From Siphonodentalium dalli (lineage: Eukaryota > Mollusca > Scaphopoda > Gadilida > Siphonodentaliidae): DNA of 64,000 nucleotides. The notes beneath the pieces are model-generated. The model ran no database searches. It had not been told where the DNA came from and saw nothing but the letters and a program-made list of their open reading frames with translations. Shown in pieces: positions 1-64,000 of this stretch. Made by a program: the position numbers and the translations under genes. Positions within the stretch are counted from its first letter, which is position 1. Each line of letters starts with the position of its first letter. The stretch spans positions 126,981,989-127,045,988 of the forward strand of contig CP136068.1 in NCBI GenBank assembly GCA_032622095.1, written 5' to 3'.

Positions 1-1550
1 TGAAATATAAATTTCAAGGTTCAATTCATTCGTGTAGTAATTTTGTATATGTTCAACGCTCTTCATTCGTGCGCTTGTATTGTTAACATTCATTCATAAT
101 GAGTGTCCCTTTAGAGTGTCTTGTGTTCCTTTAAGATTCAAACACCAATATTACATCACGTCCCTTGTTTCGTGTCACTTTAACTCCTTGAGTGTATTGC
201 CCCTTCGAATGATGTCATAGCGTGTGTACATGTAAGATAGTATAACACTATGCCTATGTCTGTATCTGTTGTCACACCGTGAGTGGATTGTCCGCCTTTA
301 ATGATGTCATAGCGTGTGTATATGCAAGACAGTATAACCCTATGATAATGTCTGTAGCTGTTGTTGGTAAGATGTGAAATATAAATTTCAGTTCATTCGT
401 GTAGTAATTTCGTATATGTTCAACGCTCTTCATTCGTGTGCTTGTATTGTTAACATTCATTCATAATGAATGTCCCTTTAGAGTGTCTTGTAATTTTGTA
501 TATGTTCAACGCTCTTCATCCGTGTGCTTGTATTGTTAACATTCATTCATAATGCATGTCCCTTTAGAGTGTCTTGTGTTCCTTTAAGATTCAAACACCA
601 ATATTACATCACGTCCCTTGTTTCGTGTCACATTAACTCCTTGAGTGTATTGCCCCTTCGAATGATGTCATAGCGTGTGTACATGTAAGATAGTATAACA
701 CTATGCCTATGTCTGTATCTGTTGTCACACCGTGAGTGGATTGTCCGCCTTTAATGATGTCATAGCGTGTGTACATGCAAGACAGTATAACCCTATGATA
801 ATGCCTGTAGCGGTTGTTGGTAAGATGTGAAATATAAATTTCAAGGTTCAATTCATTCGTGTAGTAATTTTGTATATGTTCAACGCTCTTCATTCGTGCG
901 CTTGTATTGTTAACATTCATTCATAATGAGTGTCCCTTTAGAGTGTCTTGTGTTCCTTTAAGATTCAAACACCAATATTACATCACGTCCCTTGTTTCGT
1001 GTCACTTTAACTCCTTGAGTGTATTGCCCCTTCGAATGATGTCATAGCGTGTGTACATGTAAGATAGTATAACACTATGCCTATGTCTGTATCTGTTGTC
1101 ACACCGTGAGTGGATTGTCCGCCTTTAATGATGTCATAGCGTGTGTATATGCAAGACAGTATAACCCTATGATAATGTATGTAGCTGTTGTTGGTAAGAT
1201 GTGAAATATAAATTTCAAGGTTCAATTCATTCGTGTAGTAATTTTGTATATGTTCAACGCTCTTCATTCGTGCGCTTGTATTGTTAACATTCATTCATAA
1301 TGAGTGCCCCTTTAGAGTGTCTTGTGTTCCTTTAAGATTCAAACACCAATATTACATCACGTCCCTTGTTTCGTGTCACTTTAACTCCTTGAGTGTATTG
1401 CCCCTTCGAATGATGTCATAGCATGGGTACATGTAAGATAGTATAACACTATGACTATGTCTGTATCTGTTGTTGGTAAGATGTGAAACTATAAATTTCA
1501 GTTCATTCGTGTAGTAATTTCGTATATGTTCAACGCTCTTCATTCGTAAG
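1..1550. repeat. Satellite array, ~374-bp unit
   Basis: Tandem units begin with TGAAATATAAATTTCA near 1, 374, 828, 1202 and 1483. Most spacings are about 374 bp; the second unit is longer because a ~80-bp piece is duplicated, and the last is shortened. Each full unit contains two related ~93-bp subrepeats around GATGTCATAGCGTGTGTA, so the unit is itself an old dimer. Short minus-strand ORFs recur in each unit, but they recur only because the units are nearly identical. The array continues past the left edge of the window. Confidence 0.93.
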
Positions 1551-2189
1551 AGTAATTACCAACTGGAAGTTGTACTATTTTTGATAAACAACGGATTTGC
1601 TCATCAGACGATAAGCTGACAATATTTACGTATGGTCTAATTAGATTCATGCATAAATGTAAGGTAATTTTTGTTATGGTCAAGTTTTTTGTTAAGACCA
1701 TGTTCTAACATAGATCGATAAATAAGTTAAAGGTCATTATATTCCACAGTCAAATCTATTGGTGATCGAATTTGATAACTATTTTATTGGAACAACTAAG
1801 AGTATTATTTACGTGAGATCAATGAGTCCAATTATTATAAATAATAAATTGCAGGCATCGGTGGATACCCGATTGCCACATTTAGTGATCACGTGATAAA
1901 CTGATAAAATGTCCAAGTGACGTACTATAATGAGCAATAAAAAAATGAGTTGACCTTCGGCTTCGTCCCGATTGGGTACTGAGCTGACACCGGGGATAAA
2001 TTGACCAATGACTGCTATTGTATCCTTTTGACAGATATGCGTGCGCAGACTCGTTTGATGTTCGCTATCGCATTACTATGTTTTAATAGCCGAGCCTTCA
2101 CTTCTCGTCTGACTCTCTTAACAACAAGACCTGTCTACACAGTACTTCTCCGGCAGACTATTCATCCACTGATAGGCCTACATACAGGT
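1551..2189. other. Spacer with one duplicated 65-bp block
   Basis: No gene is recognised. The block at about 1711-1775 (AGATCGATAAATAAGTTAAA onward) recurs at 3762-3826 directly after the isolated satellite unit. The 1.2-kb minisatellite interval is therefore bracketed by related sequence on both sides. The remainder looks unique and AT-rich. Confidence 0.6.
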
Positions 2190-2231
2190 ATGCCCTAAAT
2201 AATGGACTGCTTAACCACAGCAGAATTACAT
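2190..2231 (+). mobile_element. One terminal arm of a foldback element
   Basis: The segment starting ATGCCCTAAATAATGG and running to CAGCAGAATTAC matches the terminal arm of the foldback elements at 46292-46546 and 55524-55757. Only this arm is present; where the rest of the hairpin should follow, the TGCTCATT minisatellite begins. This suggests the minisatellite expanded within or next to a foldback insertion. Confidence 0.7.
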
Positions 2232-3434
2232 ATTTTTTTTGCTCATTTGCTCATTTTTTTTTGCTCATTTGCTCATTTATTTGCTCATTTGCTCATTTAT
2301 ATTGCTCATTTGTTCATTTTCTTGCTCATTTGCTCATTTTTTTTGCTCATTTGCTCATTTTTATTGCTCATTTGCTCATTTTCTTGCTCATTTGCTCATT
2401 TTCTTGCTCATTTGCTCATTTTTATGCTCATTTGCTCATTTTTATTGCTCATTTGCTCATTTTCTTGCTCATTTGCTCATTTTTTTGCTCATTTGCTCAT
2501 TTTTATTGCTCATTTGCTCATTTTCTTGCTCATTTGCTCATTTTTTTGCTCATATGCTCATTTATTTGCTCATTTGCTCATTTTTATTGCTCATTTGCTC
2601 ATTTTCTTGCTCATTTGCTCATTTTTTTGCTCATTTGCTCATTTTTATTGCTCATTTGCTCATTTTCTTGCTCATTTGCTCATTTTCTTGCTCATTTGCT
2701 CATTTTTATGCTCATTTGCTCATTTTTATTGCTCATTTGCTCATTTTCTTGCTCATTTGCTCATTGTTTTGCTCATTTGCTCATTTTTATTGCTCATTTG
2801 CTCATTTTCTTGCTCATTTGCTCATTTTTATGCTCATTTGCTAATTTTTATTGCTCATTTGCTCATTTTTATTGCTCATTTGCTCATTTTCTTGCTCATT
2901 TGCTCATTTTTTTGCTCATTTGCTCATTTTCTTGCTCATTTGCTCATTTTCTTGCTCATTTGCTCATTTTCTTGCTCATTTGCTCATTTTTATGCTCATT
3001 TGCTCATTTTTATTGCTCATTTGCTCATTTTCTTGCTCATTTGCTCATTTTTTTGCTCATTTGCTCATTTTTATTGCTCATTTGCTCATTTTCTTGCTCA
3101 TTTGCTCATTTTTATGCTCATTTGCTCATTTTTATTGCTCATTTGCTCATTTTTATTGCTCATTTGCTCATTTTCTTGCTCATTTGCTCATTTTTTTGCT
3201 CATTTGCTCATTTTCTTGCTCATTTGCTCATTTTCTTGCTCATTTGCTCATTTTCTTGCTCATTTGCTCATTTTTATGCTCATTTGCTCATTTTTATTGC
3301 TCATTTGCTCATTTTCTTGCTCATTTGCTCATTTTTATTGCTCATTTGCTCATTTTCTTGCTCATTTGCTCATTTTCTTGCTCATTTGCTCATTTTTTTG
3401 CTCATTTGCTCATTTTTTTGCTCATTTGCTCATT
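2232..3434. repeat. TGCTCATT minisatellite, 1.2 kb
   Basis: About 60 head-to-tail units of 19-21 bp, each a dimer of TGCTCATT plus a T-rich spacer ending TTT, TTA, TTAT or TTTCT. Spacer variants alternate in short runs, suggesting higher-order amplification. The plus strand lacks stop codons in all three frames, so long low-complexity ORFs arise in every frame. They encode only permutations of L, I, C, S, F, A and H and are not credible genes. The minus strand is rich in TGA. Confidence 0.97.
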
Positions 3435-3477
3435 GATTGGTGCATACTCAAGAGTCATAGACCTAACATCCAATGTA

Positions 3478-3761
3478 CGTTAATGGTGTCATAGCGTGGG
3501 TACATAGAAGACTGTATAACACTATGCCTATGTCCGTATCTGTTGTCACACCGTGAGTGGATTGTCCGCCTTTAATGATGTCATAGCGTGTGTACATGCA
3601 AGACAGTATAATACTATGATTATGTCTGTAGCTGTTGTTGGTAAGATGTGAAATATTAATTTCAAGGTTCAATTCATTCGTGTAGTAATTTCGTATATGT
3701 TCAACGCTCTTCATTCGTGCGCTTGTATTGTTAACATTCATTCATAATGAGTGTCCTTTTA
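3478..3761. repeat. Isolated satellite unit
   Basis: A partial copy of the 374-bp satellite of 1-1550, including both GATGTCATAGCGTG subrepeats and the TGAAATATTAATTTCAAGG segment. It lies 1.9 kb from the main array, beyond the minisatellite, and joins directly to the 65-bp block shared with 1711-1775. Confidence 0.88.
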
Positions 3762-4719
3762 GATCGATAAATAAGTTAAAGGTCATTACATTCCACAGTC
3801 AAATCTGTTGGTGATCGAATTTGATGCTGGTATTATCACGTTGGTCTGTGATTGAGTGTACAAAATCTCTTGTCAAGTGAACACCTGCAGATTATCTATT
3901 TTTCTAAACATGGAACATGTCTGAACCTATCATTGGTACAATAGCAGTGATATAATGTTACATCATCGGTGCTACCTGGAGTTTTCGGCATACAAAATGG
4001 TCGTAAGTGTGAATGGAGTGATAAGGGGTTATTACGTAATGTTGTTATAACAATGTCATCAAAGCAATTTCTATAATTGAGTGTCTCACGACCTGACGTA
4101 ATATGTATGCATGTTTTGGCTAACTAATTATCGTGTGAATGACACAGTTTATCAACCTTAATTGATGCTAACCCGTTTGTTCTGACATTAAATCGATATG
4201 TTTTCTGAATACCATATAGCTGTGACCGGGAAATAATAGAATTCATTTGGTAAAGCAAAGGTGTGACACACGACCAATGTCGCGTGTGTGATTGCGTGTA
4301 CAGCGAACAATTCATTCTGGAGGGTTGTAATTTCACATTACCATTTTCCAAAACTTCCAAAATATGAATACTTCCAATAATTCATGATAATACACGACTG
4401 TCATATACTCAATAACTTCATCTGGGATAGAGAGAAGTAAAGAATAAACACTCTTTATTATTTATGTAAAAGTAATAGTGTCTATTTTCAGGTATGACAA
4501 TTATATGAACTGCGTCCGATAAAACACTGGAATGTATGCATTCATATCGATGGTCACAATGTCCAACATTACAGCGACTGTCCATACACATCGATTAATA
4601 ATTTCATGACAAATATTTGAACAAAAAAAATAACGAAAGATATTACACGCAAATAATTTATCATTCGACATTTTTTTAATATCGAGATTATCAGAAACCG
4701 TAAACTCGTTATAAATTTT
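3762..4719. other. Duplicated 65-bp block, then unassigned sequence
   Basis: 3762-3826 repeats the block at 1711-1775 with a few substitutions. From 3827 onward the sequence is AT-rich. A 78-codon minus-strand ORF (4124-4360) has no recognisable domain. No splice-bounded exon or terminal repeat was found. Confidence 0.5.
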
Positions 4720-5035
4720 TTATTTACACTTTTTTTGGAGAAATAATTTTGAGGGGTTTTGAAATTTTTTCTTTTGAAATTTTGGGGGTTTTAAAAATTT
4801 TTTGGAAGTTTTGAAATTTTTTGGAAAAAATAATTTTTTTGGAAGTTTTGAAATTTTTTTTGGGTTTTGATATTTTGGGAATATTTTAGTACAACCAATT
4901 TTACCCTCAAACAATTTTACCCTCAAACAATTTTTAGACCCAAAGATTCTATTTTTAGATGTGAAGGTAACGAGACACCCACAACCAATTTTAGACCCCA
5001 AAGATTCTATTTTTAGATGTGGCTCTAACGAGGCC
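4720..5035. repeat. T-rich low-complexity tract with a 31-bp duplication
   Basis: Runs of GAAATTTTTT and GGGTTTTGA dominate 4720-4880. The segment AAAGATTCTATTTTTAGATG then occurs twice, near 4936 and 4998, and CCTCAAACAATTTT occurs twice near 4905-4930. This is slippage-type sequence with no coding sign. Confidence 0.75.
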
Positions 5036-5348
5036 CCTATTCTTCTTATACCCTTCGAAATCTGGTCGGACCAAGGACTGGTACGTGTACATAGCTGAAG
5101 CGTTTAGCCACTGCAAGTTGCAGCATCCCGGTACCTCCCCACAGTGAGACAACCGTGAACAATAGAAGATTCACCAGGACGAAAACCAAAGAGACAAGGG
5201 AGAACAGAATCATCATAATGTACGTGCAAAAACAGAAATCAGTACCCCAAACATCAGACGAACAATACATCAGATAAAAAAATTGAATCTGAAACACTGG
5301 AGAGAGGCGTACCCGCGTGTCGATGCCTCGCGCGGCACTGCCGTTCTA
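5036..5348. other. Unassigned; hydrophobic minus-strand ORF
   Basis: An 83-codon minus-strand ORF (5046-5297) has a hydrophobic central stretch rich in L, V, F and S that could span a membrane. There is no homology I recognise, no repeat of it elsewhere in the window and no clear splice context, so it is left unassigned. Confidence 0.25.
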
Positions 5349-5455
5349 GTACCACCAGGACTCCTACACCACACATCATGGGATGCACACCAACATGGCG
5401 CCACATTAGGGGATTATTACCCCTCGCAGTGGGGTTGTAGGCCTATTCTATACCA
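5349..5455 (+). repeat. Dispersed ~105-bp repeat, copy 1
   Basis: Shares an ordered series of words with 30822-30934: TAGTACCACCA, GGGATGCAC, GCCACATTAGGGGATT, CGCAGTGGGG and GTAG(A/G)CCTATTCTA. A shorter related box (ACCCCCGCAGTG) also appears near 7935. This is a diverged dispersed family of unknown class. Confidence 0.7.
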
Positions 5456-6396
5456 GGCTCACTCGGTGATGCTGACGATTATCGAATTAACGCTATACAA
5501 ATTTCTGAAACGGAGGCAGTTTTAGTCATATTGGAGACTATAAATTACATGTATATTTAAGACGTGTTTAGAATTTTCTGGTGATCGTCCAATCATGAAC
5601 ATAGTGTGTGTAATAAAAAAAAGTATGATGTGTCGTTTCGATTTGGATGTGTGTAATGTGTGAGTTGCGTGCGAAAATCCCACCCGCCCATACCAGGACA
5701 TTATTGTTATTGTCATGTTGTATATGACCATTTTGAATATGTACATGTACATAATGTCAATGAAGAATACAAAAAAAAAACAAAAGGTGAAATACGACAT
5801 CAATTAGACATCGGCATTAGAGTTAAATTTAGCTGAGCGGACATTTTCAAGAAGGAGGCGACAGGGAAATGGGACAACAAACGTTATATTTCAGGTAAAA
5901 GAAACGGATTAAAACATTTTAATCAATACGTTAAATAATGATTGGCATTATTGGGCCTGTCCGAGTCGGTACATGCTTTTCATAAATACAACAGGCTCGC
6001 GGGATCAGAGATTGTAACAAGGTCTGGATCTAGGTTATTCAAGAGAATGGCAGTAACAGGAAAGTATCCCACAATTGTTGATGATTGCATGCTTAAGTGG
6101 GCACCGTTTGGTTGCAAGTTGCACTGATTTATTTTCCCCATTGTCGGACAACGCGAATGTGTCAATAATTATATCCGACAATGGCAATTTGCAATCATGA
6201 AAATGCTGCACTCACGAGCTGATGTGCAGGGGAATGCAAATATTGCAAAGTGTAAATGTGTATATGAGATGTTGTCTCTCGGGTTTTATGTATAATCGCG
6301 TGCACACATTTTGTTTTGTGGTTTGTAGGAATTAATGTCTCGCTTGATTTCCCTTGGGTTCTTTTGTATCTCTTTCATGCAACTATGCGTAAATAA
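5456..6396. other. Unassigned AT-rich sequence
   Basis: Several short ORFs on both strands overlap one another and match nothing I recognise. No inverted repeats, target duplications or splice-bounded exon candidates were seen. Confidence 0.4.
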
Positions 6397-6642
6397 CCCT
6401 TTCTATACTAAATGGAATCTCCCAGTTAGTTAAAACTTGTTCATATGAATGGTTGATTATTCATTTGGATGGATGTTAATGAATGTGATAAATCAGACGA
6501 CAGATAAATAAAAATGAACAAAGAGCCCTGTTTATTGAGGGAACTGTTTTGGTAATAAATTCAACAACGTTTGTTGAACGTATTAAACGGAACATTTTCT
6601 GTGGGATAACTACTCATCAATGATGCTTTAGTATATAATGGG
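6397..6642 (+). mobile_element. MITE with CCCTTTCTAT termini, copy 1
   Basis: A 246-bp element beginning CCCTTTCTATACTAAAT and ending with the diverged inverse, TTTAGTATATAATGGG followed by TTAA. Its interior (CAGACGACAGAT; TTCAACAA...GTTGAAC; GAACATTTTC) matches the minus strand of 58278-58508. The terminal CCC and a TTAA on the right are typical of piggyBac-type targets; the left TTAA has decayed to ATAA. It is non-coding and non-autonomous. Confidence 0.75.
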
Positions 6643-7066
6643 TTAAAAATAACTTGATGTGGTCGCACATTATTTTACGAATACTGCTTTGGTGGTACAA
6701 GTGACGACGAAAGCTACCGATACAAAGCACACACATGTGCAATGGAAATAATTGTCAATTAAAGTAGAATGGGGAGCAATATTCCAGTAACCTATACCAC
6801 GGAGCAATGTATATGGCAGAGGTAACATGCTTACTACTACAAACTGTTCAATAAGTTCCCAATGCAGATAAAATAAGACGCATACAAACTATGTATGTCA
6901 CATGTGTTGATAATGTGATGAGCGTTAGACTGATGCTCTCGTGGCAAATATTCAATCATGTATTATTATTAATTTTCTGCCAAAATGCCCCCTGTATGAT
7001 CTTCATTTGAGTGTATAGTTTTATTTAATTGTGCTCGCCACCATGATTATGTGCCCGCATATTATA
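6643..7066. other. Unassigned sequence
   Basis: No ORF of note and no recognisable repeat in this ~420-bp interval. Confidence 0.4.
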
Positions 7067-7613
7067 AAGTTATTATACAATGTTGTGTACAGTATGTGTT
7101 TTTCTTGTACGAATCCAGGTTGTTGTGAAAAGTCATATTGGACGAGACACGCCAGTGTCGAGTCCAATATGACTTTTCACCACAACCTGGACGAGTACAA
7201 GAAAAACTCATACTGTACACAACATTGTATAATGACATTTTTATTATCCATCTGTACGTTTATCCAAATTTTGGAAATAAAACTTTTGTGGTTATTTTTG
7301 GTATTTGTCGGCACTTAATTCTCTATAAAAGCCTGTACCGTATTATCCCGTATATTGATCATCAGAAAGCATGATTTGGAAAAGTAAACACGGAAGTGAG
7401 AAAAAACTCAATCCGGAAGTGAAACGTCTGCTAAAATCCATCAATGTTGCGCGCGCATCACAATTTCACCGATTCATTTCGCAACAGAGTTAATTCGTGA
7501 CGTCACGGAGTCCAATATGACTTTCGGGAGTCCAATATGACTTTTTCCAGGACTATCACTTGGCGGCTTTTGCCCAATCGGAAATGGTGTTAGTTAAGTG
7601 ATGGATAATAATA
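7067..7613. mobile_element. Palindromic dispersed element, copy 1
   Basis: 7067-7245 is a large imperfect palindrome centred near 7153, with arms carrying AAGTCATATTGGAC and GTCCAATATGACTT. The following ~370 bp is bounded by TTATTATCCATC (from 7241) and its inverse GATGGATAATAA (to 7611). AGTCCAATATGACTTT recurs twice near 7510-7545, so the arm motif is re-used inside. A second copy in the same order lies at 52833-53395. It encodes nothing and is probably a foldback or MITE-type DNA element. Confidence 0.82.
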
Positions 7614-8195
7614 TCTCACATGGAACACTTTCTGCCACAAATCCGGATAAACCATCGTCCTCTCACATGTATTTGTAACAGGGTGGCAGCCATTGATTAC
7701 TTACCTATATTTCTGTAGAAAGCTGGAAAACTCCACCCTGTACTATAATTTGGGTATCTACTATTATTCAGTTTGTGGTCATTTTCCACTCTGTACTATT
7801 ATTTGGTAAAATTGGTACTGTACTATTAATTGGATCCCGAGAGTACAGTTACAAACCACAATTTTAGCAATAGAAACGTATACTCAAGGAAACGATAAAC
7901 TATAGGTGAGACTGTCCCAATGGGACTAAGGATACCCCCGCAGTGCAATTGGGATACATTAAGGTTAAGAAATAAAGGTAATGGCGCTAGTTCGCACAAA
8001 GCTATTGTCAAAGGGTAAGAGAATGGTTGAAAATTCCTGTGCCACCTGCTGGCAAGAAAAGAAAGAAAAAGCAAATCGCCCCACATGTTCACTTGCCTGT
8101 CCATTTACCACTCAAAGGTGACTAGATAAACAGATTTCAAATTTTAAAGAGTTAAATCCAATAACAACATGCTTTTATCCGCAGTACTTGCTGAC
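7614..8195. other. Unassigned; short CTGTACTAT repeats
   Basis: CTGTACTAT(A/T)ATTTGG-like words occur near 7738, 7792 and 7817. The box GACTGTCCCAATGGGACTAA, followed by GGATACCCCCGC at 7908-7940, is related to 39690-39730. No gene is recognised. Confidence 0.5.
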
Positions 8196-8289
8196 TAGGG
8201 CACAGGTAAATGGACACAGAGAGATGATTTCCGATGAGTCTCCTAGGGCACAGGCAACTGGACACAGAGATGATTTCAAATGAGTCTCA
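8196..8289 (+). repeat. 48-bp tandem duplication
   Basis: Two adjacent copies of a unit starting TAGGGCACAGG and containing TGGACACAGAGA and GATGAGTCTC begin at 8196 and 8244. The pair lies just upstream of the retroelement remnants and may belong to the 5' part of that element. Confidence 0.85.
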
Positions 8290-8712
8290 ATCAAATCACA
8301 TTATTAATGAATCAACAGGATCACTCTCGATCTGTGATACTCTTAATTCAAAATTAGAAATTATCAATCAAAAATCACAGGATTCTGACAATTTAGTATA
8401 TACACCTTTAGAGAGATCAGATTCGGAATTAGAAAATTTGAAATTTGAGAAATTTTGTCCCAACTATGTAATTGTGCTCAAGAAACAGGTGATGTTACAT
8501 GTAGCGAATTAAATGGAACCGATGAGGTCGCAGACTCTATTCTGACAAGTAGTGAGTCTGATTCTCTTGATCAGAGATCAAATGTACAGTGTACTGTATG
8601 TATAGAAAACTCAAAGATAATCGCTGATCACGACTCTATACTCATCAGATCAGGGAAATATAATTTTGAAGGTCATCAAATACCAGTGCAGAGTCATTTA
8701 AAAGTAAGATAG
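8234..8712 (+). pseudogene. Possible ORF1 remnant of the DIRS-like element
   Basis: Two overlapping frames (8234-8512 and 8455-8712) are rich in S, N, E and D and of low complexity. A frameshift near 8460-8510 would join them. The position immediately upstream of the reverse transcriptase fits a gag-like ORF1, which is usually poorly conserved. No diagnostic motif is visible, so the assignment rests on position alone. Confidence 0.35.
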
Positions 8713-8819
8713 TGAACATTGCCAGCTACTTGCATATGGTTTTCCAATTGTGCTTTGTTAAACCTCAACAAATAGTAAACCAGACCGTAACAAAATCATA
8801 AAGGCGTTCGGGAATGTCC

Positions 8820-9310
8820 ATCATATATGAATTATCACATAAGCAAGAAGCTTCAATCAGGATATATCGATGGACCATTTTATTCCAATTCTTTCAATTG
8901 TGGTATTAAAATTACCCACTAAATACAGTGCCAAAGAAAAATGTTTCAGAAAGGCGTATAATAATGTATTGAAGTTTCCTAAAGGGGAATTCAGTCAATC
9001 TAAGTGTTCAGACAGACTGGGGAAACATGTCAAAGCTAAGTTTACTTCAGTGGACAACCTTGTATATTTAATCAAGGTTAAAGGGCGCTCTGCGCTACTC
9101 TTTCATGTCGACTTATCCCGTGCTTATCGACAGATACATTTAGACCCGGGGGACAAGACAAGATATATTGTGATGGTGTTTTCAGCATGGGTCTTCGATC
9201 AGCCGCTTACATATGTCAACGTGTTACTAATGATGTAACTTATTCTTGCAAATCTATTGGGTACAACATAGTAAACTACATTGATGACCTTGTGGTGTAG
9301 ATACGCCAGG
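8820..9310 (+). pseudogene. DIRS-like reverse transcriptase remnant
   Basis: An N-terminal piece around 8830-8895 reads as a GYIDGPF-type segment. It is followed by LLFHVDLSRAYRQIHLDPGD (about 9095-9155), the palm motif carrying the first catalytic aspartate. After a frameshift near 9170 the frame continues with GLRSAAYICQRVTN and then NYIDDLVV (about 9268-9297), the YxDD catalytic box, followed by a stop. The sequence style is that of DIRS/Ngaro-type polymerases rather than LTR or CR1 elements. At least two frame breaks make it inactive. Confidence 0.88.
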
Positions 9311-10105
9311 GCGGGCAGGTCAATCCTTCCATAGCCTGCGTGAGGTACTGCTTCATTGGGGCTTGACTGAGTCTATTCACAAGGCTTGTCCATCTTCCGC
9401 AAAAATTGTATTTCTAGGCATTGGTTTTGACAGTCAAGCTAACTCTCTCAATTACCGAAGAAAGGCTAAACGAAATAACTGAACTAGTGCATAATTGGTT
9501 AAATAAGGTGTCAGTTTTCTTAAAGAAAGTTAAATCTCTAATAGGTAAATTAAATTTTGTATCCTCATGTGTACGGCCAGGTCGTATGTTCGTATCCAGA
9601 ATTCTCACTTGGCTCCGTACATTTCATTCAAAAGGTTCTGGAAGTCAGAAAAACTTGCTCTGGTGATCAAACATTTTACACTCTTATAACGGCATATCTA
9701 TGATGGCCATTGAGTAATGGCCAGAGCCAGATAGCATGATTTCCTCGGATTCCACACTCAAAGGATGTGGTGGTATTTGCGGAAATTCGTATTTCCACGA
9801 TGAATTTCCGGAAGAAATTCAAAGTGAAAACAGACATATAAACGAGTTGGAGTTGTTAAGTGCTGTGGTGTGTCTTCAGCTTTGGGACCTAGCTTAACAG
9901 GTAATGCAATCAGGATTAATTGTGATAATTACACTTGTGTTTCTGCCATGAATAAAGGTGCCACCAGAAATTCATTTATCCATTCATGTTAAAGGGAAAT
10001 TTTTATTTTGGCAGCAAATCACCAATTTGAAATAAGAGCGATTTACACCTCAGGTTGTAATCATCCTTGGCCTGATATTCTTAGTAGGTGGAATCGACTG
10101 TAAAT
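9311..10105 (+). pseudogene. DIRS-like RT connection and RNase H remnant
   Basis: The region opens with HWGLTESIHKACPSSAKIVF and LGIGFDS, then (9450-9630) SLIGKLNFVSSCVRPGR, the connection segment typical of DIRS polymerases. The RNase H part shows DSTLKGCGG (about 9745), NELELLSAVV (about 9843) and NCDNYT (about 9918), giving the D, E and D acidic positions. It ends with WPDILSRWNR near 10095. Stops and frameshifts occur at about 9660, 9895 and 9990. Confidence 0.85.
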
Positions 10106-10247
10106 TTCGAAAAGAATTCCTAATATATAAACAGAACAATTTAATTGAAATTAAATCCTGCAAGTGACATTTCAGATTTTCTCACAATTGGTAATTTTTG
10201 TAGGAACAGATTCCACAGCTTAAGGAAGATTTAAAGCTTTCTATATC

Positions 10248-11349
10248 GAATTGAATGATAAAGAAGGAAAGTAAACTGGAGGTCACCCCGAAGATCCATA
10301 TGAAATTTGGTGATGATCGGATGAGGGATGTAGGATGCGCCAAAGGATATAGTCATACAAAGAATAAATTATAAGAGGCTGCTGGCAGCCTTATTTTTAA
10401 ACAAATTTCTGGATTGATGAGAGTGATCCTGTACAAGTTTACTTGTTGTGCCTTTTTCTTTTAGCATTTTTAGCATAACTTTACAAAGAAGTTTATTTAT
10501 TGCCATGGGTTGGCGTCCGTCCGTCCGTGCGTAAGCAATTTCCTTCGGCACGCCCTACAGGCTGCACTCCTCATTCGATCTTCACCAAACTCTCTATATA
10601 GCTTCAGTGTGGCCTGTAGATGGTAAATATCGAATGTTTCCGAATTTCGATGAAAAACATGGTCGCCAGCAGCCATGTTGGATTTCAAATTTGAATACAT
10701 CGGCACACCCTACAGTCCGTGTTTATGGCCGGATCATTGTTTAATTAAGCAGGCTCGATTGTGATCACCTGCAGATGGGTGCTATCGAATTTGAACGATT
10801 TTCGATGAAAAACATGGCCGCCGGCAGCCATTTTTGATTTAACACTTTGCATCACTAAATCCTTTGGCACACCCTACAGACCACATCACTCCGATCATCA
10901 TCAAACTTCATATGGGTTGTCGGTGTGACCTATAGATGGGAGCCTCGTATTTTGACCGATATTGTTTAAAATATGGCCGCCAGCAGCCATCTTGGATTTA
11001 AAATTTGAATCCATCGGCACACGCCGCATCTCGCATTTATTAGATAACTGCCGGCAGCCATCTTGGATTTTACTCTTTATAGGCCTAAATCCTTTGGCAC
11101 ACCCTACAGACCACATGCCTCATCCGAGTATCACCAAACTTCATACGGATCTTCTGGGTGACATCTAGATGAGAGCCTGCTATCCAGAAATTTGTTTAAA
11201 AATATGGCTGCCAGCAGCTCTCTTATAATTTATTCTTTGTATGACTATATCCTTTGGCGCATCCTACATCCCTCATCCGATCATCACCGAATTTCATATG
11301 GATCTTCGGGGTGACCTCCAGTTTACTTTCCTTCTTTATCATTCAATTC
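10248..11349. mobile_element. 1.1-kb foldback element with ~145-bp inverted arms
   Basis: The left arm (10248-10390, starting GAATTGAATGATAAAG) is the near-perfect inverse of 11205-11349. Between the arms are diverged ~155-175-bp repeats built from three boxes: GGCACACCCTACAG, ATCACCAAACTTCATA and ATGGCCGCCAGCAGCCAT. The element interrupts the DIRS-like retroelement between RNase H and recombinase. A target duplication may be hidden in the symmetric AATT at both ends. It has no coding capacity. The ATGGCCGC box also appears in inverse near 48000. Confidence 0.88.
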
Positions 11350-11521
11350 ATTGCTCAGCAAAAACTCCTTCAAGTTGAGCTACAGTGTCATTGACATGTT
11401 CATTTCTCTTGTTAGGCAAATCCAATATTGTACCAGATAACATATTTTGCTTTGATTCTAAACACCAACTCACACGCGGTGACATTTTTTGCTCCGATTC
11501 TGCATTATTATTTGTCATTAA

Positions 11522-11913
11522 CCCTTTACCCAACAAACCGGCCAAAACCGGCCAAATAAAGCTTCAACAGCCTAAACTATCTTCGGTCTGTCTCAATAAA
11601 ACCATACAAATATGGATATCATTGGAACCGGCTCCTTGACCACATTGTGATGGTTACAGTTATGCCCTGTGCCAATGCATTCTCTTATATATGCGAGTCG
11701 ACCATAGGTCGCCTCGCATATATAAGAGAATGCATTGGCCTAAAAAAAATCTTTTTTTAACACTTTTTACCATTTTTTCTTACATTCTTTAACAATTTTA
11801 TTATTTTTAATGTGTTAAGCCAATGCATTCTCTTATATATGCGAGGCGACCTATGGTCGACTCGCATATATAAGAGAATGCATTGGCACAGGGCCCTTCT
11901 GTTGGCTAAAGGG
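11522..11913 (+). mobile_element. TTAA MITE with two TATA hairpins, copy 1
   Basis: A 392-bp element flanked by TTAA on both sides (11518-11521 and 11914-11917), with inverted ends CCCTTTACCCAACA and TGTTGGCTAAAGGG. TTAA targets and CCC ends are diagnostic of piggyBac-type transposition. Inside are two ~80-bp hairpins with arms CCAATGCATTCTCTTATATA and its inverse, separated by a T-rich spacer. It is inserted in the DIRS-like element upstream of its recombinase. It is non-autonomous; short ORFs across the hairpins are artefacts. Confidence 0.93.
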
Positions 11914-11917
11914 TTAA

Positions 11918-12300
11918 ATGGAGTAAGACTAATCAGTTTGGACAACGTATTTTGAAATGTCCTCTTTTGGCTATACCAAGTTCAGTATTGTGTCCTACTA
12001 GAGCCTATAATAATATGCTTTCAATGTACCAGGTTCGTCTTCAGATCTCCAGAATTTATGTACAAGAAAAATAGTGTTTTAGTACCATTTACATGCAACC
12101 AGTATCAAAAATTCATTAGAAGATGCATTAGAAACATTGGTTTGGACCCATTAAAATTCTCCTCATAGTTTTCGCAGAGGAGGGCCCCCCTGGGCATTTC
12201 AAGGTCAGGTTTCAGGAGAGCTTATTCAAGTCATGGGAGACTGGGCCAGTGACTCTTACAAACGTTATTTAAATTATTCCTTGAAAGACAGGTTAGTTGC
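11918..12300 (+). pseudogene. DIRS-like tyrosine recombinase remnant
   Basis: The first recognisable piece reads VLCPTRAYNNMLSMY (about 11985-12030). After frame changes the C-terminal catalytic region appears as PHSFRRGG...WAF and then ELIQVMGDWASDSYKRYL (about 12161-12275). The H-x-x-R pair and the terminal tyrosine of the R-H-R-Y recombinase set are visible. A frameshift lies close to 12160. Recombinases placed after RNase H are the hallmark of DIRS-order retroelements, where they replace a DDE integrase. Confidence 0.85.
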
Positions 12301-12408
12301 ATGCGCCAAGCTATTATTTCAGAATATTGATACATGATAATATAGATTATACATAAACAAAAATATCAGTTCAAGATCTCTGATCAATTCTCAGGTTGGG
12401 ACCCTTCG

Positions 12409-14195
12409 GCCGGATTCGTCATCTCATGTTTAAACCTGGTTTACGTAAACCTCTAGGTTTAAACCGCCGTGAGTCAGCAAAATCCGTGGTTTAAACCCGA
12501 GACCGCAGGTCTAAGTGACGCATTCGTCATCTCTGGTTTAAACCTGGTTTAGCCAGTCCAGTGGTTTAGCAGTAGTGTCTCTGTATCGTCGAGATAATTA
12601 AACGTACTTTCCTAATGCGGACCGTCTCGTTTTATTGATTGCGAAAATAAATAATTACGACATCGGTCATATTTTGATTGGAAATTTATAAGAGAGAAGC
12701 AGTCACACATATAAAGCGTATGGGGATAAGTTTTTGTCAATTTCAATATTGTTTTTGCGATTTATAAGCTTAAACCGGCATCTAAACCATCTAATTCGGT
12801 GGTCCAGCTAACCAGCTTTATCGAGGCTAAACTTGAGATGACGAATCCGTCTTTTCTTCATCGCGGTTTAGAATTGTCAAACAATCAGTCAAAGGGTGGA
12901 GCTGTAAATAATCTCGGGCGAGGGCGTATCTAAGTGGCGACTGCCGACTGGTGTTATCATGTCACATTTGATTCATTCGTACGCGAGCTTTGCTCAGATA
13001 TGGACATGTTCCTAAATATATGATTTTTACAACTATCTTGTGTTTTTTTTGTGTGGCTTTTGGCAATCACAAATACTGGTGTTTTCTACGAATTCATATG
13101 AAGGGTTCAACGTTTAATTATGACACCAAAAACGATGCTACTGCATGACCAGATATGCTATACACATAGTTTGCAATCCTAAACTTATATTGCTATATGA
13201 GTCAAATTTAACTTATTTTGATGTAGATCATGCCACAAAGCTCTACTCTGGCTACGCCCATAAATTCCCATAATATTCTACCAGTTCAAAACCTGGGAAC
13301 CTTTTTGATTATCTGCATGATGGGAAATTTATGACATTGAAAACAAAAATCAACGCATGTAATATATTTCTTTATTAAAAGCTGTCCCTCTGCATGGTTG
13401 CATACCACTTCCAACAGTTCAGGTGCCGCTTATGGTGTGCACTCATAAGCAAATTGCCTCTACTTGACTGGCCTCTTGGTCCAGGATTGACTAGATTATG
13501 GAGACTTTTTTTCAGCGCCAGAATTTTAAATTTTGTTTCTTTTTAGATTCAACTGCTTACTCAATTTAACACCATTTTTTTCATTTTTTTCAAAATTATA
13601 TTTTACTTATTTTTAAATCAAAATTTTGAAAACCTAACGCCGTTATAGCACACGAATCACCACACCTAATTTAATTGAAATCGGCCCAGGGGTATTGGAG
13701 AACAGTTGCGAACAGGCAAACGGACATACAGATAGACCGCTCATATACCCTTTAATATATACAGATATACATATACATGTAAATAAAAAAAAATTGCGGG
13801 TGAAGCATCTTGCAGACATCTATCACACACAAAGTGATAAACAGAGCGTGAAACTCGTGTTGAGAGACATGCCGTTTGTTAAATTAATTTAAACACAGAA
13901 TGAGATCGGATTAATAGTCAATGAGCGATACGTGTTTCTCAATGAATAAATCCATTGAGCGTGCACGCGATCACGATAATTTATGACTTGTCAATAACCA
14001 TTATATCGGCCTATCTTTTGGTCCAATTGGTAAGAGGGTAGTTTGATTGCATAATCATATCACCGAATCCAGTTGTCAATTAGTTGGCAACAGAACGACA
14101 AAAAACGTCCCCTTAGACCCGGTTTGGCTGGACCGCTAATGTAGGTTTAAACCAGGTTTAAACTCGGAGGTTTAAACCGGAGATGACGAATCCGG
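12409..14195. mobile_element. TIR element family B, copy 1 (interrupted)
   Basis: Ends are GCCGGATTCGTCATCTC and its inverse GATGACGAATCCGGC, with GGTTTAAACC words repeated near both ends. Homology to 14725-15526 covers the whole length except an extra ~979 bp at 12986-13964. Flanking CTTCG and CTTCA may be a decayed 5-bp target duplication. There is no ORF; superfamily is not assigned. It lies just 3' of the DIRS-like recombinase. Confidence 0.85.
12986..13964. mobile_element. 979-bp insertion inside family B copy 1
   Basis: Defined by comparison: this segment is absent from the sister copy at 14725-15526. ACGCG is present on both sides (12981-12985 and 13965-13969), consistent with a 5-bp target duplication. 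The interior holds T-rich tracts and, near 13670-13745, a phrase (GAAATCGGCCCAGG then CAAACGGACATACAGA) of the kind often seen in invertebrate repeats. No terminal inverted repeat or ORF is clear. Confidence 0.7.
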
Positions 14196-14378
14196 CCTTC
14201 AGGTTTGGTGGCCTTGTATACATTATAACAAATTTAACTAAATTATGTTCTTGTTTGTGTAGCATGTTCATGTAGTATAGCATGTTGGTATAGGATGTTT
14301 ATTGTATATGTTTGCTAAGCATGTCCATTTGTATTCAACAGCATGTCTAATTTAATTTGAATTGCCTTGTCTTGATTC

Positions 14379-15548
14379 AGCTTGACCTCCCGAAATTACG
14401 CACATTATCTGCTTACAATAGAACTTGTTTCAGATTGATTATCTGCTGAGAATCGGCTCAATTTGAGTCGATATTGTGCTGAAAATGAGAGAATTTTAGT
14501 CACATTGTCGACTCATAATAAGGCGATTGATTCTAAGCAGATGATGTGCCCACAATGACACATATAAGCCAACTCACAACTTTTCAGGTGTACGCTCTTT
14601 AACATGCGTTTTCACTGTGGCCCGCGCCATAAAACGAATTAACGGGCATGAATCCATTATCTGCTTGTTACAGAATTAAATAATCACATTATATACGTAT
14701 TTCACTTTATAGGTGAACTATGTGGCCCGATTCGTCATCTCAGGTTTAAACCTGGTCTACGTAAACATCTAGGTTTAAACCGCCGTGAGTCAGCTAAATC
14801 ATTGTTTTAAACCCGCGGCCGCAGGTCTAAGTGACACATTCGTCACCTCTGGTTTAAACCTGGTCCAGCTAGACCAATGGTTTAGCAGTAGTGTCTCTGT
14901 ATCGTCGAGATAATTAATCGCACTTTCCTAATGCGGACCGCCTCGTTTTATTGACTGTGAAAATCAATAATTAGGACAGCGACCATATTTTGATTGCAAA
15001 TTAATAAACGAGAAGCACTCACACCTATAAAGCGTGTGGGGATAAGTTTTTGTCAACTTCGATATTGTTTTTGTGTTTTATAAGCTTAAACCGGCAACTA
15101 AACCATCCAATTCGGCGGTCCAGCTAAACCATCTTTACCGAGGCTAAACCTGAGATGACGAATCCGTCTTTTCTTCATCGCGGTTTAGAATTGTCAAACA
15201 ATCAGTCAAAGGGTGGAGCTGTAAATAATCTCGAGCGAGGGCGTATCTAAGTGGCGACTACAGACTGGTGTTATCATGTCACAGTTGATTCATTAATTCG
15301 CACGTGATAATTGAGGACGTGTCAATAAGCATTACATCAGCATGCCTTTTGTTCCGCTTGGTAACAAGGTAGTTTGACTGCATGGTCATATCACCGACTG
15401 GAGTTGCCAATCAGCTGGCCACTAAACGACAAAAACGCCCACTTAGACCCGGTTTGGCTGAACCGCCAATGGGGGTTTAAACCAGGTTTAAACTCGGAGG
15501 TTTAAACCGGAGATGATGAATCGGGCATGTGTGTTTTTGCGCTAGGAT
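14379..15548 (-). mobile_element. Family C MITE, copy 1 (split by family B)
   Basis: Minus-strand copy of the ~345-bp family C also found at 15588, 22008, 45620 and 50861. It begins CAGCTTGACCTCCCGAAA, and its other terminus continues after the family B insertion as ATGTGTGTTTTTGCGCTAGGA at 15527-15548. The element is thus contiguous once 14725-15526 plus one ATGTG is set aside, which proves the insertion order. Confidence 0.88.
14725..15526. mobile_element. TIR element family B, copy 2
   Basis: An 802-bp element with ends GCCCGATTCGTCATCTC and the inverse GATGATGAATCGGGC. ATGTG flanks it exactly on both sides (14720-14724 and 15527-15531), a 5-bp target duplication confirmed by the interrupted host MITE. 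Sub-terminal GGTTTAAACC palindromes recur at both ends. It is non-coding. A 5-bp duplication narrows the transposase class, but I do not recognise the ends. Confidence 0.9.
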
Positions 15549-15587
15549 TTGTTGCTTGATTAGTTCGTTTGGCCAATTTTACAACAC

Positions 15588-15927
15588 ATCCTCGCGGAGA
15601 TACGCACATAAGCGACCTATAATGTGAAACAGGTAAATGTGATTATTTCATTCTAAAATACGCAGATAATGGACTCTTACACATCATTTCGTTTTATGGT
15701 CCGGAACACAATGAAAATACATGTTAAAGAGCGTACACATGATCAGCCGTGTGTTGGCTTATTTGTGTCATTGTCCGCACATAATCTGCTTAGTCGATAA
15801 TATGACTAAAATTTTCTCATTTTTAGCACTTTATATACTCAAAATGAGGCAATTCTAAGCAAAGTATCTACATAAAACACGTTCTATTATAAGCAGATAA
15901 TATGCTGGTTTTCGGGAGAACAGGCTG
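15588..15927 (+). mobile_element. Family C MITE, copy 2
   Basis: Starts ATCCTCGCGGAGATACGCAC and ends TTTTCGGGAGAACAGGCTGA, imperfect inverted ends of each other. The centre has the family signature TTTTATGG(C/T)...AATGAAAA...TGTTAAAGAGCGTACAC, and the right half holds an internal palindrome around TAATCTGCTTAG and its inverse. Only about 40 bp separates it from copy 1. Confidence 0.87.
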
Positions 15928-16794
15928 AATTTCAATAAATCATTATACATTTTAATTATCTTTCTATGTTTTCAATCCCTAAGTTATCATTATAAGCTCC
16001 GAGCCAATTAAACCACAATGTGCACAAAATAGTGGAGGATAAACACCTGAAATAAGTAACCTTTGTCATGACAAGAGCATTTGAAGAATTTGCTAATGAA
16101 TAAATACATAATGAAGTAAATTTTAAGAGATATTTTGCCTATTGAAATTTTGCCTGAGGATATTTTGACTAATTCTGACAGCGCACCTTCAAATCGGGCA
16201 ACAAATAACAGTCATGTGAATAGCGATAGATAAACAGTGATAACTAGAGGATAATCCTTGATATTAGGCCCGATATAAGCCCTATAGGTAACCTCATATC
16301 GGCCTGAGACCGAAGTTCGAAGGATGACTTGAGGTTACCGAGGGCTGATATATCAGGCCCGATACATGTATCAAACCAACCAAGTAATATCATATTTATT
16401 AATTAGATCCTCTCTTAGTACCTGACAACTCTTTCAAATGAGTGACAACACAAAAATAAATATCTACACAATATTAAATTAGCAAGTAGATTTAGGGCAT
16501 GTCGTCAAACCATATTACTCGGATTTGTGATGTCCTTAAATGATATTACTCGAATTGGTAATGTAAAATATTACTCGGTTTAAGGGCGAATTGAAGCGAT
16601 ATTCATATAGCTCGATAACAGGCCGTTCTGGACAAAAATGTCATATCTAATTAATAACTACTACACATATACTCACCGAATCAATACAGGCTTCGATCAA
16701 GTTATCAGGGAACATGTTTCTGTAAAAAATCAAAATATTGGATTTAGAAAATTTAAATTTCGGCGTGTTTAACACTGTCTATTCTAAATATTCA
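15928..16794. other. Unassigned, with a ~105-bp foldback
   Basis: 16260-16364 is an inverted repeat whose arms share GGCCCGATAT, AGCCCT and GGTAACCTCA, with a ~35-bp loop. ATATTACTCG-type words recur at about 16515, 16552 and 16588. Otherwise nothing is recognised. Confidence 0.55.
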
Positions 16795-16925
16795 TTGACG
16801 AGTAACTCCCATGAGAAATGTTCAGATAAAAAGTTCAACAAACGTTGTTAAACTTATAGGAACATTTCCCACCAATTAATTTGAATCCTTCGCTTGTATT
16901 TATCTTTTCGTCTGTTTGTCGTCTG
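16795..16925 (-). mobile_element. Fragment of the CCCTTTCTAT MITE family
   Basis: Shares GAAATGTT, AAGTTCAACAA, GAACATTTCCC and TCGTCTG in order with the interior of 58278-58508. The termini are missing, so this is a decayed fragment. Confidence 0.55.
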
Positions 16926-16930
16926 GTTTT

Positions 16931-17034
16931 TACGGAGCCGGGGTGACAAGCAAACTCTTATTAATTTCCACAACGAACTGTTATTTCGTTATAACGACAT
17001 ACAAAGAGTTTTCTTGTCACATCCGGGCTCCGTA
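16931..17034. repeat. Inverted repeat, ~36-bp arms
   Basis: TACGGAGCCGGGGTGACAAG at 16931 is inverted at the right end as CTTGTCACATCCGGGCTCCG to 17034. The arms extend through AAACTCTT. The loop includes a second symmetry around TTATTTCGTTATAACG. It lies inside a 105-codon open frame, which is therefore unlikely to be a gene. Confidence 0.75.
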
Positions 17035-17401
17035 GCCTGTATAACCTGCTCATCCCTCCAAATGAATAATTTTGTTGGCGAGAAAGCACCACGGCGAACG
17101 CTCGCCGATAAGTTGGATGACGGCGACTTCGCGTATATCAATATGTGTAAATCACAAAACTGCGAACTGTGTGCGACTTTATTGACTCACACCCACAATC
17201 CACCCGCGTAATTAACTAACAATTTGATACCAATCAAGATTGATGTACGTCGCGAAAGAGTTAAAGGGATACTCATGTGCTTTTTTGGGTGGGTACACGA
17301 CGAATCTCAGATGTTATACATAACGGAAACATCCATCGAGCACGTGAATCAGCCGATGGTCAGAACCGCAATCAATGTTTTGAAAATCGTAGGTAGTTTA
17401 A
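17035..17401. other. Unassigned; short open frames
   Basis: Plus-strand frames (16894-17211 and 17224-17439) are open but match nothing known to me. The first overlaps a foldback and the second runs into a MITE. No splice-bounded exon is evident. Confidence 0.35.
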
Positions 17402-17792
17402 CCCTTTACCAAACAAACCGGCCAAAACCGGCCAAATAAAGCTTCAACAGCCTAAAATATCTTCGGTCTGTCTCAATAGAACCATACAAATATGGATATC
17501 ATTGGAACCGGCTCCTTGATCACATTGTGATAGTTACAGTTATGCCCTGTGCCAATGCATTCTCTTATATATGCGAGTCGACCATAGGTCGCCTCGCATA
17601 TATAAGAGAATGCATTGGCCTAAAAAAATCTTTTTTTAACACTTTTTACCATTTTTTCTTACATTCTTTAACAATTTTATAATTTTTAATGTGTTAAGCC
17701 AATGCATTCTCTTATATATGCGAGGCGACCTATGGTCGACTCGCATATATAAGAGAATGCATTGGCACAGGGCCCTTCTGTTGGGTAAAGGG
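17402..17792 (+). mobile_element. TTAA MITE with two TATA hairpins, copy 2
   Basis: Nearly identical to 11522-11913. TTAA flanks at 17398-17401 and 17793-17796, ends CCCTTTACCAAACA and TGTTGGGTAAAGGG, with two CCAATGCATT hairpins inside. High similarity between copies implies recent mobility relative to other repeats here. Confidence 0.94.
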
Positions 17793-17796
17793 TTAA

Positions 17797-17884
17797 AGCC
17801 ACATGGCGGTTTGCGCTCCAAAACACAGATAATATTATTCGCGTTTGAATTTTTCCCGGTATCGAAATATGTCGATAAATAACC
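17797..17884 (+). repeat. Repeat flanking a TTAA MITE, copy 1
   Basis: ACATGGCGGTTTGCGCTCCA is followed by AATAATATTAT and GGTATCGA...GATAAATA. The same series appears at 30581-30668, again just downstream of a TTAA MITE in the same orientation. The MITE may have inserted into related copies of an older repeat. Confidence 0.7.
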
Positions 17885-18780
17885 GAACTACATTTCTACG
17901 AGCATTCTGCAACCACAAAAGACGCATTGAAGTAATGAAAAATACAACTGTGATCACGGTGTTTGGGTCCCAAACAAAAAAAAACCGCCATTTGCACGAC
18001 ATGGATTAGAAAAGAGCGTTCTGTGTTAGTCTATTCCTAATATGGTAGAAATAAAGAGCTTTTGTCTGAATTCTGGAGAAAAATTGAAAACAGCTGGAAA
18101 ATGGCTGTAACTTTGGCAAGTGTTTTTTCAGAACATATGGAGGCTGTATATGAATGTTTCGTTTATTTATCGACATATCATATCCGTCCTTCCAAATTAC
18201 GTAGACAAAATTTGTAGCTCCGAATGAGCCATGTCCGTTTAATCAATGGAATTATGCGGACTTGAACTGTCCAATTCAGCGTTAGTCTAGTGTCCAGTAC
18301 GCAGAGAATGGCCATGAGATATTTTTCGAAGAAATGTTCTGAAGAGCCACAACAATCACTCTCACATATACAGATCGATACTAAATCAATGCCCCGTGGA
18401 ATTCATCAGAAAGTTCGATGAGTAAGGACCGATTATCCCCTCCGATGAGGGTGAAGGAGACTCCCAGTCGACAGAGATCTACTTTGGAGCATAATTGAGA
18501 TGGATATGTGGGGTTTACTGTTGATAGGTTTGATATCAGCTGATGTGAATGGGTTTGGATGTATGCATGAACTCTCTTGAGTACGTTTGTACCATTGTAT
18601 ATATATAAGGCCAAATATTGTTGTCTGGTTGCAGCGCTGTTATTACAGATAGCGAGGTGTACACTGCGACATCTAGTAATATGTGACGTGGTAAGCATGG
18701 GGGTATCACGCCCCTATCACCCCTCTATCTGGTACTCGTGAAGCGGTGATTTGGAAGTGGTAAACGCAGGATTCTTACCC
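17885..18780. other. Unassigned; a 105-codon minus-strand ORF
   Basis: 18010-18060 shares AAAGAGCGTTCT(G/T)TGTT and ATTCCTRATATGG with 63750-63800. A minus-strand ORF at 18381-18698 is not recognised. Around 18675-18785 there are complementary words (GTGGTAAGCATGGGGGTA and CTTACCCCCATG), a weak foldback. Confidence 0.4.
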
Positions 18781-19015
18781 CCATGTTAACTGGTAATCGG
18801 GATTCATATGCCAATTTTATGCCTTTCATTACGGGAGCTGCGCTGGTGCAACATCAAAGATGCTCCCATGGGGGAAGTCTCGCATATATTTTAGAGAATG
18901 CACTGGCTTACAAGGTGAAGGTAAATACCGTTAAGCCAATGTATTCTCTTATATACGCGACGCTCCCTATGGGAAACTCGCGTATATAAGATAATGCATT
19001 GGCACAGGGTTTTCG
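18781..19015. mobile_element. Diverged TATA-hairpin element
   Basis: A hairpin with arms GCCAATGTATTCTCTTATAT and ATATAAGATAATGCATTGGC (about 18934-19005) is preceded by a half hairpin at 18880-18905. It matches the hairpin modules of the TTAA MITEs but with diverged loops and no clear CCCTTT end. Probably an older member. Confidence 0.65.
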
Positions 19016-19419
19016 CTAAAAATTCAGAAAGCTTCAGGCATGAGTTAACCGGTCTTTTGGTGCAATAAGGCTGGTAAGCAGTGTCTATATCATCAAATTG
19101 ATAAATGTGCGAAATATCCATGACTTGTATTGGATATGTTCTGAATCGGTACGCAATATTCACCAGTCTCTGTAAACAGTACAACTCATTAGACATAGTC
19201 CGATATTTTGAGCAGGGTAATATGATGGGAACCTAGAACGAGAGAGTAGTCGAGAGTGATGGTCGAAAAGATAAAGCGATCTTCTCTTTCACCCCAAAAT
19301 AGGAACAGCTACATATATGCACATAAAGTAAAACAATAATTGTTTGGGAGATAGTTGCGCATGTTGTAATAAAGTGGAAGGATTCAAGTGGTGATCTCCC
19401 CAGTATATGAGTACAATAT
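19016..19419. other. Unassigned sequence
   Basis: No repeat or gene is recognised. A minus-strand open frame reading across the adjacent hairpin is an artefact of that repeat. Confidence 0.4.
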
Positions 19420-19423
19420 TTAA

Positions 19424-19815
19424 CCCTTTACCCAACAGAAGGGCCCTGTGCCAATGCATTCTCTTATATATGCGAGTCGACCATAGGTCGCCTCGCATAT
19501 ATAAGAGAATGCATTGGCTTAACACATTGAAAATTATAAAATTGTTAAAGAATGTAAGAAAAAATGGTAAAAAGTGTTAAAAAAAGATTTTGTTTTGGCC
19601 AATGCATTCTCTTATATATGCGAGGCGACCTATGGTCGACTCGCATATATAAGAGAATGAATTGGCACAGGGCATAACTGTAACTATCACAATGTGGTCA
19701 AGGAGCCGGTTCCAATGATATCCATATTTGTATGGTTTTATTGAGACAGACCGAAGATATTTTAGGCTGTTGAAGCTTTATTTGGCCGGTTTTGGCCGGT
19801 TTGTTGGGTAAAGGG
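19424..19815 (-). mobile_element. TTAA MITE with two TATA hairpins, copy 3
   Basis: Inverse orientation relative to copies 1, 2 and 4. TTAA at 19420-19423 and 19816-19819. It begins CCCTTTACCCAACAGAAGGG and ends TTTGTTGGGTAAAGGG, with both hairpins and the intervening A-rich spacer retained. Confidence 0.94.
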
Positions 19816-19875
19816 TTAAGGGCACTGTCACACATCGACTGTGTCAAGCACTGAGTCAAACTGGTGTAGCCACTT

Positions 19876-20172
19876 AACCCTTTTTATCACATAATTAACC
19901 CACAAAGCCAGCTTCATAAGTATTGGTAAGACACACGTGTAATATTAGCGCGTGCGATGACGTCACGCCATTATTTAAATGACTTGCGATCGCTGAAGTT
20001 TATGATGGTTGTTTTCGATGAATACTTTCGTTTTCGTTGCTTTGCGTTTATTTGATCGTGTGATAAAAGGTATCTCAAACTCGTTCTATTTTATGCGTAA
20101 TCGATAAACCTCGGCTCAAATAGAATTTTGTGAACTCGGTTGATAAATTTCGTATAAAATAGAAACTCATGT
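19876..20172. mobile_element. Foldback-like repeat family D, copy 1
   Basis: CCTTTTTATCACATAATTAA at the left is inverted as GTGTGATAAAAGG at 20059-20071. This is followed by another inverted pair: TCTATTTTATGCGTAATCGA and the inverse, TTTCGTATAAAATAGA. Parts of both halves recur at 39545-39640 and 40495-40640, where they are separated by another repeat. Confidence 0.6.
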
Positions 20173-20179
20173 GAGATCC

Positions 20180-20345
20180 TCTATCTATACTGAATGGGTT
20201 CTCCCCTTTAGTTATAGAAATATACATTACAATGGGCTATTGTTCATTTTGATAGACGTTCAGGTAATAACGGCAGAGGACATGCAGGGGAAAAGAGAAA
20301 ATAAGTGCAGAAGAATACATAATCATTAGAGGGAATTTTTCAGAT
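20180..20345 (-). mobile_element. Fragment of the CCCTTTCTAT MITE family
   Basis: TATACATTACAATGG, CTATTGTTCATTTTGA and GTTCAGGTAATAA match 21500-21640 and the inverse of 58278-58508. Terminal sequences are degraded. Confidence 0.55.
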
Positions 20346-20399
20346 ATGGTCGTTGTGTGATGGAACCTTTGTATGTGGTCGTATTCTATTGCAACAAAA

Positions 20400-20631
20400 A
20401 AAAAACCCGCTTTGCGTCAGCTGCAAGGACACAGTTGAAGATGAGATCGATTTTCTTTTCGATTGTCCTCAGTATGTATAAATTAGAAATAAGCAAGAAA
20501 TTTTCCAAAATTTAAACGAGAAGAATCCCAAAATAATTAATAAATTCCACAGATTTTCGACATACAAAAGAGAGGAGGCTTTTGAAGCACATGCACAGTC
20601 ACAGGTGGACAACAACTTTAAGAAGAATTAG
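20400..20631 (+). pseudogene. Non-LTR retroelement C-terminal remnant
   Basis: The frame reads NPLCVSCKDTVEDEIDFLFD then CPQY, a C-x2-C...H/D...C pattern found at the C terminus of many metazoan non-LTR polymerases. An in-frame TAA follows. The frame then continues as IRNKQEIF...FHRFSTYKREEAF up to a TAG at 20629-20631. Only the last ~75 codons remain; no catalytic domain is present in the adjoining sequence. Confidence 0.6.
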
Positions 20632-22007
20632 TTACTAATTTCAAATAACCTGCCATCAATTTAGGTTTTTAATAAATCTACAGATTCAATAGTCAGGTTA
20701 GTATTTAACACCACTGTTTTCATCATATATATTTATCATATTTCTGTCGTCATTGTTTTATATCGTTATGTTTCATTGTTATGTATGTTGATTACGCCCT
20801 AACGGATATATATTAAACTAAATATCTTTAAATCATTGAAATATGAATAATCATGACAGTCTGATTTGCTTGTCTGTGGATGGTCTATGATGCTGATTGG
20901 TCAAACCGATTATGTTAAAACGTAGCATTATTTGTACAGCAATGTAAAATGAACCAATCTGGCCATGAACCAAACGTGTCAGCACGTCTGTATAAGGTAC
21001 AAAGTAGCTCGCGATACACAATTCCACCCACTAGTAACCTTGGTGGACATACGTTTCCTTTCCTTCAATAGAATAGGGTCATGTCAACATTACCATATAT
21101 CATGACACCTTTGAAATGACCATGTGGCATCGACCTTCACAGGAGGGTTTCATGACACGATAACAACTGATGTGTCCTCAAAAATGTTCAAGATGCTGAC
21201 GGACATCTGCGTAGGCGGGCCTATTGTTATCGGGAAAAGTCTGAAGGGCGAAATCCAGAATAATCAAACGTTGAATAAATTAAATTGTTGAAGTGACACC
21301 TACTTGATCTTAGTTGGATTTGATAAACTTGGGAGCAGCACATTGATTTGTTCCACACACTGTCGCTCTAACCACATCAAAAATCTTAACCATACCAGGT
21401 ATTAACCCATCTTTACTAACTGCTATGAATGTCTATTTACTGTTATACCATTTGAAAGAACCATCCCTGTTAGAATTTAACAAGGACATGTTACTACCAA
21501 TTCTGTAACTGGATTCAGTTATATAAGTATACATTGTAATGATCTATTGTTCATTTTGAAGGATGTTCAGGTAATAAAAGCAGACGACAGATAGACAAAA
21601 AACTAAAACAAGTGTTTAGTACCTGAATATGTCCTAGGGGGACTACTTATCAATAAGTATTTATCATAGTAAGGGTTAGTATGGCCAAGCAACATATTGA
21701 GTGCTAGCACATGACGTATCAGTGTCGCAGCTCACTATAGTTCACACGCAACTCGTGTTTTCGTGATTGTTCATTTCTCAATAGAATACGACCACATAAC
21801 AATGTTCCTTCTGGCACAATATCAAAGATTGTGAAAAGTTGAATAACTTTAATTGTTGAAGTGACACCTATTTGAACTCAGCTGGGCTTTTGATTTCATT
21901 CACACATTGTCGCTGCAACCGCATCTAAAATTATAAACAATAGCACTCATGTGCCTGGCTAGCTATGAGTTGTCATTGATGCTATATACCATCTGTCCAC
22001 CCAACAA
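20632..22007. other. Unassigned, with internal duplicated segments
   Basis: 21270-21480 and 21850-22000 share GTTGAATAA, TTGTTGAAGTGACACCTA, ACACA(C)TGTCGCT and TATACCAT in the same order, so this is an old duplication. 21500-21680 is another fragment of the CCCTTTCTAT family (TTCATTTTGAAGGATGTTCA, AGACGACAGATAGA). 21680-21745 carries early, degenerate units of the satellite that starts at 22360. Confidence 0.55.
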
Positions 22008-22350
22008 ATCATCGCGAAAATACGCACATAATCGACCTATAATGTGAAATAGGTAGATAGTGTTATTTTATTTGATTATGAAGTAAGCAGATAATGGACT
22101 CTTATCCGTTATTTCGTGTTATGACGCGGGCCACAATGAAACATCTGTTAAAGAGCGTACACAAGAAAAGTCATAAGTAAAGCTTAGTTGTGCCATTGTC
22201 CGCACATAATCGGCTTAGAATCGTCTCATTATGAGTCGATAATGTGACTGAAATATTCTCATTTTCAGCACATTAGCACTTCAAAATAAATGATTATAAG
22301 CAGATTATGTTCTATTATAAGCAGATAATGTGCTTGTTTTCGGGAGAACA
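22008..22350 (+). mobile_element. Family C MITE, copy 3
   Basis: Starts near ATCATCGCGAAAATACGCAC and ends TTTTCGGGAGAACAGAG. It has the core TTATG(A)CGCGGGCCACAATG and the TAATC(G/T)GCTTAGAATC palindrome. It lies inside the ~98-bp satellite, since the satellite word CCATCTGTCCAC precedes it and TGGTCCACCAGCAGCCCATG follows. Confidence 0.88.
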
Positions 22351-22359
22351 GAGTGGTCC

Positions 22360-23120
22360 ACCAGCAGCCCATGTTCATTTATCTGGCCAGGCAATATAAA
22401 TGTAACCAGCTTTGATTTCTCAATGTCACAACTCGATATAGACAACCAACATTCGAAATTCAGACTCATTTATCTGGCCAATCATATATAAGTGCAAGCA
22501 TCTGCGAATTGTCAATATCACAGCTCGCTATAGACCATAGGGCCACAAGCACCTCATTTGCACAGCCAAGCAACGACGGCGCATAAGTGCCACCGGATGG
22601 TTATCAATGTCGCACATCACTATAGACAATCCGTCCACAAGCAAACCAGGTTAATTTATTTGGCCAAGCAATATAAATGGCAACAACGTTGAGTTCTCAA
22701 TACCACAGCTCGCTATACCACACGAAACTCAGACTCAGTTAACCGGCCAAGCATATATAGGTGCCAACATCTGCTAGTTATCAACGTCACAGCTCGCTAT
22801 AGACCATCATCAGTCCACAAGCACATCTGACTCGTGTATCTGGTCAACCAATATGAGTGCCGCCAGGTACGAGTTATCAATGTCGCTATTGGCCATCTGT
22901 CCACAAGCAACCCATGTTCAATTATCTGGCCAAGCAATATAAATGTCACCATCTTTGAGTTTTCAATGTCACAGCTCACTATAAACCATCCTACCACATC
23001 CTACCCCGTATCTCGACAAGCAATATAAATGCTGACATCGATCTGCGAGGTCTCAATATCTCCGCTCGCTGGAGACAACCGCCGCATGAAACTCCGACTC
23101 ATTTACTGGCCAAGAATATA
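22360..23120. repeat. Degenerate ~98-bp satellite
   Basis: About eight units, each with TTATCTGGCCAAGCAATATA, a variable CACCATCTG(C/T)GAGTT segment, TCAATGTCACAGCTCGCTAT and GTCCACAAGCA. Units differ at many positions, indicating an old array. Related units extend upstream to about 21670 and to either side of the MITE at 22008-22350. Confidence 0.85.
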
Positions 23121-24117
23121 CTGGTTACGTCGACGTACGTTTGCCTTCTTCTTCTATGTCGGACTTTGCGCCCAGATCAAGTGGCGGGAGTTTTCGTCAA
23201 TAATTTTAATCGACTTTGTCGTACAAATCAATACACAAATTCTACCTAGAGTGATATCGTACCGTCACAATGATGTATTACAATATAAAATTACGTTAAA
23301 TTACGCACAGAACATGCCGTGTAGTTATGAGTAACATCACATTTGATATGTTTACGTCCAGAGAAGACCCGAACTTGTTACGAAGTTCGCTAGGTCAAAT
23401 GAGTTCGTATTTTTGAAATTTGACCATTGTGATAAAATATATATTTCAGATTAAATTACTACTTTCAGTTGATAACTCTTGTGGAGTTCAAAACAGATAT
23501 GTTTTCTGTTGAATAAACCGGGTTATATGATAATTGTGATACTTTAAATGAGCGGATGATTTACGCTCGAAGTCCGCTATAGAAGAGTGAGGTAACCGTT
23601 CGTCGACGTAAACCAGTATTAGCACTAGCTGGTTTACGTCGGAGGAAACTTGGACTAGAAGAGGCCTTTCGCAAAATAACGATTACGGATAGGATATATT
23701 GTCCTAGTAAGGTTGACACCATCACAATTTACCTACGATGGCTAATTGGTAAGACGGCTTATGCCCCACTATATTCAGTTACACATATAGTTGATGGATA
23801 AAGTAACGTGTGTCTCTTTCAGATCTCATGTTCTTATCTGCGTTAATTACACCACACCGATAACGTTAGCGCGTCCCCAAGCAGGACCGGTGGCACACTC
23901 TTGACACATCTGCACATAATTAAACTGTATGGAGCATATTTCTTCTCACATAAGAACCCCCTTACGTAAAGATCGAATTTTTGGCCGTATACTGGCAGGA
24001 TAGTTCCATATCCGTAATCGTAATCGTGATATTGCTAAAGGTCTCTACTATCGATCCTGTCCTCACTGTGCACGCGAGAAGCTGAGGGGCACACGACATG
24101 TTTGATATTACCACATC
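23121..24117. other. Unassigned; perfect 13-bp hairpin
   Basis: CGACGTAAACCAG at 23604-23616 pairs perfectly with CTGGTTTACGTCG at 23629-23641 around a 12-base loop. It lacks a following T tract. The rest of the interval shows nothing recognised. Confidence 0.5.
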
Positions 24118-24290
24118 GTGATCCTCTCAAATTTTCGGAAATATTATTATTCAAAGTTATGTAGATGTAGATTTATACAATACATAATAATTAACAACAA
24201 AGCATTGATGTACGAATTAATGGTATTGTACAGGATCAGCATGACCTACTGGCCGTCTTCCTGCTGCCCCTCAATAAATAATACAATAAG
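24118..24290 (-). mobile_element. Possible non-LTR 3' tail, copy 1
   Basis: On the minus strand: AGGGGCAGCAGGAAGACGGCC, a short symmetric spacer, GATCCTGTACAAT and then an AT-rich tail. The same arrangement occurs at 31565-31695 and 60390-60540. A short hairpin followed by an AT-rich terminus would suit the 3' end of a 5'-truncated non-LTR element. Confidence 0.4.
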
Positions 24291-24976
24291 AAAATATGAT
24301 GGCGTGTGTAGTTTATGGTTGATATTGTGAGGTCGCGACGGCCCTATATAATATAGTTTTTTAATCAAACGGAGTGGAAGGCGGAAACCAGGCAATCAGG
24401 TATATTTTTATGACGACATAAAGTCGTAAATAATTTGCCTCACCATATATAATAGTTCGATTTTGACCATTCACGGACGCCGCCTGCATGACAAAGGGCT
24501 GTCTAGAAGGGTTGAATGTTCAGGGTAGTAACTCGAAGTTGCAGGTTGCTTGAGGCAAGTGACATGACGATTATCGATCGCAAATATAACATGATTTGAT
24601 TTTACATGTAGCCGAATATTTACTATTAGTTCAGTAGATAATATTTTTTGAATACATAATTAAATTTACAATTTTGTTTTTAGAGTTAACCGAATTCCAC
24701 ACATTGGGAAATGTATTTGTTGGTAGATTTTCTGAGTTATGTAAGCACTCTCGTCGTGTGGACCTATCCACACGACAACTGGTGACGACCCATAATTATA
24801 AGATTCATGCTTTGATGTCGTATCCCTCCATACTCAATGCTGATTCACCCGCCATGTTGAATCATATCCAATAAATACTGTTTACAACAAATCAAAGGGC
24901 ACAATAACGAGTATGCTCGACCGCGTTTTACAAAATCAGAAAACGCCAACTGTCACTTCAACAATTAAGTTGTTCA
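24291..24976. other. Unassigned; perfect 10-bp hairpin
   Basis: GTCGTGTGGA (24753-24762) and TCCACACGAC (24767-24776) form a tight stem with a 4-base loop. Upstream, TTTTGTTTTTAG at about 24673-24684 resembles a splice acceptor and GTAAGC at 24740 a donor, but the 55-bp interval between them gives no recognisable peptide. Confidence 0.4.
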
Positions 24977-25402
24977 ATGGTTATCTCGGGTTTCGTCCTT
25001 CAGATTTCGTCGATAACATTTGTTCTAGTTCAGCTGATGGCAGCCACCAACCTCTTCGCTGTTTTTATACTTGAACAACGACACAATTCTTTCAATGTCG
25101 CGAGAGTTACGAAGGTCGATGACAAAGTGTGCTTCGTTCAATTGTGTCATGATATTTTACGCAGTCTGCCAAAGGGTACAGAAGATCGATATTTGACCAA
25201 TATTTTACAATTTTCTTTTCGAATTGTGTATCGCCAACGGCAATATCGTGTGTTGGATGGGGGCGACACCACATTCATTTGTGGTACGGCTAAACCTACC
25301 AAAGCTATAATACGGGCTGCACCCGTTAGCCAGGACTGTGGTAATTTACCGAAATTCACATCACAGTGTCAAATTAGAACAGTTGAGCACGTCATGACTT
25401 AA
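24977..25402 (+). CDS. Unrecognised 141-codon ORF
   Basis: One of the longer non-repetitive open frames in the window. The N-terminal ~35 residues are hydrophobic (ISSITFVLVQLMAATNLFAV) and could be a signal anchor. The remainder contains several cysteines and basic residues but no motif I know. The other plus frames are closed. Without a splice context or second copy, it may be a chance ORF in a decayed repeat. Confidence 0.18.
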   Translation: MVISGFVLQISSITFVLVQLMAATNLFAVFILEQRHNSFNVARVTKVDDKVCFVQLCHDILRSLPKGTEDRYLTNILQFSFRIVYRQRQYRVLDGGDTTFICGTAKPTKAIIRAAPVSQDCGNLPKFTSQCQIRTVEHVMT

Positions 25403-26791
25403 AACAGGGACATGCAAATGCATAAATGTGAATAAATGGTGGTGAGTGGAATTCCATAGTTTTCTGAAAAAATAACAGCAAAACCAATCCAAAAGGAATA
25501 CTGATGAAATCTCAAGCAATCACGATGGACCGTTGATGTCCAAGTTTGGACAATATGTCTAATATTCTTGCGGGCTGCAAAACTTATTGTTTACACTTAC
25601 ATTATTGTGGAGTCTTCAGTCAAGTATAAGGTATATTGTCGAGTGATTGGATGATTAAAACCACACAATACCTAATATAACATGTGATAAATGGTATACT
25701 GTGGTGCAGCCCAGAGTAACAAATCACGCCACAAGGTATGATAGACTAGAAGGGCTACCTCGCAATGTAGCTGGCATTAGAACTACCGTTCAATCGCCAA
25801 TGTGGTCAAGGGTAGTCGGATTGCTGCATCCATGACACATATGACAAGAAACACCGAAGTGCGATAATACATGAGGGTAGCACCCCTACCCCTGGAATTC
25901 GGAATCCGGCTTTAAAAAGGACATTGAATCCAGAATCCAGTTTAAGGAAAGTTCGAAATATACGTGAATATTTCACAGTGAAACAGGAATAATCTATAGA
26001 GTAAATTCGTACCATTAACAGTTATATTTTTCGCAAGAGTGCAATTTAAAGAGCACATGTTACTGGTTATATACATGTAGTGAATTAATGTAAACAAAAA
26101 AATTGAATCACAGGCCATAAATACAGAAGATCAGTTTAATGTTGGTTTACTGTGTTAACTCATATCTAAGTATCTACAGTTTCGGAAATCATAAATTTTG
26201 CAAACAGAAAATAATTAAAATGGCTGAATTGTGCATTTCGCTGGAAACGGGAACCACTTTGCGCAGTCGGGATCCGCCGTACGATAGAGTCGGAATCCCG
26301 CCGTACGGCTCCAAAAACAACTGGAATCCGGCGTACGAAGTGGATATGAATTAATGAATTATCTCTTTCGCTGCAGATCGCGACAAAAGTCGAATTACCA
26401 TACCCTGTCGATAGCGACTTGGGTCGAAATCGGGTACATTCTGGCAGCGGGGCGGGTAGAGGGGGTGTAAATATGGCCATCCATATGTGACGTATGAGTC
26501 CCCGTGGTGGGCACATACATGTCATGCTTACAAGTTCCTTTCTATATAACACCGGGAAAGTGTGAGAGGCAGTCTCGTCTCTGTACATATTCCCATAATA
26601 CGCGAACCGCTATATATAAGGGCACTTGGTGATGTCACGTGATCTCTTCGTATTTCACGTGTCTTTATCTATAGTATTTTAACCAATAATATAAACATTG
26701 AAACTCAAATACTGCAACCTACTCAGCATGATATGTTCATTACAAGCTTATAACCTGATAACGTAAGAAAATAAAAAATACGGTTATACAG
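25403..26791. other. Unassigned sequence
   Basis: A 140-codon minus-strand ORF (26166-26588) and a 71-codon plus-strand ORF (26139-26354) overlap and neither is recognised. CCGCCGTACG and CGGCGTACG recur three times near 26274-26335, which inflates both. No terminal repeats were found. Confidence 0.35.
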
Positions 26792-27482
26792 GTGTCATAT
26801 TCAATGTTTATCTTATCTTTTGTGATTGACAGTCTGAATTCTTTGCTGACAAACATTACGCAAAATAACATTCAACGACTAGATGTCCTTATTAACAACT
26901 GCGCAAGGATGATGTGCAACAAACTAAAATACGACATAATAACACACACTCTGACCAAAGAGCACATTATGACTTTCAGTTTCCGTGTTCAATTTAAATG
27001 TGTCTATAACTCTATCCGCCAAGTAAATCCGTCATACATATCAGAAATGTTTATGGTCAATGCCCGAGCGGTCGGAGCTAGGACTCTCGCTATATCCTGC
27101 TGCCAGAACATTAAAACTGCCAATAAGCCTGATAACAACCATGGACACCGATCGTTCCAGGCGGTCGCTACATCTGTTTGAACAAAACTATATATATTTT
27201 AATATTCCTTATGTTGATGGCGATTTGAACAAATATGAATATTTCTGCAACGAACGCCGCCCGTGCCTTTAAGTGCATTGACTTTTTTTTTAATTTGAGT
27301 TTTAATTATTTTTTACCGCTGTGTATAGTTTTAATGTTTTAAAATTTCCTACTCCGTATTCTTTGTTGTTGACAATTATTTTTTATTGTGAACTTTTGTG
27401 TACCTTTTTATGTAAAGCGCATTGAAACTAATTTTTTTATGTCTAATGCGCTTTTAAACGTATATATAATAATAATGATAAC
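26792..27482 (+). pseudogene. CR1/L2-like non-LTR retrotransposon 3' end
   Basis: The frame from about 26792 reads NNIQRLDVLINNCARMM and then FRVQFKCVYNSIRQVNPSYI, the C-terminal region after the polymerase of CR1/L2-type elements. Next comes GHRSFQAVATSV, where TGA replaces the usual tryptophan codon. The 3' UTR contains TGTAAAGCGCATTGAAAC and TAATGCGCTTTTAAACG, ending in AATAATAATGATAA, the classic tail of this clade. It is 5'-truncated: no catalytic domain is upstream. Confidence 0.85.
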
Positions 27483-27645
27483 TAGAATGAAACTGTAATT
27501 GCACAGCAATTTCGATACTTCCATGTCCACCAATGACGGAAATTGTGCCACCCGATAATTCCATCAAAATCTGCACCAAAAACAATTTGAGATACATACC
27601 AACACGCCCGTGCTCCCAAACCGTAAGTGAAATCAGTAAAATTTA

Positions 27646-28351
27646 TCATATATAGGTAGTACCCACCCACCATCCCATCCAGCCACCCATAGTATCTTAT
27701 GCGTCACAGGCGCTCGTATATAGGTAGTAACAACCCACCACCCCATCACGCCACCCATAGTCTCTTATGCGCCGCAGGCTCTCGTATATAGGTAGTACCC
27801 ACCCACCATCCCATCCCGCCACCTTTTGTATCTTATGCGCCGCTGGCGCTCGTATATAGGTAGTACCCACCCAGCACCCGATCCCGCCACCCATAGTATC
27901 TTATGCGCCGCAGGCGCTCGAATGTATATAGTACCCACCACCACCCCAACCCGCTACCCATAGTGGCTTATGCGCCACAGGCGTCCGTATGTGGGTAGCA
28001 CCCACCCACCCACCCATAGTATCTTATGCGCCGCTGGCGCTCGTATGTATGTATAGTACCCACCCACCACCCCATCCAGGAGCTCGTATATAGGTAGTAC
28101 CCACCGCACCCCATCCCGCTACACATAGTATCTTATATGCCACAGGCGTTCGTATATATGCAGCACCCACCCACCATCCCATCCGGCCACCCATATTATC
28201 TTATGCGCCGCAGGCGCTCGTATATAGGTAGTACCCATCCACCACCCCATCCCACCACCTATAGTGTCTTATGCGCCGTAGGCGCTCGTATTTAGGTAGT
28301 ACCCACCCATCATCCAATTCCGCCACCCATAGTATTTTATGCGCCGCAGCG
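27646..28351. repeat. ~68-bp satellite, about 11 units
   Basis: Units contain CTCGTATATAGGTAGTACCC, ACCCACCATCCCATCC, a CGCCACCCATAGTATC segment and TTATGCGCCGCAGGCG. Periods are about 67-69 bp, except one shortened unit near 28040-28084. Units vary at several positions. The array begins just downstream of the CR1/L2 tail. Confidence 0.93.
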
Positions 28352-28362
28352 AACTTTTAAAC

Positions 28363-28461
28363 CGGAAGTGCGAACCCTATCATTTTTCGGCGGTTCATAA
28401 CACACATACATGCGCAAATAATGAAAAAAGTCCGAACTCGATATAGGTAATATTTAATAAA
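28363..28461 (+). repeat. Diverged repeat shared with 29137-29230
   Basis: AACCGGAAGTGCGAACCCTA, TCATTTTTC, ACACACATACA and GCGCAAATAATG occur in the same order here and at 29137-29230. A weaker third copy starts at about 29055. Confidence 0.75.
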
Positions 28462-28594
28462 TAGAGCATGGCTTGGAGTGAAATACGCGGATATAGTGCA
28501 TAGTGAGGTTGTGTAGTTCACGACGCGAAGCGGAGTGAACTACACAACCGCACTATGCACTATATCGGCGTATTTTACGACAAGTCATGCTCTA
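28462..28594. mobile_element. Compact foldback palindrome
   Basis: TAGAGCATG at the left pairs with CATGCTCTA at the right. The arms continue through ATATAGTGCATAGTG and GTTGTGTAGTTCAC to a ~12-bp loop around CGACGCGAAGCGGAG. The stem is about 60 bp with few mismatches. Non-coding; likely a foldback MITE. Confidence 0.85.
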
Positions 28595-30041
28595 ATTATC
28601 ATATTGTATCGAACAAATGCAGAAATTAAAGGCAAACCAGTGGGCAAACACCATTTTTTTTTAAAGAAAAAAAAATAATATGTAAAAAAAATTAATATAT
28701 TTTTTTTAATTCCTCTTTGTTCAGGTTTTTTTTTTTTTAATTAATTAGCAGTAGGAAACTACTAATTTCAACTTTTACTAAGTTCAGACAATTGATGTTC
28801 GCCTTACTGAAGCTTTAATTTGGATCAGCGGCGAAATAACAAGTAGTTTCAGAACAAAGTTTGATGTAGTGTTCGTTACTATTTTTAGTAGTCAAAACTA
28901 CATATGCATAGTGCACGATGGGAGAGACTTGAAGGCGTAGTATACAACTACGACTAATAGAGTCGAGTAGCCAACCAATCGGAAAGCTTGATTTCAATAA
29001 CAAAGTTACGTGAGATACAATATATCATTATAGAGCGCAGACGCTGATGCACATAATGCAAAAAGTCCCAACTCAATAAATCAAACCCTTCTGGATTCCG
29101 TATAAAGAGCGTTATTTTATCCTTCGACCAGTAGCAAACTGTTTAACCGGAAATGCGACCCCTATCATTTTTCAGTATTTTAGAACACACATACAGGCGC
29201 AAATAATGACAAAAATCGGAACCCAATATGTCAAGCCGGTTCGGAGAAGATACGCTAACAACAATAAAACAGATAAAGAGCGTTGTTTCCTAAGGTCATG
29301 GTCATGCAACTTTTCATATTAGCGTCTCGACTGCATGTACTCAATGGCTATGCAGGTACGAAAAGTAAAATCAATTGGCAAAGCGTATACATGGGTCACA
29401 TCAATGCAGAAATGGGTAATTATACTTTCGTGTTTTATTGTTGTAAACCTATCTCTAATGTCTAATCACATAAAGTTTCAACAAATTATTCCAAGCGATA
29501 CTTGAGATACACTATATTACCCATATGCACCCATATGTACCCATAATGCCTGTATGCATGTATGGTATGCTTGGTAGTGGGTAATCTGTCTGTGGTGCTG
29601 AGTGGCAGCGAAAGTTTCGTAAGATTTGATAACTTAAGAGGCGATTGTGGACTGTATAGCCTTTTCTTTGTCCATTTTCAAACAAAAAATGGTCCCCGAC
29701 AATACTCAAGTCATCCAATCTGTTTACCATGCGTGCTACGTGTGGGAGTCGATAGTTATGGGGAAAGAGGACTATTGTGCTTCTTCTGCGATGATATATT
29801 ATTATTCCTTCCACATTTCAGACATCTTGGCGGCCTTGTACATGTAAGTCATATGCGTGACCGCGTTGCTATCTGGCTAAAGTGGGGGTAAATCGTTTGC
29901 GATGAGTGTGAGATAACTAGGTATAGGAAATGAACGACGGGAGATAAGTCGCGTGTCTCACACGAGAAGGAAGCCATCAGATGACAACGCATATCGCACA
30001 GACGGCTGGTGGTCAGCGGAAATTGGATACGACCGATTCCC
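28595..30041. other. Unassigned, with A/T homopolymers and a repeat copy
   Basis: 28645-28740 is poly-A/poly-T rich. 29137-29230 is a second copy of the repeat at 28363. Overlapping ORFs at 29512-29891 are on opposite strands and unrecognised. No further structure was found. Confidence 0.4.
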
Positions 30042-30045
30042 TTAA

Positions 30046-30438
30046 CCCTTTACCCAACAAACCGGCCAAAACCGGCCAAATAAAGCTTCAACAGCCTAAA
30101 ATATCTTCGGTCTGTCTCAATAGAACCATACAAATATGGATATCATTGGAACCGGCTCCTTGACCACATTGTGACAGTTACAGTTATGCCCTGTGCCAAT
30201 GCATTCTCTTATATATGCGAGTCGACCATAGGTCGCCTCGCATATATAAGAGAATGCATTGGCCTAAAAACAAACTTTGTTTTAACACTTTTTACCATTT
30301 TTTCTTACATTCTTTAACAATTTTATAATTTTGAATGTGTTAAGCCAATGCATTCTCTTATATATGCGAGGCGACCTATGGTCGACTCGCATATATAAGA
30401 GAATGCATTGGCACAGGACCGTTCTGTTTGGTAAAGGG
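30046..30438 (+). mobile_element. TTAA MITE with two TATA hairpins, copy 4
   Basis: TTAA at 30042-30045 and 30439-30442. Ends are CCCTTTACCCAACA and TGTTTGGTAAAGGG. Both hairpins are intact. It resembles copies 1 and 2 closely and has the same downstream flanking repeat as copy 2. Confidence 0.94.
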
Positions 30439-30580
30439 TTAATCGACACGAATGACCGATTGAGTGGCGTATCATATCGCATGTTAATCTGTGTGTTCAA
30501 ATTGTTTGCTGACATGTTGTCTGTTGCGGTCGTAGATGAGGTCAAGTTACATATACCACCTTTTGGTGTTGAAGTTTAAA

Positions 30581-30668
30581 TCTACATGGCGATTTGCGCT
30601 CCAAAATACGTTTAATAATATTATCTTTTTAATTGTTCCAGGTATCGATATAGGTTCGATAAATACCT
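30581..30668 (+). repeat. Repeat flanking a TTAA MITE, copy 2
   Basis: TACATGGCGATTTGCGCTCC, AATAATATTATC and GGTATCGATA...GATAAATA match 17797-17884. Here about 140 bp separates it from the MITE, versus none at copy 1, so the two MITE insertions are independent or one locus gained sequence. Confidence 0.68.
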
Positions 30669-30821
30669 GACATGCATGTACCTTTCTACGTGTACAGCAT
30701 GTTCAAGAAAGACACATTGAATAAGTCACAGATCGCCCTTAAGTCACCCGTCTTAAAGCAATGCATGACCAAAGTGGACCATGAGCTAAGTCGAATCCGC
30801 ATGCTGATGCTACCGCCCTAT

Positions 30822-30934
30822 AGTACCACCATAACGCATACCCACGTATCACCACGGGATGCACCCCACGACATAGGGTGCCACATTAGGGGATTCATAC
30901 CCCCGCAGTGGGGCAGTAGACCTATTCTAGGAGG
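30822..30934 (+). repeat. Dispersed ~105-bp repeat, copy 2
   Basis: Pairs with 5349-5455 through TAGTACCACCA, GGGATGCACCCCA, GCCACATTAGGGGATTCATA, CCCGCAGTGGGG and GTAGACCTATTCTA. The short ORF conservation between copies follows from DNA similarity and does not show selection. Confidence 0.7.
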
Positions 30935-31564
30935 GTACGATATTGCTGAACAACAACGCAACAACGATGGCAGACGATAGTTTCGATGAAAATTTTCACT
31001 CTGAATGCATGGCGCAGAGGAGGATTCCTTGTTCAACTACTTCAGTGATGGTCATGAGACTTAAACCCCGTAGCGATTTAAAGCATGGAATTATGCTTTT
31101 TGTGACAATGGTTAATAACCGCTTGATCGTTCTAGCGATGATGTACTAAGATAAACAAATATTAATAAACAAGAAGATGACACACCCCACGGTGCTTAAT
31201 TGAGAATTTTTCAGGAGAAACCATATTTAAAATAAATAAAGAAGGATATCTCTAGAACGGAAAGTGCATACAACGTCTTTTGAACTTAATCATGATGGCC
31301 AACCTCCACACAAATGTTCATTCAGATCCGGCAACACGTGACTGAGATATGTGACTAATATATATACATGTATATACCCTAACGGTCTGATGGACATACA
31401 GGCAGACAAAGTTACATGTAATCCAGCATACACCCATTTTTTCTTATGCCACCATAAGTAACAACATGTGCCGATTATGATACTCGAACTGTTACACTCT
31501 TGAAACTTACATGTGTATAGACGTTTTATAGTACTGATTCTTGTACAGATAGATATTTGGATGA
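30935..31564. other. Unassigned sequence
   Basis: AT-rich. No repeat, exon or RNA gene was recognised. Confidence 0.4.
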
Positions 31565-31695
31565 TGATTGATGATTGTTTATTTGTATAATATTTACAAG
31601 CTTATGACAATGGTGATAATAAACAAACAAAAATGATATTATACAGGAGCGACATGGCCCAGATGGGCCGTCTTCCTGTCGCCCCTACGTATATA
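31565..31695 (-). mobile_element. Possible non-LTR 3' tail, copy 2
   Basis: Minus strand: AGGGGCGACAGGAAGACGGC, the symmetric GGCCCATCTGGGCC, then CCTGTATAATATCA, an AT-rich run with ATACAAATAAACA and a short ATC-type repeat. Parallel to 24118-24290 and 60390-60540. Confidence 0.45.
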
Positions 31696-33659
31696 CAAAC
31701 ATGAAGTGGCAACTAATGAAGTGAAATGAGAATGAAAAGGATAGAATGTAGTTCATAATAGACAAATAAAGTATCCAAACCACTTATGGGATGCATCTAC
31801 ATGTATATGTGTTAATACATATGTATTGGTTGTATTCATGGGCTTATATTAAATATGTCACTAATGATGGGGGTATGGCCGGGGCTGTTTCGAATATTTA
31901 CTGGTTAAGAAAATAATGGCTTCCGATTATCAAATGCATTGAGAGATCGTTGTTGCTGAAGCAAGTATTTGTTTCAGGTTATCGAGGAATTCATATATCG
32001 ATATGTAGGAAGCAATTTCTCGTTTCGTCCCGCCAAAATGTTAAGGTGAACATACCAGACTGCATTACAATGACTACAATGATATACAGATGTACTCTAG
32101 AATTCCACACCAGTACGTCATTCACACTTTCTCGGATATAACTTCCATTGTTCACACTTTCTCGGGTATAACGTCCATTGTTCTGGTTTTGTGAGACAAC
32201 TCTTTGTTCGTTGATCACTGTAGACGACAGTTAGCGGAAGGAAGCTCGCCGGGTTTCCAGGAAGATACCGCCCATTATGCACGAGATATGTCAACAAACA
32301 TAGCGATCGTCGGCCTGTACTCACCGAACCTCCCTGATGTATATAGGCACGGATGTCATAGAGAACACATCTGGGGTGACCTACATGTGTATCGATCTTC
32401 ATGCACGGACAACCTGATTTTGCGCCCGGCCATCTCGTCTGTAGTATAAGCCCTGAATATAACAGACTAAGGCAACGGAGTTCAAACATGCACCAACTTG
32501 GACACTAGTTTACAACAAACCACTAAATAAAAGCTATCAACCTAGTTAAACTAACAGAACTCGTATTTCAATCAAGGTAAGTCTTCTCGCTGGTCCGTTT
32601 TTGGAATGGGGGGGGGGGGCTTTGCTTCCTGCCAGGGTGGCATGTAACCCATACTCCACAAGCAAGCATCAAATGACTAGGAAACACTCACAACCAAACT
32701 CAACAAACGCTCTTCAGCGGCACTATATCACTCAACCGTGGGTTGTAGGAGAGGGCTTACGGCCCTTTCAAATCTTCCCGGGGGGATCTTCCCAAACCCA
32801 AACTCCAAACTCTTCATCTCGTCTGTTTTTGATTTAAAGGTATATCAACCAGATTAACAATCAGCCTTGCATCGTACGGGAAGACCCTCTACAACTAATG
32901 CTGAATGTCATTGTCGCATTGTTTCGTGCAAAAAGACACCCAGGATATTCTAAATGTCCAAAACGTCATCCAGCATCTCAACGTCTCATAAAAAAAAAAA
33001 TATTTGTTTAATTAGTCGCGTGTTAGCTATTAATTTATTAATTGTTTGTGATTTTCGAGTGAAATTTTAAGGAATTTGAATGGGTACTCAAACCCCCCCC
33101 CCCTTGTTGAGTTTGACTGTCGCAGACGAACGAGACTGATATTCTGGGTGACTTTTTGCACATTTTAGAGATCCGTGGTGTCTTTTTGCACAATTGAGAG
33201 ATCATGGGTGTCTGTTTGTATGATACGATGGGATAATTCAATTTCAGCATAACTAAAAACGCCAACAATAGCAAAACATGAATAATATCGTCACTTTTAC
33301 GAAGTGACGGGTGTTTATAGAGATGGGCACCACACACTGTTGAACTATATGATACCTTTCTGAGATCCGGGCTATTGTTGTCATCACATTTCACCACATT
33401 CTGTTCATCTGGGTGCTCGCTGTCCTTATGGAGATTATATTTCGGGATTATAGCGCAATACCAAAAATCTGTCGCGCTTATTATTGCGATATTGAAAGCA
33501 GAATAGTGTGATATTAAGCGAGCACTGTCGCAATATTGAGCGTGACAAAATTTCATACAGACCCGATAGTGTTATATTTATATTAGATATATACTGTGCA
33601 TATAATGTACATATCGTGTCCATATAGCATTTACAACTATAATTATATGCAAATCTAAA
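31696..33659. other. Unassigned, with homopolymers and short repeats
   Basis: A 12-base G run (32608-32619) and an 11-base C run (33093-33103) are present. GTGCAAAAAGACACCCAGGA near 32927 is inverted near 33137-33165, where a ~33-bp unit (TTTTTGCACA...GAGATC) repeats about three times. The 172-codon minus-strand ORF at 33038-33556 is built from these repeats and is not credible. 33440-33550 has GCGCAATA words related to the adjacent MITE. Confidence 0.45.
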
Positions 33660-33899
33660 ACATTGTCTCTATCTATGCCAAACAATATAGAAGAAGCAAT
33701 AATGCGCTTTAAATGTCACAATTTTGAGCGCAATATTAAGCGCGCGATATCGCAATTTTAAGCGCGAAATATTGCGATATTAAGCGCAAAATATTGCAAT
33801 AATATCGCAAGCGGCGCGCTTATAAGCGTTTCCACTTGCAATATGATTGCGAATTGGGCTCGAAAATAGCGCGCTTTATATACCACTTCTTTTGACTGG
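33660..33899 (+). mobile_element. GCGCAATATT MITE, copy 1 (left end decayed)
   Basis: AACAATATAGAAGAAGCAAT, then repeated GCG(A/C)AATATTGCGATATTAA words and the end ATACCACTTCTTTTGACTGG followed by TA. It matches the inverse of 54422-54712 over about 230 bp. A left end equivalent to CCAGTCA is not clear. Confidence 0.75.
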
Positions 33900-35830
33900 T
33901 ACTGTACTAGTTTATTCCGTCAGACATACGTTTTTATGTGTTTAACAAATTTAAAATAAAAACAGCTTTGGATTAGAGACTTGATTGGCGACGTTCGTTC
34001 CTGTAACATACCAAGACGTAGTAGTGTACACCCGAACTGAACGAATTGATTTGAGTACACATCGGCCAGACGTCCAAACAATGTTGAACTCTCACATGTG
34101 AAAATCGCCGTTTCGTTGGCGTGCCATGCCGCTCAATTAATATTAGAGTAATTGGGCGCCAAGCGCCCGTGATGGTCAAAAAGATCCAGTGATCCCCCCT
34201 TCATCACAAATAACACATTCACCTCAATTAACTGTCCAGTTGATTAATGATTTATACCCCCGCCGGGGTCAACTAGAGATTATCCCGGCGGAATACTAAC
34301 GAATCATGTAAGGTTAGCTTCGAGCGATAGCGATGGTTGATGAGGCGACATTCTTCGTGACTGGGGTATTTATTGGCAAGTCATCAGTCGGCTCATTAGG
34401 CCTCATCAGACAGGGACGTGGCTGGATTGTCTCTCTCCGTCCTGGTGTCCAACTTTGAATTTCAACTGCATATCCTTTGAAGCCAAATGAAATTTCCCCG
34501 GATCGAAAATTTCGTTGATCTCTTCCAATTGACACCTCAAGCTTCAAAATTTTTTCGAAATTTCCAACCTAACACTTGAACATTTTATAAATTATGGCTC
34601 TCAGTCCGAAATTTAACTGACAATAGAATATTCGATTTGTTTGTCTAAAACAACAAATTTCACACACTATACTGTTTGGATAATGCTTAAACCTGACACC
34701 TGTCGCCGCGTCCCCCACATTCCGTGGTTAGGGCGTTGCCATACGCGAAATCACTTTATTCTCTGGACGTCTGGCCGATGTGTACTGCAATCGATTGGTT
34801 CATTTTCGGTGTGGTACAGATTCCTAAATTAAACCCAACTCATCGACAAAGGTCAAAGTTCTGGAGTAGCATCAGTTTGTAAACAGTCGACAGTGTGAGC
34901 AGACTTTGGTCAAAACAGTTTTCCACAGAAAAATATAACAAAACAAGTGTGATGCAAAATGAACAAAAAAGTGTTATAACCATGCATACATTTCCAACAT
35001 CATGACGCAAATAGAAATTTCAGTACATTATGATTTGACAACAAAAAAGTTGTTTGACTAGAGCCAATTTAACACTGGCTGGATATCCAAATAAGGGTGA
35101 AGAAAGATGGCATCAGAATTTTCAATGGAGCCAAAGGCCGGCTCAGTCCTTTGTCGAAAATATCAAATAATTATTTGATTGACAGCTGTGGAAATGTCTC
35201 TTATAACAGTATTTAAACTATGTTGAATGCAGGTACGGTTTTTAGAATGCAATAGAATTTAAATGAGATACGTACTTATCGTATGTATTCAGAATGACTT
35301 TTTAATTAGTTTTGAAGTTGTCGCACCTGTGATTCAGCACAGCATTGTTATTATTTTTTATTATTGGAATTCGCCGGCTGGAGCCATAGGCTAAGGTAGA
35401 TGCTACTTCTCAACTTTGACCAGCGGGTGGCCAAGGGAGGATTCACCGCGAGGACGTTCTTTCACTTATTCGGCAGATTTTTCGGAAACCACGCCCCGTC
35501 ATTGGAAACGAGAGACCGAACCAGAAAAAAAACAAAACAAAATGCTTAAAATTGACAGCATATATTTTACATGGACGAAAAAAAACATGCGATGGCGCAA
35601 GTGTCGTGTCGACAAGCCCAATCATCCACGTGTCTTTCTGTGTTAATTACACGTCATAGAATCCATAAATGAAAAAAAAGTTTATTCAGTTTATGTCTTG
35701 TCATGTGTTATGATGCTTTTTAATTACACTCATATGTGCGATTTCCATTGAAAACGCTGTTAATTAAAAATGGCAATGCCACTAGTGAATTATGTCATTT
35801 CTTGTGACGTCTTGGCGTTACGTCGCTTAT
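33900..35830. other. Unassigned, with distant inverted words
   Basis: AGTACACATCGGCCAGACGT (about 34053) is inverted as ACGTCTGGCCGATGTGTACT (about 34768), 700 bp apart. This may mark the ends of an unrecognised element. Short ORFs at 34314-34547 and 35416-35646 match nothing I recognise. Confidence 0.45.
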
Positions 35831-36222
35831 TGATCTAGACTGAATTTTCTATGGTTGATCTTTCTCCACATCGAGACGTTCATGAATTAATTCTGGGTGT
35901 TTTAATTATATTTGGCGAACAAAATTGATGCAGAAGTGTAATAAATACAGTAATAAATTATTTCCGAGAATTATGTTAAATAATTCACTCGAGGCGATAG
36001 ACGTTTAGGTACGAAACCCGTGCGCTAACGCGCACTCGTTTCTTACAGACGTCTCTCGCCTCTTGTGAATTATTTAATGTAAATCTCGAAACCAATTGAT
36101 TACTCTATTTATTACACTTCTGCATCAATTTGGTCCGCCAAATATAATTAAAACACCCAGAATTAATTCATGAAAGTCTCGATGTGGAGAAAGATCAACC
36201 ATAGAAAATTCAGTTTAGATCA
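35831..36222. mobile_element. 392-bp foldback element
   Basis: TGATCTAGACTGAATTTTCT at the left pairs with AGAAAATTCAGTTTAGATCA at the right; arms run ~180 bp each through CTCCACATCGAGAC, AATTAATTCTGGGTG and ACTTCTGCATCAAT. The apex is near 36025-36040, around GTGCGCTAACGCGCAC. Almost the whole element is one hairpin. No target duplication is clear. Confidence 0.9.
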
Positions 36223-37050
36223 TTCCCGGTTTCAGGGTCGATGCGAACGGCCATTTACGTCCGATTGTGCACTGTGCGGAAACAGATCAAAATACGAAAC
36301 GACGGGAACAAAGCGATTCTACGAATTGGCGTGTAATAAATGTTAACAACTCAAAGCAGTATAGTTCAAATTGGAAGCCTTATATTTTATTTTAAAAACT
36401 GGCCTATTGTGGTATAATCGGGCATAATCGTACCCGATTATATAATTACAATACACAAGTATATAGAATTTTACTAAGAGTCTCATTTGAGTGGATTAAA
36501 CAATGTAATATCGACAACGGTTTTAGTCGACGAAACGACTCTATCGTCTCTACGTGAGAGATTTACCTGAAACGTGTACTAACTATATAATAATATGAAT
36601 CGTACGTGACACGTAGTGGAGCAACCACACATGATTTGCCTTTTTTCGGCGACATAACGCTAAGAATAATTTATGTAACATCATGCAGTAGTCACGACGG
36701 AGACGACATGCCAAATTGACTAGACGTGTCCTGGATTGTAAAATCTTGTCTGGATTATCGTCATGACTTCTTCATTTTTCGTTTGCATTAAGCTGGTCTA
36801 AATGAAATTAATAGACGTAAATCACATGTGAATTCTCCGTAAGTTGTGAAGTAGTTACTTTCATTTTTATCGCGATGCATCATTTCCAATTCCGCGTTTT
36901 TTGCAATCTCCACACGGTTGCTAACCGGAAGTCACGTGACAATTTCTCCAAATTCTATACCCGCGATCTTGAAAAATCACTGATGGATATATTAAAAAAA
37001 TTAGATGACGTCATTCACCTGCCTTAGGTATATGAACCCTTGGTGGTTGG
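36223..37050. other. Unassigned; short hairpin
   Basis: TATAATCGGG and CCCGATTATA (about 36411-36442) form a 10-bp stem. Nothing else was recognised in this AT-rich interval. Confidence 0.4.
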
Positions 37051-37232
37051 CAGGGTTGGGGTAATCGTAATCAGTAATCGTAATCAAAGTAATCGATTAC
37101 ACAATTTGGAGTAATCGTCTGTAATCAGTAATCATGACATTTCTTGATTACAAGTAATCGTAATCGTAATCGATTACTTTCAAATGTATCTGTAATCATG
37201 ATTACATTTTGATTACTTTTTGATTACTTTTA
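37051..37232 (+). mobile_element. hAT-like 5' end rich in GTAATC
   Basis: Starts CAGGGTTGGGGTAATCG, a form typical of hAT terminal repeats, followed by dense GTAATC/GATTAC words in both orientations to about 37232. No matching CCCAACCCTG end is found downstream, so this is a solo end or truncated copy. The dense TAATC words would also match K50 homeodomain sites, but the repeat origin explains them. Confidence 0.55.
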
Positions 37233-38189
37233 CTAAAATATCCATATGGATGGCTATTGGATATTCATAGTCTCATAATGTGGTACTGTGGAGTGTGCAA
37301 CGATACAAACCACATGTTAGAAAGTTAGTACAATTTTCTCATGTGTTATGTTAGTTGCTGGTTGCTATAAGTGGATATACGATATTGGATATTACATGTA
37401 CTCCCTCTCTGTGTAGCAATGAATCAAGTTTCAATCCGCGATGAAAATTCCAACAATGAACACACTTTATTGATTGAATTCCACCGGGGGACACAGCACG
37501 AGGCCGATGAATGCATCTGTATACTTGAGACCAGGATTCGCCGGAAGTCCTTACGCGTGAGATTAGTGGCCAAATAAAGGCGGACTTCCTTCTACAGTCC
37601 TAGTCTTCGTCGGCCCCAAGTATTCATTCATCACAGACATGCTGATCGATAAGACCGACATGGTGCCCTATCTATCTTACCTATATCAGTGTTTTACCTG
37701 TAGACCCAGGCTTTTCAATCGTTACCTGTATCTGTCCTGATACAATCTGTACCAGAAATGTTTAGGGTACCTGGACTAAACATTGACCAACACTAGCACT
37801 CGATACTAGACGACACTCGAATTGACACCTCGCACCTTTCTCTTTATATAGCATATATCAAATTTGTTGCAGTTGGTCCACAATACATTACCAGTTGATG
37901 TGCTAAATTCTACCCGTAAAACAGCTTGCGATTACAAAACGTGTACCGGTACGGCTAGCTATTCGTATACGTACCAGTATGCGCACCGGTTTGAAATCGC
38001 TAACTCGCTATTATTATGTGTGGGCTGTTTCTCATTCTCTTGGTGAATCCGATGGGATAGTTTCCTGAAATCACATTGTCGCACCATGATCTGCCAATCG
38101 AGATCGTTTTGACAAGTTCAATCCCAACTCTATGAGGATCTTTCAAATTGTGCTACTATCTCTTGCATTAGTTATGAATCGCGCAGGTA
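37233..38189. other. Unassigned, with a ~135-bp foldback
   Basis: 37503-37640 is an imperfect inverted repeat. GATGAATG...ATACTTG at the left pairs with CAAGTAT...CATTCATC at the right, and GGAAGTCC pairs with GGACTTCC closer to the centre. The rest is unassigned. Confidence 0.5.
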
Positions 38190-38500
38190 TGACCACCAAG
38201 CCTGAGTTTAGTGTACCTGCCATTTTCAGAATGAGGTCCCCAGGGCTAGTATAACTAAATTCACCCTCTGGGGACCTCATTCTGCATGGCCTCATCTGCT
38301 ATTGGAGGCATAGACTCAGATTGATGTTCCCAAATGGTGAATATTATGATGTACACCCATTGGGAACCTCGATTATGCAATGTGTCGTCTGCAAATTTGG
38401 GGATATAGAGAAACTAAACTGGAAAAGAAATATAATCTATGTGAAGAAGTTTCTATAGGTCCCCATATGGTGAATTTAGTGATGCAATATACATGTATCA
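38190..38500. mobile_element. GGTCCCCAG hairpin element, copy 1
   Basis: CAGAATGAGGTCCCCAG (38227-) pairs with CTGGGGACCTCATTCTG (to about 38284). A second, weaker hairpin (GTTCCCAAATGGTGAATA and ACCCATTGGGAAC) follows, then a third half at about 38459. The flanking words ACCAAGCCT on the left and GGCCTCATCT on the right also flank the larger copy at 56349-56622. Confidence 0.78.
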
Positions 38501-39544
38501 ATTTAACATGTAAACCTTAAGTTAATGACTCGAGGCATAAACTCATTTTAATTATACTTACCATGTTTTACATCGTTCATAAAGTAAATAAGTGTATTGT
38601 GCACTCATTCATGTCTCAAATTAATTCATTTGTTGCATATATTATGTTGAGTCATATAGGAGATGGTCCAGTACATGGCAGGACTTAATGTACAAACCCC
38701 CATTTTAGTTTAATTAAGCGGCATATACTCCACACTATCCATATACGGATATTCCCGTACAGGATTGCGACATTGCCACGAATGTGATACTTGTCCTATT
38801 TTTGGTGTTATCAAAGTGAGGGCGTCTATGTTTTTCGTGTCCCGGTAACAAGAGGCAGTTAACGTGTAGCTGATCTACGATAATCGTCATGATATCCTTA
38901 GCGTATGGATCGAAGAAAACAGAGTTAATCCCCTTGAGCCGCGAGTGGGAAAACCACTCTCTTTGATCATTGTGTGATCTTATTCTCGTATAAAATATTA
39001 ATTCGCCGTAGATGGTAACTATTGGACATTAATTTCCGGAAGATACCACAGAAGTGGGGGGATAGTCTCCCTTGTTATCCGGGCAACATCTGCGCGCGCC
39101 GATTATAATTGTTGACAGATGAGCCGTCTGCCTGTCGTCTTTTACTTAGCTTGATTATTTCAGACGACACGTCTCGTGTAATTGATCTAGATGTGTCTTA
39201 GTCGCCACCTGATAACCTGATAACAGGAGAAATTCCTAACGCATGTGTTCTTTGAAACATACATGATCGATTGTTATTGAGAGTGATTGGCGGTCCATCT
39301 ACATTTTCTTCACATCTTGTTATCGCTGTGAAATACCGAAGATTGATGGAATAAATACACATCTAAGTACACAAGTGTCAATGATCGCTCAGTCAGTATC
39401 TAATAATCGTGATGTGTTCGACCCTTATTAGCCACTCAGCGGTGACACATTTGGTTCTATAATGCATAAACGCAGATTAGTAGTCCCTGTGGACTAAGGG
39501 GTTGTGACCTGATTAATGCATATGAGGTTACATAGCACAACGAT
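38501..39544. other. Unassigned sequence
   Basis: No gene or repeat was recognised in this interval. Confidence 0.4.
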
Positions 39545-40640
39545 GTTATTTATCACATAATTAGCTTCTAAAACCGGCCTAATATATATTTAGTAAGACA
39601 CACGTGTATTATCGGCAAGCGCCGGGAAAGCTTAGCGCAATGACCATGATCAATATTATTATTATTATGTGTTAATTAGACTAAATAGAGGAGTGACTGC
39701 CCCAATGGGTCTAATTAAGGATACCCCTCGTGTTTTAAAACACTAAGATGTTTCACATGTCAGTAAACAATAAGTTAAAATAATAAAATAACATATTCTA
39801 ATTGCAGGTGCACAATTATTAACTAAACATCATCCTCACTGCAAATAATTGGTAAACAAAATATTACTGAGAAAAATAAAAACATTCTAAGTCAAGAAGG
39901 CCAATAACACCGCCAAAATAAGTCTGACCAACATTAAAACCACAGGTGCACAAGTTCCCATGGTGGTTGATGTCTGTGCAAAGAGTAAAAAAAGAAAGAA
40001 GATTCATAGACAACTGAAACAAACTCCGGACAAAATTGTGTCGACATTAAAAATATTATGTGAAAAGATGGCCAATAACTCAGCGAAAATAAGTCTGGCT
40101 GACATTAAAATCGCAGGCACACATGTTCCCACAGTGTATGATGTATGTGCCAAGTTTCACGGAAAATGATTGAAATACGACTGAGAAAAACTCCGGACAA
40201 ATTTGTGTCCACGGACGGACGACGGGCGGACGGACGGCTAAGCTGATTCAAGTATACCCCCATAACTTTGTTGCGGAGGGTATAATTGTGATACTCAATT
40301 TGTGTTTGGCTATTTAATTTGAGTGACTGTGAGATAAACATGGAGGGTAAGGGTGGCTGAACAATTTTGTCAAAATGAAAGGATACATTTAAAATGGAAC
40401 TATATTTTTTCTTGAAGGTGTCTTTACTACTCGTTGGTTATGCTAAGGAATTCAGTATTAATTATTTTAACCCCAGTCGTTTCGAGATCGTTTTTCCATG
40501 ATGAAATGTGATAACAAGGATCTCAAATTCGTCACAATTTTATACGAAATGTATTAACCTCATCGATTAGTTCGATTCGAGTCTCGGTAATGTTCGGCTG
40601 TAATCGAATTTACTGCACTCGGTTAATTAATTTTACAAAG
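39545..40640. mobile_element. Family D copy 2, split by another repeat
   Basis: 39545-39640 (TTATCACATAATTAGC, GTAAGACACACGTGTA) and 40495-40640 (ATGTGATAACAAGGATCTCA, ATTTTATACGAAATGTATTA) match the two halves of 19876-20172. The interval between them contains the element at 39729-40283. The match is diverged, so the boundaries are approximate. Confidence 0.5.
39729..40283 (-). mobile_element. Element with tandem ~170-bp units
   Basis: ATACCCCTCGTG at the left and GCGGAGGGTAT at the right suggest short inverted ends. Inside, 39898-39985 and 40069-40156 are copies of one unit (AGGCCAATAAC or TGGCCAATAAC, AAAATAAGTCTG, CAGG(T/C)(G/A)CACA, GTTCCCA), each followed by ACTCCGGACAAA. A GGACGGACGACGGG tract precedes the right end. 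A 69-codon ORF across it is not a credible gene. Confidence 0.65.
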
Positions 40641-40790
40641 AATTGCGACTCATTAGAGATAATCTATGTCTCAATACCTATGACATGTAAAATAGGTCAT
40701 GAACATTGGAGCCCGTGTGAACCATTGATGCATGTAGCTTACATGTGAGTTCACTGGCCCACCACGAGAGGTAAGAATCTCATACTGCGG

Positions 40791-41390
40791 CAGGGTCCGC
40801 GCTGGACCGAAATTTACTTTTGCCAAATAATTTGCCAAATGAAAATATTTTTTGCCAAATAATTTTAGCAATTGCCAAATGCTATCCTGATAGTATAATT
40901 TTCGACAACCTCAAGTCTTATGTTTGGACACTCGCGGTTTGGACGACTTTTGATATCGATAGCAAGGCAGTTAGTTAATAATTAGTAACTGGCATCTCGA
41001 TTGTGGTTTATCTTACAACAATAAGCCAATCACCGGACAATACAATGGGACTCTGCTGCACCAGAAGGGCATATCACAAGAGGATTAGTTATGTAAACAC
41101 CACCACCAGTCTAAAAAGTAGTAATCCCTCTAATCACCGGCACTGATGCTATGAAATTAACAGCATCTTAATAGAGGTGTTAACTTTTCATAAACCTTAT
41201 ACAACTCCACAAATATAAATATGTTGTAAGAGTTTCCTGAAATGAATGGTATTGATTGACGAATATTTTTCAACTTTCTTGAGGAATTAACAAGTGACTT
41301 GCCAAAAGTTTTGCCAAATGAAAATATTTTTCGCCAAATGTGAATTATTTTTGCCATTGGCAAATTTGGCAAATGACAGCGCGAACCCTG
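40791..41390. mobile_element. Non-autonomous hAT element, 600 bp
   Basis: Inverted ends CAGGGTCCGCGCTG and CAGCGCGAACCCTG are flanked by an exact 8-bp duplication, TACTGCGG (40783-40790 and 41391-41398), which is diagnostic of hAT transposition. Sub-terminal TTTGCCAAAT words repeat in both ends, as expected for transposase binding sites. The centre is unrelated filler with no ORF for a transposase. Confidence 0.95.
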
Positions 41391-41398
41391 TACTGCGG

Positions 41399-41735
41399 CA
41401 ACCTGTTTGTTGGGGGTGTGTCCCACGGGGGGGGGGTGAGAGCCACGATGGTACATGTTCTAGGGCGGTCTATCGCATCAAATTCGCGATATATTGATAC
41501 CTCAGGCCTTAATAGGTCTTACATCGCTTCAAGATGTACTGTTGAGTTAAAGGACTAAATTGGTCGACATCGTCTCGTCTCGAAAACATATCTTTAAATA
41601 TATCGATGGAAGTTCGAGTTCGCAGTAACATGGATACAACACTTTCGTGAAGGAGAATATCTAATCGATTGATGAAGCCAGGTATATTATACATGGACCA
41701 AAAACATGACTCAAAAAGTGCCTGTAAGTTCAACA
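41399..41735. other. Unassigned sequence
   Basis: A 79-codon minus-strand ORF (41509-41748) runs into the next MITE and is not recognised. Confidence 0.35.
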
Positions 41736-42084
41736 TATCCTCGTGCAAATAGGTTCATAATGTACCTCAATATTCACACATGTTCATATTGGACTTATTT
41801 GATTCTGAAATACATGTAAGCTCATAGTGATTTATACCCGTTATTCCATTGAATGGTTCGGAACACATTATAAAGAGCATGAATCTGGTAAGTCCTGTCG
41901 ATGAAAAAAGGTTGATAAATAATGCCGATATTGGCCTATTTCGTATGGATATAGTCCCATATTTGACTTTCTTAAAAACCGCGTTTTAGGTCCATTTATA
42001 TAGCGTATATGAGGTTAAATAATGCTAATATTCGCTCATTAAAATAATCCCGTTATATGTGTTTTTTTTTCACGAGAACAGGCT
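41736..42084 (+). mobile_element. Family C MITE, copy 6 (subtype b)
   Basis: Starts ATCCTCGTGCAAATAGGTTC and ends CACGAGAACAGGCTGG, keeping the general ends and the CCCGTTATTCC...ATGGTTCGG...CACATTATAAAGAGC core. It differs from copies 1-5 by GGTTCATATTGGAC-type words instead of ACGCACATAATC. Shares this subtype with 60158 and 61835. Confidence 0.75.
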
Positions 42085-43835
42085 GGTATGAGACACACTC
42101 AACGGTGAATCGCATCATAAATAAAGGATACATTAGTTGTATTAGTCTTGTCTGGCTTGGCTATGAGGAGATGCCATCTATTTTGTATTGTCTCGTCTCG
42201 TGATAATCACGAGCTAGGGTTGTGATGCGTACTATTGAACGCGCGGTCTTTTTTCAGTTCATCTCATCGTATATGAATACGTGTCGAAGTCTCCGTTTGT
42301 CATGTCATTACCCGTGTAGATTGAACATGACCATTCTCTAATATAACTATGTCGAAATGATGTCTGGGACAATTGTACACACGTGGCTTAGTTACGGAAC
42401 AAAGGACTCCAGATTTAACCGGACAATATATACGAAGAGATAATACAGTAAACTGGGTCGATCTAAAATAGCATCTTCTTTACACAGCATGACAACACGA
42501 GAAAGAATCAACGTTATAGAATGCTCATTCAAAACCGGAAGTGCACCGTGAAAGAAACCCGGATGTGGAGAAGAATCGGTACCCGGATGTACATGGTGGG
42601 ATTCCAATCAAATGCTTCTTATCGCGCCAGAGAAAGTGTTGGCCATTGTCAGACGCAACCCGGGAGGCCAATAATGGAGCAAGGTCTCTTGTAGCTAACG
42701 AGGTGTTATTATCTGGATTGGACACTGTACTGTTGTCTTCCCATAGACCATCTTATAAAAGATAAAACTTATCTAAGATATGTGCAGGGCTCCAGGTCAT
42801 TTTCTATATATCAAACCTATTTTAACTTTTTATTAATATTCTAGTTTATAAGAGGTTTGGAGCGAGAATTCTGTTGTAGCTAACGAGATGTCGTTTGTGG
42901 ATTGAATATTGAATAGGAAAAAGTAGCAAAGTGATAGGCCATTGTTTTGTGCTTCTTGGTACACCTCAACCCAGATGAACTAAATTTGGACAACTTGAAA
43001 GGCTACACCATGCACTTAACACTATACGATTGGTATAATTATGGTTAACAATAAAAGTACTGTGATATTGTGGCTCAAACTGGTTTTTTTAAATAGCCAT
43101 TTGTCCCTTCGATTTTCGCGCATTTAAAAATGAAATATTAAGATTTGTATCACTACCATCATTCACATGGTAGATCAGTTTTAAGATATATAGTACCAGT
43201 GCCAAATGTCATAAGAATGCAACCAATATAGTTTGAGAAAACCCCGGAATACGAGGGACTAACCTTTTAAGGTGTTATGCATGACAATAGAAAGAATTGT
43301 TTACGCTAAGTTACGCTGTATCTACACCGATGAATAAATGTTTGTTGGAAAAACCTGCGTTATTTCAATAAATATGATGGCACAAAATATCAACACATGA
43401 TCATTTCCCTTTCCCCCCCGATATATTATAAACCGACATCACTGTTATTTCAGAGTAACTCTCTTTATATCTAATTTCTGTGACTTGAATACGTTTGTTC
43501 TGCTGCATATACAGTCCTTATCGGAGCATTAACGTATATATCGACCTATTTCGACCAAATCTGACCAAAAGATAGCATACAATGTCAGACTTTAAGCCGC
43601 CACGGGGCGTTAATCAGATTTCCGTAACCTTCAAATACTAGAATCCAATCGCGTGAGGAAACAGATTGCAGGTTTTTAATCCAGAGTTCAAAGTCACCAG
43701 TACAGCAACGAGTGACGTCACGCAACGGGATAAAGGATCAAAATAACCGACAGCGGCTACTTTTAGATTCAATATCTACGACAGCGACACGTCATATTAT
43801 AGCACACATGGTCAGGTTGTTGACGATATTCAAAC
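42085..43835. other. Unassigned sequence
   Basis: ORFs near 42392-42765 overlap on both strands around a CCGGATGT-rich patch and have no recognised domain. GTAGCTAACGAG(G/A)TGT recurs near 42691 and 42876. Otherwise nothing was recognised. Confidence 0.4.
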
Positions 43836-43839
43836 TTAA

Positions 43840-43955
43840 CCCTTTCAGTGCTAAGTCCGATTTTTGTATCAACCCATATTTCCTTGTTCATTTTTCAAAT
43901 TTATTCGATTATAATAATGTTATACATTGATGGAAAGAGCTTGGCACTGAAAGGG
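43840..43955. mobile_element. 116-bp TTAA MITE
   Basis: TTAA at 43836-43839 and 43956-43959 flank inverted ends CCCTTTCAGTGCTAAG and CTTGGCACTGAAAGGG (15 of 16 match). The interior is AT-rich filler. The ends are piggyBac-like but differ from the CCCTTTACCCAACA family, so a different transposase probably mobilised it. Confidence 0.93.
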
Positions 43956-43959
43956 TTAA

Positions 43960-45108
43960 AGTGCGAAATTTGTTCGATATTGTGTGAGCTTCACAAGGAC
44001 AACTTGTGGCACTGTTCGCTTAATATGCGTATATATAAATATGGCGGAAGTCCACCAAATGTGGGTAAAATGTCGTCGATAGCAGCGGTCTTATCAAGTC
44101 ATCAAGGGAGATAAGCCTCAGACATGACATTTCCAACTGATGAAATTTTGGCCAGACAACCCAGACTGAAGGCAGAATTATCTCTCATCGCTCCACTGGG
44201 ATACCACTGCCACAAGGACATTTGGTAAGGATTTCTGACATGATCTTAGTTCTTATGTTTTACGATTCAAATTGTCTGTCTGGCTCAGTTCATATTTGTC
44301 CTATAAATACCGAAATAATTACCATTATTGCAAACTTTTGGTGGTGAAAAATAAGATAATAGTAGACTAAATATAGTTCCGACGATACGTAAAAATAGTT
44401 GTATCGGTCCGCAAGTGCCATCCGTCCGGCAGTGATCTATCGCAGTAATTACGGAGAGGGCGCTGCATGGAGTTTGCAAACAAAACCTGTCGCCACGTCC
44501 CTTCTATGAATCTCACTACCTGCATGTCTGCATTCGCGAGTTGTCGCCTTCCGCGCAGATATGATCAGTTCATTGTGTCGTATGCTCGCGTATAGAGTAC
44601 GGCGTGTTCGATTGGCGTGACAGGTTCTCGTCAGATTACTCCGTGAGTCCCGGGTCTGCGCACCGTACTCTCTGTCCTAATATGATTAGGCAGATCGATG
44701 TCGGCGTATTGTCTGTTGTAATTAATGGAAGGATTCACTCACGTCGGGTTATACATAATTAAGTTTATTGCATTTATCACGATTTGCTGTTTTTTATTCT
44801 ATCCCACAATCGAAGTGTATATGGTCACGGTCGCAGAGGCGACACATATCCAGCGGCGCGAAGTCACGTTATTTCTCCGCTCCGCGCGGTTCCGCGACAT
44901 CCCCGCGTGCAGTCTTGTTCTAACTAGCGACGTTTTTCACGTCTCAATGGACAAACTCATTTGAAATATCAACTCCGTGTACTTATGCAATCAAATTATT
45001 CGCAGACGCATGGCGGATTGGAGCGTGGCTATACATGTATATGCTATAATGACTCCCGAAGGCTCAGGACTGTATGAAGCCAAATGGGGTAATTGAGATA
45101 TCTCTTAC
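43960..45108. other. Unassigned apart from the candidate exon
   Basis: More GC-balanced than its surroundings between 44400 and 44950. CGCGAGTTGTCGCC, GCGTATAGAGTACGGCG and CCGCTCCGCGCGGTTCCGCG give local CpG density. No transcript signals can be proven. Confidence 0.35.
44124..44224 (+). CDS. Candidate 5' coding exon, unrecognised
   Basis: An ATG at 44124, preceded by an in-frame TAA, opens 33 codons rich in ordinary residues: MTFPTDEILARQPRLKAELS, followed by LIAPLGYHCHKDI. The frame meets a good splice donor (TTTG/GTAAGG) at 44225 and would otherwise stop at once. It is outside known repeats and not low-complexity, so it could be a first coding exon, but no partner exon was identified. 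Confidence 0.28.
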
Positions 45109-45116
45109 CAAATGAT

Positions 45117-45269
45117 CAGGGTGGCACCAGGGGAGGTGATACAGCCCCCTGTCTGTGAGGGTTACCTCCTCCCCCATCGGGGAGATCTGCTATAACCATC
45201 TCGGTATAGATGAAGCCCCATGTCGGGGATCGTAGCTCCTGCGTCGGTTAAATCCTGGCGCCACGCCTG
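45117..45269. mobile_element. 153-bp hAT MITE
   Basis: Ends CAGGGTGGCACCAGG and CCTGGCGCCACGCCTG are near-inverse. An exact 8-bp target duplication CAAATGAT is at 45109-45116 and 45270-45277. The interior is GC-richer than the surroundings. It is too short to encode anything; the ends differ from those at 40791-41390. Confidence 0.92.
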
Positions 45270-45277
45270 CAAATGAT

Positions 45278-45619
45278 GGGGTTTCGAACGAGCCATGTCT
45301 GCTTAAAATCCAGTTGCTTTGTCATTGTGGATCAGAAGCTATACAGAAAATGTCTTGCATTTCTTGCCCGGATCTATCTAAAAACCTGCGTACATGCCTT
45401 GAACTGACGATATTAGTGTAATATGGACAAGGTACATGTATGTATATACTATATTTATATGCATTCTAATGATCATCATTCTGCTTCAAGACCAACATTC
45501 AACACGCTTCCGTCAGCGGAACAAGAGTACGTGGTATGTGATGATCCAACCAATTATTCCCTTCTCAGCTGCTCTTAGTACACAGTCCCAGAACTCATAC
45601 ATATATAGACATGCAATAT
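45278..45619. other. Unassigned sequence
   Basis: GTTTCGAACGAGCC just after the hAT MITE resembles a Pol III B box in inverse, but no matching A box or tRNA fold was found. Nothing else was recognised. Confidence 0.35.
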
Positions 45620-45983
45620 ATCCTCACGCAAATACGAACATAATCGACTTATACTGTGAAATAGGTACAAATGTGATTATTTGATTCTGAAATAAACAGA
45701 TAATGGAGTCGTAGCCGCTAATTAGTTTTATGGCACGGGCCACAGTGAAAACACATGTTAAAGAGTGTGCACCTGAAAAGTCATGAGTTGGCTTATTTGT
45801 GTCATTGTCCGCACAGTATCTGCTTACAATCGCCTCATTATGAGTTGATAATGTAACTAAAATTATTTCATTTTCAGCACATTATTGACTCAAAATGAGG
45901 CGATCCTAAGGAGATTATCTACCCAGTTCTAACAGGTTCTAATATAAGCAGATAATGTGCGGATTTGTTGAAGAAGAGGCTGA
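45620..45983 (+). mobile_element. Family C MITE, copy 4
   Basis: Starts ATCCTCACGCAAATACGAAC; has TTTTATGGCACGGGCCACAG then TGTTAAAGAGTGTGCAC, the CTGCTTACAATCGCCTCATT palindrome and an end reading AAGAAGAGGCTGA. It is somewhat diverged at the right terminus. Confidence 0.85.
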
Positions 45984-46291
45984 GACATGCGTTGGTTTTA
46001 ACATCAAGTTGCATCGTTTGTTCTTTGTATATGTTCAAGAGGATCTCACATATTTATTCCAATGCAATAATCTCAACTTGGCAAATTCATGATGAGTGAT
46101 GGCGACTGAATCAGACCAATTTGTCCGAACAGCACCACTAATATCCATAGTTCTGCGGTGGGACAATTTTTTACTCTAGTTTTGAGTCAATGGTTACATG
46201 GCAAATCGCCGACAGAGTGGCCAGGATAAGATGAAAATGTTCAATTGGTTCGCGTCGTCAGCTCGGGCAATTTTCAAAACATACTACAGTA
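45984..46291. other. Unassigned sequence
   Basis: No repeat or gene was recognised in this ~300-bp interval. Confidence 0.4.
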
Positions 46292-46546
46292 ATGCTTTAA
46301 GTAATCGAATCTTTAACTACAGCAGAATTATGGGTAACTTTTCAGGATATAGTCGGAAATATGGCTTGTTGCCATTCATCGGAAAGCTCTCCCTTTAGCC
46401 GAGAGCTTTCCGATGAATGGCAACAAGCCATATTTCCGACTAAAGGAAGAGCTTTCCGATGAATGGCAACAAGCCATATTTCCGACTAAATCCTGAAAAG
46501 TTACCCATAATTCTGCTGTAGTTAAAGAGTCGATTACTTAGGGCAT
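46292..46546. mobile_element. Foldback element family L, copy 1
   Basis: Left ATGCTTTAAGTAATCGA and right TCGATTACTTAGGGCAT are inverse ends; arms continue through CAGCAGAATTATGGGTAA and TATGGCTTGTTGCCATTCAT. A ~45-bp portion of the right arm (GAGCTTTCCGATGAATGG...) is duplicated in tandem. TA flanks both sides. Second copy at 55524-55757, single arm at 2190. Confidence 0.9.
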
Positions 46547-47479
46547 TATTTTACTTCAGAAACGTGCACTCCAAAATTCAGCCCCAGCTTTAGGACCAAC
46601 GGGCTCTCGTCAGCAGAACAACCGTACAAGGTTTGTGATGATTCAATCAATTACCCTCCCATTATAATAATTATCTACTTCGACGGCCAATCAGGCCTGT
46701 GATTTACACACAAAACCACTCAATTATACTTCTGCCTTTTCGTTGTATTCAATAATTGTCGAGATACGAAACGATAATCCGGCCCTGCTATAGACAGTGG
46801 CACGTGATACCTGTATTAGCCAATCGATATGTTTTTGAGGATGCATGTGTAACTATGAAATGTATTTTCAATTGGACGAGCTTTTGCTGATAACTAACGG
46901 AAAATTCTTCGCGATTGATTTCGGATAACAATCACGAGTTCATTCGGGGTCAAATATATGCGATGTATCGCACGGTTTGGCCTCGACGCAACATGTGGAG
47001 GACGTAAACGGAGACTATGCACTATAATCAGACCATGATTCCATACCAATTTAATTAACGACCCTTAACCGGAAATTATTCTGGTCAAAACTTTAATTAA
47101 ATTTATAAAAAAATAAATAATTAATTTTAAATGTTTAGACCGACCCTGCAGTATCACAAAAATTTAATTATAATACGAATAACTGTCGAAATGACACATT
47201 ATAAAGAATAAGTGCTATAGATAATTTAATAAGACAGAACAAGAAAAAGGATAAGATTCAAAAACGGAGATTATTCAAATGTGCATGTGATAATAGATAT
47301 ATTGTTATAAGAAGTTATTTTTTCATTTTTAATGTATATTTATTATGTACAACTTTAATATGTAATTGAGACAGACTATGAAAAAAAAAAAAAATTATAA
47401 AAAAAAAAAATGATTCCATACCAAGATAGTGTTTTGTCGTCGTTTCATAGGGTCTCCATTTGGGCTCTACGCATCATAC
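46547..47479. other. Unassigned, with A-rich tracts
   Basis: 47380-47410 is poly-A rich. No gene or terminal repeats were recognised. Confidence 0.4.
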
Positions 47480-47751
47480 CATATCACACATTTCTTGTAC
47501 AGCGCACATATCACCGAGGTTTCAAGGCGCTTGACAACATTAAAATAAATAAACAAATTCCCAAATATACAGTTCAAACATGCGATAATTATGTAGCCCG
47601 CGTTGAAAGCTGGTTCATTAGTTCCACGCCTAAATGTTCAGAATAATATTCCGTTAATAAATGAGTTTTCAAAAGACATTTGAATTCATCATATCCAGGA
47701 CATCTGCGGGTGATCACCGGTAGATAATTCCAGATAGTCGGCCCGGCAACA
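47480..47751 (-). pseudogene. CR1/L2-like retrotransposon 3' fragment
   Basis: On the minus strand the frame from 47751 reads VAGPTIWNYLPVITRRCPGY, then DEFKCLLKTHLL: the conserved W-N-x-L-P and F-K-x-x-L-K-T-x-L motif at the end of CR1/L2-type ORF2. A 3' UTR with AAGCGCCTTGAAACC and GATATGTGCGCTGTAC follows. Its 5' boundary coincides with the 20-base G run at 47752. Confidence 0.82.
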
Positions 47752-47782
47752 GGGGGGGGGGGGGGGGGGGGTAAAAAAAAAA
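47752..47782. repeat. 20-base G run followed by 10 A
   Basis: An uninterrupted run of 20 G (47752-47771), one T and 10 A. It could form a G-quadruplex on the plus strand. Runs this long are also assembly and sequencing error hot spots, so the exact length is uncertain. Confidence 0.9.
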
Positions 47783-48729
47783 TTCCGGCACGTATGCCGG
47801 GGTGGGTGGGTGGTCAAAGCCACCAACAAGCAATTTTTTCCGCAACTAAAAAAATTAATTCATGCTTGTTTTTTAGTGTTTTGGCAATGAGTGGGCTTCA
47901 AACCCACTTTGAATGACAGAAATAATGTAATTCTAACTGTAAACTGACTGCAGGCAGTTATCGTGTTGTATTTTGTTGCAAATTTTTAAATCCAAGATGG
48001 CCGCTGGCAGCCATGTTTTTTTGGCCGTATGACCTCAAAATGACTCATTCCTATTTACATGTCCATGTTAACATCCATGATAAATAGTATGCACAGAATT
48101 CATATACAGCTGTTTACAGTGATTTTCCCCCCGCAAATCTCTGTTTTAGTGTTAAAAGGGGGGGGTGGGTGTCAAAAAATGGTCGGAAAAAAACTGCCAA
48201 AACCGGAAAAAAATTTGGCGGTGGGGGTGGGTGGGTACAAAAAATGATCGAAAGGGAAAAAATGCCATACGTGCCTGAAATTTTTTCCGACCCCCCCCCC
48301 CCCCTGCCGGCAATGGAAAACAATATGTCACCGAAACTACTGTCAACCTTCGGGTGCACTAAGAGCATTAAGTCCTCCGATCTGAGATGCCTGGGTGGTA
48401 CATATGCTCAAATCTTATCATTGCAGTATTGTGATGCACAGTTTTTTGATGACTTGTAATTCATTGAGAGCGCCTTGAACTGGGAAATCCGCTGGGAAAC
48501 GGGAAGCCAATGTAGTGTGAACAATTAAAACACATTAGCATTTTTAACCGCAACCAACCTTGAACCAGACCAATCCAGTTGCACCACCCCCTTTGGTTGA
48601 AACTGTCCAACTGTTGCTCTTCCAAATATCCAATTGTTGGAAATTTCCAACTTGACACTCCACTGAGGTTTGGAATATTTCCAACGGATGCCATTTCAAA
48701 CCAAAATATCGAGAAGAAAAAAATGTTAA
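47783..48729. other. G/C-run repeat and unassigned sequence
   Basis: 48155-48310 holds GGGGGGGGTGGGTG, GGTGGGGGTGGGTGGG and a 14-base C run (48291-48304) around AAAAAATG(G/A)TCGRAA words. The word CACGTATGCCGGGG near 47793 is paralleled by CATACGTGCC near 48267. 47985-48020 contains CCAAGATGGCCGCTGGCAGC, the inverse of the box in 10248-11349. Overlapping ORFs across these G/C runs are not genes. Confidence 0.55.
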
Positions 48730-48973
48730 CCCTTTACCCAACAAAACGGCCCAAAACGCCCAAATAAAGCTTCAACAGCCTAAAATATCTTCGGTCTGTC
48801 TCAATAACACCATACAAATATGGATATCATTGGAACCGGTTCATTGACCACATTGTGATGGTTACAGTTATGCCCTGTGCCAATGCATTCTCTTATATAT
48901 GCGAGGCGACCTATGGTCGACTCGCATATATAAGAGAATGCATTGGCACAGGGCCGTTCTGTTGGGTAAAGGG
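48730..48973. mobile_element. TTAA MITE, one-hairpin variant
   Basis: TTAA at 48726-48729 and 48974-48977; ends CCCTTTACCCAACA and TGTTGGGTAAAGGG. It has the left unique part of copies 1-4 but only one CCAATGCATT hairpin, at 244 bp. Precise loss of one hairpin suggests recombination or slippage between the two hairpins of a longer copy. Confidence 0.94.
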
Positions 48974-49061
48974 TTAAGTAAATAGTCCGAGTTTACAATC
49001 TGTGATTCGGCAAACCAGTCCAAAGTTCATGAACAAATTTGAGACAGAATATAACTGGCAT

Positions 49062-49092
<31 letters not shown>

Positions 49093-50173
49093 CGTGTATA
49101 CATGTACGCATACAATGTTATTAATATATCAATGTGTGTTCAAGGTGTGTGTGAGTTGTGTACGAACTTCGACCCCCCCCCACCATTCCCGTCTATATAT
49201 CTATGCAATCGTTGTTATCAGATAATGTTATGTACAAAATGTGTAATATAATGAAAACCAAATGCTACAGTTGGTCTGAATACAACAAAATTATCCACTA
49301 ATTACTCGCGGGCATATCAAGTAATGAGATCAGTTTCAACCTATACGTGGTGTAAAATTTCAAAGTAATGTAGTACCAAGCAATAAATGTCCTACTGTTT
49401 CAATGGGGGGGGGGGGGGGTTTCTGAATTTTTTTTTCAAAGATACAATGTTGAAATTTCTGTTTATTTTTGGGACCCACCACCCCGGTGACGTGAGTTTT
49501 TCCCCGAGATTATACAAACAAATCTAACTCTGGAAATTGTTAGATTTCAAAATTCAAATACAGTTTATGTCTGTTTCAAAATATGTCATATTGCCCAATT
49601 GGAGGGCTATTTGTTTATGGCTAAACCAGAACTGTAATGTCATCAAATGATTTGATGGTGACCTTTTGTGAGGTTTCAGTTTTCTTAGCAAGTAATTACC
49701 TTACAATTGTAAGTCCAAAGGGAGTCGATTTTTTACTCTCTTTTCAACTCCCTTAATTCAGAGACCAAGCCATAGTTGTATTTTGTGAGGTCTTCTGTGA
49801 CGATAATGTCAGTTTCCCTTTTACTGACTTTTTCTTGTTAACTAATTCTTTCCCGGGATCGTATAAGTTTAACCTGATAACAGTATGTACAGTTTTAACA
49901 GCTGTTGTGCCACCTTGCTGTGTTTCACGTTTTACTCTTATATAAGATAGGTTTTGCAGGTCGTTGTAATGATGTCAGTTGTGTTAACGTTGAAGACATT
50001 TGTTTCACCATCAGGAACAGTGAGATTGTGACATCATAAGCATCCTTTCCTACTCTGTTCTCCCTTATAAAAATTTTCGTATGTTTTTCCATATGTTATT
50101 GAGCTTTTGTTCCAAATGATAAATTCACCCTTTTTTAACTCTTTATTTTCTGTTTCAATTCTGTCTAGTCTAG
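48974..50173. other. Unassigned; microsatellite and homopolymers
   Basis: A TA microsatellite lies at 49066-49092, a C run near 49172 and a 15-base G run at 49405-49419. 49500-50170 is downstream, on the minus strand, of the ORF at 50174-50770 and could hold its 3' UTR, but no polyadenylation signal can be assigned with confidence. Confidence 0.45.
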
Positions 50174-50770
50174 TTATAATCTTTTAAATGTCATGATGGT
50201 TGTCATCACATTTTTTCTGACATTATTCAAAACTTCATCACAGTCATTTCTGAATGTCATGTTCATATCATTGAATGATGACACCATTGTTTCCGGTGAT
50301 TCCAGTGTATCCTGTAACTCATCTGATATGGTTTTTCTGAAAATAAGCAGGGTTTGGTCGACTGTGTCAATAGCCACAACTTGTAGATTTTCGTGTTGCT
50401 CTCTGCCACCTGGTGGGATGGGCATATTGCGTTTTAGACCTTTAGACCTTTGTGGAAGTTTGAAAGATGTACTGGTTTCTTCTTGGCTGGACACTTCATC
50501 TATAATACCAGCTACAGTGTCTTGGCTGGACACTTCATCTATAATACCAGCTACAGTGCCTTGGCTGGACACTTCATCTATAATACCAGCTACAGTGCCT
50601 TGGCTGGACACTTCATCTATAATACCAGCTACAGTGCCTTGGCTGGACACTTCATCTATAATACCAGCTACAGTGCCTTGGCTGGACACTTCATCTATAA
50701 TACCAGCTACAGTGCCTTGGCTGGCCAATTTATTTATAATATCGGTTACAGTGTCATCACTTGCCGCCAT
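50174..50770 (-). CDS. 13-residue-repeat protein, unrecognised
   Basis: The strongest coding candidate here: 198 codons from an ATG with a good context (A at -3, G at +4). Residues 6-18 are a degenerate unit and 19-96 are six copies of GTVAGIIDEVSSQ (the last begins D), predicted amphipathic helical. Residues 97-198 are non-repetitive, with a basic, proline-containing linker and an acidic, probably helical tail. The 39-bp repeat keeps the frame, as selection would require. No signal peptide, membrane span or known family is seen. The opposite strand is also open through the repeat, which weakens the case. Confidence 0.45.
   Translation of the reverse strand: MAASDDTVTDIINKLASQGTVAGIIDEVSSQGTVAGIIDEVSSQGTVAGIIDEVSSQGTVAGIIDEVSSQGTVAGIIDEVSSQDTVAGIIDEVSSQEETSTSFKLPQRSKGLKRNMPIPPGGREQHENLQVVAIDTVDQTLLIFRKTISDELQDTLESPETMVSSFNDMNMTFRNDCDEVLNNVRKNVMTTIMTFKRL
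50483..50755. repeat. 39-bp tandem repeat, seven units
   Basis: Units contain TTGGCTGGACACTTCATC, TATAATACCAGCTACAGTG and a variable C/T. Six units are almost identical and the one nearest the ORF start is diverged. The period is a multiple of three, so copy-number change would preserve the reading frame. Confidence 0.96.
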
Positions 50771-50860
50771 ATTTGTTGTTTTTTTTCACTCGCTTGAAAT
50801 CATGCTATCTTTTTCAAATCTTTTCAACGTTTACCTTCAAGAGATATATTTGTCCAACAT

Positions 50861-51220
50861 ATATTCGCAGAAATACGCACATAATCTACATATAATATGA
50901 AATAGGTACATAATGTGATATTTGAGTTTGAAATAAGCAGATAATGGACTCTTACCCGTTATTTCGTTTTATGGCGCGGGCCACTGTGAAAACACCTGTT
51001 AAAGAGCGTACATCTGAAAATCGTGAGTTGGTTTATTTGTGTCATTGTGCGCACATAACCTGCTTAGAATCGCCTCATTGTGAGTCGATAATGTGACTAA
51101 AATTTTCTCATTTTCAGCACATTATCGACTCAAAATGATCCGATTCTAAGCAGATTATCTACCTAAAAAGAGTTATATTATAAGAAGATAATGTGCTGGC
51201 TTTTGGGAGAACAGGCTGAT
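50861..51220 (+). mobile_element. Family C MITE, copy 5
   Basis: Starts ATATTCGCAGAAATACGCAC and ends TTTTGGGAGAACAGGCTGA. The core TTTTATGGCGCGGGCCACTG and TGTTAAAGAGCGTACATC are intact, with the TGCTTAGAATCGCCTCATTG palindrome. It lies about 90 bp upstream of the ORF at 50174-50770 (relative to that gene). Confidence 0.88.
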
Positions 51221-51672
51221 TTGGCTATTCCGCCAGGTCTCACAAACGTATGTGTTGTTATGCGTTGTATTTAACTCATAAATATTCTACCGTGAGATCG
51301 GTATGGGAGCTGTCCGAGACAACGCTAGTAGAAATATTTTGTTTATTGAATATAATAAGCTATGTACTGGATCTTCGAACCGTATATATGTGCATTTAAT
51401 CCACCAGGTACACACATGATTTGATTTATTTCCGTCGTCGTCACCCTGATCAATAGATATATATGTTTTATGATAAGTGTGGTGAATTACAAAGCGCATG
51501 CCACACTCTATCGATGAGTACAATTGATACACTCTTCGCGTGTTGTTGGGAAATCGACTCAGGAAACAGAAACCATAAATGACATGACTTGGCAGAGTCA
51601 TAGAACTAAGTAATGACAGTAAAATAGATTCATTATTTGCATGCTCCTGTATTAGTTGTCCAGTGTAGTCGG
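51221..51672. other. Unassigned; 132-codon minus-strand ORF
   Basis: The minus-strand ORF at 51287-51685 has several C, H and Y residues but no recognised domain, and its first codons run into the next MITE. It is not supported as a gene. Confidence 0.3.
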
Positions 51673-51676
51673 TTAA

Positions 51677-51836
51677 CCCTTCCATGACTACATGGAGATT
51701 CCTGAAAAATATTTACCTTGATCTTGTAAGCCAGTGCATTTTCTTATATATGCGAGGCTCCCTAGTGGAGCCTCGCTTATATAAGATAATGCACTGGCAT
51801 AGAATCTTTAGCGCTGCATCAGCGCAATTCCCGTTA
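51677..51836. mobile_element. Diverged TTAA hairpin element 1
   Basis: TTAA at 51673-51676 and 51837-51840. The left end is CCCTTCCATGACTACATGG. A hairpin with GCCAGTGCATTTTCTTATAT and ATATAAGATAATGCACTGGC occupies the centre. The right end, GCTGCATCAGCGCAATTCCC, is not the inverse of the left but matches the right end of 52326-52570. Confidence 0.75.
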
Positions 51837-51955
51837 TTAACCTCATGAAATGGCCCGATTTATCACCAAATTAGTCAAAATCATGAAAATTATCTAAGTT
51901 AAAGGGACGTGGCACGTTCGAATCCCAAACATGATGTATGCGTAATTTGATAAGA

Positions 51956-52128
51956 GGTATCTCAAAACCACCTAATACGCACACGCTTGACTACCAAAAG
52001 ATAACATATCGGGGTATCTCAAAACCACCTAATATGCACACTCTTGACTACCAAAAGATAACATATCGGGGTATCTCAAAACCACCTAATACGCTCACGC
52101 TTGACTACCAAAAGATAACATATCGGGG
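51956..52128. repeat. 57-bp tandem repeat, three units
   Basis: Three nearly identical units with GGTATCTCAAAACCACCTAA, a CACACGCTTGACTACC segment and AAAGATAACATATCGGG. Because 57 is a multiple of three, a plus-strand frame stays open through all units (19-residue repeat), but no further support for coding exists. Confidence 0.95.
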
Positions 52129-52325
52129 TTCACGATATGATGGCTATTGGCATACAATCTCAAAACATACCTTCCGAAGATTTCCGAACAAACTCGTATT
52201 GTATTGTTTTCTTTGCTCTTTGCGAGAGGTGTCTGACGCGAGCATGATTGTGATGCTCACACCTTCAAAGTTTGATTTGAAGACCTGAGTAGCGCATATA
52301 TACCGGCCATGGATATGGCATTTAA

Positions 52326-52570
52326 CTCTTCCATGACTGAAGCTTCCTGAATTTTTTTCGGAAACCCTGTGCCAAATGCATTTTCTTATAAATGCGAGTC
52401 TCCCATAGGGAGCTTCGCATATATAGAGAATACACTGGCCTAACAATATCTACCTTGACTATGTAAGTCAGTGCATTATCTTATATATGCGAGGCTCCAT
52501 ATGGGAGACTCGCATATATAAGAGAATTCATTGGCATAGGATCTTAAATTCTGCATCAGCGCAACTGCGG
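52326..52570. mobile_element. Diverged TTAA hairpin element 2
   Basis: TTAA at 52322-52325 and 52571-52574. The left end is decayed (CTCTTCCATGACTGAAGC). Two CCAATGCATT-type hairpins are present, both with changed loops (CTCCCATAGGGAG and CTCCATATGGGAG). The stems stay paired although the loops differ from the other family. Confidence 0.75.
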
Positions 52571-52832
52571 TTAATTTTACAAATTTTTTGATGTTTTTTT
52601 ATATATTGACGCCAGTGGGTAAATGAATTGTACTGATTGGAAGCACTTTTTATAGTTTTTTTTTAGTTTGCTGGTTTGCCGAAGGTCAGATCTGGGGTCA
52701 ATACTATCAAACTTCTACACGTGTAATTTACAAGAGGGTAAAACTTTGAGTACTATAATCGGCAAAATTACAATAATACTCATCACTTGCATGTGGTTTC
52801 TTGCAGTTGGGTTCTTATTAGTAACATTATAA
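52571..52832. other. Unassigned sequence
   Basis: A short AT-rich interval. Nothing was recognised. Confidence 0.4.
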
Positions 52833-53395
52833 AGTTATTATACAATGTTGTGTGCAGTATGGTGTTTTTCTTTTACGAGTGTAGGTTGTGATGAAAAGTC
52901 ATATTGGACGAGACACGCATTGTCGAGTACAATATGACTTTCACCACAACCTGAAAAACACATACTCTACACAACATTGTATAATAACATTTTTTTATTA
53001 TCCTTCTATATGTTTATCCAACTTTTTGGGAATAAAACGTTTGTGGTTATTTTTTGGTAATTGTGGGCACTTGATACTTTTTTAAACCCTGCATTTGGTC
53101 ATCAGAAAGTATGATTTGGATCAGTAAACACGGAAGTGAAAACAAAACTTAATGCGGAAGTGAAATGTCTGCTAAATCCACCACAGTATTGTGCGCGCAT
53201 CACAATTTCACAGATTCAGCTGACAAAGTTACTCCGTGACGTCACGGAGTCTCAATAAAAAAAAGTCATATTGAACACTCGGGAGTCCAATATGACATTC
53301 GGGAGTCCAATATGACTTTTCACTGGATTATCACGTGACGAATTTTGCCCAATCAGAATTAGTGTTAGTTAAGGGGTGGATAATAATTTGTATTA
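52833..53395. mobile_element. Palindromic dispersed element, copy 2
   Basis: Collinear with 7067-7613: the palindrome with AAGTCATATTGGACGAGACA, the TTTATTATCC boundary, CGGAAGTGAAA, GTGACGTCACGGAGTC, GGGAGTCCAATATGAC and the closing GGATAATAA. It is diverged by many substitutions and small indels, so the two insertions are old. Confidence 0.85.
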
Positions 53396-54419
53396 TATGC
53401 TTGCCTATAAAATAGTGGAAAATTACCGAAACGTAAATCATGGTATGTATCTCTTAGAAGTTACAGTGAAATACGATTTTGTTATTTCATTGTAGCTTTT
53501 TGTTATTTCACTGTAGCTTGCATGCCGAATATAGCGTCATTACATCATCATTTGCATTATTTAGCAACTTTTAAGCATTAGTAAGGCGCATATAATAAAA
53601 AGAACAACTACGGTTTTTGTTTGAAATTCTGAATCATCGCATGAGCGTCTGGAAAGAAATATCGAATTTTCACTCGCGGCTTGCATGAGATATTTCCGTA
53701 TTCTAACAAAAACTGTATGTATTCTATATATTTTCGCACAATATCAATAGAAACGACATAAGGTAATAAAAGACTGACATTCATTTTTTGCCGTCATGTA
53801 ATTTACATCAATTGGGCATTTTACAATATTTTTGTGGATATACATGTAAATTATAAACAGAACACGACGGATGGCGAGGAATGCCGACAATGGTACTCTA
53901 AGAATCGGGCGGTTCATGGTTAGTTCAAACACTTACGGACTGGAATGCTGCTAATTGCCCTGGGAAATACTTCTATATATATATATAGAATTCCTCCATA
54001 ATTGCTGAAGCTCAATTCAATGGCGAAAGGAAGTTAACGGAGAAAGCTTGCAACTTCTGAATGAACGGGAATGCATTAAAGTACTCGAAAAAATGATCGT
54101 CTGCATGGTAAAGACGTACGTTCCAATGGACGTTATCCTAAAGTCTATTCGAGTGTTAGATGCGCCCATGAATGGTGCCTTACGAATACGCTAACAAACG
54201 CTGTTGGACGCCGAGTGGTAGGAACCGGAAAGCTATTTTTACTACCTTTGATAGCTTTCTCCATGCATGTCAGTCATTTCATTGGTGATGGAAAATTTCC
54301 AAACTCCATGCAGGGTTTACCTCTCTTGATGACTCGGTAAGACCGCTGCCACCGGTGACATTTGACCCATATTTGGTGGACTTCTGCGATATTAATATAT
54401 ATACTAAGCGAACATTCAG
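53396..54419. other. Unassigned sequence
   Basis: TTTTGTTATTTCA(T/C)TGTAGCTT occurs twice at about 53478-53518. A short TA run lies near 53975-53990. Short ORFs are not recognised. Confidence 0.4.
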
Positions 54420-54421
54420 TA

Positions 54422-54712
54422 CCCGTCAAAAGAAGTGGTATATTAAGCGCGTTATTTTCGCGCCCAATATCGTAATAATATTGCAAGTTAGAACGCTTAT
54501 AAGCGCGCCGCTTGCGATATTATTGCAATATTTTGCGCTTAACATCGCAATATTTCGCGCTTATTATTGCGACATCTTGCGCTCAAAATTGTGACATTTA
54601 AAGCAAATTATTGCTTCTTCTATATTGTTTATTGCATCGCGCCTTTTTCGAAATTAAGCACGCTCACTATCGCAATAAAGGCGCGCCGCAATATGCCACT
54701 TCTTCTGACTGG
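54422..54712 (-). mobile_element. GCGCAATATT MITE, copy 2
   Basis: Ends CCCGTCAAAAGAAGTGGTAT and GCCACTTCTTCTGACTGG are inverse, flanked by TA (54420-54421 and 54713-54714), which fits a Tc1/mariner-type target. The interior consists of repeated GCGC, AATATTGC and TATTGCGA words that can fold extensively. Matches the inverse of 33660-33899. Confidence 0.88.
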
Positions 54713-54714
54713 TA

Positions 54715-55523
54715 TAATGTATCAACATGTTGGGCTTATTAAGCACACAACATACAATGTATCGCAAATATATTGTGTAATTTCGTAACTTAAGTTTGGA
54801 AAGTCCCTCTAGAACCAAAGAACTATATTGCGAAACGGCGTGATTTGGTTCTCAGATTATTTTATCACTACAAAAGTCTGAACGCATATGGACGACAACA
54901 GTAATGGCAAATCAAACATAAGAGTTCTAATTTGCTGCCATTTTGCTAATTAAGTATAGCGTGCGAAAATCGTCAACAAAACTATCGTATCACTCTAATT
55001 CTCCATTCTGTCAATAAGTTTCAGTGCGGGAATTGTTCTCAAAGCACATAGGAATTTTTTCTTTGGTCGATCGGTTTCACCATGTTGTTTGGGAAACAAA
55101 CCCGTACTAAATATAGTGAGAACGGAAGTATGACTGGTGCACTCTGGTAGAGATTGGAAAATATCATCACGATGTGGGGAATATTTATTACATTTTCACG
55201 AGTTAACAGAAATTAACTTAGATTAATAGCGGGCGCGTGTGCGAACAACTAATTAAACAAATATATATGTATACTGTATACGCATGTGTAGAGGTTATGG
55301 TAATTGGCTCCGATCACATTCAGCATTTCAGACCGTTCACAGAAGTAGTTAGTTACCAGTAGTTTTTCATCTGCGATCACTATCGTATAATTAGCATTTC
55401 ATATCTCGTTCTTTCTTCACGCAATATGCCATTGATGGCCACTAAAAAGTCGACGTCGTCTGTGACAAAATTGAAGCACCTGTTGATTCTAGGAATGAAA
55501 TTTGAGCGAAGGCCGATACAGTG
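54715..55523. other. Unassigned sequence
   Basis: No repeat, exon or RNA gene was recognised. Confidence 0.4.
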
Positions 55524-55757
55524 ATGCCCTAAATAATCGACTCCTTAACCACAGCAAAATAGTTGGTAATTTTTCAGTATTTAGTCGGAAATAGAATGGC
55601 AACAAGCCATAATTCCGACTAAATCCTGAAAAATTACCCATAATTCTGCTGTGTACTGAGAGCTTTCCGATGAATGGCAACAAGCCATATTTTCGACTAA
55701 ATCCTGAAAAATTACCCATAATTCTGCTGTGGTGAAGGAGTCGATTATTTAGGGCAT
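55524..55757. mobile_element. Foldback element family L, copy 2
   Basis: Ends ATGCCCTAAATAATCGACTC and GAGTCGATTATTTAGGGCAT are inverse; TG flanks both sides. The right part repeats TTACCCATAATTCTGCTGTG and ATGGCAACAAGCCATA twice in tandem. Shares the duplicated-arm structure of 46292-46546. Confidence 0.9.
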
Positions 55758-56348
55758 TGCTATAGATCTTTTTTTCACAGTTCCGCGTCATGCAACTTCG
55801 ATTCAAATCTTGTAAGGTAGCTTACGTATCTCTTCAATTTTGTAGTAGGTTTTATCGTCTGCATAAAATGAAAACACCATAGTCTCGATCTGGACGAGAT
55901 AATTAAACAGCTGACTACGAAATTGGTCGCCGGTGAAAAGCTGACTACACGTGTACGTGTGGATTTTCCTTGCGTGGTCACGTGGTTGCCTGTACCCGAC
56001 GTTCGACCTTTAAGAACTCTGGTGGCGATTACTCGTTTGGATCAGACTATTTCCTCTCCCGCTGCCTTGATCTGATTAATAGAGTATACACCCTGTGTGT
56101 GACCATGCGTAGATCCTGAGTTTCATACACCCTGTGTGTGACCATGCGTATATCCTCTGTTTTCAAGAAACTCTCTCTCTCCGTGAACTCACGTTACCTT
56201 TTGTTTTCCGCAGCCCGATTCCAAGGAGAAAATCCATAAGTCAGAAGACTATAAGAGAGTGGCATTGAGGCTGTAGAATGCCTTTACGGCGAATCTCACG
56301 GATGAGCCCCTCGATTTACTGCAGGATAACAATAGTTATACGATATTG
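55758..56348. other. Unassigned; short direct repeat
   Basis: ATACACCCTGTGTGTGACCA and GCGTA occur twice in tandem at about 56085-56155 (about 40-bp period). Otherwise unassigned. Confidence 0.5.
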
Positions 56349-56622
56349 CCTCATCTCGACCAAGCCTTGAAATAGTGTGTCTGTCATTTGCAGAATGAGG
56401 TCCACAGAGGGTGAATTTAGTGATGCTACCCCGCTTAGCGGACTAGCATAACCAAATTCACCCTCTGGGGACCTCATTCTGCTTACACTTCAGCAGAATG
56501 AGATCCCCAGAGAGTGAATTTGGTGATGCTAGCCCGCTATGCGGGGTAGCATCACTAAATTCACCCTCTGGGGACCTCATTCTGCAAATGACAGACACAC
56601 TATTTCAAGGCCTCATCTCGAC
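56349..56622. mobile_element. Nested GGTCCCCAG palindrome, copy 2
   Basis: An outer palindrome (CCTTGAAATAGTGTGTCTGT at 56365 and ACAGACACACTATTTCAAGG to 56610) encloses two tandem inner hairpins, 56390-56482 and 56493-56585. Each inner hairpin has arms GCAGAATGAGGTCC and AGGGTGAATTTAGTGATGCT and a loop of CCCGCTTAGCGG or CCCGCTATGCGGGG. CCTCATCTCGAC occurs directly on both sides (56349-56360 and 56611-56622). Confidence 0.9.
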
Positions 56623-57060
56623 TGCGATATTAGTCGGTCTATCAGTATGGGGGCTGTCCTTAATTAAAAACCCCCAGCAATACTCTTCAATTTCCTAATG
56701 CGTATGCGTTCTCATTCACTCTGGCGCCATGCCACATGCATCAGATATGGCGTTTCCGTACTGAAAGCCTATATTTATTGTGGGCGATGCATCTATATGT
56801 CTCTCATTAAGAAGCTTCGATGTATATATCACGCCAGGATATCTCAGAACGCTTACTTCAATCTTGATTCCCGGGGCTATGTTTTTCAGCCATTATCAAC
56901 CAAAACGACCAATAGCAACAGGACACGACCTCCTGAACAGAACACGCTTATATACCGTAGGTAGGCTTCTGAAAGATCGTATCTGCCATTTTGGCGCGAA
57001 ACTTTTATTGCATTTTCGGAATCTACGGGTTCGATTACATAAGTTCCCCAGATAGCTTGT
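56623..57060. repeat. Duplicated segment, copy 1
   Basis: 56675-56900 (ATACTCTTCAATTTCCTAAT, GCATCAGATATGGCGTTTCC, GCCTATATTTAT, ATATCACGCCAGGATA) recurs in pieces at 58520-58690 and 58880-59060. Open frames in both copies differ, so no coding function is inferred. Confidence 0.7.
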
Positions 57061-58277
57061 CAATATAAATAGATAAATGCCATTTTTCGATGTTTATTAG
57101 AGAAATTTGTGTTCAAAAATGTCGTATCTGGGTTCCCCGCGAAAACATTTTGTTAATTCTAAAGTTTTATTTTCGAAACCTACCTGATAGGATAATTCTG
57201 ATTACATTTGAAGAAGAATGGCCGGAAGACGTATCCTCATTTATCATAAGTGACAGAGACTAACGAAACCGCGGGAATCGTCAAATCTAAAATGTCGTGT
57301 AGACAAGATTTAAATTTTTAACTTCTAATGTGTCGTAAAACACAATCAAATCATGTGTTCTCATCAACTAGAAGGTAATTGAATATGAAAGTGTATCTTT
57401 ACAAAGTGTTATTGTGCAAATTATTGACAGATACCAATTCTAGTTCCAGAGATAAATAGTTTTTGTGTCTCCTAAAAATTTGATTTTCATGAGGTACGAC
57501 CTTTTGTTTGAAACATATTTTATTTGACCCTCATTACATAATACATTTAACAAATTAGAATCTGAAATAAGATAAGAGTTAATCAAAAGGGATGGGAGCA
57601 CAAGTTATTCAACTTAGAATATTGTTCCTCTCCCTTAACAATATTGAAACGCAAATTATTAATTGTATATGGAATTATGTAGGACTCAATATTAACTTAT
57701 AATTGGAATGTAGTACCTAAAACGAGGAGGGTCGAGAATGAGGGTGAGGTATAAAGTGAGTAGACAAATATCAAGGATGGGATGTAGGTCCTATGGCGAG
57801 CCTTTTAGAGGCCCACCGACGATACGCCCGTTTTGAAAATAAACGGTCGTATTATGTTATCATTCTGTATTATCCGTCTCTCCGCTAACATTTTGGATTC
57901 TGGCCATGACTCTAGTGTTTATTATTTGATCAGAACCAAAGTTGATATACGTGGTTATCAGTTGAAGATACAGGTCAAGTTTGAATATGGGTTCGGTCCA
58001 ATGAATTTGCACGAGTTACAGACCTTTTTCGACACAGAAATCGCCTGTGTGGTAACAATTATGTTTGCGACCGATATATCCATGCAGTCTGGGTTATATA
58101 ATTCGAACTAAAATTGGCATTTATTTCTACCACAAATGCATGTCTCGTTTGAATATGGACATGGTCCAAAGATTTCTGCCCTTTATCACCCAGATTTAAC
58201 CTGATTCCATCACATTGTGTGGGCAACAAACGAGTGGGAGGTCTATACATGTCAGCATCGGGGCTTTCTTTAATTAA
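57061..58277. other. Unassigned; includes a second duplicated segment
   Basis: 57920-58085 (ATCAGTTGAAGATACA, AAGTTTGAATATGG, TTCGGTCCAATGA, GACCGATAT) recurs diverged at 58735-58900. The remainder is AT-rich and unassigned. Confidence 0.5.
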
Positions 58278-58508
58278 CCCTTTCTATGCTGAATACTCAT
58301 CCTTTTGGAAATGTTAGATAATAAGTTCAACAAGCTACCATGAACTTATAATCTGAACATTTCCCTCCAATGAGGAGGACTCCTTCCGTACTTTTATCAT
58401 CTGTCGTCTGCATATTTTTTTCTACTGAAAACCACTACAGATCAATAATAGACAATTCCATTGTATACTTTTATAACTGACGGGAGAATTGATTTAGTAT
58501 AGAAAGGG
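58278..58508 (-). mobile_element. MITE with CCCTTTCTAT termini, copy 2
   Basis: TTAA at 58274-58277; ends CCCTTTCTATGCTGAA and TTTAGTATAGAAAGGG; the right flank is TTTAAA rather than exact TTAA. Inverse orientation to 6397-6642. It interrupts the duplicated segments of 57.9-59.1 kb. Confidence 0.85.
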
Positions 58509-59110
58509 TTTAAAAACTCATCAATACTCTTCAATTTCCTAATGCGTTTGCGCTCCTATTCACTCTGATCTGACTCCATGCCAAATGCATCAGATATGAC
58601 GTTTCCTTACTGTAAGCCTATATTTAGTGTGGACGATTCATCAGATATGGTGTTTCCGTATACTGTAAGCCTATATTTATGTTGGGAGATGTATCAGCCA
58701 TTGATTCCAATGGCTATATGTTCAGCCATTGGACCATTATAGGACCAAAGTTAGTATGCGTGTTTATCAGTTGAAGATACACATCAAGTTTGAATATGGT
58801 TTCGGTCCAATGATTTTGTAGGAGATACGGATCTTTTTCAGCGCATAAATCGTCTGTTTTTATAACAATTACATTATGTAGATTTCTGACCGATATGCAT
58901 CATATATATGGCATTTCCGTATAATGTTAGCCTATGTTGATCGTGGGCAATGCTTCTATATGTCTCTAATTAAAGGGGTTGGATGGATATATCACGCCAG
59001 GATAGCTCAGAAGGCTTACGTCAAATTGACTCACGGTGGGCTTATATATTTTCAAGCGGGGCACCATAAACTTCCATTGACAAGGGACACAACAGTTTCT
59101 TGCGACTTCA
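58509..59110. repeat. Duplicated segments, second copies
   Basis: 58520-58690 and 58880-59060 match parts of 56675-56900, and 58735-58900 matches 57920-58085. GCATCAGATATG(A/G)(C/T)GTTTCC itself recurs locally at 58588 and 58651. This is a patchwork of old local duplications. Confidence 0.68.
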
Positions 59111-60157
59111 GTTAGTGGTAAAACATAATTGACGGAAAGACAAATTTATGCCACTGAAAAACTATCTTAACCATTTATATTATGAAACTGAGATCAAACT
59201 ATGCAAATGGATAAAACCAGCTGTCGTGACAACTTGTGTTTCTATTGACGTTCCATGCAGGTTTGACATATTGGGGACAGAATAGCCACCTATTTCATAT
59301 CCTCTGCTCCGACACCCTTGATTTCTGACATCATGGGACTGACAACAACTATCCACAACAATTCGCATTGTAAGACTGCGAACCACAATGATGTTCTATT
59401 TGGAATTAACCTCATTAAAAATTGAAGTTGGTACTGTGCAGTGGCCTTGAAAGCTCAAATGCGACACGCACTGCATGACGATCGAGCAATCCTGGGGTCT
59501 TCGAGCAATGTTTAAACCATCAGACCTGTCATATCTCAATTATGTGATAACAAAAATCATTGTTTATGAATGCTCTTTGATGTTCGATGTTAATGTGAAA
59601 AGAAACTCTTCGAATCGCCAGATCACATTATATACAACATATTCCAAATTACATACCGTTTGGAAGAGAAACCAAAACTATGTATATGCTACCAGAATAC
59701 GGAACAGCTGTGGCCTAGGAGTGTCCACCAAGTAACTGATTCTCAGATTAACACCAAGATTTCCCCGATTACTCACCCCAGAATGCATCATAGTTCACAA
59801 ATAAGAGATAGATTTATTCCCCTTCCATTGACAGTACAGACCAGATCGAAATTAAGCACATAACACACGTCGGTACCTTGACAAAAACAACATGTTCGCA
59901 GTTCATACGACCGGATATGTTGATATGTTTTGGAGCTTCCTCTTTCAAATGGCATATAATATGGAATATGTGATCTGGGGATTCGAAAATTAAGTGGGCC
60001 TTTTAATATTCTTTATCGTCCGTCGTGGGCGCCAGACTAAAATTAAAAAGTTCACCCCAAACATTAAAAAATTTACCCCAAACAAAGTATATCAATGTTA
60101 TCATGATTGTCTCTCCGAAATCTTTCCATAATATCATGTATCAAATAAAGCAAAATA
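59111..60157. other. Unassigned sequence
   Basis: Plus-strand ORFs at 59475-59735 and 59660-59863 are not recognised. TTCACCCCAAACATTAAAAA and TTTACCCCAAACA form a short direct repeat near 60050-60085. Confidence 0.35.
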
Positions 60158-61037
60158 CCCTCGAGTAAATAGGTTCATATTGGACTAAATATTCACATAT
60201 GTTCATATTGGACTTATGTGATACTGAAATAAGCCCATAGTGGACATATGCCCGTTATTCCGTTTTATGGCGCGGGCCACAGTGAAAAACATTATAGAGA
60301 GTGTACAGATTTGTACGTCGATATAGGTTCATATAGAGCGTAAACAAAAACTAAATAATGACAATATGGGCTCATTTGTGTTTCTAAAGAATAGGATAAT
60401 TTATTTACAATATAAACATGAATAATACAATGGCAGTAACATATAATAAAAGTAAATGCTGTATATATTGTTGGGGGTTAGCCTAGCCCTATAGGGCTGT
60501 CTTCCTGCTACCCCCTAAAACAAGTATCACTATAATTAATTGCACAGATGGCTTGTATTTTATATCCACGCACACCTACAGACTACATGTATAATAATAT
60601 ATACAACTATCTAGTAACTAGTTTTAGGGCATATCACAAAAAAGTATTGGTGTTGTTGTGAGCCAATCCAGACGAATTGTAGATCGAAGATGTACTATCT
60701 CTCCGTAGGAATGTTTAGAGCATTTCAAATTTTCTGAAACATATGCACAACTTCGGTTCCAGTTCCAGTTCCATGGGTATATTAAGAACAAAATATTTAG
60801 TTTCTGTTGTTACAACGGATTCAGGCGAGAGATACCGCCATCTTTAGTTAAGTAAATAAGATAGTAATTATCTATATATATATCGCTGGAAAGTATTTTT
60901 GTTGAGTGATGTGTTGGGATATTCAAATTAACAGTATTGCATATATGTAATGTTTATATGTATGTCTAGTGGTATAGGGTCATAGTCAGAACTCATAAAT
61001 AAGTTCAATATGAGCCTATTTTCAGGAGAACAGGCTG
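60158..61037 (+). mobile_element. Family C MITE, copy 7 (subtype b, interrupted)
   Basis: The left part is 60158-60383 (CCCTCGAGTAAATAGGTTCA, TTTTATGGCGCGGGCCACAG). The right part resumes at about 60985 with TTCAATATGAGCCTATTTTC and ends GGAGAACAGGCTG. About 600 bp between the halves is foreign. Confidence 0.75.
60384..60984 (-). mobile_element. Insertion with a non-LTR-like 3' tail
   Basis: The segment interrupts the family C MITE. Near its left edge, read on the minus strand, are TAGGGGGTAGCAGGAAGACA, the symmetric AGCCCTATAGGGCT and an AT-rich tail ending ATTGTAAATAAATT, as at 24118-24290 and 31565-31695. A 5'-truncated retroelement inserted in minus orientation would explain it. Confidence 0.5.
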
Positions 61038-61592
61038 CACGGGGTAGGAACTGCTCCATGAGAAAAGATCCTCTTGTGATTTTCGGTCCAGTTCAATATC
61101 GATCCGTGTCCAGTTCACTTGCGAGTTTTTTGTACTTGGTCCAAAAACAGACGTGCTTTACACCATGTACCAAACTATTGTATCGCAATAACCATTAGCG
61201 ATTCAATTCAAACAAAGGTGAGTCTAGTGTGAAGTTTTAGTTCAAACATATGTGCACACTTATTTTACCAAAAAATCTGTTGCATAGATGTTTGGGTAGT
61301 GAACGGATCTTATCAATGGTGAACTGGGACCCATCACTAGTGAACTGAAACATTTCTTAAAATGGATAAATTATACTATTCCACATTTACTTAACATTTC
61401 CAACTAGTATGTCTTGATAGTTGAGGTAGCAGGCAAGGTATATACAACACATGAATTGCATATATATCTCTGTTGCGTAAAACTTGCGTTATTTATCATG
61501 GGAAAATCCCCAGTGACCTTGACCAGATCGGATAAGAACTCGACCGAATATCTGAAGAGGTATCAGCCTCGCGGAATAGTTCCTACCCCGTG
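61038..61592. mobile_element. Possible TIR element, 555 bp
   Basis: CACGGGGTAGGAACT at 61038 and its exact inverse AGTTCCTACCCCGTG at 61578-61592 bound the segment. Flanks AGGCTG and AGGTTG agree at 5 of 6 positions. It abuts the end of family C copy 7 exactly. A 62-codon ORF inside is not recognised. Confidence 0.6.
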
Positions 61593-61834
61593 AGGTTGGT
61601 TAAATATATATGTACGTTTTCTATAATACTGGGTAATAATACTCAGTCTCTATCGGAATGATTTCTCGTCGAAACCAGTGAGCGGGTGGCGACGTGAGTG
61701 AGCGGTGACCCATTCAAAGCTTTTATGGTGAATTTCGTCTTTTTGGATATGAAGTCTACCAATATAATAATGCATTTAACTACCTAATTTGATTGCCGGG
61801 ACCCAAAATGGTAGGACAATGCAATATGCCAAGA
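61593..61834. other. Unassigned sequence
   Basis: A short AT-rich interval. Nothing was recognised. Confidence 0.4.
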
Positions 61835-62003
61835 CAGCTTGTTCTCCTAAAAAATAAATAATACCAAACTCCTCGGATATTACCACGTTTTTAAAATCGA
61901 ATAACGGGTATAAGCTCACTGTGTGCTTATTTCAGAATAGCATAAGCCTACTATGAACCTATGTGAATGTTTAGGTCCAATATGAACATATTGCAAGATG
62001 ACA
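61835..62003 (-). mobile_element. Family C MITE, copy 8 (internally deleted)
   Basis: The minus-strand copy starts CAGCTTGTTCTCCTAAAA and ends TATGAACATATTGCAAGAT. It is about 170 bp instead of ~345 and keeps AACGGGTATAAGCTCACTGT, where subtype b copies have the inverse of ATAGTG...CCCGTTATTC. Confidence 0.7.
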
Positions 62004-62937
62004 TGTTGGCCCATATGGTAGCCCGGTGCACGTGAGTTACGAATGGCGTTCACTATACTATTCGTTGACATGTTGAATTCGCCAGCATGGTAACCGGAAA
62101 TTCTACTTAGGGAATCTTGAATAATATAGTGTCAAACCTGATGAGCCGTCTTTTGCTTATTTTTGTGTCAGTGACAAAAGTATATTGTCAGTAGTCCAAT
62201 AACTGACAGCATGCACGTATATAGGGCCGGTGTGTAAGGGTGGTGCAGGTAGTGGCGGCCATAGGATCATAGGACCCCATGTACTCACTATACATGGTAT
62301 GCGTAGTTGGAAGTGACCATATCCGAAATCCCTCAGCGGTATAGTCACTGTTGCAATATATATTGTTTTGAGAAAATTTATTTTTATGATTGTGTACTGC
62401 AAACTTTTCTTAATCCATGTACATCCTGGTTTAGATTTTAATAGTAACTACATGTAACATATGCACCATGTCGATCGGCGTCAAGAATGGAACTAGTGGA
62501 CCACAGAAGCTTGAACGCTAAAGGGACCCCCCATCTACTATCGGCCGTGTCGGGAATCAAGAATCAGAGACTACATGGGATATTAGTGAGTTCTAATATT
62601 CGATGCATTAAGACAAATCAAGTGGAAATCAACACACATCACAACGGCAAACTCAATTTTATTCTCGATAATGTTCGCCGATGCGGCGATAATTTGATAG
62701 ATTTCTCATGATTCGATGGCGACTTGCTTTTGTACTTTTGCGGTGTGACTAATAACACGGGATAATGTTGGTGCGAATGAACAATCGCCGCGGTGATAAT
62801 TGTCCTACAGACATCGGCACGACTCGCTATCGTCTAATTTGCATTTGATTTCATTTCAAATCAAGGTAAAATCGACCAGAAATGTGAATTCATTGCATCA
62901 GCATTATCGCCGCCAGTGTTACACCCGTCAACGCTTG
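62004..62937. other. Unassigned sequence
   Basis: ORFs at 62157-62402 (minus) and 62487-62711 (plus) have no recognised domain. No repeats were found. Confidence 0.35.
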
Positions 62938-63140
62938 CGTTTTATAAGACTATCCTAAATGCTTTCTTATAAAACGTCGTTTGTGTTCCCGGATATAAAA
63001 TGCGACATTTCTTGATTTGATCGACATAATTATTGCGGCTGTATGGCAGTTAGCGGACAAATGTTCTGAAATCAAAATAAGAATGCATATCCTAAAGGTT
63101 TTCTAATAAAATGTCGCTCATGTTCACGAATATATACCAT
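62938..63140. repeat. Diverged direct duplication, ~137-bp spacing
   Basis: ATCCTAAATGCTTTCTTATA, AAACGTCG and TGTTCCCGGATATA (62953-63000) match ATCCTAAAGGTTTTCTAATA, AAATGTCG and TGTTCACGAATATA (63089-63137). Confidence 0.7.
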
Positions 63141-64000
63141 ATGTATGGAAGCACGGACACAGTATGAATGTTTATTGCTTCTAGACATGTGTGCCTGTTG
63201 GTGAACATTTAAAACATGAATGCAAAAATACAAATATGCCAGAAGAACAACTGTTGATGTTGATTGATACACTGGCGAAATTTTGAACATTTCTAACAAA
63301 TTCTGCAAAATTTGCGGAATTTTCCTCAAACACTTATATTGTCACGAATCTCACACAGGAAACTTAGACAAAAATAAACTAGTCAAAATGTCCGACAGTA
63401 TGGGAATGCCTATACCACATTTGTGGTCCATCTTCTAACAAAGATGTGATGCGATGTGCATCTTATATGCTGATGCGCTGTTGGTGAACATTGACGACAT
63501 CCGCCGGAAGGCGACGTGGATTTGCTTAAAGACACGGTTGGCCTTGGCGGTGGGTATCCTGTGAAAATATTTCCACCAGTCAAAACCCGCCACAAACAGA
63601 AAGAACATCAAAATATAGACAGACTTTGTCCGTATACAAATAAGAAATATCACATAAACAGTATGTTATTGTCATATGTTTGACCATTGTTATGTAAACA
63701 AAGGCTTAAAAAGTTACTTTTCTGGTGTTTGTTTATATTATGATGGTAAACATAAAGAGCGTTCTTTGTTGGTCAATTCCTGATATGGAACTAATAAAGA
63801 GCGTTTATGCCATTTGTGTGTGATTAGCCAGTAGCATTCTGCTGTCTTCTGTAACACAACCAGGCTCTTGCTTAGGTAAAACATAGTAGGTCTTTATGAT
63901 AACATGCTGTTTACGCGATGGTCATGGTATATATGAACGAAACTGTATGCGTTTTAATGTTTTTCTGTTTACGGTGATTGGAACAAATATGAATATTTTC
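63141..64000. other. Unassigned; short minus-strand ORFs
   Basis: A 72-codon minus-strand ORF (63435-63653) begins with a hydrophobic stretch that could be a signal peptide, and an overlapping 61-codon frame is also open. Neither is recognised. 63750-63800 shares AAAGAGCGTTCTTTGTT and CCTGATATGG with 18010-18060. GGAACAAATATGAATATTT at the right edge resembles 27225-27245. Confidence 0.35.

Follow-up and report, generated by a model that had tools for sequence, protein, structure and literature searches.

The locus at 11522–11913 belongs to a small family of TTAA-bounded repeats, and it raises the question of why a short mobile element should carry paired hairpins with almost perfect arms in its interior. 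These hairpins might be promoters, precursors of structured RNAs, sites that serve transposition, or the outcome of the way in which the element itself has been copied. The analysis covered the 64-kb stretch of DNA in which the locus lies (hereafter, the window), which was the search space for every copy, motif, and control count given below.

Alignment within the window places five copies of the family, here called family A, at the starts given in a preliminary description of this DNA (11522, 17402, 19424, 30046, and 48730), and exact TTAA adjoins all ten of their ends, as had been claimed. Copy 1, a TTAA MITE with two hairpins, occupies 11522–11913 (392 bp, plus strand), with exact TTAA on both sides and with zero and one mismatches to CCCTTTACCCAACA at its two ends. 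Copies 2 (17402–17792, 391 bp, plus strand), 3 (19424–19815, 392 bp, minus strand), and 4 (30046–30438, 393 bp, plus strand) align with it over their full length, with identities between the long copies of 96.7–98.2% in the five of six pairs that were aligned. The fifth copy (48730–48973, plus strand) has only 244 bp. The proposed common terminal repeat was also confirmed, since CCCTTTACCCAACA is exact at seven of the ten ends and carries one mismatch at the other three; the terminal inverted repeats measure 14 bp, or about 22 in the 48730 copy. With up to two mismatches allowed, CCCTTTACCCAACA is matched ten times in the window, against 0.43 expected, and all ten matches are family A ends. 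A scan for TTAA-bounded terminal repeats (14 bp, at most three mismatches, span up to 2.5 kb) returned 23 pairs in the window, compared to 0–3 (mean 0.8) in ten order-3 Markov sequences; the 23 take in all five family A copies, together with several chance or cross-copy pairs. The family A pattern is real and far above chance.

The elements are small (244–393 bp), multi-copy, and non-coding in the sense that no coding assignment was made, which corresponds to the general description of MITEs. They also show the TTAA target-site duplication and the CC[C/T]T-type terminal repeats of piggyBac-type elements. Family A can, therefore, probably be classed with the small TTAA MITEs of known piggyBac-like type, with a putative transposase partner. 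No piggyBac transposase with matching CCCTTTACCC-type ends was found in the window among the 10 of 238 open reading frames (at least 60 aa) that were scanned for Pfam domains and transposases, a set outside which the element interiors lie; the same ten gave three weak Pfam matches, all under the curated cut-off. A search of the window with the joined flanks of family A, for an empty site, matched across the junction only at the sites themselves. Close to copy 1, the segment 10401–11195 is bounded by perfect 14-bp TTAA-flanked inverted repeats and sits in a longer inverted repeat, pairing 10248–10414 with 11182–11349 at 98%.

The interior of the long copies has a defined order. In copy 1, on the plus strand, a 14-bp terminal repeat and 135 bp are followed by a first hairpin (hp1, 69 nt, 11671–11739, with 33-nt arms that are 97% complementary), a 79-bp AT-rich spacer (11740–11818) separating the two hairpins, a second hairpin (hp2, 69 nt, 11819–11887), 12 bp, and the other terminal repeat. 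The corresponding hairpins lie at 17551–17619 (hp1) and 17698–17766 (hp2) in copy 2, at 19450–19518 and 19598–19666 in copy 3, and at 30195–30263 (hp1) and 30344–30412 (hp2) in copy 4. Each of the nine family A hairpins is a 69-nt palindrome with 33-nt arms, a 3-nt centre, and one off-centre mismatch common to all nine. In copy 1, hp2 is the exact reverse complement of hp1 (69/69); this holds for three of the four long copies, the fourth giving 68/69, and the off-centre mismatch is mirrored as well. The interior of the long copies is, hence, a palindrome of palindromes, an unusual mirrored pair. CTCTTATATATGCGAG is exact in all 18 arms and, with up to three mismatches, is matched 28 times in the window, against 0.51 expected, while a scan for palindromic hairpins gave 20 in the window and none in one order-2 Markov control. 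The hairpins had been described as about 80 bp long. The individual palindromes are shorter, at 69 nt, and 80 nt is instead the length of the arms formed between hp1 and hp2. Predicted folding energies are −55.1 and −55.8 kcal/mol for the single hairpins, and −155.7 kcal/mol (z = −27.75) for the pair folded as one stem with 80-nt arms, so that a family A transcript could, in these models, fold either as two hairpins or as one long stem. Matches to CTCTTATATATGCGAG in four viral contigs (L001–L004) were set aside as irrelevant, consisting of a near-identical stretch without the palindrome that looks coding; two further patterns searched in the viral contigs gave no match.

Pairing of the hairpins, as first described, applies to four of the five copies. 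The 48730 copy has a single hp2-type hairpin (48872–48954, 40-nt arms) and is without hp1 and the spacer, being composed of the left part, hp2, and the right part; its hairpin differs from hp2 at 0 of 69 sites, compared to 9 changes in 175 sites in the remainder. The left arms of hp1 and hp2 have 27 identical bases in common, and recombination between these arms, with loss of hp1 and the spacer, would fit the present structure of this copy.

The original list of copies was correct for family A, but it omitted five diverged hairpins (18935–19003, a half hairpin within 18860–18912, 51730–51798, 52371–52439, and 52467–52535). These belong to a second, older group of three copies, called group B. 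The copy at 18836–19044 (approximate limits, minus strand) contains the first full hairpin and the half hairpin, with TTAA at 19045–19048 and a decayed other end. On the plus strand, with limits that take in TTAA at each end, lie 51673–51840, with the one hairpin at 51730–51798, and 52322–52574, with both of the remaining hairpins. For the four full hairpins of group B, the best match to a family A hairpin lies at 83–88% over 72–83 nt, and seven of the 69 sites separate the family A hairpin from the majority hairpin of group B, in which ties were resolved by row order. The similarity extends, where kept, to the bases next to the hairpins, with CCCTGT outside and CTAA plus a TAA-type end inside. 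The ends of group B differ from those of family A, reading about TTAACYCTTCCATGAC on one side, and the non-hairpin parts of family A (the 48730 ends and the 11522 spacer) gave a best match of only E = 0.086 against the 52322 copy, one of the three in the group. The mirrored arrangement is less clear here, the hairpin pair of 52322–52574 being alike at 60/69 sites when inverted vs. 58/69 when direct, a weak difference.

Group B is probably a TTAA family too, judging from the way in which similarity between copies stops at or beside TTAA: between the 51673 and 52322 copies, it begins at a TTAA and ends within a few bases of another. TTAA is a common word, however, with 453 occurrences in the window, and the scan found a 14-bp TTAA-bounded inverted repeat with at most three mismatches in none of the three copies, which could reflect decay, the copies being old.

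The two groups differ in how their hairpins have diverged. In family A, changes from the consensus affect 1 of 621 hairpin sites, compared to 28 of 1190 elsewhere (P = 1e-4), or 20 of 875 non-hairpin sites when the spacer is left out (P = 2e-4). Counted by column in the four long copies, the figures are 1/138 for the hairpins vs. 17/253 (P = 0.005), or vs. 10/175 without the spacer (P = 0.026). All these divergence tests are approximate, as the copies are related and do not constitute independent samples, and selection, correction, or subfamily structure are all possible causes of the low hairpin divergence. In group B, by contrast, pairwise differences are 39/219 in the hairpins vs. 55/272 in the rest (per-pair P of 0.67, 0.72, and 1.0), and the two arms of a hairpin differ at 3, 5, 5, and 8 of 31–33 positions. 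The arms had been called near-perfect, which suits family A, where a single unpaired change, in the hairpin at 19598–19666 of the 19424 copy, adds to the common mismatch, but not group B. Likewise, stem divergence equal to that of the unpaired parts, named beforehand as one of the observations that would speak against a function of the stems, is found in group B and not in family A. Since the hairpins of group B have diverged as much as its other parts and their arms mismatch, pairing is not generally maintained after insertion. No ongoing correction between arms was seen in group B, the within-hairpin distances falling inside the between-copy range.

Compensatory change in the stems, whose examination had been suggested, could be followed among the copies of the window. 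Two adjacent stem pairs are compensated between A and B, accounting for four of the seven differing sites (CTCCC/GGGAG vs. CGACC/GGTCG), and in family A the change is found throughout the four arms, as copying from arm to arm would produce. A mismatch two positions away from these pairs is retained. Two other stem pairs show a two-sided change, each in one single group B copy. Over the whole stem, the signal is modest: with six distinct rows, the covariation score is 0.135 vs. 0.079 in shuffles (reached by 4 of 500), 92.1% of cells are paired vs. 89.4% (15 of 500), and four pairs are changed on both sides vs. 2.5 (91 of 500).

The same mirrored plan is found in an element unrelated in sequence (56364–56611, no strand assigned), in which palindromes at 56390–56482 and 56493–56585 lie between 26-bp outer inverted repeats. 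These palindromes, of 93 nt each, are identical at 87/93 positions when inverted, compared to 82/93 when direct. Mirrored double palindromes would, thus, have had at least two origins in this genome, and this recurrence in an unrelated element speaks for a structural mechanism rather than for a function specific to one family. The segment 38195–38286 is a probable single-hairpin relative of the 56364–56611 element.

We consider it moderately likely that family A and group B are piggyBac-type, non-autonomous MITEs carrying a double-hairpin cassette as a module, the pairing of which results from youth and from homogenization of the arms in the source lineage. Family A would be moved in trans by a piggyBac-type transposase, as suggested by its TTAA flanks and CCCTTT ends, and its interior would constitute a portable cassette, consisting of the 69-nt palindrome and its inverted copy flanking a spacer. 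As an older group, probably bounded by TTAA too, has the same hairpins but unrelated ends, the cassette may have passed from one family to another by exchange or capture. The young copies of family A would have spread recently from a source element, with template switching or hairpin correction keeping its four arms alike; after insertion, mismatched copies would decay like neutral DNA, as in group B. The sequences, hence, point to coordinated arms in the source lineage and to neutral decay once a copy has been inserted. Homogenization of inverted-repeat arms by template switching is documented, with yeast cases shown (PMC8604942). Nevertheless, the retained mismatch beside the compensated pairs argues against arm copying, which would need very short copying tracts to leave it in place.

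The mirrored TATA boxes noted in the preliminary description led to the proposal that each hairpin could serve as a bidirectional promoter of TATA type; transcription would then run both outward from the element and inside it. The motif is certainly there: in all nine family A hairpins, one arm carries TATATAAG in one orientation and the other arm in the opposite one, and of the 33 occurrences counted over both strands of the window, 25 fall within A or B hairpins. Its conservation is marginal, since across nine group B arms 3 of 72 sites are changed in the CTTATATA core vs. 29 of 225 in the rest of the stem (P = 0.047), a difference that does not survive the exclusion of two polymorphic columns (20/207 for the rest of the stem, P = 0.21). 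In addition, the unrelated double-hairpin element at 56364–56611 is without TATATAAG, and TATATA is common in the window (250 occurrences over both strands, corresponding to 125 places). A promoter role is, thus, very improbable, and the TATATAAG motifs would be part of an AT-rich palindrome arm. Selection of the hairpins as structured RNAs, such as miRNA or siRNA precursors, is also quite unlikely, although it can account for the low divergence of family A hairpins and the two base pairs compensated between A and B, and it agrees with the very stable folds predicted, particularly for the double hairpin. Made1, a mariner derivative, is a different MITE from family A. Such a role has been proposed for the Made1-derived hsa-mir-548, Made1 being a MITE the transcript of which could form a hairpin, as could that of family A (PMC1784062). 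The decay of group B hairpins, as fast as that of the rest of the element, and centres of only 3 nt in family A do not fit such a role. Rfam gave 25 matches at E ≤ 1 in 11400–12050, of which 21 are miRNA rows, and some of the E-values are very low (MIR841 being best, at E = 1.5e-19), but all 25 are under the gathering score (90.1 bits vs. 200 for MIR841), and no family reached it in the whole window. These sub-threshold matches may be an effect of long perfect pairing, and they do not count against a role as RNA. The window was also searched for tRNAs, and none was found. Overall, promoter or small-RNA function is not supported by the sequence beyond the motif and the fold.

The palindromes could also tune transposition by binding the transposase, or a host factor, inside the element. 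Such a role has parallels, as the CRD dimers of piggyBac and piggyBat bind palindromes in their ends, and piggyBat is restricted by an internal transposase site (PMC11707139); moreover, the hairpins are common to groups with different ends, as are the interiors of coral CMITEs (PMC2872659). However, the palindromes bound by CRDs are 14–19 bp long and near the ends (PMC11707139), whereas those considered here are internal and of 69 nt, no sequence tie between palindromes and ends was seen, and single-hairpin copies exist in both groups (48730 and 51673), with one copy each that may have arisen after insertion. Binding is an unlikely explanation. A bolder possibility, to which we also assign a low probability, is that the mirrored double palindrome behaves as a selfish and semi-independent module, passed between TTAA families with different ends, that would aid amplification, for example, through transposase binding or template switching coupled to replication, and the arms of which would be actively corrected in young elements. 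Young family A keeps its palindromes and old group B loses them, which offers a natural test between arm correction, RNA selection, and a role in transposition.

It is usually the ends that serve to define a MITE, and the interior is taken as filler. What A and B share is an interior, a structured mirrored double palindrome, and the nearest precedent for this is offered by the CMITEs of Acropora corals, which vary less between families in the interior than at the ends (PMC2872659). CMITEs resemble family A in their TTAA duplication, mostly CCCTTT-type ends, small non-coding nature, and presumed piggyBac-type mobilization (PMC2872659), and an interior common to families with different ends is likewise found in A and B (ends and spacer checked in one group B copy). 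They are about 100 bp long with a 75-base interior, and are not known to carry a mirrored double palindrome (PMC2872659). Comparison of the published 60-base CMITE consensus (PMC2872659) with the window gave a best match of 13 bases (E = 0.10). More generally, family A has the TTAA target, CC[C/T]T terminal motif, and short terminal inverted repeats of piggyBac transposons and MITEs (PMC2872659), from which MITEs it differs by the double palindromic cassette. Foldback transposons, such as Tetris, Tm1, and Galileo, also have inverted repeats able to fold back, but, compared to the descriptions available for them, family A has short terminal repeats, internal and separately palindromic hairpins, and a TTAA target. 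No mirrored double-palindrome TTAA MITE appeared among the literature matches listed, which is no proof of its absence from print. The elements are, thus, best seen as a variant, with a mirrored double-hairpin cassette added to a known TTAA MITE type.

The window contains several other repeats. At 43840–43955 lies a single 116-bp TTAA MITE with CCCTTTCAGTGCYA ends, like coral CMITEs in size and ends, though without a match to the CMITE consensus. Long inverted arms and repeats of hairpin segments characterize the foldback elements at 46285–46553 and 55517–55764, which are related to each other, one stretch of 100 bp being 94% similar. Two related long-hairpin elements with ATTATACAATGTTGTG-type arms (7061–7244 and 52831–52991) are found inside a longer stretch of 77% similarity, and an inverted repeat at 35831–36222 has 174-nt arms, 91% complementary and 44 nt apart. 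Finally, 2234–3434 is a long minisatellite of about 59 copies of a unit of about 20 bp (TTTTTTTGCTCATTTGCTCA), with long open frames on the plus strand.
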